Assembly (NCBI GenBank): GCA_005879585.1
Contig: VBKG01000331.1
Location: 1-36,346 of the forward strand
DNA: 36,346 nucleotides
Direction: 5' to 3'
Source: Deltaproteobacteria bacterium
GTDB lineage: Bacteria; Desulfobacterota; Binatia; DP-6
Shown: positions 1 to 36,346 of the stretch, one piece after another
How positions within the stretch are numbered: position 1 is the first letter of the stretch
How the letters are laid out: each line of letters begins with the position of its first letter
The notes under the pieces: model-generated
Databases searched by the model: none
What the model saw: the letters and a program-made list of their open reading frames with translations, nothing else
Told to the model about the DNA's origin: nothing
Position numbers and translations under genes: made by a program

Positions 1-358
1 TCGGCATCACGCGGACGACGCGCGCCTGTCCGCCGAGGCCCGCCTCGAGCCGACGCAGCGGGAACCCGGCTGCGATCGAAATGAAGAGCTTCCGGGGATT
101 CACCTCGGGCCGCACCTCATCCAGCAGCGCCGCCATGACCTGCGGCTTGACGGCCAGGATGACGGTGTGCGACCGGCGGACGAGCTCGCGGTTGTCGCGC
201 GTCACCTCGATCTTGTGGGCGCGCTTCAGGCGTCGGAGCTGCGCGTCGACGGGGTCGCTCGCCCACATGTCGGCCGCGCCGTGCTGCCCCGCGTCGAGCA
301 TCCCGCGGATGAGGGCGGTCGCCATGTTGCCGGCGCCGACGAAGCCGATCTTCTTCAT
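1..358 (-). CDS. proC: Pyrroline-5-carboxylate reductase, N-terminal part (cut by window edge)
   Basis: The visible 119 residues form the NAD(P)-binding Rossmann domain of ProC, which reduces pyrroline-5-carboxylate to proline in the cytoplasm. The N-terminus starts MKKIGFVGAGNMATALIRGM with the dinucleotide-binding GxGxMA pattern. The family blocks VILAVKPQ and ISIAAGFPL follow, and the fragment ends at VVRVMP. The C-terminal helical dimerisation domain lies outside the window. The ATG at 358 shares one base with the TAA of yggS (TAATG) and has GGGAGG just upstream, so the two are translationally coupled. The yggS-proC pairing is common in bacteria. Identification is firm; only the 3' end is missing. 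Confidence 0.93.
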   Translation of the reverse strand, partial: MKKIGFVGAGNMATALIRGMLDAGQHGAADMWASDPVDAQLRRLKRAHKIEVTRDNRELVRRSHTVILAVKPQVMAALLDEVRPEVNPRKLFISIAAGFPLRRLEAGLGGQARVVRVMP

Positions 359-1053
359 TAGCCCTCCCGCCATGGCCTCCGGCCGCGGGGTCCAAAGAGC
401 GCGCGTCCAAGCCGGAGCATGGTCGCACCCTCCTCGACAGCCACCGCAAAATCATCACTCATTCCCATGGATAGGTGGGGTAGTTCAACCCCGAGGCGGG
501 TTGCCGCGCGCTCTCGCACTTGCCTGAGCGTCTGAAAATGGGTCCGGGAAGCGCCGGCGGGCGGCACGGTCATCAGGCCCTCGAGGCGGAGCCCGGCCAT
601 GCGCAGGACCTCGCCAGCCAGCGTCTCGACGCCTTCCGGGGCGACGCCCCGCTTCTGCGTCTCGCCGGCGACGTTCACCTGGATGAGGACGGCAAGGCGG
701 CGGCCCGACCGCGCGGCCTCCGCGTCCAGCGCCGCGGCAAGGGGTGCCGCGTCGACCGTGTGGATCCAGTCGAAGGTCGCGACGGCGGCGCGGACCTTGT
801 TGCGCTGCAGGCCGCCGATCAGGTGCCAGACGGTGTCGCCGTCGGCCGCCGCGCGCTTCGCGCGTGCTTCCTGGACGTAGTTCTCCCCGATGTCCTCGAT
901 GCCGGCGTTCAGGGCGGCCTGGACGGCGGCCGGCGGGAACGTCTTCGTGACGGCAATGATACGGATGGCCGCCGCGTCCCGTCCGACCCGGCGGGCGGCC
1001 TCGAGCACCGCCGTCCGCACCGCGGCGGCGCGGCCGACGACGTCATGGGACAA
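358..1053 (-). CDS. yggS: PLP homeostasis protein, YggS/PROSC family
   Basis: A 231-residue single-domain alanine-racemase-fold protein that binds pyridoxal phosphate and buffers free PLP; the family has no established catalytic activity. The PLP lysine is K37 in the motif IIAVTKTFP. Other family blocks are GENYVQEA, HLIGGLQRNK, LIQVNVAGETQKRG and the phosphate-binding SMGMSDDF. Length is normal. The start is taken as TTG at 1053, because the only nearby ATG (1046) is out of frame. A GAGG lies about 9 nt upstream. The gene overlaps the end of maf by 11 nt and proC by one base, giving a compact maf-yggS-proC operon. Confidence 0.92.
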   Translation of the reverse strand: MSHDVVGRAAAVRTAVLEAARRVGRDAAAIRIIAVTKTFPPAAVQAALNAGIEDIGENYVQEARAKRAAADGDTVWHLIGGLQRNKVRAAVATFDWIHTVDAAPLAAALDAEAARSGRRLAVLIQVNVAGETQKRGVAPEGVETLAGEVLRMAGLRLEGLMTVPPAGASRTHFQTLRQVRERAATRLGVELPHLSMGMSDDFAVAVEEGATMLRLGRALFGPRGRRPWREG

Positions 1054-1615
1054 GCAGACCGACCTCGGTGAGCGCCCGCTCGACCTCCAGGAGGGGGAGG
1101 CCGATCACGTTGCTGAACGATCCGTCGATGCGTGCGATCAGCGCCGACCCGCGTCCTTGCGCGGCGTACGCGCCCGCCTTGTCGAGGGGCTCGTCGGTCT
1201 CCACGTAAGCGGCGATCGCTGCGGCGGTCAGCGGGCGGAACTGCACGCGCGAAACGACACGTTCCGCGGCCCGGAGCGCTCCGCCGGGAGCCGCGAGGAC
1301 GAACCCGGTGACCACTCGATGCACGCGCCCCGCGAGACGCGCCAGCATCGCCGCCGCGTCGGCGCGATCGACGGGCTTGCCGAGAATGTCGCCGTCGATC
1401 TCGACCACGGTGTCGGCCGCCAGCACCCACGCCGCCCGATGCCGCGCAGCGCCGGCGGAGGCCTTGGCGGACGCGAGCCGCCGCACGAGCTCCTCGGCGG
1501 ACTCCGACGTCTGCGGCCGCTCGTCGACGTCCGCGGCGTCGACGACGAACGGCACACCGAGCCAGCCGAGCAGCTCGCGCCGGCGCGGCGACGCGGAGGC
1601 GAGCACGAGCGGCAC
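1043..1615 (-). CDS. maf: Maf-like nucleoside triphosphate pyrophosphatase
   Basis: A 190-residue Maf/HAM1-fold protein, expected to hydrolyse dTTP/UTP or modified nucleotides to monophosphates. The N-terminus LVLASASPRRRELL is the family signature. It is followed by VLAADTVVEIDG with the metal-binding Asp, ILGKPVDRADA and YAAQGRGSALI. I chose the GTG at 1615 because it directly precedes PLVLASASPRR; the long upstream reading frame only mirrors the opposite-strand transglycosylase. No Shine-Dalgarno is visible. A TTGACA at 1651-1646 sits 17 bp from a weak -10 that ends 7 nt before the GTG. It is the first gene of the maf-yggS-proC operon. Confidence 0.9.
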   Translation of the reverse strand: MPLVLASASPRRRELLGWLGVPFVVDAADVDERPQTSESAEELVRRLASAKASAGAARHRAAWVLAADTVVEIDGDILGKPVDRADAAAMLARLAGRVHRVVTGFVLAAPGGALRAAERVVSRVQFRPLTAAAIAAYVETDEPLDKAGAYAAQGRGSALIARIDGSFSNVIGLPLLEVERALTEVGLLVP

Positions 1616-1622
1616 GCGACGG

Positions 1623-1651
1623 ATGGTCGCGACCCGCCGGTGCGCTGTCAA
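1623..1651 (-). promoter_or_regulatory. Candidate promoter of maf-yggS-proC
   Basis: Perfect TTGACA (1651-1646), 17-bp spacer, then GACCAT (1628-1623), a poor -10 match, ending 7 nt before the GTG of maf. It is supported mainly by its perfect -35 and by having the same geometry as other promoters in the window. Confidence 0.4.
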
Positions 1652-1652
1652 G

Positions 1653-1681
1653 TTGTCGGGGCCGGACCTGCGTGGTACCAC
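1653..1681 (+). promoter_or_regulatory. Candidate leaderless promoter of the lytic transglycosylase
   Basis: TTGTCG (1653-1658), 17-bp spacer, TACCAC (1676-1681), then six bases to the GTG start. The -10 lies in a perfect 12-bp palindrome, CGTGGTACCACG (1671-1682), which could also be an operator. The -35 is one base away from that of maf on the other strand. Confidence 0.4.
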
Positions 1682-1687
1682 GGCCGC

Positions 1688-3721
1688 GTGGGGCGCGGCG
1701 TCTGGGGTGTGGTGCTCGTCCTCGCCGCTTGCCTCGCCGGTCCGGCCCGTCTCGTCCCGGGCGCGCGCGAACGTACCCGCCCGGGCGGCGAGCCGCTCGT
1801 CGCGGGGCTCGCCGCGCTGTCCGACGGCGACGCCACCGAGGCGGCGCGCTGCTTCGCCGACGTCGCGGTCCGCTATCCGGCGCTGGCCGATTACGCACTC
1901 TACTTCGGCGCGCGCGCGGCGGCATCCGCCGGCCGTCGCGACGACGCGCGCGCGGAGCTGCGCCGGCTTCTCGCCGACTACCCCGACACCGTCTGGAAGA
2001 GCCAGGCGGCGTTCCGTGCGGGAGCGCTCGCGCGCGCGGCCGGCGATTTCGACGAGGCGCACGGCTGGCTCGAGACGGCGCGCGCCGGCCTGTCGGCAGG
2101 CAGCGACCGCGCGGCGTGGGCGACGATGGCGCTCGCCGAGATGGCCCATCGCGCCAACGACGACGTCGCCGCCCTCGACCTCGCTCGCGCCGTGCGCCAC
2201 AGCCGGCCTCACACGCTCGCCGACCGGCGGGCGCGCCGGCTGACCGAGCGCATCCGTCGCGCCCGTCCGGACCTCTTCGAGGGCGGCGAGCCTGCGGCCG
2301 ATGAGGCGGAGATGCGCTTCGCCGAGGGCGACGCCGCCGCCGCGAGCGCCGCGGTCGCCGCGGCGCTCGAGGCCGCCCCGAGCGGGAGCGTCCGCGCGCG
2401 GGCGCTGTGGATACGCGCGCAGCTCGAGCATGCCGCCGGGCACCACGGCGACGCCGAGGCGGCGTGCGTCGCCGTCGCCGACGAGGGGTCCGAGCCTCTG
2501 GCCCCGCGCGCCCTGGCGGCCGCCGCGCGATGGCGGTGGAACGCCGACGAGGACGAGCAGGCGCTCCGGCTGTTCCACGACACGGTCCGTCGCTTCCCGG
2601 GCAGCACCGTGGCGCCCGAGGCGCTCTACGCGACCGGGCGGATCCACCAGGAAGCGGGCCGCTACGCCGCGGCCCACGGCGCGTACGTCGAGGTCGCGAC
2701 CCGCTACCCTCGCGCGCCGCTCGCGGCGGACGCCCGCTGGCGCGCCGGGTGGGTGCGCTATCTCGCCGGCGATTTCGCAGGCGCCGGCAATTGGTTCGGG
2801 CGGCTTGCCGAGCGGACCGGGCGCGGGCCTCGCGTCGCCGCCGAGTACTGGCACGCCCGCGCGCTCGAGCGCCTGGGGCGGTCGAGCGAAGCTCGTGCGC
2901 AGCTCGTGCACGTCGCCGACCACCACCCGACGTCGTACTACGCGGCGCTCGCCGAGACGCATCTCGGCCGGCCGCCGGCGCCGCCGGTGACGCCCGCGAT
3001 CGAACGGCCGGCGTTCCCGTCGGATCTCGCTGGCCCGCACGGGACCCGCGCCGCGCTGCTCTTCCAGCTCACCTTGATGCGGTTCGCGCGCCTCGAGCTC
3101 GAAGCGCTGCAGGCGGACGCCGCCGGTCCCGCCGAGCGTCATCGCCTGCTGCAGGCGTACGCCGCGGTCGGGGCTCCGGGGGCGGCACTCCGGCTCGCCG
3201 CCGACATGCGGCGGCGACGCTCGCCCGGCGCCCTCCGCCGCTACCTCTACCCGCTCGGCTACTGGAGCGACGTACGCACCCAGGCGGCCGCGCGCCGCCT
3301 CGAGCCGTTTCTGGTGGTCGCGCTCATCCGGCAGGAGAGTCTCTTCGACCCGGACGCCGTGTCGCCCGCCGATGCGCACGGGCTGATGCAGCTGATGCCG
3401 GCCACCGCGCGCCAGCTCGCGCGCGACGCACCCGATCGCCGGCGGCTGCACGACCCGGCGCTCAACGTCGCACTCGGCACGGCGCTCCTCCGGAAGCTGC
3501 TCGACCGGTACGACGGATCGGTGGTGAAGGCGCTGGCCGCGTACAATGCCGGCGAGGACGCGGTCGCCAAGTGGGAGCGCCGCTACGGTAGCCGGCCGGA
3601 CGACGAGTTCGTGGAGCTGGTGAGCTTCCGTGAGACGCGGGACTACGTGAAGGCGGTGCTCAGGAACTATCGCATGTACACGCGGATCTATTCACCCGCT
3701 CCCGACGACCTGCCGTCCTAG
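1688..3721 (+). CDS. Soluble-type lytic transglycosylase (GH23) with TPR-like superhelix
   Basis: A 677-residue Slt70-like enzyme. It cleaves the MurNAc-GlcNAc bond in the periplasm, leaving 1,6-anhydro-MurNAc ends. The N-terminus has a hydrophobic stretch ending VLAAC, a lipobox, so it is probably a lipoprotein. Residues 30-500 are alanine-rich helical repeats of the TPR/Slt U-domain kind. The catalytic domain occupies about residues 530-670, with ALIRQESLFDP (catalytic Glu near 550), GLMQLMPATA and ALAAYNAG. GTG 1688 is chosen because it places the signal peptide at the N-terminus; the open frame upstream lies opposite maf and yggS. It converges on mpl. Function is firm, lipidation is inferred. 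Confidence 0.92.
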   Translation: MGRGVWGVVLVLAACLAGPARLVPGARERTRPGGEPLVAGLAALSDGDATEAARCFADVAVRYPALADYALYFGARAAASAGRRDDARAELRRLLADYPDTVWKSQAAFRAGALARAAGDFDEAHGWLETARAGLSAGSDRAAWATMALAEMAHRANDDVAALDLARAVRHSRPHTLADRRARRLTERIRRARPDLFEGGEPAADEAEMRFAEGDAAAASAAVAAALEAAPSGSVRARALWIRAQLEHAAGHHGDAEAACVAVADEGSEPLAPRALAAAARWRWNADEDEQALRLFHDTVRRFPGSTVAPEALYATGRIHQEAGRYAAAHGAYVEVATRYPRAPLAADARWRAGWVRYLAGDFAGAGNWFGRLAERTGRGPRVAAEYWHARALERLGRSSEARAQLVHVADHHPTSYYAALAETHLGRPPAPPVTPAIERPAFPSDLAGPHGTRAALLFQLTLMRFARLELEALQADAAGPAERHRLLQAYAAVGAPGAALRLAADMRRRRSPGALRRYLYPLGYWSDVRTQAAARRLEPFLVVALIRQESLFDPDAVSPADAHGLMQLMPATARQLARDAPDRRRLHDPALNVALGTALLRKLLDRYDGSVVKALAAYNAGEDAVAKWERRYGSRPDDEFVELVSFRETRDYVKAVLRNYRMYTRIYSPAPDDLPS

Positions 3722-3727
3722 GACGCC

Positions 3728-3747
3728 CGACCCGAGGCTTCGGGTCG
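3728..3747. repeat. Solo hairpin related to the terminal hairpin of the dispersed repeat
   Basis: CGACCCGA (3728-3735) pairs with TCGGGTCG (3740-3747) across loop GGCT, six bases after the transglycosylase stop codon. The stem sequence is the same as in the terminal hairpin of the repeat at 3849-3873. No T-run follows, so it is not a standard intrinsic terminator. Confidence 0.7.
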
Positions 3748-3761
3748 TTCTCGGAAGAGAT

Positions 3762-3873
3762 CGTACTTCCGGAAAGTTTCCCGCGCCGGCTTCGCCGGCC
3801 GCGGGACGCCGTTGGCATAGATCACCGCGCGACATTCTCGGGTCCGCCCGACCCGAGACATGGTCTCGGGTCG
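3762..3873 (+). repeat. Dispersed structured repeat, copy A (112 bp)
   Basis: It starts at CGTAC. The core hairpin at 3780-3805 is CCCGC-GCCGGC, loop TTC, then GCCGGC-C-GCGGG, with a bulged C at 3800. About 43 bp later comes an 11-bp terminal hairpin (3849-3859 with 3863-3873, loop ATG). Copies at 19439-19544 and 19649-19758 have the same order of parts and nearly the same length. It lies in the convergent gap between the transglycosylase and mpl; its terminal hairpin is five bases from the mpl stop codon. Nothing else recognisable lies in the 156-bp gap. Confidence 0.85.
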
Positions 3874-3877
3874 CTGC

Positions 3878-5284
3878 CTAGCTCTCCGCCGGCCGCAATC
3901 CCAGCGCCTCGGCCACGAGCGCCGGCAGGCCGCCGAACGCGCCGTTCGACATGATCGCGATGACGTCGCCGGAGCGCGCCGACTCGACGAGGTAATCGCG
4001 GATCGCCGGCACGCCAGGCATGAGGCGCGCCGCGACGCCGCGCTGCATGAGGTCCGCAACGATCTGCTCCGGGTCCAGTCGTTCCTCCGCGGGAATCGGG
4101 TCGCTCGTCTTGGAGAACGGCTCGGCGAGCACGACCTCGTCGGCAGCTGCCAGCGCGCGGCAGAACTCCTCCTGGAAGATCCGCCGGCGGCTCGTGTTCG
4201 AGCGCGGCTCGAAGACGGCCCGCAGCCGCCGCTCCGGGTAGCGAAGCCGGAGCGCCGCGAGGGTGCCGGCCACGGCGGTGGGATGGTGCGCGAAGTCGTC
4301 GATCACGACGACGCCGTGCGCCTCGCCGACGACCTCCTGCCGGCGGCGCACGCCGTGGAACTCGGCAAGGGCGGCCGCGCCCTCCGCCCACGGCACGCCG
4401 ACCTGCGCGGCGAGCAGGAGAACGCCGAGCGCGTTGCGCGCGTTGATCGCGCCGGGCACGGGCAGCGCGACGTCGACGACAGCGCGTTCACCCTCACGTA
4501 CCGTGAAGCGCGTCATGCCGTCGTCCCAAAGGTCGGCCACACGCCACGCGTTCGCCTCGCCGACACCGAAGCGCAGCACCCGCGCGCGGGTGTCGCGCAC
4601 GACGTCGTGCACGTGGGGGAAGTCGCCGCAGGCGACCACCGGCGCACCCGCCGGCACGAGCGCCAGGAGCTTCCGGAAGGCACCCTTCACGTGCTCGACG
4701 TCGCGGTAGATGTCCGCGTGGTCGAACTCGATGGCGTTGAGGAGGACGAATTCCGGCCGGTAGTGCAGGAACTTCGCCTCCTTGTCGAAGTATGCCGAGT
4801 CGTACTCGTCGCCCTCGACCACGAACCACGGCCCGGTCCCGAGCGCGGCGCTCGCACCCAGGTCGCGCGGGAGACCGCCGACGAGATAGCCCGGATCGCG
4901 CCCCGTGCGGGTGAGCAGCCAGGCGAGCATGGCGGCCGACGTGGTCTTGCCGTGCGTGCCGGCAACCACGATGGGCGTCCGGCCGACGAGGAAGAGCTCC
5001 GCGAGCGCCTGCGGGAACGACATCACGCGCAGGCCGCGCGCCTCGGCCGCTTCCGCCTCCGGGTTCGTGCGGCGGACGGCGTTGCCGCAGACGACGAGGT
5101 CGACGCCGTCGAGGCGAGCGGGATCATACCCCGGCGCGACGGCGATCCCGAGGTCGGCGAGGATCGTGCTCGCGGGCGGGTACACGTGCTCGTCGGAGCC
5201 GGTCACGACGTGACCGGCGGCGCGCAGCAATGCGGCGAGCGCGCTCATGCCGACGCCGCAGGCGGCGATCAGGTGCACCTTCAC
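3878..5284 (-). CDS. mpl: UDP-N-acetylmuramate:tripeptide ligase Mpl
   Basis: A 468-residue Mur ligase that joins recycled L-Ala-D-Glu-meso-DAP to UDP-MurNAc with ATP in the cytoplasm. The MurC-like N-terminal domain begins KVHLIAACGVGMSALA. The ATP loop GTHGKTTSA is at residues 109-117, GDEYDSAYFDKEAKF follows, and the C-terminal domain carries EPRSNTSRRRIFQ. The last two blocks have the form found in Mpl, not in MurC. GTG 5284 overlaps the stop of the serine hydrolase gene in a GTGA junction, and GGAGG lies about 10 nt upstream. Third gene of the ldc-hydrolase-mpl operon; the context fits murein-peptide recycling. Confidence 0.9.
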   Translation of the reverse strand: MKVHLIAACGVGMSALAALLRAAGHVVTGSDEHVYPPASTILADLGIAVAPGYDPARLDGVDLVVCGNAVRRTNPEAEAAEARGLRVMSFPQALAELFLVGRTPIVVAGTHGKTTSAAMLAWLLTRTGRDPGYLVGGLPRDLGASAALGTGPWFVVEGDEYDSAYFDKEAKFLHYRPEFVLLNAIEFDHADIYRDVEHVKGAFRKLLALVPAGAPVVACGDFPHVHDVVRDTRARVLRFGVGEANAWRVADLWDDGMTRFTVREGERAVVDVALPVPGAINARNALGVLLLAAQVGVPWAEGAAALAEFHGVRRRQEVVGEAHGVVVIDDFAHHPTAVAGTLAALRLRYPERRLRAVFEPRSNTSRRRIFQEEFCRALAAADEVVLAEPFSKTSDPIPAEERLDPEQIVADLMQRGVAARLMPGVPAIRDYLVESARSGDVIAIMSNGAFGGLPALVAEALGLRPAES

Positions 5285-6408
5285 GAGTCGAGCGCCTCCA
5301 GCGCGGCGTCGTGGACCTCGGGGCGCAGCGCCTTGATGGCGTCGTTGTCCCGGCGCGGGTGCACGCGGTTGGTGAGCAGGATCACGTGGGCGTCCCGCTC
5401 GAGGTCGATCCACAGCGACGTCCCGGTGAAGCCGAGGTGACCGACGGAGCGCGCGGAGATGCGCTGGCCGGCGCTCGACCCCTCCGGCGTCGGGGTGTCC
5501 CAGCCGAGCGCCCACGTCGATCCCGGAATCGCGGCCTGCCGCGTCCAGAACTCGCGGATGAGCCCCGGCGCGACGAAGTCGTCCTCGCCCCGCCAGCATG
5601 CCCGCAGCCGGCACACGAGCCCGTCGATGTCCGTGGCGCTGGCGAAGAGCCCCGCGTGGCCCGCGACGCCGCCCATGGCGTAGGCGTTGTCGTCGTGGAC
5701 CTCGCCGCAGAGCACCTTCCGGCGCCAGGGGCAGCGCTCCGTCGCGGCGATCCGGTCAGCGAGCGGCGCGATCTGCCGCGCCCGCAGCGCGGTCAGGTCG
5801 ATGAACCCCATCGCACGCAAGCCGAGCGGCCGGAAGACGCGGTCGCGGCAGAACCGATCGAGCGGCCCTCTCGTGAGCAGCTCGACGAGCTCGCCGAGCA
5901 GCATGAACCCGAGGTCGCTGTATACGCTCTGCGTCCCGGTCTCGTACTCCGCGCGTTCGCGATGGATCTGCTCGTAGACGAACTCCTTCGCGCCGTGGCT
6001 GGCGAGGAAGTTGAGACGACCCTCGTGATCGCACCGCGCGATCTCGCGGAAGTACGGCCGCCACGCGGGCAGCCCCGAGCAGTGCGCGAGCAGGTGGCGA
6101 CACGTGACGTAAGTCTTCCCCTGGACACCGAAGTTCGGGAAGAAGCGGGTCGCGCGGTCGTCGAGCCGCACCTTCCGCTCCTGCACGAGAAGCATGAACG
6201 CCGTCGTCGTCGCGAGCGGCTTGGTGAGCGACGAGAGGTCGAACGTGGTATCGAGCTGCATCGGCTGGGGAGCCGGGTCGAGGGTGCGCGAGCCGAACGC
6301 CGCATGGTACGCGACCTTCCCCGCGCGCGACACGAGGATCACGGCCCCGGGAAAGGCACCCGTCTCGACGCCCTGCCGCAGCACCTCGTCGACCCGCGCG
6401 AAGTCCAC
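5281..6408 (-). CDS. Serine hydrolase of the beta-lactamase/penicillin-binding fold
   Basis: A 375-residue class-C-beta-lactamase-like hydrolase. SLTK at residues 60-63 (in FDLSSLTKPLATT) is the nucleophile SxxK motif. YSD at 163-165 is the second motif. GHLGFTGTSLW near the C-terminus stands where KTG or HxG is usual. Such proteins can be esterases, D-peptidases or carboxypeptidases, and the sequence does not decide which. The motifs HCSGLPAW and GGVAGHAGLFA are typical of the family. No signal peptide is visible, so it may act in the cytoplasm. The GTG at 6408 is one base after the ldc stop. Lying between LD-carboxypeptidase and mpl suggests work on muropeptides (inference). Confidence 0.85.
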   Translation of the reverse strand: MDFARVDEVLRQGVETGAFPGAVILVSRAGKVAYHAAFGSRTLDPAPQPMQLDTTFDLSSLTKPLATTTAFMLLVQERKVRLDDRATRFFPNFGVQGKTYVTCRHLLAHCSGLPAWRPYFREIARCDHEGRLNFLASHGAKEFVYEQIHRERAEYETGTQSVYSDLGFMLLGELVELLTRGPLDRFCRDRVFRPLGLRAMGFIDLTALRARQIAPLADRIAATERCPWRRKVLCGEVHDDNAYAMGGVAGHAGLFASATDIDGLVCRLRACWRGEDDFVAPGLIREFWTRQAAIPGSTWALGWDTPTPEGSSAGQRISARSVGHLGFTGTSLWIDLERDAHVILLTNRVHPRRDNDAIKALRPEVHDAALEALDS

Positions 6409-6409
6409 G

Positions 6410-7342
6410 TCAGACGACGGCCGGCTCGAGCGCGACCAGGCGGCCGCGGTGGGTATCCAGCCTGACGCGCACTCCGAGCGGCAGCGCGTGGTTCTCGCGC
6501 ATGCCCGGCGCCGGGTCGTGCCCTGCCGGAAGGCCGATGCCGACGGGGTACGGCGCATCGGCGAAGAATCCACGCACGACGTCGAGCGGGTGTACCCCGG
6601 CCACACCGCGGCAGGCCGCCATCGTGCCGAACACGAGCCCGGCGATCGCGTCGAGCTTGCCCGCCTGCCTGAGCTGCGTGAGCAAGCGGTCGAGGCGGTA
6701 GGGAAACTCGTGCACGTCCTCGAGGAAGAGAATCGCACCGGCGGTATCGGGCGCATGCGGCGTGCCGAGCGTCGCCGCCAGCACCGAGAGACAGCCGCCA
6801 ACGAGCCGGCCCTCGGCGCATCCCACGCGCACCGTCTCCGGTACCTCGTCTTCCCACACGTACTCGGAATCGGACAGCACCGCCCAGAGCCGTTCGACAG
6901 AGCGCGCGGTGAGCCCGGTCGCGAGGTCGTCCGCGATCATTGGGCCGTGCACCGCCATCGCTCCCGCGCCGACGACGGCGTTCAAGAGCGCGGTTGCATC
7001 GCTGTAGCCGACGATCGCCTTCGGGTGCGCGACGAGAGAGGCGAAGTCGAGCAGCGGCAGCAACCGCTGGCTGCCATAGCCGCCGCGCGCGCAGAAGATC
7101 GCGTGAATGTCCGGGTCGTCCATCATGCGCTGGAGATCGGCCCGCCGGGCGTCGTCCGCGCCGGCGAGGTATGCATGTCGCGCGCCCACCGACGCGCCGG
7201 GCATCACCCGGAGCCCCCACCCCTCGAGGACGCGGATACCTGCTGCGAGCCGCGTCTCGTCGACCACCCCCGACGGAGCGATCACACCCACCGTATCGCC
7301 GGGCCGGAGCCTGCGAGGCTTCGCGATCGCCAGGGACTCCAA
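6410..7342 (-). CDS. ldcA: Muramoyltetrapeptide (LD-)carboxypeptidase, peptidase family S66
   Basis: A 310-residue LdcA-type enzyme that removes the terminal D-Ala from murein tetrapeptides, giving the tripeptide used by Mpl. Family blocks are LRPGDTVGVIAPSG, CARGGYGSQRLLPLLDF, VGYSDATALL (nucleophile Ser), FLEDVHEFPYRLDRLL (Glu) and GLPAGHDP (His). The frame is also open from a TTG at 7378, but that codon is the -35 box of a good promoter. The TTG at 7342 lies 7 nt after the -10 and is therefore preferred, which implies a leaderless message. There is no Shine-Dalgarno at either TTG. First gene of the operon with the serine hydrolase and mpl. Confidence 0.9.
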   Translation of the reverse strand: MESLAIAKPRRLRPGDTVGVIAPSGVVDETRLAAGIRVLEGWGLRVMPGASVGARHAYLAGADDARRADLQRMMDDPDIHAIFCARGGYGSQRLLPLLDFASLVAHPKAIVGYSDATALLNAVVGAGAMAVHGPMIADDLATGLTARSVERLWAVLSDSEYVWEDEVPETVRVGCAEGRLVGGCLSVLAATLGTPHAPDTAGAILFLEDVHEFPYRLDRLLTQLRQAGKLDAIAGLVFGTMAACRGVAGVHPLDVVRGFFADAPYPVGIGLPAGHDPAPGMRENHALPLGVRVRLDTHRGRLVALEPAVV

Positions 7343-7349
7343 TTGCTCG

Positions 7350-7378
7350 CGGATACCGGCTCCGCCCCTGCAAGTCAA
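7350..7378 (-). promoter_or_regulatory. Leaderless promoter of ldc-hydrolase-mpl
   Basis: TTGACT (7378-7373), 17-bp spacer, TATCCG (7355-7350), 7 nt, then TTG at 7342. One of the better matches in the window, and it decides the start of ldc. Confidence 0.6.
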
Positions 7379-7380
7379 AC

Positions 7381-7409
7381 TTGCAAAAGCGCGGGGCGCC
7401 GCCTAAAGC
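7381..7409 (+). promoter_or_regulatory. Candidate leaderless promoter of the DUF507 pair
   Basis: TTGCAA (7381-7386), 17-bp spacer, TAAAGC (7404-7409), 8 nt, then ATG at 7418. With the opposing ldc -35 it forms a perfect 7-bp inverted repeat with a CAA loop (7369-7385). Confidence 0.45.
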
Positions 7410-7417
7410 ATGGCGCC

Positions 7418-7711
7418 ATGCGGCCATCGCCAGCGCAGCTGCAGCGGGTGGCCGAGCTGCTGACGAAACGGCTGGTCGCCGCCGACGTCCTCGCGCTCGA
7501 CGTTCCGGAGGAGAAGGTGCACGCTTGCTTCGCGGCACTCCTCGCTCGTAACTTCGAGGAGGAGGCGGAGATCGAGCGCGAGGCCGCCGCCGAGGCCGAA
7601 CGCGTGGTGCGCCGGGGCGCTCCGGGCATCCGGCGCGAGGATCTGGACCTTCGTCGCGTCGAGCAGCTCGTCAAGCAGCGGATCGCCGAGCGCCGAGGGT
7701 TCGTTCTCTGA
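7418..7711 (+). CDS. DUF507 family protein, first of a tandem pair
   Basis: A 97-residue soluble, highly charged and mostly helical protein of the DUF507 family, whose function is unknown. Visible features are the N-terminal helix MRPSPAQLQRVAELLTKRL and a Glu/Arg-rich centre (NFEEEAEIEREAAAEAERV). The C-terminal [18 protein letters not shown] is the typical end of the family. ATG 7418 gives the expected family length. The stop overlaps a CTG-initiated second copy by four bases. Tandem DUF507 genes occur in deltaproteobacterial-type genomes. The pair is separated from groES by its own promoter region. Confidence 0.85.
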   Translation: MRPSPAQLQRVAELLTKRLVAADVLALDVPEEKVHACFAALLARNFEEEAEIEREAAAEAERVVRRGAPGIRREDLDLRRVEQLVKQRIAERRGFVL

Positions 7712-7971
7712 ACCTGTCGGAGGGCCGACTGTCCTTCCTCTCGCACGCCGTCCTGAAGGCCGTCGGCGCCGAACGGCTCGGCCGCGTGCGCAGCGAGCGC
7801 CTGTTCCTCGCCGAGGCGAAGCGCGTCCTCACCGAGGGCTTCTCGCTCGACGAGCGCCTCGACCAGCTGGCGCGGGGGCGGATGCCGAAGCGCGTCCTCC
7901 CCGGGAGCCGGGAGTGGGACGTGCTCTACCGCCGGTACTACGAGGAGGAGCGGCGAAAGCTCGGGCGGTGA
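7708..7971 (+). CDS. DUF507 family protein, second of the pair, probable CTG start
   Basis: The 87-residue reading begins [18 protein letters not shown] after the start codon and ends [16 protein letters not shown]. Family members usually begin with a short hydrophobic-Ser start of this kind, so the protein should start here. The only ATG/GTG/TTG in frame is a GTG at 7786, which would remove 26 residues including the conserved first helix. The codon at 7708-7710 is CTG, and it forms a CTGA overlap with the stop of the first DUF507 gene, the same geometry as ATGA/GTGA couplings elsewhere in the window. A CTG at 7714 is another option. Function unknown. Confidence 0.75.
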
Positions 7972-7984
7972 CCCGCCCACCTCC

Positions 7985-8012
7985 TTGACAGCGGGAGCGC
8001 CGTGGTTAGTGT
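7985..8012 (+). promoter_or_regulatory. Promoter of groES-groEL
   Basis: Perfect TTGACA (7985-7990), 16-bp spacer, TAGTGT (8007-8012). It predicts a leader of about 40 nt holding AAAGGAG. I see no CIRCE (HrcA) inverted repeat and no sigma-32-like -35, so heat-shock control is not evident here. Confidence 0.55.
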
Positions 8013-8060
8013 TGGCGCCCGAATTCCCCCACCGTTTCGTCCACGAAAGGAGCCGTCGGC

Positions 8061-9996
<1,936 letters not shown>

Positions 9997-10025
9997 GTGT
10001 CCGCAACTGAATTCGTTGCCGACCG

Positions 10026-10061
10026 GTCCCGGGGCCATCGCGCCCCGGGACTCGTTTTTTT
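10026..10061 (+). terminator. Rho-independent terminator of groES-groEL
   Basis: A perfect 10-bp GC-rich stem (GTCCCGGGGC 10026-10035 with GCCCCGGGAC 10042-10051), 6-nt loop, then seven Ts at 10055-10061. The only textbook intrinsic terminator I found in the window. Confidence 0.93.
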
Positions 10062-10075
10062 GCCGCCGCGGTTTC

Positions 10076-10104
10076 TTGACAGGTTGGTCGCCCTCCAGTA
10101 ACAG
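10076..10104 (+). promoter_or_regulatory. Promoter of ffh-rpsP-khpA-rimM-trmD-SPOUT-rplS
   Basis: TTGACA (10076-10081), 17-bp spacer, TAACAG (10099-10104), 30 bp before the ffh ATG and 15 bp after the groEL terminator. Confidence 0.65.
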
Positions 10105-10134
10105 TCATCCTTTCCTGAAGGCCCGTTCCCCCTG

Positions 10135-11484
10135 ATGTTCGAGTCCCTCGGCGAGAAGTTCGACTCGCTCCTCCGCAAGCTGCAGGGCCAGGGGAGGATC
10201 ACGGAGCGCAACATCGAGGAAGCGCTCCGTGACGTGCGCCTGGCGCTGCTCGAAGCGGACGTGAACGTCGCGGTCGTGCGCGAGTTCGTCGACGCCGTGA
10301 AGCGGGACGCGCTCGGCGAGGAGGTGCTGCGGAGCCTCACGCCGGAGCAGCACTTCATCAAGCTCGTGCACCGCGAGCTCGTCCGGGCGCTCGGCGGCGC
10401 CCCGGCGACGCTCGAGCTCGGCGGCTCGCCGCCCACCGTCGTCATGCTGGTCGGTCTCAACGGCTCGGGGAAGACCACCACCACCGCCAAGCTCGGTCGT
10501 TACCTGCGCGACGAGCGCGGCCGCACCCCCTACCTCGCCTCGGTCGACGTCTACCGCCCCGCGGCCATGGAGCAGCTCGAGACGCTCGCGCGCCAGCTCG
10601 GCGTCCCCGTCCACCCCGGGAGTGACGGCGAGCCGACCGCCCGCGCGCGCGACGCCGTCGCCGCGGCGCGCGCCGCCGGCGCCGACACCGTGCTGCTCGA
10701 CACGGCCGGCCGACAGACGGTCGACGACGAGCTCATGCGCGAGCTCGAGGCGCTCGTCACCGCTGTCCGGCCGAGCCAGGTGCTGCTCGTCGCCGACGCC
10801 ATGACCGGGCAGGACGCCGTCGCCACCGCGCAGGGTTTCGCGGGGCGGCTGCCGGTGACCGGCGTCGTCCTCACGAAGATCGAGGGAGATGCCCGCGGCG
10901 GCGCGGCGCTCTCGCTCCGCACCGTGACCGGCAAGCCGATCGTGTTCGTCGGCACCGGCGAGAAGCTCGACGCGCTCGAGGCGTTCCATCCCGACCGCAT
11001 CGCCTCGCGCATCCTCGGCATGGGCGACGTGCTGTCGCTCATCGAGCGCGCGGAGAAGGCATACGACCGCGCGGCGGCCGAGGACGTCGCCAAGAAGCTC
11101 CGGCGCAACGAGTTCACGCTCGAGGACTTCCGCGACCAGCTGCGGACCGTCAAGAAGATGGGCTCGGTCGCCGACCTGATCGGCATGATCCCGGGCGTCA
11201 AGAAGCTGCTCAAGGGCGCGGACCTGAGCGGCGCGGAGGCGGAGCTCAAGCGCGTCGAGGCGATCATCGACTCGATGACGCGCCAGGAGCGGCGCAACGC
11301 GCACATCCTGAACGCGAGCCGGCGCAAACGCATCGCCAGCGGCAGCGGCACGTCCGTGGCCGAGGTGAACCGGCTGATCAAGCAGTTCACGCAGACGAAG
11401 AAGGTGCTGAAGAAGCTCGGCTCGGGGCCCATGATGCAGGGCTTCCCTGGCTTACCAGACAGAAGGAGGAGCCCATGGCAGTGA
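10135..11484 (+). CDS. ffh: Signal recognition particle protein Ffh (SRP54)
   Basis: A 449-residue SRP GTPase that binds 4.5S RNA and signal sequences and delivers ribosomes to FtsY at the membrane. The N domain is residues 1-100. The G domain has GLNGSGKTTTTAKL (107-120), DTAGRQ (189-194) and TKIEGDARGG (247-256). The methionine-bearing M domain follows, with MIPGVKKLL and the RNA-binding ASRRKRIASGSGTSVAEVN. The C-terminal tail is short. Its last 10 bases overlap the start of rpsP. First gene of a seven-gene translation operon. Confidence 0.97.
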   Translation: MFESLGEKFDSLLRKLQGQGRITERNIEEALRDVRLALLEADVNVAVVREFVDAVKRDALGEEVLRSLTPEQHFIKLVHRELVRALGGAPATLELGGSPPTVVMLVGLNGSGKTTTTAKLGRYLRDERGRTPYLASVDVYRPAAMEQLETLARQLGVPVHPGSDGEPTARARDAVAAARAAGADTVLLDTAGRQTVDDELMRELEALVTAVRPSQVLLVADAMTGQDAVATAQGFAGRLPVTGVVLTKIEGDARGGAALSLRTVTGKPIVFVGTGEKLDALEAFHPDRIASRILGMGDVLSLIERAEKAYDRAAAEDVAKKLRRNEFTLEDFRDQLRTVKKMGSVADLIGMIPGVKKLLKGADLSGAEAELKRVEAIIDSMTRQERRNAHILNASRRKRIASGSGTSVAEVNRLIKQFTQTKKVLKKLGSGPMMQGFPGLPDRRRSPWQ

Positions 11485-11732
11485 GGATCCGTCTGGCCCG
11501 GCACGGCAGCAAGAAGAAGCCGGTGTACCGCATCGTCGTCGCGGACTCGGAATCGCCGCGCGACGGCCGTTACATCGCGCAGCTCGGTTTGTACGACCCC
11601 ACCCGCGAGCCCGCACTCGTCCGGTTCCAGGCCGACGCGCTCGCCGCCTGGTTGAAGAAGGGTGCGCGGCCGACGCAGACGGTCGCCCAGCTGATCCGCA
11701 GAGCGGGCAACACGGCCGACGTGTCGGCGTGA
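11475..11732 (+). CDS. rpsP: 30S ribosomal protein S16
   Basis: An 85-residue S16, a primary assembly protein of the small subunit. AVRIRLARHGSKKKPVYRIV and DSESPRDGRYIAQLGLYDPT are the family N-terminal blocks. WLKKGARPTQTVAQLIRRAG closes the conserved part. GAAGGAGG lies just upstream of the ATG, inside the end of ffh, so translation is coupled. Confidence 0.97.
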   Translation: MAVRIRLARHGSKKKPVYRIVVADSESPRDGRYIAQLGLYDPTREPALVRFQADALAAWLKKGARPTQTVAQLIRRAGNTADVSA

Positions 11733-11756
11733 GGCACTCGGGGAGCAGCCATATCC

Positions 11757-11993
11757 ATGAAGGAGCTGGTTGTATTCTTGGCGAAGCAGCTCGTCAGCCA
11801 GCCTGACGCGGTCGAGGTGAGGGAGACGCAGGGCGAGACTGCGTCGGTCCTCGAGCTGAAGGTCGCCAAGGAGGATCTCGGCCGGGTGATCGGCAAGCAG
11901 GGTCGAACCGCCAAGGCGATCCGCACCATCCTGAATGCCGCGGCGTCCCGCACGAACCGCAAGGTCATCCTCGAGATCCTCGAAGAGGACTGA
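11757..11993 (+). CDS. khpA: KH-domain RNA-binding protein KhpA (YlqC family)
   Basis: A 78-residue protein made almost entirely of one type II KH domain. GRVIGKQGRTAKAIRTIL carries the GxxG loop (GKQG at 46-49) that contacts RNA. The position between rpsP and rimM is characteristic of the family. In other bacteria KhpA, with KhpB, binds many RNAs and affects cell division; here only RNA binding can be inferred. Confidence 0.93.
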   Translation: MKELVVFLAKQLVSQPDAVEVRETQGETASVLELKVAKEDLGRVIGKQGRTAKAIRTILNAAASRTNRKVILEILEED

Positions 11994-12018
11994 GAGAGCC
12001 TCGGACACCGAGCCCGAG

Positions 12019-12525
12019 GTGGGCTGGCTCGCGGTCGGCGAGGTGGTCGGCGCGCACGGGCTCGGCGGTCTCCTCCGCGTACGACCCTACCAGCCGCCGG
12101 CACCGAGCCTGGTCCCCGAGCGCGCCGTCCGTCTCGAGCACGGGGGCGCCAGCCGGGAGGTCCGCCTCGCCTCGGCGGCCCCGCACGGCCGGGGGCTGCT
12201 GCTGGTCGGGATCGCGGGCGTCGCGGACCGCACGGCGGCCGAAGCGCTCGTCGGCAGCCGCGTGCTGGTCCGCATGGCCGACCTGCCGCCTGCCGCGGAC
12301 GACGAGTTCTACTACTATGAGGTGGTGGGCTTCGGGGTCGACACGGTCCAGGGCGAGCGCGTCGGGACGATCGCGGCGACGTTCGCGACCGGAACCAACG
12401 ACGTGTGGGTCGTGCAGGCCGCCGAGCGCGAGCACCTGATCCCGGTCGTCGCCGAGATCGTGCGCGCTATCGATCGCGCGGGCCGCCGCGTCGTCATCGA
12501 CCCCTCGCCCGGGCTGCTCGACTGA
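12019..12525 (+). CDS. rimM: Ribosome maturation factor RimM
   Basis: A 168-residue RimM, which binds S19 and helps mature the 30S head. VGEVVGAHGLGGLLRVRPY is the N-terminal beta-barrel signature, and EFYYYEVVGFGVDTVQGERV opens the PRC-barrel domain. The C-terminus is HLIPVVAEIVRAIDRAGRRV. GTG 12019 is the only in-frame ATG/GTG/TTG near the family start; the frame stays open upstream through the end of khpA. It is 25 nt after khpA and three bases before trmD. Confidence 0.93.
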   Translation: MGWLAVGEVVGAHGLGGLLRVRPYQPPAPSLVPERAVRLEHGGASREVRLASAAPHGRGLLLVGIAGVADRTAAEALVGSRVLVRMADLPPAADDEFYYYEVVGFGVDTVQGERVGTIAATFATGTNDVWVVQAAEREHLIPVVAEIVRAIDRAGRRVVIDPSPGLLD

Positions 12526-12528
12526 CGC

Positions 12529-13266
12529 ATGCGCGTCCATGTGCTCACGCTCTTTCCCGAGATGTTCGGCTCGCCGCTGGCGGCCGGCGTCCTCCGTCGC
12601 GCGCGCGAGCGCGGCGTCCTCGAGATCTCGCTCCACCAGCTGCGCGACTACGCCGGCGGACGTCACCTGCAGGTCGACGACACCCCGTATGGCGGCGGCC
12701 AGGGCATGGTCATGAAACCCGAGCCCGTCGTCGCCGCGATCGAGCACATCACCGCCACCGACTCCCCCCGCCGCATCCTTCTCAGCCCACAGGGCGCCGT
12801 GCTGAGCCACGCACGCGCGCGAGCGCTCGCGTGCGAGCGCTCGCTGTTATTGATCTGCGCCCGCTACGAGGGCCTCGACGAACGCGTCAAAGCCCACGTC
12901 GACGAGGAGCTCTCGATCGGCGACTACGTGCTCAGCGGCGGCGAGCTCCCCGCCCTCGTCGTCCTCGACGCCGTCGCCCGCCTCCTCCCCGGTGTCCTCG
13001 GCAACGAGGCCTCACCGGCCGACGACTCCTTCGCCACGGGCCTCCTCGAACACCCCCAGTACACCCGTCCCGAAGACTTCCGCGGCACCCGCGTCCCGGA
13101 GATCCTCCTCTCCGGCGACCACCCCACCATCGCCCGCTGGCGCCGCGAACAATCCCTCCGCCTGACGCTCGAACGCCGTCCCGACCTCCTCACCACCGCC
13201 CCACTGGACGCGACGGATCGCGCCTTCTTGAGAAAGCTAGGTTGGCGAGACAAGGAAGACAGCTAG
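12529..13266 (+). CDS. trmD: tRNA (guanine-37-N1)-methyltransferase TrmD
   Basis: A 245-residue SPOUT methyltransferase that makes m1G37 in tRNAs and so prevents +1 frameshifting. [13 protein letters not shown] starts it. [18 protein letters not shown] and [11 protein letters not shown] follow. [14 protein letters not shown] and [20 protein letters not shown] form the trefoil-knot SAM site. The linker and C-terminal domain hold [15 protein letters not shown] and [10 protein letters not shown]. Length is normal. It is followed by a 186-bp gap with a long inverted repeat. Confidence 0.97.
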
Positions 13267-13280
13267 CGATGCCGCGCCCC

Positions 13281-13432
13281 GCGGCGAGCGGGCGGCGGCG
13301 GGGGCGCCGGCGAGGCGACCTCCGCAGCTCCCGCGCGAGCCTGCAGCTGCGGGGGGACGCGTCTATTACGAGTCGCGCGTGGAGCGAGGACCGGGAGCCG
13401 AGCCGGCGCCCCCGCCGGCGCCGGCTCGCCGC
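13281..13432. repeat. Long inverted repeat downstream of trmD
   Basis: A 30-bp arm at 13281-13310 matches the reverse complement of 13403-13432 at 28 of 30 positions, 92 bp apart. An 8-bp hairpin (13322-13329 with 13345-13352) is nested inside. The right arm can instead fold locally (GCCGGCG 13402-13408 with CGCCGGC 13413-13419, loop CCCC). CCGCG/CGCGG (13272-13276 with 13280-13284) overlaps the left arm. The 186-bp gap has no believable gene. No T-run follows. Confidence 0.8.
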
Positions 13433-13452
13433 GCGACTACACCGCTAACGCG

Positions 13453-14013
13453 ATGGCCGACCTCTACCTGGCCCTCCTCCACCACCCCGTCTACGACAAG
13501 AACGGCGCGATCGTGACGACCGCCGTGACGAACATGGACGTCCACGACATCGGCCGCCTCGCCCGCACCTTCGACGTACGCGCCTTCTACGTCGCCACTC
13601 CCGTGCCGACGCTCCACCGGCTGGTCGAGCGCATCATCCGCCACTGGGAGACCGGCGCCGGCGCCGTCTACAACGAGACGCGGAAGGAGGCGCTGGCGCT
13701 CGTCCGGCTCGCACACGACCTCGACGCGGCCATCGCCGACATCGAGCGGGAGACCGGCCGCCTGCCGAAGCTCGTCGCGACCAGCGCCCGCGAGGGTGCG
13801 GGGCGGCTGTCCTGCGCGGCGCTCCGCCGCCGGCTCGGCGCCGACGGTCCGCCCGAGCTCCTCGTGTTCGGCACGGGCTGGGGTCTCACGACCGAGGTGC
13901 TCGCGCGCGTCGACGACGTGCTCGAACCGATCCGCGGCACGAGCGGCTACAACCATCTCTCCGTGCGTAGTGCCGCGGCCATCATCCTTGACCGGCTACG
14001 CCACGACCGCTAA
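13453..14013 (+). CDS. SPOUT RNA methyltransferase, Methyltrn_RNA_4 (PF09936-type)
   Basis: A 186-residue stand-alone homologue of the domain that in some lineages is fused to the C-terminus of Trm[21 protein letters not shown] and [15 protein letters not shown] are the family N-terminal blocks. [14 protein letters not shown] and [18 protein letters not shown] form the trefoil-knot SAM-binding part. The RNA substrate is not known to me. It lies between trmD and rplS, as in several deltaproteobacteria. ATG 13453 gives a full-length protein. Confidence 0.88.
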
Positions 14014-14026
14014 GAGGGTGCGTTCC

Positions 14027-14377
14027 ATGAATCCGATCGACCGGATCGAGGCGGAGCAGCTCCGCAAGGACGTCCCGCCTTTCAAGCCGGGCGACACCGT
14101 GCGCGTCCACGTCCGCGTGGTCGAAGGCGACAAGGAGCGCATCCAGGTGTTCGAGGGTACGGTCATCCGCCGCAGCGGCGGCAGCAGCCGCGAGATGTTC
14201 ACGGTGCGGAAGACGTCGTACGGGGTCGGGGTCGAGCGAACGTTCCCCGTCCATTCGCCACGGGTCGACCGCGTCGAGGTGGTCGCCCGCGGGGCGGTGC
14301 GCCGGGCGAAGCTGTACTACCTGCGCGAGCGCACGGGCCGCGCGGCCCGCGTCACCGAAGAAGCCAGCAAGGGCTGA
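14027..14377 (+). CDS. rplS: 50S ribosomal protein L19
   Basis: A 116-residue L19, found at the subunit interface. Conserved blocks are [53 protein letters not shown] and [11 protein letters not shown]. Length is normal for the family. Thirteen bases separate it from the methyltransferase gene, with AAGAGGG before the ATG. It ends six bases from the converging bactofilin gene, and no intrinsic terminator is visible. Confidence 0.97.
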
Positions 14378-14383
14378 CGCGCC

Positions 14384-14764
14384 TCAGCGAACGGTCGGGG
14401 GGGCATCGGGCCGCTGACCCATCCGCGAGTTCCCGTCGAACGTGGCGCCCTCCTGAACGATCAGGCATTTCGTCTCGACGTCGCCGAAGAGCCGCCCGCC
14501 CGTGCAGATCTCGACGCGAGCCGCCTGCCGGACCTCGCCCCGGACCTCGCCGAGCACGATCAGCCTCTCGGCCTGGACGCTCGCGTGCACGATGGCCTGA
14601 GGGCCGACAACGAGCAGGTCGGTGGCGCGGACCTCGCCCTTCAGCTTGCCCTCGATCCGCGTCGGGACCGTGAAGGAGAGCTTCCCCGTCACCTCGGCGT
14701 CGGGCCCGAGCGACACCCGGACCTCCTGCCACGCGTTTCCGTTCACCGACTTCGCGTCTGCCAT
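14384..14764 (-). CDS. Bactofilin (DUF583) cytoskeletal protein
   Basis: A 126-residue bactofilin. The core, residues 20-115, is a run of short beta-helix rungs with regular hydrophobic spacing (LSFTVPTRIEGKLKGEVRA, LLVVGPQAIVHASV, RLIVLGEVRGEV). The flanking tails are short and polar. Bactofilins self-assemble into non-polar filaments that organise cell-wall enzymes or polarity. Its AGGAGG overlaps the stop codon of the upstream ABC ATPase gene, so it is the coupled last gene of the TPR-LolB-ABC operon. Confidence 0.87.
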   Translation of the reverse strand: MADAKSVNGNAWQEVRVSLGPDAEVTGKLSFTVPTRIEGKLKGEVRATDLLVVGPQAIVHASVQAERLIVLGEVRGEVRQAARVEICTGGRLFGDVETKCLIVQEGATFDGNSRMGQRPDAPPTVR

Positions 14765-14776
14765 CCGTCAAACCTC

Positions 14777-15778
14777 CTAGCCGTCGGCCGCCGACACGCG
14801 CTCCGCGGGAAAAACGTGGCAGGCGACCGCGTGCCCGCCGCGCCCCGTCTCGAGAGGCGGAATGTCACGCCGGCACACGTCGAGCGCGTGACCACAGCGC
14901 GGGTGGAATGCACACCCGGGCGGGGGTCGAACGGGACTCGGCAGGTCACCTCCCAACACCATCCGTTGCTTCCTCCGTCGCGGATCGGGAACGGGCACCG
15001 CGGATAGAAGGGTGCGAGTATAGGGATGTCGGGGGTTCCTGTAAATCTCCTCGCGCGGGCCACATTCGACGATCCGGCCGAGGTACATGATCGCCACCCG
15101 GTCGCTCATGTGCTCGACCACCCGGAGATCGTGGGCGATGAACAGCAACGTGAGCCCGAGCTGCCGCTGCAGGTCGTGCAGCAGGTTCAGTATCTGGGCC
15201 TGGATGGAGACGTCGAGCGCCGACACCGCCTCGTCCGCGACGATGAAGCGCGGGCGGACCGCGAGCGCGCGCGCGATCCCGATGCGCTGGCGCTGGCCGC
15301 CGCTGAACTCGTGTGGATAGCGGTCCGCCGCGTCGGGCGGCAGGCCGACGAGGGCGAGAAGCTCGTCGACGCGCGCGCGGCGCTCGCGGCGGGTGCCGAG
15401 ACGGTGGATCGCGAGTCCCTCGCCGACGATGCTCGCGACCCGCATGCGCGGATTCAGTGACCCGTAAGGGTCCTGGAACACGATCTGCATCTCGCGCCGC
15501 ATCGCGCGCAGCTCCCGTGCCGAAAGCGCCAGCAGCGAGCGTCCGTCGAACAGCACCTCACCAGCGGTGGGCTCGAGGAGCCGGAGTATGAGCCGGCCGA
15601 GCGTCGATTTGCCGCAACCGGACTCGCCGACGAGGCCGAGGGTCTCTCCCTGATGGATGGTGAGCGATACGCCGTCGACGGCATGCACCCAGGCGCGGGC
15701 GCGGCCGAAGAGCCCGCCGCCGACCGGGAAGCGCTTGTGGACGTCGCGGACCTCGACCAGAGGAGCGAGGCTCGTCAT
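14777..15778 (-). CDS. Peptide ABC transporter ATPase, OppF/DppF type
   Basis: A 333-residue nucleotide-binding subunit. Walker A is GESGCGKST (51-59). The Q-loop is [13 protein letters not shown], the signature [15 protein letters not shown], Walker [15 protein letters not shown], and the H-loop [13 protein letters not shown]. The C-terminus holds the oligopeptide/dipeptide-transporter extension with four Cys ([15 protein letters not shown] and a later Cys), which can bind an iron-sulfur cluster in relatives. ATG 15778 overlaps the partner stop as ATGA. Neither permease nor binding protein is encoded nearby. Confidence 0.92.
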
Positions 15779-16767
15779 ACCCGGATGCACGCCGCGGTGT
15801 GGCGTGCGGCCTTCTCCTCGAGCGCCGGATCCTCCTCGGCACAGCGGCTGATGGCCTTCGGGCACCGGTCGCGGAAATGGCAGCCGCTCGGCAGGCGGAG
15901 CAGGTCCGGGACCTGGCCCGGAATCGTCTCCAGCCGGTCGCGCCGTTCGCTTCCGACGCCCGGCATCGAGCGCAGCAGCGCCTGGGTGTACGGGTGCAGC
16001 GGCCGCTCGAAGATCTCGAGCACCGAGGCATGCTCGACGATCCGGCCGGCGTACATGATCGCCACCTCGTCGGCCTGCTCGGCCACGACGCCGAGATCGT
16101 GCGTGATCAGCAGCAGCGCCATGCCGTGGCGCTCACGCAGCGTGCGCAGGAGGTCGAGGATTTCCGCCTGGATGGTGACGTCGAGCGCGGTCGTCGGCTC
16201 GTCGGCGATCAGCACGTGCGGCTCGCACGAGATGGCGATCGCGATCATCACGCGCTGGCACATGCCGCCCGAGAGTCGGTGCGGGTACTCGCGCGCGCGA
16301 CGCACAGGATCCGGCATTCCCACCTCGTCGAGGAGCTCGACGGCGCGTGCCCAGGCGGCGCGCCGGCTCACCCGCCGATGCAGGCGGATGGCCTCGGCGA
16401 TCTGGCTGCCGACGGTGAACACCGGGTTCAGCGAGGTCATGGGCTCCTGGAAGATCATCGCCATGCCCTCGCCGCGGACCGCACGCATCTCGCGTTCCGG
16501 AAGCGCGAGGAGATCGCGTCCCTCGAGCCACACCTGTCCGCCGACGATCCGTCCCGGGCGCGGGACGAGGCGCATGAGCGACAGCGCGGTCATCGTCTTG
16601 CCGCAACCCGATTCGCCGACCAGCCCGAGCACCCGGCCACGATCGAGCGCGAACGATACACCGTCGACCGCGCGGACGACGCCCGACTCGAGCTCGAAGA
16701 AGGTGCGGAGGTCGCGGACCTCGAGCAGCGACGACGCCGGAGCCGGTGCGATGGGGACGGCTGTCAC
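15775..16767 (-). CDS. Peptide ABC transporter ATPase, OppD/DppD type
   Basis: A 330-residue partner ATPase. Walker A is GESGCGKTM (51-59), the Q-loop [14 protein letters not shown], the signature [15 protein letters not shown], Walker [15 protein letters not shown], and the H-loop [14 protein letters not shown]. The C-terminal Cys cluster [15 protein letters not shown] matches the oligopeptide family. GTG 16767 overlaps the stop of the LolB-like gene as GTGA. The two ATPases would drive import of peptides or similar solutes with permeases encoded elsewhere. Confidence 0.92.
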
Positions 16768-17594
16768 GGGCGGGGACCCGCAGTGTCGAGCGGCACGACG
16801 TGGCTCGCCGGCGGCGGCGCGAAGAGCGCCGCGTCGACGGCGGCGTTCGGTTCGGCGGCATCGTAGACGACGCTCGCGCGTGCACTCTTCTCCGCGGAGG
16901 CGAGCTCGAGGGCGTGCGGGAAGCCGTCGCGGAAGTCCGCGAACGTGACGTGCAGCGCCGCGCCATCGCGGTGGGTCTCGTCCGCCGCGATCAGGCGGAG
17001 AGGGTCGCCCGCGAACCGCAGCCGCTGCGCGCCGTCGGCGAGCGGCACGACGAGCTCGTACTCGCCACGCGACGTGGCGCGCAGGGTGGACGGTCCGGCC
17101 GGGGTCCGCCGTGGCGCCGTGCCGAGGAGCACGTCGACGACGTCCGCGACGGTCGCCGGGGTGCCGAGGAAACGAGCAAGGTTCGCGGGCGTCGCGGCGC
17201 CCTCGTAGCGCGTCCCCTGCCCCGCCGGATACGCCCACAAAAGCCCGCCGTCGGTGCCGACGGCCAGCGCGAGGCCGAAGGGCGAGAGCACGTCGATGCG
17301 GACGCTTGACGGCCGGCGCACGAGGAGCACCTCGCGCACCCACATCCCGGCGAGCCCGGCCCGCAGACGAACGCGCGCCCGGAGCGACTGCACGGCCGCA
17401 CGCCGCGCGGCGAGCTCCTCGAGGAGGCCGGTCGCCGTGGCGGGCGGGAGAGGGTGAGACCGCCGCATGCCCGGCAGGCAGCCCGCCACGGTCAGCAGGA
17501 GCCCGGCGAGGACGGCCCGAGCCCAGGAGGGGGCCCACCGCGGGTGGCGAGCCCCGGGCGCGGGCTCAGAGCGGCGCGCCCTCCGCGCGGACAC
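16764..17594 (-). CDS. Lipoprotein of LolB/DUF4292-like fold
   Basis: A 276-residue protein with an N-terminal hydrophobic helix and lipobox TVAGC, so probably an outer-membrane lipoprotein. Residues 60-230 look like the open beta-barrel of LolB and its relatives: a helix ([20 protein letters not shown]) followed by antiparallel strands such as [19 protein letters not shown]. LolB receives lipoproteins from LolA. The gene follows a TPR lipoprotein, as lolB does in Pseudomonas, which supports a LolB-like role. The GTG start at 17594 lies inside the end of the TPR gene and gives a long n-region; no better in-frame start precedes the signal helix. Function is inferred. Confidence 0.7.
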
Positions 17595-19311
17595 TGCCCT
17601 CCAGGACGTGGATCTTGCTCTTCAGGCGGCCGACCTGGCCAGTCTCTTTCGAGCGCGACAGCGCATCGCGGTAGATACGCAAGGCGTCCGTCGGATGGCC
17701 CGCGCGGCTGTAGGCGTCGCCCAGGTGCTCGGCCACGGTCGGGTCGTCGCCCGCGAGCTCGACGGCGCGCTCGAGATGCTCCACCGCCCGCCGATAGTCG
17801 CCGCGCTGGTAGTACACCCAGCCGAGGCTGTCGACGTAGAAGCCGTCGTCCGGCTCGATCTCGAGCGCGCGGCGGATCAGCTTCTCCGCCTCGTCGAGGC
17901 GGACGCCCATCTCGGCGTACGTGTACCCGAGGTAATTCAGCGCCGCCGCGTTCTTCGGGTTGAGCTCGACGGCCCGCCGCATCTGCTCGAGCGTGCGCTC
18001 CTTCTCGTTGGCCTCGTCGTAGGCGGCGCCGAGCGTGAAGTGATAGCGGTCGTTGTCGGGGAAACGCGCCACCATGCGCTCGAGCAGCTCGATCGCGTTC
18101 TTGAAATCCTTCTGCTCCCGGTAGAGCGAGGCGAGGTAGCCCATCAGCTCCGGGTCGTCGGGCTTCACGCCGAGCGCCGCCCGGATCTCGCGCACCGCCT
18201 CGGGGAGGTCGTCCTTCTGGAGGAGGTAGGCACGACGGATGCGCGCGTCGACGTAGTAGTCCGAATCGGGAGGAATCTTGCCGAACTCCTCGAGCGCCCG
18301 CGCCGTCTCGTGACGCTCGGCGTAGACGGCGCCGAGGTAGTAGCGGACCACCCAGCTCTTCGGCGCCGCGGCGAGCACCAGGTTGAACTCGGTGGCGGCG
18401 CGGTCGAGGTCGCCCTTCTCGAAGAAGATGAGGCCCATCTTGATGCGCGCCTCGCGCGGGTCGTCGGCCGTCTGCTCGAGCGCCTGGAACTGGCTGAGCG
18501 CCTCGTCGAACTTCTTCTGCCCCGCGTAGATGCCGGCGAGCCGGCGCCGTACCGGGACGCTCTGCGGATTGAGCGCGAGGATGCGCTGGTAGAGCTCGAT
18601 CGCCTTGTCGGTACGGCCCTGGAGCTCGTAGGTGACGGCGAGGTCGGTGAGGACGAGCTCCGACTGCGGGCCGAGCTTCAGGGCGTCGAGGTAGGCATGC
18701 TCCGCCTTGTCGAGCTGGTGCGCCGCCGCGTAGATCCGGCCGAGGTAATAGTGTGCGAGCACCGACGACGGGTTCCTCGCGAGGAGCTTCCGCAGCGTCG
18801 CGACGGCACGCTCGGTCTCGCCCCGCTTGCCGAGGAGGGCGGCGAGATAGAGGTACGCCTCCTGGTTGGTGGGATCGATCGCGAGGAGCCGTTCGTAGGT
18901 GCCGGCCGCCTCCTCGTCGCGGCTGAGCGACGAGAGCACGCCGGCCAGGAGCTCGAGGCCCTCGGCGTTCTCCGGCTCCTTCGCGACCGCCGCCGTGCCC
19001 TGCTCGAGCGCCCGGTCGAGGTGCCCCGTCCGGACGTAGAGCGTCGCGAGACGCCGGCGGAGGAGCGCGGTGTCGGGGTCCGCCACGACGGCGCGCTCGA
19101 ACTCGCGGACCGCCGCATCGACGTCACCGCGCGAGATCGCAACCTCGCCGCGAAGGAAGTGGCCGAGGGCGCCGGCTTCCGGCGGCAGGTCGACGGCCGG
19201 CTCGGACCGGTCGCCGCCCAGCATCCCCGGCCATGGATGCCTGAGGCTCGCGCAACCCGTCGCCAGCGGAATGACGAGCGCCAGCGTGACGGCGAAGCGA
19301 GTCCCGGCCAT
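17566..19311 (-). CDS. Tetratricopeptide-repeat lipoprotein
   Basis: A 581-residue protein. The first 22 residues, ending PLATGC, are a lipoprotein signal peptide. The rest is a TPR superhelix with many repeats of the usual W/L-G-Y-A-P spacing, for example AHYYLGRIYAAAHQLDKAEH and ALNYLGYTYAEMGVRLDEAE. TPR lipoproteins of this kind act as periplasmic or outer-membrane adaptors; the partner cannot be read from sequence. ATG 19311 is chosen because it places the signal peptide; in-frame codons upstream run through the promoter. First gene of a five-gene operon ending with bactofilin. Confidence 0.88.
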   Translation of the reverse strand: MAGTRFAVTLALVIPLATGCASLRHPWPGMLGGDRSEPAVDLPPEAGALGHFLRGEVAISRGDVDAAVREFERAVVADPDTALLRRRLATLYVRTGHLDRALEQGTAAVAKEPENAEGLELLAGVLSSLSRDEEAAGTYERLLAIDPTNQEAYLYLAALLGKRGETERAVATLRKLLARNPSSVLAHYYLGRIYAAAHQLDKAEHAYLDALKLGPQSELVLTDLAVTYELQGRTDKAIELYQRILALNPQSVPVRRRLAGIYAGQKKFDEALSQFQALEQTADDPREARIKMGLIFFEKGDLDRAATEFNLVLAAAPKSWVVRYYLGAVYAERHETARALEEFGKIPPDSDYYVDARIRRAYLLQKDDLPEAVREIRAALGVKPDDPELMGYLASLYREQKDFKNAIELLERMVARFPDNDRYHFTLGAAYDEANEKERTLEQMRRAVELNPKNAAALNYLGYTYAEMGVRLDEAEKLIRRALEIEPDDGFYVDSLGWVYYQRGDYRRAVEHLERAVELAGDDPTVAEHLGDAYSRAGHPTDALRIYRDALSRSKETGQVGRLKSKIHVLEGSVRAEGAPL

Positions 19312-19321
19312 CGAAGTTGTG

Positions 19322-19350
19322 GCACTACCATGGCCGACGCGCTCCGGCAA
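19322..19350 (-). promoter_or_regulatory. Candidate promoter of the TPR-LolB-ABC-bactofilin operon
   Basis: TTGCCG (19350-19345), 17-bp spacer, TAGTGC (19327-19322), 10 nt, then ATG 19311. The predicted leader is only a few bases and no Shine-Dalgarno is seen. Confidence 0.4.
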
Positions 19351-19438
19351 TTCAAACGGAAAGCGGGCTACCGCTTCCGTCGCGAATGGACGCTCGTCGC
19401 GCACCATGCGCCACGCCGGCCGTGCGCGCACACCGGCG

Positions 19439-19544
19439 CGAGATACATCTCGGGTCGGGACCGGACGCGAGAGTGGAACGCTCGGTGACCCGCGCGCGCC
19501 GCATGTCGCGGCCGGCCAAAGCCGGCGCGACAGACAAAGGTACG
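19439..19544 (-). repeat. Dispersed structured repeat, copy B1 (106 bp, inverted)
   Basis: Read on the minus strand it starts CGTACC (19544-19539). The core hairpin (19532-19504) is TGTCGC-GCCGGC, loop TTTG, then GCCGGC-C-GCGACA. It ends in GACCCGAGA followed by a short, degenerate terminal hairpin (19452-19439, 6 bp). Compared with copy A, the outer core stem has changed on both sides. The 402-bp gene-free stretch 19312-19713 holds a promoter, this copy, about 100 bp of unassigned GC-rich sequence (19545-19648), and most of copy B2. Confidence 0.8.
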
Positions 19545-19648
19545 CCCGCCCCGCCGACGCCTCTGTGGCGATACCTGTCCAGCACGCCGAAGGCTGGCGG
19601 CTTCACCGCTGCGGCGGCATCCGCCGATCGAGCGATGCGCGCCGGGCG

Positions 19649-19758
19649 CGTACCCCGCATGCCGCGCTGGCTTCGCCAGCCGCGGCACGGCAGTCGCGCG
19701 TGGTACTGTCCCTTCACGCTCGCGTCTGGCTCCGACCCGAGACATGAGTCTCGGGTCG
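19649..19758 (+). repeat. Dispersed structured repeat, copy B2 (110 bp)
   Basis: It starts CGTACC. The core hairpin 19660-19687 is TGCCGC-GCTGGC, loop TTC, then GCCAGC-C-GCGGCA, with the same bulged C as the other copies and a C-G to T-A swap in the inner stem. The terminal hairpin is 19733-19743 with 19748-19758 (11 bp, loop ATGA), nearly identical to copy A. It runs into the 3' end of moaE (stop 19714), so it encodes the last residues of that protein. Confidence 0.85.
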
Positions 19759-20214
19759 CGCTCCCGCGCGGAGCCGTCGCGCGCGGCCTCCTCGACCAGG
19801 CGACGACTGCTGGGCTCCGATCCAGACGACACCGCCGCGGAAGTGTTCCCTCTTCCAGATCGGGACGGTCTCCTTCAGCCGGTCGATCAGCCAGTGACAC
19901 GCGGCGAAGGCTTCGGCCCGGTGCGCCGCCGACACCGCGATCGCGACGCTCGCCTCACCCACCGGCACGACGCCCACCCGGTGGGCCATGGCGACCCTGC
20001 GGAGCGGCCACCGGCGGCGGGCCTCCGCCGCGAGCGTCCGCATCTCGCGCACGGCCATCGCGGCGAAGGCCTCGTACTCGAGCCGCACGACGCGGCGCCC
20101 GTCGTTCTGATTGCGGGTGGTCCCGAGGAAGGTGACGACGGCGCCCGCGCGTGGATCACCCACGGCCCGGACGAGCCGCCCGAGATCGAGCGGCACGTCG
20201 GTCAGGTCGAACAT
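19714..20214 (-). CDS. moaE: Molybdopterin synthase catalytic subunit MoaE
   Basis: A 166-residue MoaE. With thiocarboxylated MoaD it converts precursor Z (cPMP) to molybdopterin. Conserved blocks are GAVVTFLGTTRNQNDG, LEYEAFAAMAVREM, HRVGVVPVGEASVAIAV, HRAEAFAACHWLIDRLK and VPIWKREHF, the last with the active-site lysines. The fold ends at about VVWIGAQ. The remaining residues are an Arg/Gly-rich tail, and its end (ARPETHVSGRS) is encoded by repeat copy B2, so a repeat insertion seems to have replaced the original C-terminus. moaD is not in the window. The ATG follows the zinc-ribbon gene by 11 nt. Confidence 0.9.
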   Translation of the reverse strand: MFDLTDVPLDLGRLVRAVGDPRAGAVVTFLGTTRNQNDGRRVVRLEYEAFAAMAVREMRTLAAEARRRWPLRRVAMAHRVGVVPVGEASVAIAVSAAHRAEAFAACHWLIDRLKETVPIWKREHFRGGVVWIGAQQSSPGRGGRARRLRAGARPETHVSGRSQTRA

Positions 20215-20225
20215 GCGGCCGCGGC

Positions 20226-20444
20226 TCAGAAGACCAGCTTCGCGGCGTGCGGTTCGAGCTTCGAGGCGCACGAGGTGCCGCAGCGCTGACAGACGTACTC
20301 GTGCTTCTCTCCCTCGGGCAGCACGAGGAGGAGGCGCTTCCGGACCGGCATCGCCTGGCGGCAGCGCGGGCAGTGGAGCAGGCTCGCCTCGAGCGATCCG
20401 TAGCCCTCGGGCTCGCGGCGACGGCGCGGCGGACCACCGAGCAT
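20226..20444 (-). CDS. Small zinc-ribbon protein
   Basis: A 72-residue soluble protein with two CxxC knuckles, CPRC at 25-28 and CQRC at 52-55, plus Cys59. The spacing suits one zinc ribbon. The N-terminus is basic. Function unknown; nucleic-acid or protein binding is possible. It is the first gene of a two-gene unit with moaE and has a well-placed promoter but no Shine-Dalgarno. Confidence 0.75.
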   Translation of the reverse strand: MLGGPPRRRREPEGYGSLEASLLHCPRCRQAMPVRKRLLLVLPEGEKHEYVCQRCGTSCASKLEPHAAKLVF

Positions 20445-20452
20445 CGGGGCGA

Positions 20453-20481
20453 AATCTAGCGTGGGCCGTTGGCGCGGGCAA
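20453..20481 (-). promoter_or_regulatory. Leaderless promoter of zinc ribbon-moaE
   Basis: TTGCCC (20481-20476), 17-bp spacer, TAGATT (20458-20453), 8 nt, then ATG 20444. Confidence 0.5.
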
Positions 20482-20499
20482 CGCCGGCCGCAGCGCCGG

Positions 20500-20529
20500 T
20501 TGCGCGGGCCGGCGGGCGCCCGGTAGATC
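20500..20529 (+). promoter_or_regulatory. Candidate leaderless promoter of miaB
   Basis: TTGCGC (20500-20505), 18-bp spacer, TAGATC (20524-20529), 6 nt, then GTG 20536. No Shine-Dalgarno. Paired with the divergent zinc-ribbon promoter in a 91-bp gap. Confidence 0.42.
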
Positions 20530-20535
20530 CGGTGC

Positions 20536-21837
20536 GTGCCGAGCGTCTACATCGAGACCTACGGCTGCCAGATGAACGTCGCCGACACGGAGCTCGTGCT
20601 CGGCCATCTCGCGGTACACGGCTACCGTCGTACCGCGGGCCCGGAGACGGCGGACGTGATCCTGCTGAACACGTGCGCCATCCGCGAGCACGCCGAGGAG
20701 CGCGTCCTCGGCCGCCTCGGCGAGCTCGCGCGCTACAAGCGACGCCGGCCGGACGTCCGTCTCGGGGTGACCGGCTGCATGGCCCAGCATCTGCGACAGC
20801 GTCTGCGCGAGCGTGCGCCGTACGTCGACGTGCTGGTGGGCCCTGACGGCTACCGCCGCCTTCCGGAGCTGCTCGCCGCCGGCGGCGCCGATCCCCACGT
20901 CGGCCTGCGTCTCGACCCCGAGGAGACCTACGCCGATCTCCCCGTCGCGCGCGAGGGAGGCGTGCGCGCCTGGGTCACCGTGATGCGCGGCTGCGACCGG
21001 TTCTGCACGTTCTGCATCGTGCCGTACGTGCGCGGCCGCGAACGGAGCCTGCCCGGGCCGGTGCTGGTCGAGCAGGTGCGCGCGCTCGCCGCGGCCGGCG
21101 TCCGCGAGGTCGTGTTCCTCGGGCAGACGGTCAACGCCTACCACGACGGCGCGTGGGACTTCGCCGAGCTCGTCCGCCGGAGTGCCGCGGTGCCGGGCCT
21201 GCGCCGCATCCGCTTCACGTCGCCCCACCCCGCAGAGATGAGCGAGCGCCTGATCGACGCCATGGCGGAGTGCCCCGCCGTCGCGCCGCAGCTACACCTG
21301 CCGGTACAATCGGGCTCCGACCGGGTGCTCGCCCGCATGCAGCGTGACTACCGCGCCGCCGAGTACGAAGCCCTCGTCGCCCGTCTTCGCGCGCGCGTGC
21401 CGGGGATCGCGCTCTCGACCGACGTCATCGTCGGCTTTCCCGGGGAGGACGAGGCGGACTTCGCCGCTACCGAGGCGCTCATGCGCCGCGTGCAGTACGA
21501 CTCGGCCTTCCTCTTCAAGTACTCGCCGCGCGCGGGCACCCGCGCCTTCGGCTGGGGCGATCCCGTGCCCGACGAGGAGAAGTCGCGCCGTCTGCGGCAC
21601 CTCGTCGACCTGCAGGAGGGGATCTCCGCCGAGATCAACCGCGGCCTCGTCGGCGCCCGGGTCGAGGTGCTGGTCGAGGGGCCGGCGCGCCGCCCCGAGG
21701 GCTGGATGGCGGGCAAGAGCCGGGAGATGAAGACGACGGTCTTCCCCGGACCCGCCACACCCGGCGACGTGGTGCACGTGCGCGTCGAATCAGCCACGTC
21801 GCACACACTCTCCGGCACGGTCGCCGCGGTTGGCTGA
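20536..21837 (+). CDS. miaB: tRNA-2-methylthio-N6-dimethylallyladenosine synthase MiaB
   Basis: A 433-residue radical-SAM methylthiotransferase that adds the 2-methylthio group to i6A37 in tRNA. The N-terminal domain has three cluster Cys: C11 in YIETYGCQMN, C47 in LLNTCAIREHAEE and C81 in GVTGCMAQ. The radical-SAM motif GCDRFCTFCIVPYVRGRE uses C153, C157 and C160. LPVQSGSDRVLARMQRDY and STDVIVGFPGE lie in the barrel. A TRAM domain closes the protein. GTG 20536 is used because the family N-terminus begins here. Confidence 0.95.
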   Translation: MPSVYIETYGCQMNVADTELVLGHLAVHGYRRTAGPETADVILLNTCAIREHAEERVLGRLGELARYKRRRPDVRLGVTGCMAQHLRQRLRERAPYVDVLVGPDGYRRLPELLAAGGADPHVGLRLDPEETYADLPVAREGGVRAWVTVMRGCDRFCTFCIVPYVRGRERSLPGPVLVEQVRALAAAGVREVVFLGQTVNAYHDGAWDFAELVRRSAAVPGLRRIRFTSPHPAEMSERLIDAMAECPAVAPQLHLPVQSGSDRVLARMQRDYRAAEYEALVARLRARVPGIALSTDVIVGFPGEDEADFAATEALMRRVQYDSAFLFKYSPRAGTRAFGWGDPVPDEEKSRRLRHLVDLQEGISAEINRGLVGARVEVLVEGPARRPEGWMAGKSREMKTTVFPGPATPGDVVHVRVESATSHTLSGTVAAVG

Positions 21838-22372
21838 GCGCGCCACCCTGCTCGTCCTGGCGGCGGTGCTCGGGCTTCCCGCGCCGCCCGACGGCCTCCG
21901 GCGCGCCGTCGTGGTGCACGTCGTCGACGGCGATACGGTCGACGTCCGGCTCGGGGCGCGCCGCGAGCGGGTGCGGCTGATCGGCGTCGACGCGCCGGAG
22001 GCACACGACTCCGAGAAGCTCGAGCGTGACGCGCGCCGGACCCACCGCTCGAAGGCCGCCATCGAGGCGATGGGACGCCGCGCGTCGGAGTTCACCGCAC
22101 GGCGACTGCAGAACGAGGCCGTCGGCCTCGAGCTGGACGTCGAGCGCCGGGATCGTTACGGGCGGCTCCTCGCCTACCTGTGGCTGCCCGACGGTACGCT
22201 CTTCAACGCCGACATCCTGCGCGCCGGCTACGCCCATGTGCTGACCATCCCGCCGAACGTCCGGTACGCATCCCACTTCCGCGCGATCGAGCGAGAGGCA
22301 CGACTCGCGGGCCGCGGTCTCTGGGGCTACCGCCCCTCGATCCGGCGCAGCGCTTCGCGCGCCGCCGCGTAG
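21830..22372 (+). CDS. Secreted thermonuclease-like nuclease (SNase fold)
   Basis: A 180-residue staphylococcal-nuclease-family protein. A short hydrophobic leader, ATLLVLAAVLGLPAPP, suggests export. VVDGDTVDVRL and VRLIGVDAPEA carry the metal-binding Asp residues and an Arg. RRDRYGRLLAYLWLPDG and NADILRAGYAHV complete the active site. The predicted activity is calcium-dependent cleavage of nucleic acid outside the cytoplasm. The TTG start overlaps the miaB stop by eight bases. The last 46 bases overlap the end of the convergent TMTC-like gene. Confidence 0.87.
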   Translation: MAERATLLVLAAVLGLPAPPDGLRRAVVVHVVDGDTVDVRLGARRERVRLIGVDAPEAHDSEKLERDARRTHRSKAAIEAMGRRASEFTARRLQNEAVGLELDVERRDRYGRLLAYLWLPDGTLFNADILRAGYAHVLTIPPNVRYASHFRAIEREARLAGRGLWGYRPSIRRSASRAAA

Positions 22373-24204
22373 CCTTCGCGCAGCGCGAGCGCCTGGCGGT
22401 ATTCCGCCGCCGCCTCGTCCAGCCGGTCCGGGTGGAAACGCTCGAGGAGCTGGCCGACACGGTAGTGGTGCATCGCGGGATCCTTCTCGGCGTCGGCGGC
22501 GAGCCGGAACTCCGCCTCGGCCTCGACGGCGCGTCCCATGCGCGCGTAGGTCCGCCCGAGATTCGCGTGTCCGGCGGTCACGAGCCCGGCGTCGATGGCG
22601 CGGCGATAGGCCAGAGTCGCGTCCTCGAGCCGGCCGACGGTGGAATAGGCCGATCCGCAGCTGTTCTGCAGCTGCGCGCTCCGCGGGTGCGCGCTGCCCT
22701 CGCGATCGCAGATGCCGGTGATCTCGGCATTGCTCCCCTGGTCGAGCAGCACGCCCACGTACATCCGCCACGCGTCCCCGTTGCCCGGACCGCCCCGGAC
22801 CTCGGCCTCGGCGAGCGCGAGGCTCGACCGCCACTGCGCATTGCGGGTCCACGTGAGCGGCGTGAGCACCGCGGTCAGCGCGACGGCGAGCCCCACCGCG
22901 AGCCCGGCGCCGCGGCGGCGCGCGAGGGCCGCGAGGCCGAACGCCACCGGCACCACGAGACCGGCCGACGGGAGGTATACGATGCGCTCGGCGAGCGGCA
23001 CGACCGCGAGCCCGGGGTGGAAGAGCACGTGCCCGCCGACGGCGATCTCGACGCCGGGATCGGTCAAGAGCCGCGTCGACGGCACGAGCGCCAGGTAGAA
23101 GAAGCCGATGCCAAGTGCGACCGCCGGCGCGCGGCGGCCCGCGACGACCGCGAGTCCCACGAGGCCGACGAGCAGCAGCACCGCGAGCGCCACGCCGCCG
23201 CCGGCGTAGTCCTCGTACGACACCCGCAGGGGATGCGGCCAGATGACCATGCGGACGTACTCCGCCAGGCTGGCGACCGTGAACGCGGCGCGGCCCGCGA
23301 CGCCGGCGGGCGCCGCATTCTCGCCGAGCGGCGGCAGGCTCGAGAGCGGCGCCGCCGCGAGCGCCGCCTGGCGCAGCGGCAGGTAGATCAGAAACGGGGG
23401 CAGCAGCAGGAGGACCGGCGCGAAGCGGCGGAGCCCGAGCCCGCGCTCGGGGCGCATGAGCGCGAGCAGCAGGATCGCGAGCGCGGGCAGTGATACCGCG
23501 CTCTCGCGGAAGAAGAGCCCGGCCATGTAGAGCACCGACGCGGCCGACCACGCGAGCAGGCGTCGCCGCTCCTCCCAGCGCCAGAGCGCGCCGAGCGCGC
23601 CGAGCGCACAGATCGTCGCCAGGATCTCCGAGCGGTTGAAGATCGAGTCGACGGCCTCGGTGTGGATCGGATGCACGCCGAACAGCACCGCCGCCGATGC
23701 CGCGGTGATCGCCGCGAGCCGAGGCCCGTACGCCGGCACGGTGCGGAGCAACGCGCGGACGAACGCGTACACGGCGAGCGTGGCGGCGACGTGGAGCGCG
23801 ATGTTGACGCGGTGGGCCGCGAGCGCGCTGCCGTGGAAGAGCGCGGTGTCGATCGCCAGCGACAGGAGGAGCAAGGGCCGATAGAGACCCGGCACGCCCG
23901 TCGCCGGCCCCCAGACGTCGCGCCGGAAGAACCCGGCGATCGCGCTTCCATCGAGTGGCGACGGGCTCGGGTAGAAGAACCGGTCGTCGTGAATGAGCAC
24001 GTCGGCCGAGATGTTCGCGTAGGCGATCGCCGTGACGACGGCAACCGCGAGGGGCGCGAGGAACATCGACGGGTCGCGCACCACCCCCGGAGTGCCACGG
24101 GTGCGCACGACCTTCTCCGCCGGTGCCGGCCGGCCACGGACGTCGGCTCCCGTCGCGGACGTCGCGGCGCCGCGCTCCCGTCGCCGCGCCTTCTTCCGAC
24201 TCAC
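22327..24204 (-). CDS. TMTC-like membrane protein with C-terminal TPRs
   Basis: A 625-residue integral membrane protein. A basic cytoplasmic N-terminus leads to about ten membrane segments, then a TPR region (about residues 500-620; EDATLAYRRAIDAG, GHANLGRTYARMGRAVEAEA). HDDRFFYP in the first loop, LYRPLLLLSLAIDTALF, FGVHPIHTEAVDSIFNRSE and AERIVYLPSAGLV resemble TMTC/DUF1736 proteins, GT-C-fold glycosyltransferases proposed to use lipid-linked mannose. Glycosylation of an exported target is inferred. GTG 24204 is chosen for the AAAGG upstream and a promoter 65 bp away; ATG 24066 is possible. The 3' end overlaps the nuclease gene. Confidence 0.8.
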   Translation of the reverse strand: MSRKKARRRERGAATSATGADVRGRPAPAEKVVRTRGTPGVVRDPSMFLAPLAVAVVTAIAYANISADVLIHDDRFFYPSPSPLDGSAIAGFFRRDVWGPATGVPGLYRPLLLLSLAIDTALFHGSALAAHRVNIALHVAATLAVYAFVRALLRTVPAYGPRLAAITAASAAVLFGVHPIHTEAVDSIFNRSEILATICALGALGALWRWEERRRLLAWSAASVLYMAGLFFRESAVSLPALAILLLALMRPERGLGLRRFAPVLLLLPPFLIYLPLRQAALAAAPLSSLPPLGENAAPAGVAGRAAFTVASLAEYVRMVIWPHPLRVSYEDYAGGGVALAVLLLVGLVGLAVVAGRRAPAVALGIGFFYLALVPSTRLLTDPGVEIAVGGHVLFHPGLAVVPLAERIVYLPSAGLVVPVAFGLAALARRRGAGLAVGLAVALTAVLTPLTWTRNAQWRSSLALAEAEVRGGPGNGDAWRMYVGVLLDQGSNAEITGICDREGSAHPRSAQLQNSCGSAYSTVGRLEDATLAYRRAIDAGLVTAGHANLGRTYARMGRAVEAEAEFRLAADAEKDPAMHHYRVGQLLERFHPDRLDEAAAEYRQALALREGYAAAREALRRIEGR

Positions 24205-24268
24205 GGCGCCTTTCGGTGGAGGCTCTCGACACCGGCACGACGAGCCCCCGGTCGCTGCACGGCCGCGC

Positions 24269-24298
24269 ACCGTAGCGGCTCGTTCGCCGGGGTGTCAA
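24269..24298 (-). promoter_or_regulatory. Promoter of the TMTC-like gene
   Basis: TTGACA (24298-24293), 18-bp spacer, TACGGT (24274-24269). It predicts a leader of nearly 60 nt to GTG 24204 and argues against a start at 24270, which lies inside the promoter. Confidence 0.5.
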
Positions 24299-24308
24299 CG
24301 GCCGACGC

Positions 24309-24337
24309 GTGACCTCGACGCGACGACGCGCTATCGT
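24309..24337 (+). promoter_or_regulatory. Candidate promoter of the CPA2 antiporter
   Basis: GTGACC (24309-24314), 17-bp spacer, TATCGT (24332-24337), about 48 bp before the ATG. Confidence 0.4.
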
Positions 24338-24385
24338 CGGGTCCCGCGTGCGACCCAGTGGCGCGAGACGCCCGCCCCGCGGGCC

Positions 24386-26512
24386 ATGAGGCCGCTCCTC
24401 CACACGCCGCTCGCCCTCTTCATCGTGCAGGCGCTGCTGATCATCAGCGTCGCGCGCCTGATCGGGCTACTCGCCCGCCGCATCCGCCAGCCGATGGTGA
24501 TCGCCGAGATCGTCGCCGGCATCGTGCTCGGCCCGTCCGTGCTCGGGCTCGCGGCGCCCGGGCTGGCCGCGGCGGTCTTCCCCCGGGACTCGCTGGGGCT
24601 GATCAGCATGTTCAGCCAGGTCGGGCTCATCCTGTTCATGTTCCTCGTCGGTCTCGAGTTCGACGGGACGATGTTACGCGGCCGCGGCCACACGTCGGTC
24701 GTGATCAGCCACACGAGCATCATCGTTCCCTTCGCGCTCGGCGCCGTCCTCGCGCGGTACCTCTATCCCCGTCTGTCGCCGCCGACCGTGCCGTTCAGCT
24801 CGTTCACCCTGTTCATGGGGGCGGCCATGAGCATCACGGCCTTTCCCGTCCTGGCCCGCATCCTGGTCGAGCGTCGCCTCCTGCACTCGAAGGTCGGCGC
24901 GGTCGCGATCACGTGCGCGGCCGTGGACGACGTGACCGCGTGGTGCATCCTCGCCTTCGTCGTGTCGATCGTGCGCGCCGGAAGCCTCGGCGACGCCGCG
25001 CGGACGACGGCACTCGCGCTCGTCTACATCGGCGTCATGCTGGCGCTCGTCCGGCCTTTCCTCCGACGCCTGGCCGGACGCAGCGCGAACAAGGAGGGCC
25101 TCAGCCAGAACCTCGTCGCCATGACGCTGGTGCTGCTGCTCCTCTCCAGCCTGACCACCGAGGTCATCGGCATCCACGCGCTCTTCGGTGCGTTCATGAT
25201 CGGGTCGATCATCCCGAAGGCCAACGGCTTCGCCCAGATCCTCGCGGACAAGCTCGAGGACCTGGTGGTCGTCTTCCTGTTGCCGTTGTTCTTCGCCTAC
25301 AGCGGGCTGCGGACCCAGATTGGGCTCCTCGACTCGCTCAACGCCTGGTGGATGTGCGGCCTCGTGGTCGGCGTCGCGTGCCTCGGGAAGTTCGGCGGCA
25401 GCACGGTCGCCGCGCGTCTCACCGGGCTCCGGTGGCGGGAGGCCACCGCGCTCGGCGTGCTGATGAACACACGCGGCCTGATGGAGCTGATCGTGCTCAA
25501 CATCGGCCTCGACCTCGGGGTGATCTCCCCCACGCTGTTCACGATGATGGTGCTGATGGCTCTCCTCACCACATTCGCGACGACCCCGCTCATCGAGTGG
25601 GTGTACGACGCGCGAGAGGAGCAGATCGCCAGGCCGGACGTCCGTCCGGCGGACGCGTTCACGGTCCTCATGTGCGTCGCCTACGACCGCTCGGGTCCCG
25701 GGATGGTGACGCTGGCCGGCGCGCTCGTCGGCGCGACGACCGAGGCCCGCCGCCTCTACGCGCTCCGCCTCGAGCTCCCGAACGACCGCGCGTCGTTCGT
25801 GCTCACGCAGCGTGGTGCCAATCGCGACGCGGTCGCACTCGCGCCGCTCCTCGAGCGCGCCGGGACGCTCGGTCTCGAGGTCCGCCCGCTGTCCTTCGTA
25901 TCGCCGCAGCCGGCGTCCGACATCTGCAACGTGGCGGCGGTGAAGGCGGCCGATCTCGTGCTGCTGGGCTGGCACAAGCCCGTGTTCGGCGCGACCGTTC
26001 TCGGTGGCACCGTGCACGAGGTCATGCGCAGTGCGCCGGCCACCGTCGGCGTCCTCGTCGACCGCGGCCTGACGCGCGTCGGGACCGTGCTCGTCCCCTA
26101 CCATGGCAGCATGCACGACCAGGGTGCGCTGCGCCTCGCCCGCCGCCTCGCCGCGTACGCCGGCGCCGACGTGACGATCCTCCGCATCGTGAGCCCCGGG
26201 ACCGTGCGTCCCGACGACGGTCCCGTCGCCGACGCGGTCCGCGCCGGCGCAGGCAAGCTCGGGCTCCGGGTCATCGAGCGGCGCGACGCCGGTCGCGCCG
26301 TGGTCGAGGAAAGCGCGCGCGGCTACGACCTCCTGCTAATCGGGGTCGGACCGGAGTGGGGCCTCGAGCACCGCTCGTTCGGCCTGCACTCCGAGCAGAT
26401 CATCACCGAGTGTCCGACCTCGCTGCTCGTCGTGCGGCAGTACGAGCCAGCGCTGGCCGTAGAGCCCGCCTCGGTGACCCGGCGCCGGGACGCGATCTCC
26501 GTCGGCGCATGA
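24386..26512 (+). CDS. CPA2-family cation/proton antiporter with C-terminal UspA-like domains
   Basis: A 708-residue protein. Residues 1-420 form the 12-13 helix Na+/K+:H+ exchanger domain, with IRQPMVIAEIVAGIVLGPS, GLILFMFLVGLEFD, AAMSITAFPVLARIL and TCAAVDDVTAWCILAF (DD motif). LGVLMNTRGLMELIVLNIGL is the classic CPA2 block. Residues 430-700 are two universal-stress-like alpha/beta domains (AFTVLMCVAYDRSG; VGTVLVPYHGSMHDQGALRLA), as in CHX-type exchangers, probably regulatory. The role is pH or cation homeostasis. ATG 24386 gives the expected N-terminus. A 25-residue ORF is coupled to its stop. Confidence 0.9.
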   Translation: MRPLLHTPLALFIVQALLIISVARLIGLLARRIRQPMVIAEIVAGIVLGPSVLGLAAPGLAAAVFPRDSLGLISMFSQVGLILFMFLVGLEFDGTMLRGRGHTSVVISHTSIIVPFALGAVLARYLYPRLSPPTVPFSSFTLFMGAAMSITAFPVLARILVERRLLHSKVGAVAITCAAVDDVTAWCILAFVVSIVRAGSLGDAARTTALALVYIGVMLALVRPFLRRLAGRSANKEGLSQNLVAMTLVLLLLSSLTTEVIGIHALFGAFMIGSIIPKANGFAQILADKLEDLVVVFLLPLFFAYSGLRTQIGLLDSLNAWWMCGLVVGVACLGKFGGSTVAARLTGLRWREATALGVLMNTRGLMELIVLNIGLDLGVISPTLFTMMVLMALLTTFATTPLIEWVYDAREEQIARPDVRPADAFTVLMCVAYDRSGPGMVTLAGALVGATTEARRLYALRLELPNDRASFVLTQRGANRDAVALAPLLERAGTLGLEVRPLSFVSPQPASDICNVAAVKAADLVLLGWHKPVFGATVLGGTVHEVMRSAPATVGVLVDRGLTRVGTVLVPYHGSMHDQGALRLARRLAAYAGADVTILRIVSPGTVRPDDGPVADAVRAGAGKLGLRVIERRDAGRAVVEESARGYDLLLIGVGPEWGLEHRSFGLHSEQIITECPTSLLVVRQYEPALAVEPASVTRRRDAISVGA

Positions 26513-26586
26513 CCTGGCGGGAGCTGCTGCAACTCGCGTTCGACACGTACAACGTCGTGTCCTCGCTGGCCGCGCGCGTTCCCTGA
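26509..26586 (+). CDS. Possible 25-residue peptide coupled to the antiporter
   Basis: An ATG overlaps the antiporter stop (ATGA) and opens a 25-codon frame starting MTWRELLQLAFDTYNVVSS and ending at TGA 26586, two bases before the end of the convergent DHODH-like gene. The peptide could form one amphipathic helix. It may be a small protein or chance; no homologue is recognised. Confidence 0.35.
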   Translation: MTWRELLQLAFDTYNVVSSLAARVP

Positions 26587-26587
26587 G

Positions 26588-27334
26588 TCAGCCGCGCGCC
26601 ATCCGCATCTCGCGCTCGAGCCGCGCGAAGACCCCGGGACCCTCCTCCACGAGCGCCGAGCGCACCTGGACCGCCTTCGCCCCCTTCGCGAGCGCGCGAC
26701 GCACGTCGTAGCCCGAGTGGATGCCGCCGACGGCGACGACGTCGAACGTCGTGCCGGCCTCGAGCACGAACTTCTCGAGTCCTCCGAAGTCGTTCCGCAC
26801 GACGACGATGCGGACGGCCGCGTCCGCGAGCACGTCTCGCACGCGCGCATAGGGGAGCGACGTCCGCTCCGGGAGCCGCACCGCCACCGGAACGGCGGCG
26901 GCCTCGGTCATACGCCGCGCGAGGGTGCGCAGCGTCCGCGGATCCTCGAACGGCGCGACCGTCGCGGCCACCCAGGGATCGGCGAGGTTCGCCTCCACCC
27001 AGGCGGTGCCGGCGTCCGCGAACGCGCGGGCCAGAAACCCGTACTCCTCGACGTTGGCCCCCGCGATGGTGGCGACCACCGGCGGTCCGCCGGTCGCGAC
27101 GAGCTCGCGCACGAGCGGCACGAGCTTGTCGTACCCGGGGTTGTGCAGGGAGCGGAACTCCGGATGGAGGAAGGGGTGCACCGTCGCCGTGCGCAGCACG
27201 ATCGCTCCCGTCCGCGACGTGACGAGCCGCCGGAGATCGTGCGGCAACGAGAGCGCCTCGGGCGCGTTCATGGCGCAGAACGCCAGGTGCACGCCGGCGA
27301 CAGTCGCTCCGAGATCCGGGCTCCGCGCCGTCAT
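26588..27334 (-). CDS. Dihydroorotate dehydrogenase-like FMN protein
   Basis: A 248-residue TIM-barrel protein. RTGAIVLRTATVHPF, LHNPGYDKLVPLV and the C-terminal FDVVAVGGIHSGYDVRRAL with KAVQVRSALVEEGPGVFARLE follow the FMN-phosphate-binding plan of DHODH. It is shorter than usual PyrD (about 300). The segment EANLADPWVAATVAPFEDP stands where PyrD has NxSCPN, so the catalytic Cys/Ser is not evident. It may have another substrate. ATG 27334 overlaps the JAMM stop as ATGA. Third gene of panE-JAMM-DHODH-like. Confidence 0.72.
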   Translation of the reverse strand: MTARSPDLGATVAGVHLAFCAMNAPEALSLPHDLRRLVTSRTGAIVLRTATVHPFLHPEFRSLHNPGYDKLVPLVRELVATGGPPVVATIAGANVEEYGFLARAFADAGTAWVEANLADPWVAATVAPFEDPRTLRTLARRMTEAAAVPVAVRLPERTSLPYARVRDVLADAAVRIVVVRNDFGGLEKFVLEAGTTFDVVAVGGIHSGYDVRRALAKGAKAVQVRSALVEEGPGVFARLEREMRMARG

Positions 27335-27795
27335 GGGAGGATCTCGACCGGGACCTCGACGAAATCGTGGCCCCCCTCGTCCCAGCGGAACGCACGCGCC
27401 TCCTCCGCCGTGCGGGCATCCGCGACGACGAGATAGGTGACGTCCGGGTACGCCGGCTCGTCGTCGAAGAGCGCGCGGGCCCGGTCCTCGCCCGAGAAGT
27501 ACGCCCCGATCCGCGGGTGCGAGTGGTAGAAGACCTCGAGCCGCGCGCCCGGCCGCTCGCCCTCGCGCAGCGCGGCGAGCAGCTCCTTCGGCTCCGGTGT
27601 ATACGCGGTGGCGGCGTCGCGCGGATAGGCCGCCGGGTCGGCGGCGTGCAGCCGACCCTGGATGTTGGTGAAACGGTGCACCCGTTGCCGTCCGTCCGCG
27701 GCGACGACGGCTCCGCAGCACTCGTCGGGATGCGTGGCGCGCGCATGGGCGAAGATCGCGTCGAGCGCGGCGCGCTCTAGCTTCAGTGCTTCCAT
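27331..27795 (-). CDS. JAMM/MPN+ metalloprotease
   Basis: A 154-residue single-domain Mov34/MPN/PAD-1 protein with an intact zinc site: E25 in HPDECCGAVV, then H91 and H93 with S101 and D104 in HSHPRIGAYFSGED (HxHx7SxxD). Stand-alone bacterial members such as Mec cleave the C-terminus of ubiquitin-like sulfur carriers or isopeptide bonds. No ubiquitin-like gene is seen nearby, so the substrate is open. It overlaps panE by 13 bases and the DHODH-like gene by four. Confidence 0.87.
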   Translation of the reverse strand: MEALKLERAALDAIFAHARATHPDECCGAVVAADGRQRVHRFTNIQGRLHAADPAAYPRDAATAYTPEPKELLAALREGERPGARLEVFYHSHPRIGAYFSGEDRARALFDDEPAYPDVTYLVVADARTAEEARAFRWDEGGHDFVEVPVEILP

Positions 27796-28736
27796 GACGA
27801 AGACAGGCGAGCTCGCGCCCGGATGAGCCGGGTGAGAGTGGTGTTGGTGGGCGTCGCGACCCCGAGCGCATTCCCGCGCGCCGCGACGTAGCCGTTGATC
27901 GCGTCGATCTCCGTCGGCCGGCCGCGCGCGAGGTCCTGCAGCATCGAGGACCGATGCCGCGCGGTCGCCGGCACCAGCCGCCCGTAGAACTCCCCGCGGT
28001 AGGCCTCCGCGTCCGGCCAGCGGAGCGCGATGCCCGCCGTACGCGCGACCGCGAAGGCCTCGTCGATCGCGAGATCCATCACCGCTCGGGCGTCGGCGTC
28101 CTCGGCGAGCGCGCCGTACGGCAGGTCGAGCAGCGCGCCGAGCGGGTTCAGCGCGGCGTTGTAGAACACCTTCGCCCAGAGGTCCGCGACGATGCCGGAC
28201 GTCGACTCCGCCGGGATCCCGGCGTCGGAGAGGACACGCGCCCATGCAACGGCCCGAGCCTGCACCTCGGGCTCGAGGGCGCCGATCAGCACCGGGTCGG
28301 CGCAGACCGTCACCGTCGCGCGGCCGGGCGTGGGAAGCTCCGCGCCGAAGATGACGCGCGCACCGAGCACGCGCGCGCGACCGAGTGCACCGATCGCTCG
28401 CTCGAGCGTCCCGAGCCCGTTCTGCATGCAGATGAGGACGCCGTCGCCGGCCAGTAGCGGCCGCACCTCGTCGAGCATCGCATCCGCGTCGTACGTCTTG
28501 ACGGTGAGGAAGATCGCGCCGAAAGGATCGTCGAGCCCCGTCGCGGCCGTGGCGCACTGAACGCCGGTGACCCGATGCACCCCGAAGAGCCCGTCGAGCG
28601 CGAGGCCGCGCGCACGCACCGCGTCCACGTGGGCGCGGCGGCCGAGGAGCGTCACCGCGGAGCCCGCCGCCGCGAGCAGCCCGCCCACGACCGAGCCGAC
28701 CGCGCCGGCGCCCGCGATCAGCACACGGTCGCGCAT
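27783..28736 (-). CDS. panE: 2-dehydropantoate 2-reductase family protein (ketopantoate reductase)
   Basis: A 317-residue NADPH-dependent reductase; PanE makes pantoate for coenzyme A. The Rossmann motif is GAGAVG at 9-14 with LLGRRAHVDAVRARGL after it. MQNGLGTLERAI and IVADLWAKVFYNAALNPLGAL, carrying the catalytic Lys and Asn, are typical, as is PTEIDAINGYVAARG near the C-terminus. Family paralogues act on other 2-oxo acids, so the substrate is probable, not certain. ATG 28736 lies 7 nt after a good -10 box without Shine-Dalgarno. First gene of a three-gene operon. Confidence 0.87.
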   Translation of the reverse strand: MRDRVLIAGAGAVGSVVGGLLAAAGSAVTLLGRRAHVDAVRARGLALDGLFGVHRVTGVQCATAATGLDDPFGAIFLTVKTYDADAMLDEVRPLLAGDGVLICMQNGLGTLERAIGALGRARVLGARVIFGAELPTPGRATVTVCADPVLIGALEPEVQARAVAWARVLSDAGIPAESTSGIVADLWAKVFYNAALNPLGALLDLPYGALAEDADARAVMDLAIDEAFAVARTAGIALRWPDAEAYRGEFYGRLVPATARHRSSMLQDLARGRPTEIDAINGYVAARGNALGVATPTNTTLTRLIRARARLSSSWKH

Positions 28737-28743
28737 GCAACGC

Positions 28744-28772
28744 ACGATACGTCCCGCGCACGCGGCGAACAA
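28744..28772 (-). promoter_or_regulatory. Leaderless promoter of panE-JAMM-DHODH-like
   Basis: TTGTTC (28772-28767), 17-bp spacer, TATCGT (28749-28744), 7 nt, then ATG 28736. Confidence 0.5.
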
Positions 28773-28779
28773 GATGACG

Positions 28780-28808
28780 TTGACCGTCGAGGGACCTTCC
28801 AGTACCGT
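28780..28808 (+). promoter_or_regulatory. Promoter of the M20 peptidase
   Basis: TTGACC (28780-28785), 17-bp spacer, TACCGT (28803-28808), 12 nt, then GTG 28821. The -35 is 7 bp from the -35 of panE on the other strand. Confidence 0.5.
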
Positions 28809-28820
28809 CCGGAGCCCGAC

Positions 28821-29942
28821 GTGATCCAGCGCGACCGCCTTCAGGCGCTCTTCCTCGAGCTCGTCCAGATCGACAGCCTCTCCCGACGCGAGGGGCGCAT
28901 CGCGGCACGGCTGGCGCGCGAGCTCGAGAAGCTCGGCGCCGCGGTGCAGTTCGACGACGCCGGTGCGCAGATCGGCGGCGAGACCGGGAACCTGATCGCG
29001 CACGTGCCCGGCAGCGTGGACGCGCCGCCGCTCCTCCTCTGCGCGCACATGGACACGGTCGAGCCCGGCGCCGGCGTGCGCCCCGTCGTCGAGGACGACG
29101 TGATCCGGAGCGACGGCACGACCGTGCTCGGCGGCGACGACAAGTCGGGCGTGGCGATCGTCTGCGAGTGCGTCCGCGTGTGCCGCGAGCGACGCCTCGG
29201 CCACCCGCCGCTCGACGTCGTGTTCACGGTCTGCGAGGAGGTGGGGCTCCTCGGCGCCCGCCACCTCGACCTCGGCCGGATCCGCGCCCGTCGCGGCCTC
29301 GTGTTCGACAGCGACGCCGTGGGCCTCGCCTTCACGCGCGCGCCGGGCGCGAACCTGATCGAGGTCGTGGTCCGCGGCCGTGCCGCCCATGCCGGCATGG
29401 CGCCCGAGCAGGGCGTGAGCGCGATCCGCGTCGCGGCCGAGGCCATCGCCGCGATGCGGCTCGGCCGCCTGGACGCCGAGACCACCGCCAACGTCGGCGT
29501 GATCACGGGTGGCCGTGCCGTCAACATCGTGCCCGACGAGGTCCGCGTGCGCGGCGAGGCGCGGAGCCACGACCTCGCGCGCCTGTCGGCGCAGACCGAG
29601 CACATGCGTGCCTGCTTCACCGAGGCGGCGGCCCGTCATTCCGGCGCGGCGGCGGACGTCACCGTCACGCGGCAGTACGAGCCCATGTCGGTGCCCGACG
29701 ACGCGCCGATCATGCGACTCGTCGCCGCGGCGGCGGCGCGCGTCGGCCGCACGATCACGTCCGCCGGCATGGGTGGCGGATGCGACGCGAACATCCTGAA
29801 CCGGCGCGGGCTCGAGGTGGTGAACCTCGGCACCGGGATGCGCGACATCCACACCACCAAGGAATGGCTCCGGGTGAGCGACATGGTGGCGGCGGCCGAG
29901 GTGACGCTGGCGGCCATCGAGCTGGCCGCCGCCTCGCCGTAG
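28821..29942 (+). CDS. M20 metallopeptidase, peptidase T-like
   Basis: A 373-residue di-zinc aminopeptidase of the M20 family. CAHMDTV (H76, D78), LGGDDKSGVAI (D106), TVCEEVGLLGA (E139/E140) and FDSDAVG supply metal ligands and the general base. The lid domain has GRAAHAGMAPEQGVSAIRVAAEA, and IHTTKEWLRVSDMV carries the last His. The order of motifs is closest to PepT and PepT-like tripeptidases; the substrate is otherwise open. GTG 28821 begins right before IQRDRLQALFLELVQIDS, the family N-terminus. It has no signal peptide and ends two bases from the converging flippase-like gene. Confidence 0.9.
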   Translation: MIQRDRLQALFLELVQIDSLSRREGRIAARLARELEKLGAAVQFDDAGAQIGGETGNLIAHVPGSVDAPPLLLCAHMDTVEPGAGVRPVVEDDVIRSDGTTVLGGDDKSGVAIVCECVRVCRERRLGHPPLDVVFTVCEEVGLLGARHLDLGRIRARRGLVFDSDAVGLAFTRAPGANLIEVVVRGRAAHAGMAPEQGVSAIRVAAEAIAAMRLGRLDAETTANVGVITGGRAVNIVPDEVRVRGEARSHDLARLSAQTEHMRACFTEAAARHSGAAADVTVTRQYEPMSVPDDAPIMRLVAAAAARVGRTITSAGMGGGCDANILNRRGLEVVNLGTGMRDIHTTKEWLRVSDMVAAAEVTLAAIELAAASP

Positions 29943-29944
29943 TC

Positions 29945-30892
29945 TCAGGCCGCGACACCTGCTTCCTTCGACTCCGGCGCGCGCAGCGCCGGCAACGTCG
30001 CGCCGGAGGCGAGGAAGACGAGGCCGCCCACGAGGCCGCCAACCAGCGTCACGCCGAAAGCGAGCAGGCTCATCGTGACGGCGATCGAGTCGTCGACGTT
30101 GATGCGCGTCAGGAAGTAGAGGTAGCCGCCCTCGCGCACGCCGACCCCGTTCACGCTGAGCGGCAACGCCGTCATCGCAGCGATCATCGGGTGAAAGATC
30201 AGGCAGTAGGAGAACGGCAGCGCGACGCCGACGGCGCGCGCCAGCACGTACTGCGCCGCCACCTGCGTCAGGTGAAACACGAGAGACACCAGCGCGATGC
30301 CGGCGAAGAGGCGGCGGTCACGCCAGAGCGGGGCCAGGTCCGCGCCGACGGTGCGGCGGAGCTGCTCGGTCCGTGGCGTGGCCGGCAGGAGGCGCACGAG
30401 TCGCGGCGCGGCCCACCACGCCACCACGAGCGCGCCGCCGACCGCGACGGCACCGAGGATCAGCGAGCGCGGGAAGCGGTACTGCGGGAACAGCAGGAAG
30501 GCGATCGCGGCGAGCATCACGAGCGAAACGAGCCCGCTCGCACGGTCGAAGACGACCGAGCCGGCGGCGAGGGTACGTCGGTGCCCCGCGCCCAGGTACA
30601 GCGCCCGGACGACGTCCCCCCCGACCGTGCTCGGAGCAAAGAGGTTGAAGAACATGCCGATGAAGTAGAAGCGCGTGTAATCCGCGAGCGACCGCCGGAA
30701 CCCGACGGCCTCGGCGATCCACGACCATTTGTACGCGCTGATCGCCTGGCTCCCCAGCGTGAGCGCGGTGGCAGCGAGAACGGGCGCGAGATGCACGTGT
30801 GTGAGCGCGCGGCCGAGGTCGCCGAGGTCGACGTCGACCAGCACGTAGACGACGATCGCGCCGCTCACCAGGACGCGGACGAGCCAGCGCAT
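29945..30892 (-). CDS. Lysylphosphatidylglycerol synthase TM-domain (UPF0104) protein
   Basis: A 315-residue membrane protein with about eight helices. FYFIGMFFNLFAPSTVGGDVVRALYLG, SVVFDRASGLVSLV and PLSVNGVGVREGGYLYFL are the conserved loops of the LPG_synthase_TM/AglD2-like family. Such proteins flip or handle lipids or lipid-linked sugars; the catalytic acyltransferase domain of MprF is absent. The substrate is unknown. ATG 30892 begins the first helix. It is divergent from the FAD oxidoreductase gene across 55 bp. Confidence 0.87.
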   Translation of the reverse strand: MRWLVRVLVSGAIVVYVLVDVDLGDLGRALTHVHLAPVLAATALTLGSQAISAYKWSWIAEAVGFRRSLADYTRFYFIGMFFNLFAPSTVGGDVVRALYLGAGHRRTLAAGSVVFDRASGLVSLVMLAAIAFLLFPQYRFPRSLILGAVAVGGALVVAWWAAPRLVRLLPATPRTEQLRRTVGADLAPLWRDRRLFAGIALVSLVFHLTQVAAQYVLARAVGVALPFSYCLIFHPMIAAMTALPLSVNGVGVREGGYLYFLTRINVDDSIAVTMSLLAFGVTLVGGLVGGLVFLASGATLPALRAPESKEAGVAA

Positions 30893-30947
30893 GCGGCGAT
30901 GATGTACATTCGACGGTGATTTGCAATCGTGCTAAGCGCCTCGCGCA

Positions 30948-32348
30948 ATGTCTCGTCCGGACCCGCGACAGGAACCCGCGGGGCTGATCGTCGTCGGCGC
31001 CAGCGTCGGCGGATTGGCCGCCGCCGTCATGGCCGCCGATCGCGGATGCCGCACGATCGTCGTCGAACGGGGCAAGGAGCTTGGTGGCGGCGCCGCACCG
31101 GACGCCGAAACGATCGCCGCCTCCGGAAGCCGGTTCCAGCGGGATGCGGGCGTCCAGGACAGCCCTGATCGTTTCGCCGCCGACATCCTCGCCGCGAGCC
31201 GGCACCACGTCGACCGCGAGCTCGCGCTGGCGCTCGCCGAGCAGGCGGCGCCGCTCGTCGAGTGGCTGGCGGACCGCTGCGGGCTCGGCGTGGAGTTCAT
31301 GGCGGCGTACACCGGTGCCGGACACTGCGTCCCGCGGCTGCACGCCCTCGGCGACCAGGGCGGCGCGAGTCTGATCGCGGCGCTGGCGCGCGCTGCGAGC
31401 CGCCACGCGCGCGTCAGCGTCCGCACGGGGATCGTGGCCGAGCGCCTGACCCGTGACGACACCGGCGCCGTGACGGGCCTCGCCGTTCGCCCCGAGCGGC
31501 GCGGCGCGGGACAGACCCTCGCGGGGCCGGTGCTGCTCGCGTGCGGTGGCTTCGCGGCCGCCGATGCGCTCGTCGGCGAGCACTGTCCGGCGGTGGGCGC
31601 ACTGCCCTACTTCGGCTGGCCGGGCTCTACCGGCGAGGCGCTGCGCCTCGGAAGCGACGTCGGCGCCCAGACGCGCCACCTGGACGGCTGTCTCGTGACG
31701 CCATTCCTCGCGATGCCGGGGGCGGTGGCGGTGACCGCGCCGCTCGTCGACCTCGGCGCGATCCTGGTGAACCAGGCGGGCCGCCGTTTCGCCGACGAGA
31801 CCGCGGAGCGCCTCGTGCTCGCGACGGCGGTGCGCGCCCAGCCGGGCCACGTCGCCTACCTCCTCTTCGACGAGCGCATCGCCACCGCGGCACGCGCCGC
31901 CGATCCCTTCTTCGCGCGGATCGTCCTGCCGCGTACCGGCCGGCGGGCGATGACCCTCGAGGCCCTCTCCAAGCAGTTCGAGATGGACATGGAGGGTCTC
32001 ACCCTCACCGTCGACACCTTCAACGGCAACATCGAGCTCGGCGGCGATCCGTTCGGTCGCGAGCGCTTCGGCGGCCCGCTCGAGGCGCCCTTCCACGCCA
32101 TCCGCGTGACGGGGGCGCGCTGGCGGACGTTCGGCGGCCTCGCCGTCGATCGGCACGCGCGCGTCCTCGACGGCTCCGGCCACCCCATCCCCGGTCTCTT
32201 CGCGACCGGCGGAGCGGCGGAGGGGCTCGGCGGGGACGGCACCGAAGGATGGCTGCCGGGCACCGACGCGCTGGCGGCGCTCGCGCTCGGCCGTCTCGCG
32301 GCGCTCGAGGTGGTGGCGAGCGCGACGCCGGCGGAGCCGCCGGCCTAG
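30948..32348 (+). CDS. FAD-dependent oxidoreductase, fumarate reductase/KSTD-like
   Basis: A 466-residue flavoprotein of the FAD_binding_2 family. LIVVGASVGGLAAAVMAADR with IVVERG binds the ADP part. LACGGFAAADALV, FGWPGSTGEALRLGSDVGAQ, ILVNQAGRRFADET and RWRTFGGLAVDRHARVLD follow. PGLFATGGAAEGLGGDGTEG closes the flavin site. The family contains succinate/fumarate enzymes, ketosteroid dehydrogenases and tricarballylate dehydrogenase; sequence alone does not choose. A steroid or lipid substrate would suit the nearby catabolic genes (inference). Its TAG overlaps the opposing stop of the amidohydrolase in CTAG. Confidence 0.83.
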   Translation: MSRPDPRQEPAGLIVVGASVGGLAAAVMAADRGCRTIVVERGKELGGGAAPDAETIAASGSRFQRDAGVQDSPDRFAADILAASRHHVDRELALALAEQAAPLVEWLADRCGLGVEFMAAYTGAGHCVPRLHALGDQGGASLIAALARAASRHARVSVRTGIVAERLTRDDTGAVTGLAVRPERRGAGQTLAGPVLLACGGFAAADALVGEHCPAVGALPYFGWPGSTGEALRLGSDVGAQTRHLDGCLVTPFLAMPGAVAVTAPLVDLGAILVNQAGRRFADETAERLVLATAVRAQPGHVAYLLFDERIATAARAADPFFARIVLPRTGRRAMTLEALSKQFEMDMEGLTLTVDTFNGNIELGGDPFGRERFGGPLEAPFHAIRVTGARWRTFGGLAVDRHARVLDGSGHPIPGLFATGGAAEGLGGDGTEGWLPGTDALAALALGRLAALEVVASATPAEPPA

Positions 32349-33178
32349 ACGGCGGCCGGTTTCAGCCCGAACACGCGCTCGGCGTTCTCGTACAGGAAGA
32401 GCCGCTCAGTCTCGGTGTCGAGGCCGAGGGTGTCGAGCTCCTCGAGGCAGGCGCTGGCGGGCCACGCTGGATGGTTGGAACCGAAGAGGACCTTCCTCCG
32501 GCCGTGGCCACGCAGGTAGTCGACGATCTCGCGAGGGTAGCGCCGCACCTTGTAGGCGGAGGTGTCGATGTAGACGTTCTCGTACTTGGTCGCGAGCGAG
32601 ATCATCTCGGCACACCACGGATAGCCGATGTGACCGCCGACGATCTTGAGCTCCGGGAACTCGAGCGCGACGTGGTCGAGATAGGGAATCGGCCGGCCGG
32701 GCTCCGAGGGGCAAAGCGGCCCCGTGTGGCCGACCTGCAGGCAGAACGGGATGCCGAGCTCGACGCATTCGGCGTAGAGCGGGTAGTAGCGGCGATCGTC
32801 GGGCGGCAGGTTCCAGAGCCACGGCACGATGCGCAGCGCGCGGAATCCGAGCTCGCGAACGCAGCGTCGGAGCTCGCGGACGGCGTCGAGCGGGCGGTGA
32901 AGGTCGACCGAGGCGACACCGACCAGGCGGTCGGGATATCGCCGCACGCAGGCCGCGACCTCGTCGTTGCCGATGAGCGGCCCCTGAGGTCCCCACCAGG
33001 CGCAGAGGAGCCCGACGCGGACACCGGCGTCGTCCATCGCGCCGATCGTCGCCTCGAGCGGAACGTCCGCCTCCGCGAGGCCGCCGTGCGACCAGCGGCG
33101 CAGAGACTCGAAGACCGGGTGCGCAAGGAACGCCCGGGACGGGTGCTGCATCCAGGCGTCGACGACCCGCTTTTCCAC
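32345..33178 (-). CDS. Amidohydrolase-2 family protein with altered metal site
   Basis: A 277-residue TIM-barrel protein of the ACMSD/decarboxylase-like amidohydrolase group. The N-terminal metal motif, usually DxHxH, reads DAWMQH (7-12), so the two His are Trp and Gln. VGGHIGYPWC keeps the barrel His. The late motif LFGSNHPAW has Asn where Asp is usual. ALRIVPWLWNLPPDDRRYYP and LQVGHTG are otherwise family-like. The metal site may be changed or lost. The start is GTG 33178. It is the last gene of the minus-strand lipid cluster, 15 nt after the 64-aa gene. Confidence 0.78.
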   Translation of the reverse strand: MEKRVVDAWMQHPSRAFLAHPVFESLRRWSHGGLAEADVPLEATIGAMDDAGVRVGLLCAWWGPQGPLIGNDEVAACVRRYPDRLVGVASVDLHRPLDAVRELRRCVRELGFRALRIVPWLWNLPPDDRRYYPLYAECVELGIPFCLQVGHTGPLCPSEPGRPIPYLDHVALEFPELKIVGGHIGYPWCAEMISLATKYENVYIDTSAYKVRRYPREIVDYLRGHGRRKVLFGSNHPAWPASACLEELDTLGLDTETERLFLYENAERVFGLKPAAV

Positions 33179-33193
33179 GGTGCGCCGCGCGCG

Positions 33194-33388
33194 CTAGTGG
33201 CCCAGGCCGGAGCCCGTCGTCTTCAGGTTCACGAGCGCGAAGAACAGCTCGTCGAGCGACGCGTAGAGGAATGGAGCGCCGTCGGCGACCGCGCCGAAGT
33301 CGCCCGCGTGCGGGCTCCAGCCGCGGACCTCGTCACCGTAGATCGGAAACAGCTCTTTCCCGATCCGGAGGTACGTCTGGTCGCTCAC
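33194..33388 (-). CDS. Small protein of unknown function (64 aa)
   Basis: The reading begins SDQTYLRIGKELFPIYGDEV after the GTG and ends LVNLKTTGSGLGH. It is neutral and soluble, with aromatic residues and no membrane helix or Cys. The GTG overlaps the acyltransferase stop in a GTGA junction like the other coupled genes here, which supports real translation. I do not recognise the family. Confidence 0.6.
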   Translation of the reverse strand: MSDQTYLRIGKELFPIYGDEVRGWSPHAGDFGAVADGAPFLYASLDELFFALVNLKTTGSGLGH

Positions 33389-34206
33389 CCGAAGAAAATC
33401 GACTGCCGGCGGCGCCGGAGTCGGGTGACCATGGCCTGCACCTTGCGGCGGACCTTGGCCGCTTCGGCGCGCGCCCGCTGGGTTCGCGCCTCGCCGTCGG
33501 GAACGGAGAGCCGGAGCGGCTTGCCGAAGCGGATGAACCACTTCGTCGGCAGCGGGATCGTGCCGAGCAGCCCGAGCAACGGGAAGAACGGCGTCAGCGG
33601 CACGTACGGCACGCCGAGCATCCGCCCGACGCTCTCGGCGCGCCCGACGACCGGATAGATCTCCTCCGCGCCCACCACGGCGACCGGCACGACGGGCACG
33701 TCGAGCGCGAGCGCGAGCCGGACGAAGCCCGAGCTGAACTGGCGGAGCCGGTAGCGGTCGGCGAACGTCTTGGCCACGCCCGGGACGCCCTCGGGAAAGA
33801 GCAGCACGAGCTCGCCCAGGCGGAGGAGCGCGAGCGCGTTCTCGCGCGAGGCGACCGCGCCGCCGGCCTTTCGGTAGAAGGTCGCGACGGGACCCATGTT
33901 CTCGACGAACCGGTCGTAGAGGAAGCGCAGCGTCCGCGCCCGATGCAGCTCGACGGCGGTGACGATCATGGCGCCGTCGAACGGGATCGCGCCGGAGTGG
34001 TTCGCGAGCAGGAGCGCCGGGCCACCGGTCGGCAGGTTGTGGGCCCCGCTCACCTCCACGCGCCAGTACTTGTCGTGGAGGAACCGGACCGCCGGCAGCA
34101 TGCGCTGCCGGAGCGCGGGATCCAGCCCGAAGGGATCCTCGCCCGCTTCGATGTCCAGCGTGACGACTGGCGCCGCGCTGTCCGCGTCCTTCCCGCCTCC
34201 GCGCAC
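33385..34206 (-). CDS. Lysophospholipid acyltransferase family protein (PlsC-like)
   Basis: A 273-residue acyltransferase. LLLANHSGAIPFDGAMI carries the catalytic His70 and Asp77, with six residues between them instead of the HxxxxD of PlsC; this looks like the MGAT-like branch. FPEG is at 137-140, and PVVPVAVVGAEEIYPVV follows. The C-terminus is basic. It probably transfers acyl groups to a glycerol lipid at the membrane. GTG 34206 is preferred because AAGGAGGGG lies 6 nt upstream. A possible promoter is just ahead of it. Confidence 0.85.
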   Translation of the reverse strand: MRGGGKDADSAAPVVTLDIEAGEDPFGLDPALRQRMLPAVRFLHDKYWRVEVSGAHNLPTGGPALLLANHSGAIPFDGAMIVTAVELHRARTLRFLYDRFVENMGPVATFYRKAGGAVASRENALALLRLGELVLLFPEGVPGVAKTFADRYRLRQFSSGFVRLALALDVPVVPVAVVGAEEIYPVVGRAESVGRMLGVPYVPLTPFFPLLGLLGTIPLPTKWFIRFGKPLRLSVPDGEARTQRARAEAAKVRRKVQAMVTRLRRRRQSIFFG

Positions 34207-34230
34207 GCGCTTCCCCTCCTTCCGCGTTGC

Positions 34231-34260
34231 CCTATATCCCAGGTCGATTGGAGAAGACAA
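34231..34260 (-). promoter_or_regulatory. Candidate internal promoter of the acyltransferase
   Basis: TTGTCT (34260-34255), 18-bp spacer, TATAGG (34236-34231), 24 bp before GTG 34206, with a Shine-Dalgarno between. Confidence 0.4.
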
Positions 34261-34280
34261 GATGAAATCACTCGACACGG

Positions 34281-34697
34281 TCACGCGAGCGCGACCGTCG
34301 CAGTGCCGATGACCAAACGTTCGGCCTCTTCGCCTTCGAGCCACACGTCGAGCTCGACGGACCGGCTCGCGTCGTCCTTCTGCGTGACGGCGGCGCACAG
34401 GCGGATCGTCCGGTCGGGCAGCACGAGTCCGCGAAACGTCGTTCCGAGCCGGCGAAGCGTGCCGGGTCCCGCCCACGCCTCGAGAAAGCTCGCGAGAATA
34501 CCCATGCTCATGTTCCCGGGCGTGATCATGCCCGGCAGCCCCTCGCGGCGCGCGCCCTCGTCGTCGGTGAAACGCGGCGACCACTGGCCGCCGGCGCGTG
34601 CGTAGGCGCGCACCTGGTCCTTCGAGAGGAAGAACGAGCGGGCGGACAGCTCGTCGCCTTCCTCGACGTCGTCGAAGCGAAGACGTTCAGGCATCAC
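34281..34697 (-). CDS. MaoC-like hotdog protein lacking the hydratase dyad
   Basis: A 138-residue single hotdog domain of MaoC type. The signature usually reads GDxNPxH; here YARAGGQWSPRFTDDEGAR has Gln38 for Asp and Phe43 for His, the two catalytic residues of R-specific enoyl-CoA hydratases. GLPGMITPGNMSMGILASFL and FRGLVLPDRTIRL follow the family. It probably pairs with the next hotdog protein. GTG 34697 (or ATG 34694) overlaps the upstream stop as GTGA. The role is inferred from the cluster. Confidence 0.82.
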   Translation of the reverse strand: MMPERLRFDDVEEGDELSARSFFLSKDQVRAYARAGGQWSPRFTDDEGARREGLPGMITPGNMSMGILASFLEAWAGPGTLRRLGTTFRGLVLPDRTIRLCAAVTQKDDASRSVELDVWLEGEEAERLVIGTATVALA

Positions 34698-35122
34698 CGG
34701 TGCATGAAGCGGTTGTCGACGATGGCGAGCATCTCGCCTCGCTGATTCGAGAGCGTGTAGCGGATGACGACGAACACCATGCTGCCCGTGCGCCCGGTCT
34801 TCTCGTACACCTCGTGCACGGTCGACCGGACCTCGATCGTGTCTCCTGGCCGGACCGGTGCGCCGAGCTGGATGTCCTTGCCGGCGTCGAACCCGCTCCG
34901 GACGTCGATGAGCTTCAGGAGCTCCTCTGGGTAAAAACGACCGCCGCGGAAGCGAACGCAGTAGGTCGGGTGGGCGACGAGTGCGGGACCCGCTTCGGTG
35001 TACTCCGGCCGGGTCTCCCCGAGCGCACGCGCGAACGCGACGAGCTCGTCGGCGGTGACCGGGCCCTCCACCGTGCGATCGAACTCGCGGCCGATGATCG
35101 CAGGATCGAGGGCCAGCGGCAC
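34694..35122 (-). CDS. MaoC N-terminal-type (FAS1-like) hotdog protein
   Basis: A 142-residue hotdog domain of the MaoC_dehydrat_N kind. FARALGETRPEYTEAGP has Glu36 and Tyr41 where hydratases have Asp and His, as is usual for the non-catalytic half of such pairs. AHPTYCVRFRGGRFYPEELL and PVRPGDTIEVRSTVHEVYEKTGRTGSMVFVV are typical. With the following gene it would form a heterodimer. The start is GTG 35122, 40 bp after the PHP gene; no clear Shine-Dalgarno. Confidence 0.85.
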   Translation of the reverse strand: MPLALDPAIIGREFDRTVEGPVTADELVAFARALGETRPEYTEAGPALVAHPTYCVRFRGGRFYPEELLKLIDVRSGFDAGKDIQLGAPVRPGDTIEVRSTVHEVYEKTGRTGSMVFVVIRYTLSNQRGEMLAIVDNRFMHR

Positions 35123-35162
35123 CGGGGGAAGCTAGGACATCGGCTGCGCAGTCGCAACCGAG

Positions 35163-35801
35163 TCAGCGCGCCCGGAAGTCGACGGGCCGATAGCGGCCGT
35201 CGCGCAGCTGCGCGACCAGATCGTCCATCGAGCGGATCGGCGCGTCGAACTCGGTCGCGCACACCCCGACGAAGCTGACGAGATGCGAGTCGCTGCCGCC
35301 GTACGCCTTGTAGCCGAGGCGCTGGACGAGCTCTTCGACACGCGCCTCCTCGCCCTTCTTGCTGCCGCCGTTGAGCGCCTCGACGGCGACGACGCCCTCG
35401 AGTGGCGGCTTGCGCTGGTAGTGGTCGCAGAGCCCCACGGTCGCGCGTCCCGGATGACAGGGCAGCGCGATGCCGCCGAGCCGCGCGACGTCGGTGACGA
35501 GGGCCTGCGCGGAAAGGCGCACGTCGCTGAAGTCGAAGCGCGCGAGGATGTCCGGGTTGACGCCGTAGACGAGCACGTGCCCGTAGTCGGTCTCGACCTC
35601 CGCGGCGTTGAGGATCAGGAATCCGTACCGGTCCTCGAGCGCGCGGTAGTCGCGCGCCGGATCGAACTGGCGGTGCTCGGTGAGTACGATGCCGTCGAGC
35701 GGCCGCTCGGCGCGCTTCCGCTGGAGGACCTTCAGGTACGCTTCGACCGGCGCACGGCTGTCGTCCGAGAGCTCGGAGTGCAGATGGAGGTCGAGGATCA
35801 C
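35163..35801 (-). CDS. PHP-domain metal-dependent phosphoesterase
   Basis: A 212-residue PHP protein. DLHLHSELSDDS (H6, H8), VLTEHRQFDP, ILNAAEVETDYGH, ALPCHPGRATVG and YGGSDSH give the usual metal-binding set of His, Glu and Asp, all present. Substrates in the family range from nucleotides to sugar phosphates and nucleic acid ends. The GTG overlaps the DUF35 stop as GTGA, so it is co-translated with the thiolase/DUF35 genes, an unusual place for a PHP protein. Confidence 0.87.
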   Translation of the reverse strand: MILDLHLHSELSDDSRAPVEAYLKVLQRKRAERPLDGIVLTEHRQFDPARDYRALEDRYGFLILNAAEVETDYGHVLVYGVNPDILARFDFSDVRLSAQALVTDVARLGGIALPCHPGRATVGLCDHYQRKPPLEGVVAVEALNGGSKKGEEARVEELVQRLGYKAYGGSDSHLVSFVGVCATEFDAPIRSMDDLVAQLRDGRYRPVDFRAR

Positions 35802-36214
35802 GCGGGCCGGAACTTCGGTAGCGTGGTCGCCGCGGTCACGTCGTCGAACACGACCGTCACCGGCATGCCGACGCGTACGGCGTCCCCCGCGCAGCCGACG
35901 AGGTTCGTCACGAGCCTCGGCCCCTCCTCGAGCTCGACCATGGCGAGCACGTACGGCACCTCTTCGCGAAACCCCGGCGTCTGATTCTGGTGGATGACGC
36001 TGAACGTGTACACCGTCCCCCGCCCGCTCGCGCGCACCCACTCGGCGGCCGACGACAGGCACGCCGGGCAGAGCGCGCGCGCATAGAACCGCGCCGTCCC
36101 ACAGTCGCGGCAGCGTTGAAAGTAGAGCTCGTGCCGCGCGAGCGCCTCCCAGTAGCCGCGCGACTCCTCGTCGACGCGCGGCAGCGGCTTCCTGTAGGGC
36201 CTCGTCTCCGCCAT
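35798..36214 (-). CDS. DUF35 zinc-ribbon/OB-fold acyl-CoA-associated protein
   Basis: A 138-residue protein with a rubredoxin-like zinc ribbon, C35/C38 (CRDC) and C49/C52 (CPAC), then an OB-fold (GRGTVYTFSVIHQNQTPGF, VPYVLAMVELEEGPRLVTNL, VGMPVTVVFDD). DUF35 proteins form complexes with thiolase-like enzymes and can bind acyl-CoA. In steroid side-chain degradation DUF35 is fused to a MaoC domain (ChsH2) and binds the aldolase Ltp2. The gene follows a thiolase-like gene by one base, as expected for such a complex. Confidence 0.9.
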   Translation of the reverse strand: MAETRPYRKPLPRVDEESRGYWEALARHELYFQRCRDCGTARFYARALCPACLSSAAEWVRASGRGTVYTFSVIHQNQTPGFREEVPYVLAMVELEEGPRLVTNLVGCAGDAVRVGMPVTVVFDDVTAATTLPKFRPA

Positions 36215-36215
36215 G

Positions 36216-36346
36216 TCACCCTCGCCCGAGGATCATCGTTACGCCGCTGTGTCGCTGGCCGAGCATGCCTCCCGTGCCGTGGACGAGCGCGAGCTTCGCG
36301 TCGGGGACCTGCGCCTGCTCTCGCTCGCCGCGCAGCTGCCGCACGG
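36216..36346 (-). CDS. Thiolase-like protein, C-terminal end (cut by window edge)
   Basis: The visible 42 residues read VRQLRGERE then KLALVHGTGGMLGQRHSGVT and end MILGRG before TGA. This is the end of a thiolase-fold protein. True thiolases have a catalytic Cys in a CxGGG motif here; this protein has HGTGG, as in lipid-transfer thiolase-like (SCP-x/Ltp2) proteins, so it may be an aldolase or a non-thiolase. The partner DUF35 gene follows by one base. Most of the protein lies outside the window. Confidence 0.8.
   Translation of the reverse strand, partial: VRQLRGEREQAQVPDAKLALVHGTGGMLGQRHSGVTMILGRG

Follow-up and report, generated by a model that had tools for sequence, protein, structure and literature searches.

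A mobile inverted-pair repeat at gene 3' ends in a GC-rich deltaproteobacterial genome and its association with CTAG

Short palindromic repeats form a family of small inverted-pair elements in the 5.28-Mb genome of a soil deltaproteobacterium (GTDB DP-6), where they are placed mainly behind genes that run towards them, often within a few nucleotides of the stop codon. The family came to light in the window, i.e., the 36,346-nucleotide stretch of contig VBKG01000331.1 that was analysed as a whole. We think it probable that these repeats are non-autonomous mobile elements of the REP/BIME or MITE type, which insert at CTAG at gene 3' ends, regenerate TAG stop codons and bring in outward hairpins, probably with the effect of ending or protecting the transcripts on both sides.

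Structure of the element

The first-pass annotation described three copies of a single repeat, at 3762-3873 (+), 19439-19544 (-) and 19649-19758 (+). All three are present with the parts assigned to them and align over about 100 columns. The CGTAC regarded as a conserved part is absent from other copies (e.g., L004, L006+, L011+ and L014). The true unit is an inverted pair, with a minus copy on the left and a plus copy on the right, so that core hairpins point inward and terminal hairpins outward; matches to the covariance model described below are mostly such (-,+) tail-out pairs. Each arm is about 100 nt long and has, in addition to the terminal hairpin, a second, bulged core hairpin. No ORF is present in the element, and the consensus composite folds to one long hairpin (-216 kcal/mol).

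The terminal hairpin (22-24 nt, with a 10-bp stem, GACCCGAGAC…GTCTCGGGTC) falls within the definition of a REP palindrome (20-40 bp, with a stem of 5-13 bp). Outside each terminal hairpin is a tag with the consensus CTAGGAG followed by two bases, and the CTAG of this tag is five bases from the hairpin. A recent subfamily of 323-325 bp is represented by 21 near-full copies with a median pairwise identity of 97.5%.

The window has two such elements. The copies at 19439-19544 (arm B) and 19649-19758 (arm C) are the two arms of one 325-bp element, and the copy at 3762-3873 belongs, as one of two arms, to a shortened element of 164 bp (3718-3881) that has its second terminal hairpin at 3728-3747. 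Their features are as follows.

3718-3881, no strand: shortened inverted-pair element including both CTAG tags, between the convergent SLT (+) and Mur-ligase (-) genes; from sequence; site empty in G001 and G002
3719-3721, plus: TAG stop of the SLT transglycosylase ORF (890-3721), within the left CTAG tag; from the ORF
3728-3747, no strand: left terminal hairpin CGACCCGAGGCTTCGGGTCG, 6 nt past the stop codon; from sequence
3779-3806, plus: core hairpin with bulged C; from sequence and model
3850-3872, plus: right terminal hairpin GACCCGAGACATGGTCTCGGGTC; from sequence and model
3878-3880, minus: TAG stop of the Mur-ligase ORF, within the right CTAG tag; from the ORF
19434-19758, no strand: full inverted-pair element (arms B and C), belonging to the recent 323-325 bp subfamily and flanked on one side by the MoaE 3' end (-) and on the other by the upstream side of a TPR gene (-); from the model; no element at the syntenic position in G001 or G002
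19435-19458, minus: left terminal hairpin, degenerate (CGGCGCGAGATACATCTCGGGTCG); from sequence and model
19504-19532, minus: core hairpin of arm B; from the model
19660-19687, plus: core hairpin of arm C; from the model
19734-19757, plus: right terminal hairpin GACCCGAGACATGAGTCTCGGGTC, CTAG tag lost; from sequence and model

The tag of arm C is decayed, and the MoaE ORF continues into the element and stops at 19714-19716.

Two variants were seen elsewhere. At L131 of G001 (2567-3124), two tandem composites have one common CTAG, as if one had been inserted at the tag of the other. Around position 3130 of L082, a composite precisely lacks its left terminal hairpin, and the CTAG tag is intact.

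Size of the family

A genome-wide search for the exact terminal hairpin (GACCCGAGAC-n-GTCTCGGGTC) gave 60 occurrences, and one for the reversed control pattern gave 0. A covariance model (R1) built from 15 copies, with which the best 150 candidates were scored, gave at least 105 matches at E<=0.01, located at about 60 sites. The contrast between hairpin and control, together with the model matches, excludes chance as the origin of the window copies. The initial view of a dispersed, structured, REP-like repeat was thus borne out, and the proposed model search of this genome and its relatives found further copies in abundance, including plentiful ones in three relatives.

The repeat has no Rfam match above the curated threshold. 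The first-pass statement that no named family fits therefore holds for the sequence; it fails for the type, since REP/BIME-like dimers adjoining stop codons are known (PMC3733652).

Position at stop codons

Gene ends around the elements were called with a codon model and a codon-position GC filter, and the calls were checked against Pfam-confirmed neighbours. A gene running inward is faced by 117 of the 155 classifiable element ends, and a gene running outward by 18. Among the 59 composites with both ends classified, 38 are between two inward genes, as is the shortened window element, which separates the stops of the SLT and Mur-ligase genes. As in REPs, these are inverted dimers at gene 3' ends.

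At 94 of the 117 inward-gene ends the hairpin is no more than 9 nt away from the gene's in-frame stop codon (71 TAG, 12 TGA and 11 TAA), a key feature that the first-pass annotation did not mention. The stop is usually the TAG of the element's own tag, and the 23 cases of TGA or TAA count against the reading of insertion at CTAG. TAG accounts for 68% of stops at elements vs 27% elsewhere. CTAG itself is strongly under-represented: outside elements, it was found 64 times in 350 kb sampled from this genome (71.5% GC), with 18 occurrences at called stops. The base before TAG or TAA in the tags is C in 57 of 70 cases and G in 5; elsewhere, C precedes 21 of 59 TAG stops.

At sites of this family that are empty in sister species, TGA and TCA are often found with a spacer of 4-18 bp between them, whereas in the window genome TAG occupies these codons at both stops. 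As this arrangement was seen at several sites, the TAG in the window subfamily could originate from either the target or the element; it may have been supplied by the element, with loss of the old spacer.

Two other repeats were noted. A different hairpin-rich element, GCGAGGGG...CCGGCGGGCTTCGCCCGCCGGG...GCTCGCTTCGCTCGG, adjoins the same stop codons at two of the compared junctions, L235 and L239 of G001, and these junctions hence look like general insertion hot spots. A second repeat family is present in the window at 13280-13433, with 37-nt inverted arms that are 89% complementary; related copies are many in G002, and some occur in G001 and G004.

A related unit in a Myxococcota genome

A cleaner view of the target was provided by FCS_M_Myxococcota_02 (G058), a distant relative with a different, 75-bp unit organized as CTAG-CAGGC-hairpin-linker-second hairpin-TCAG-CTAG. 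CTAG is present on both sides of this unit at 23 sites, and an inward gene has its in-frame stop in the flanking TAG at 17 of the left ends and 16 of the right ends. For one site, three empty relatives were available: a single CTAG (G061, G059) or CTAA (G060) serves there as the stop of both convergent genes. The unit in G058 sits exactly within this shared stop codon, and neither gene is damaged. Four-base tail-to-tail gene overlaps are a known, common form (PMC2174442).

The change from a single CTAG to CTAG-unit-CTAG is thus clean at this one site, and the empty sites of the window's own family are less clean. Insertion at CTAG that leaves one CTAG on each side is likely, and by analogy with the 75-bp unit the window subfamily would use the same target in the same way.

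Search for an associated enzyme

An enzyme is presumed to lie behind these insertions, and a RAYT linked to the repeat had been suggested. The genome has six Y1_Tnp (RAYT-like) genes (C107, C123, C541, C623, C212 and C124), none of which has the hairpin, the tag or associated copies, and the ends are likewise absent from three Y1_Tnp loci of the MAG with the related unit. The Y1_Tnp loci checked thus give no support to a RAYT flanked by the same repeat. Transposases of the IS630 (DDE_3) and IS4/IS5 (DDE_Tnp_1) types are present in the window genome, at loci without matching ends. Accordingly, no autonomous parent with the same ends was found among its Y1_Tnp, DDE_3 and DDE_Tnp_1 loci, and the matches listed include no long element in which two distant ends enclose an ORF.

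These results bear on the possibility, which we regard as real if somewhat doubtful, that the family is a RAYT-type REP/BIME, i.e., that a Y1 tyrosine transposase recognises the hairpins in single-stranded form, with CTAG in place of GTAG as the recognition tetranucleotide and a TAG stop borne by the element. GTAG REPs are tagged palindromes that form inverted dimers beside the 3' ends of both convergent ORFs, with termini that often give the TAG stop (PMC3733652). The presence of six Y1_Tnp genes agrees with this proposal, and the TGA-spacer-TCA of the sisters, compared with TAG at the same codon here, fits an element-borne TAG. However, no Y1 locus carries hairpin or tag, and the tag is CTAG at a distance of five bases from the hairpin.

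Covariation of the stems

Both stems, which had been said to covary, do so strongly, with two-sided changes in the window genome and in relatives. In the former, 14 of 22 pairs have such changes and 98.9% of cells are paired, vs 31-49% in any slid register; in the latter, the values are 10 of 22 pairs and 99.2%. None of 500 shuffles and no slid register comes near this pairing and covariation. Fitting the alignments to the model gives an advantage to pairing, but the two-sided changes are not a product of that fit. Folding also beats shuffles (z about -4). G-U pairs are rare in the stems, in the window genome as well as in relatives, which suggests that the structure is important on both strands or at the level of DNA.

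The same pattern might arise from template-switch correction of quasi-palindromes during replication, and not from selection on structure. Two-sided changes with hardly any G-U intermediates are what such a process would leave; the core, however, retains its bulged C instead of having become a perfect palindrome. We regard this origin of the covariation as unlikely, and it can coexist with a mobile element that inserts at CTAG.

With regard to RNA, the first 40 nt after stop codons fold with a mean of -22.1 kcal/mol at elements vs -13.8 kcal/mol at other gene ends. In a terminator scan, a GC-rich hairpin was present but no T-tract followed it, so the hairpins are not canonical intrinsic terminators.

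Distribution and mobility

The relatives within the same taxonomic family carry very different numbers of copies: 57 in G001, 43 in G002, 68 in G005, 2 each in G004 and G006, and 0 in G003. By the same stricter filters, 51 other genomes of the class have 0 copies. A search of 84,980 species genomes, a set from which records very near the window may be missing, found the hairpin in a few deltaproteobacterial or Myxococcota MAGs and in one chance-like match. The single Chloroflexi match (L210) is without tag or partner and was taken as chance.

Both window elements are absent from the sister species G001 and G002, as judged by synteny at about 85% identity, and at 9 of 11 sites of the window genome that were compared the element is missing in at least one sister. 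The element is therefore mobile. Terminal inverted repeats, the lack of an ORF, high copy number and insertion polymorphism are features of MITEs, and all were observed.

Bidirectional terminators built by the host in place, kept by selection and immobile, would also adjoin the stop codons of convergent genes and could show copy-specific compensatory stem changes, as found at the right arm of L121 and at L124, L144 and L090. This explanation is highly improbable: near-identical 323-bp copies are located at many unrelated sites, copy number is patchy among relatives, and the empty orthologous sites and recent amplification already contradict it. A small regulatory RNA, also raised at first, or a cis-riboswitch family would account for covariation and for folding better than shuffles, but it is scarcely credible for mobile inverted pairs with convergent placement, very few G-U pairs, no Rfam match, no promoter-like site found and a position fixed to stop codons, not promoters.

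Proposed model

For the non-autonomous element that inserts at CTAG, the steps might be as follows. The target would be CTAG, a tetranucleotide that is rare in the GC-rich window genome and, where present, often acts as a stop codon at a gene 3' end. With CTAG at both ends after insertion, a gene ending there would keep its TAG stop, and two convergent genes with one CTAG as overlapping stops would both keep theirs. A strong 10-bp hairpin would then lie within about 9 nt of each gene's stop codon, where it would most likely end or protect the transcript, or slow the terminating ribosome, on both sides. REPs located within 15 nt of a stop codon were reported to stall ribosomes (PMC12306157).

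More tentatively, there could be mobile elements that form a class of their own, adapted to the palindromic CTAG where it is the stop of two convergent genes. Here the duplicated CTAG would restore both stops, a hairpin would be placed behind each gene, and the element would spread as a two-way insulator, the tail-to-tail counterpart of the mycobacterial MIRU. A small parasite of this kind could persist almost free of cost where genes are dense, by picking a short word that is usually a stop and rebuilding it. The insertions at about 60 gene ends, for which empty orthologous sites can serve as controls, provide a natural set for asking whether hairpins behind stops insulate convergent genes in GC-rich bacteria that are uncultured.

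Comparison with known systems

The closest known systems are GTAG REPs, whose inverted dimers lie no more than 20 bp from the ends of both convergent ORFs and in many cases contribute the TAG stop (PMC3733652). The elements described here resemble these REPs and BIMEs in their short palindromes, unpaired tag at one end, and inverted dimers with conserved spacers, as well as in placement, convergent or downstream, at up to 20 bp from ORF ends and in termini that supply TAG stops (PMC3733652). Unlike GTAG REPs, they have a CTAG tag with a 5-nt linker and arms that are about 100 nt long and contain a bulged core hairpin in addition, and no RAYT at the Y1_Tnp loci checked carries the repeat. Two defining features, the GTAG tag and a RAYT carrying the repeat, are thus lacking, and the element can be likened to GTAG REPs in how it works but not firmly counted among them.

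IS630 reportedly goes to the TA in CTAG (work of Tenzen and Ohtsubo, 1991, cited in PMC2170065). With IS630-type MITEs the family shares the CTAG target, terminal inverted repeats and lack of an ORF; it differs in that no IS630-type transposase with the element's ends is found in the genome, and a TA duplication is inseparable from a CTAG duplication. Correia/NEMIS elements of Neisseria are small inverted-repeat elements with high copy number near genes, and are similar in these respects, in a comparison made by description only. The part of the literature open to search gave no account of elements that carry a CTAG tag and lie at shared stops.

For harmless insertion at a codon junction, the nearest analogue is the MIRU of mycobacteria, a small mobile repeat that inserts at the codon junction of neighbouring genes with little harm (PMC12548453), as the present element probably does. 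MIRUs use the start codons of co-directional genes and carry an ORF, whereas the element described here uses the stop codon of convergent genes and has none. REPs that give TAG stops and MIRUs at codon junctions are already known, and the present element is a variant on these.
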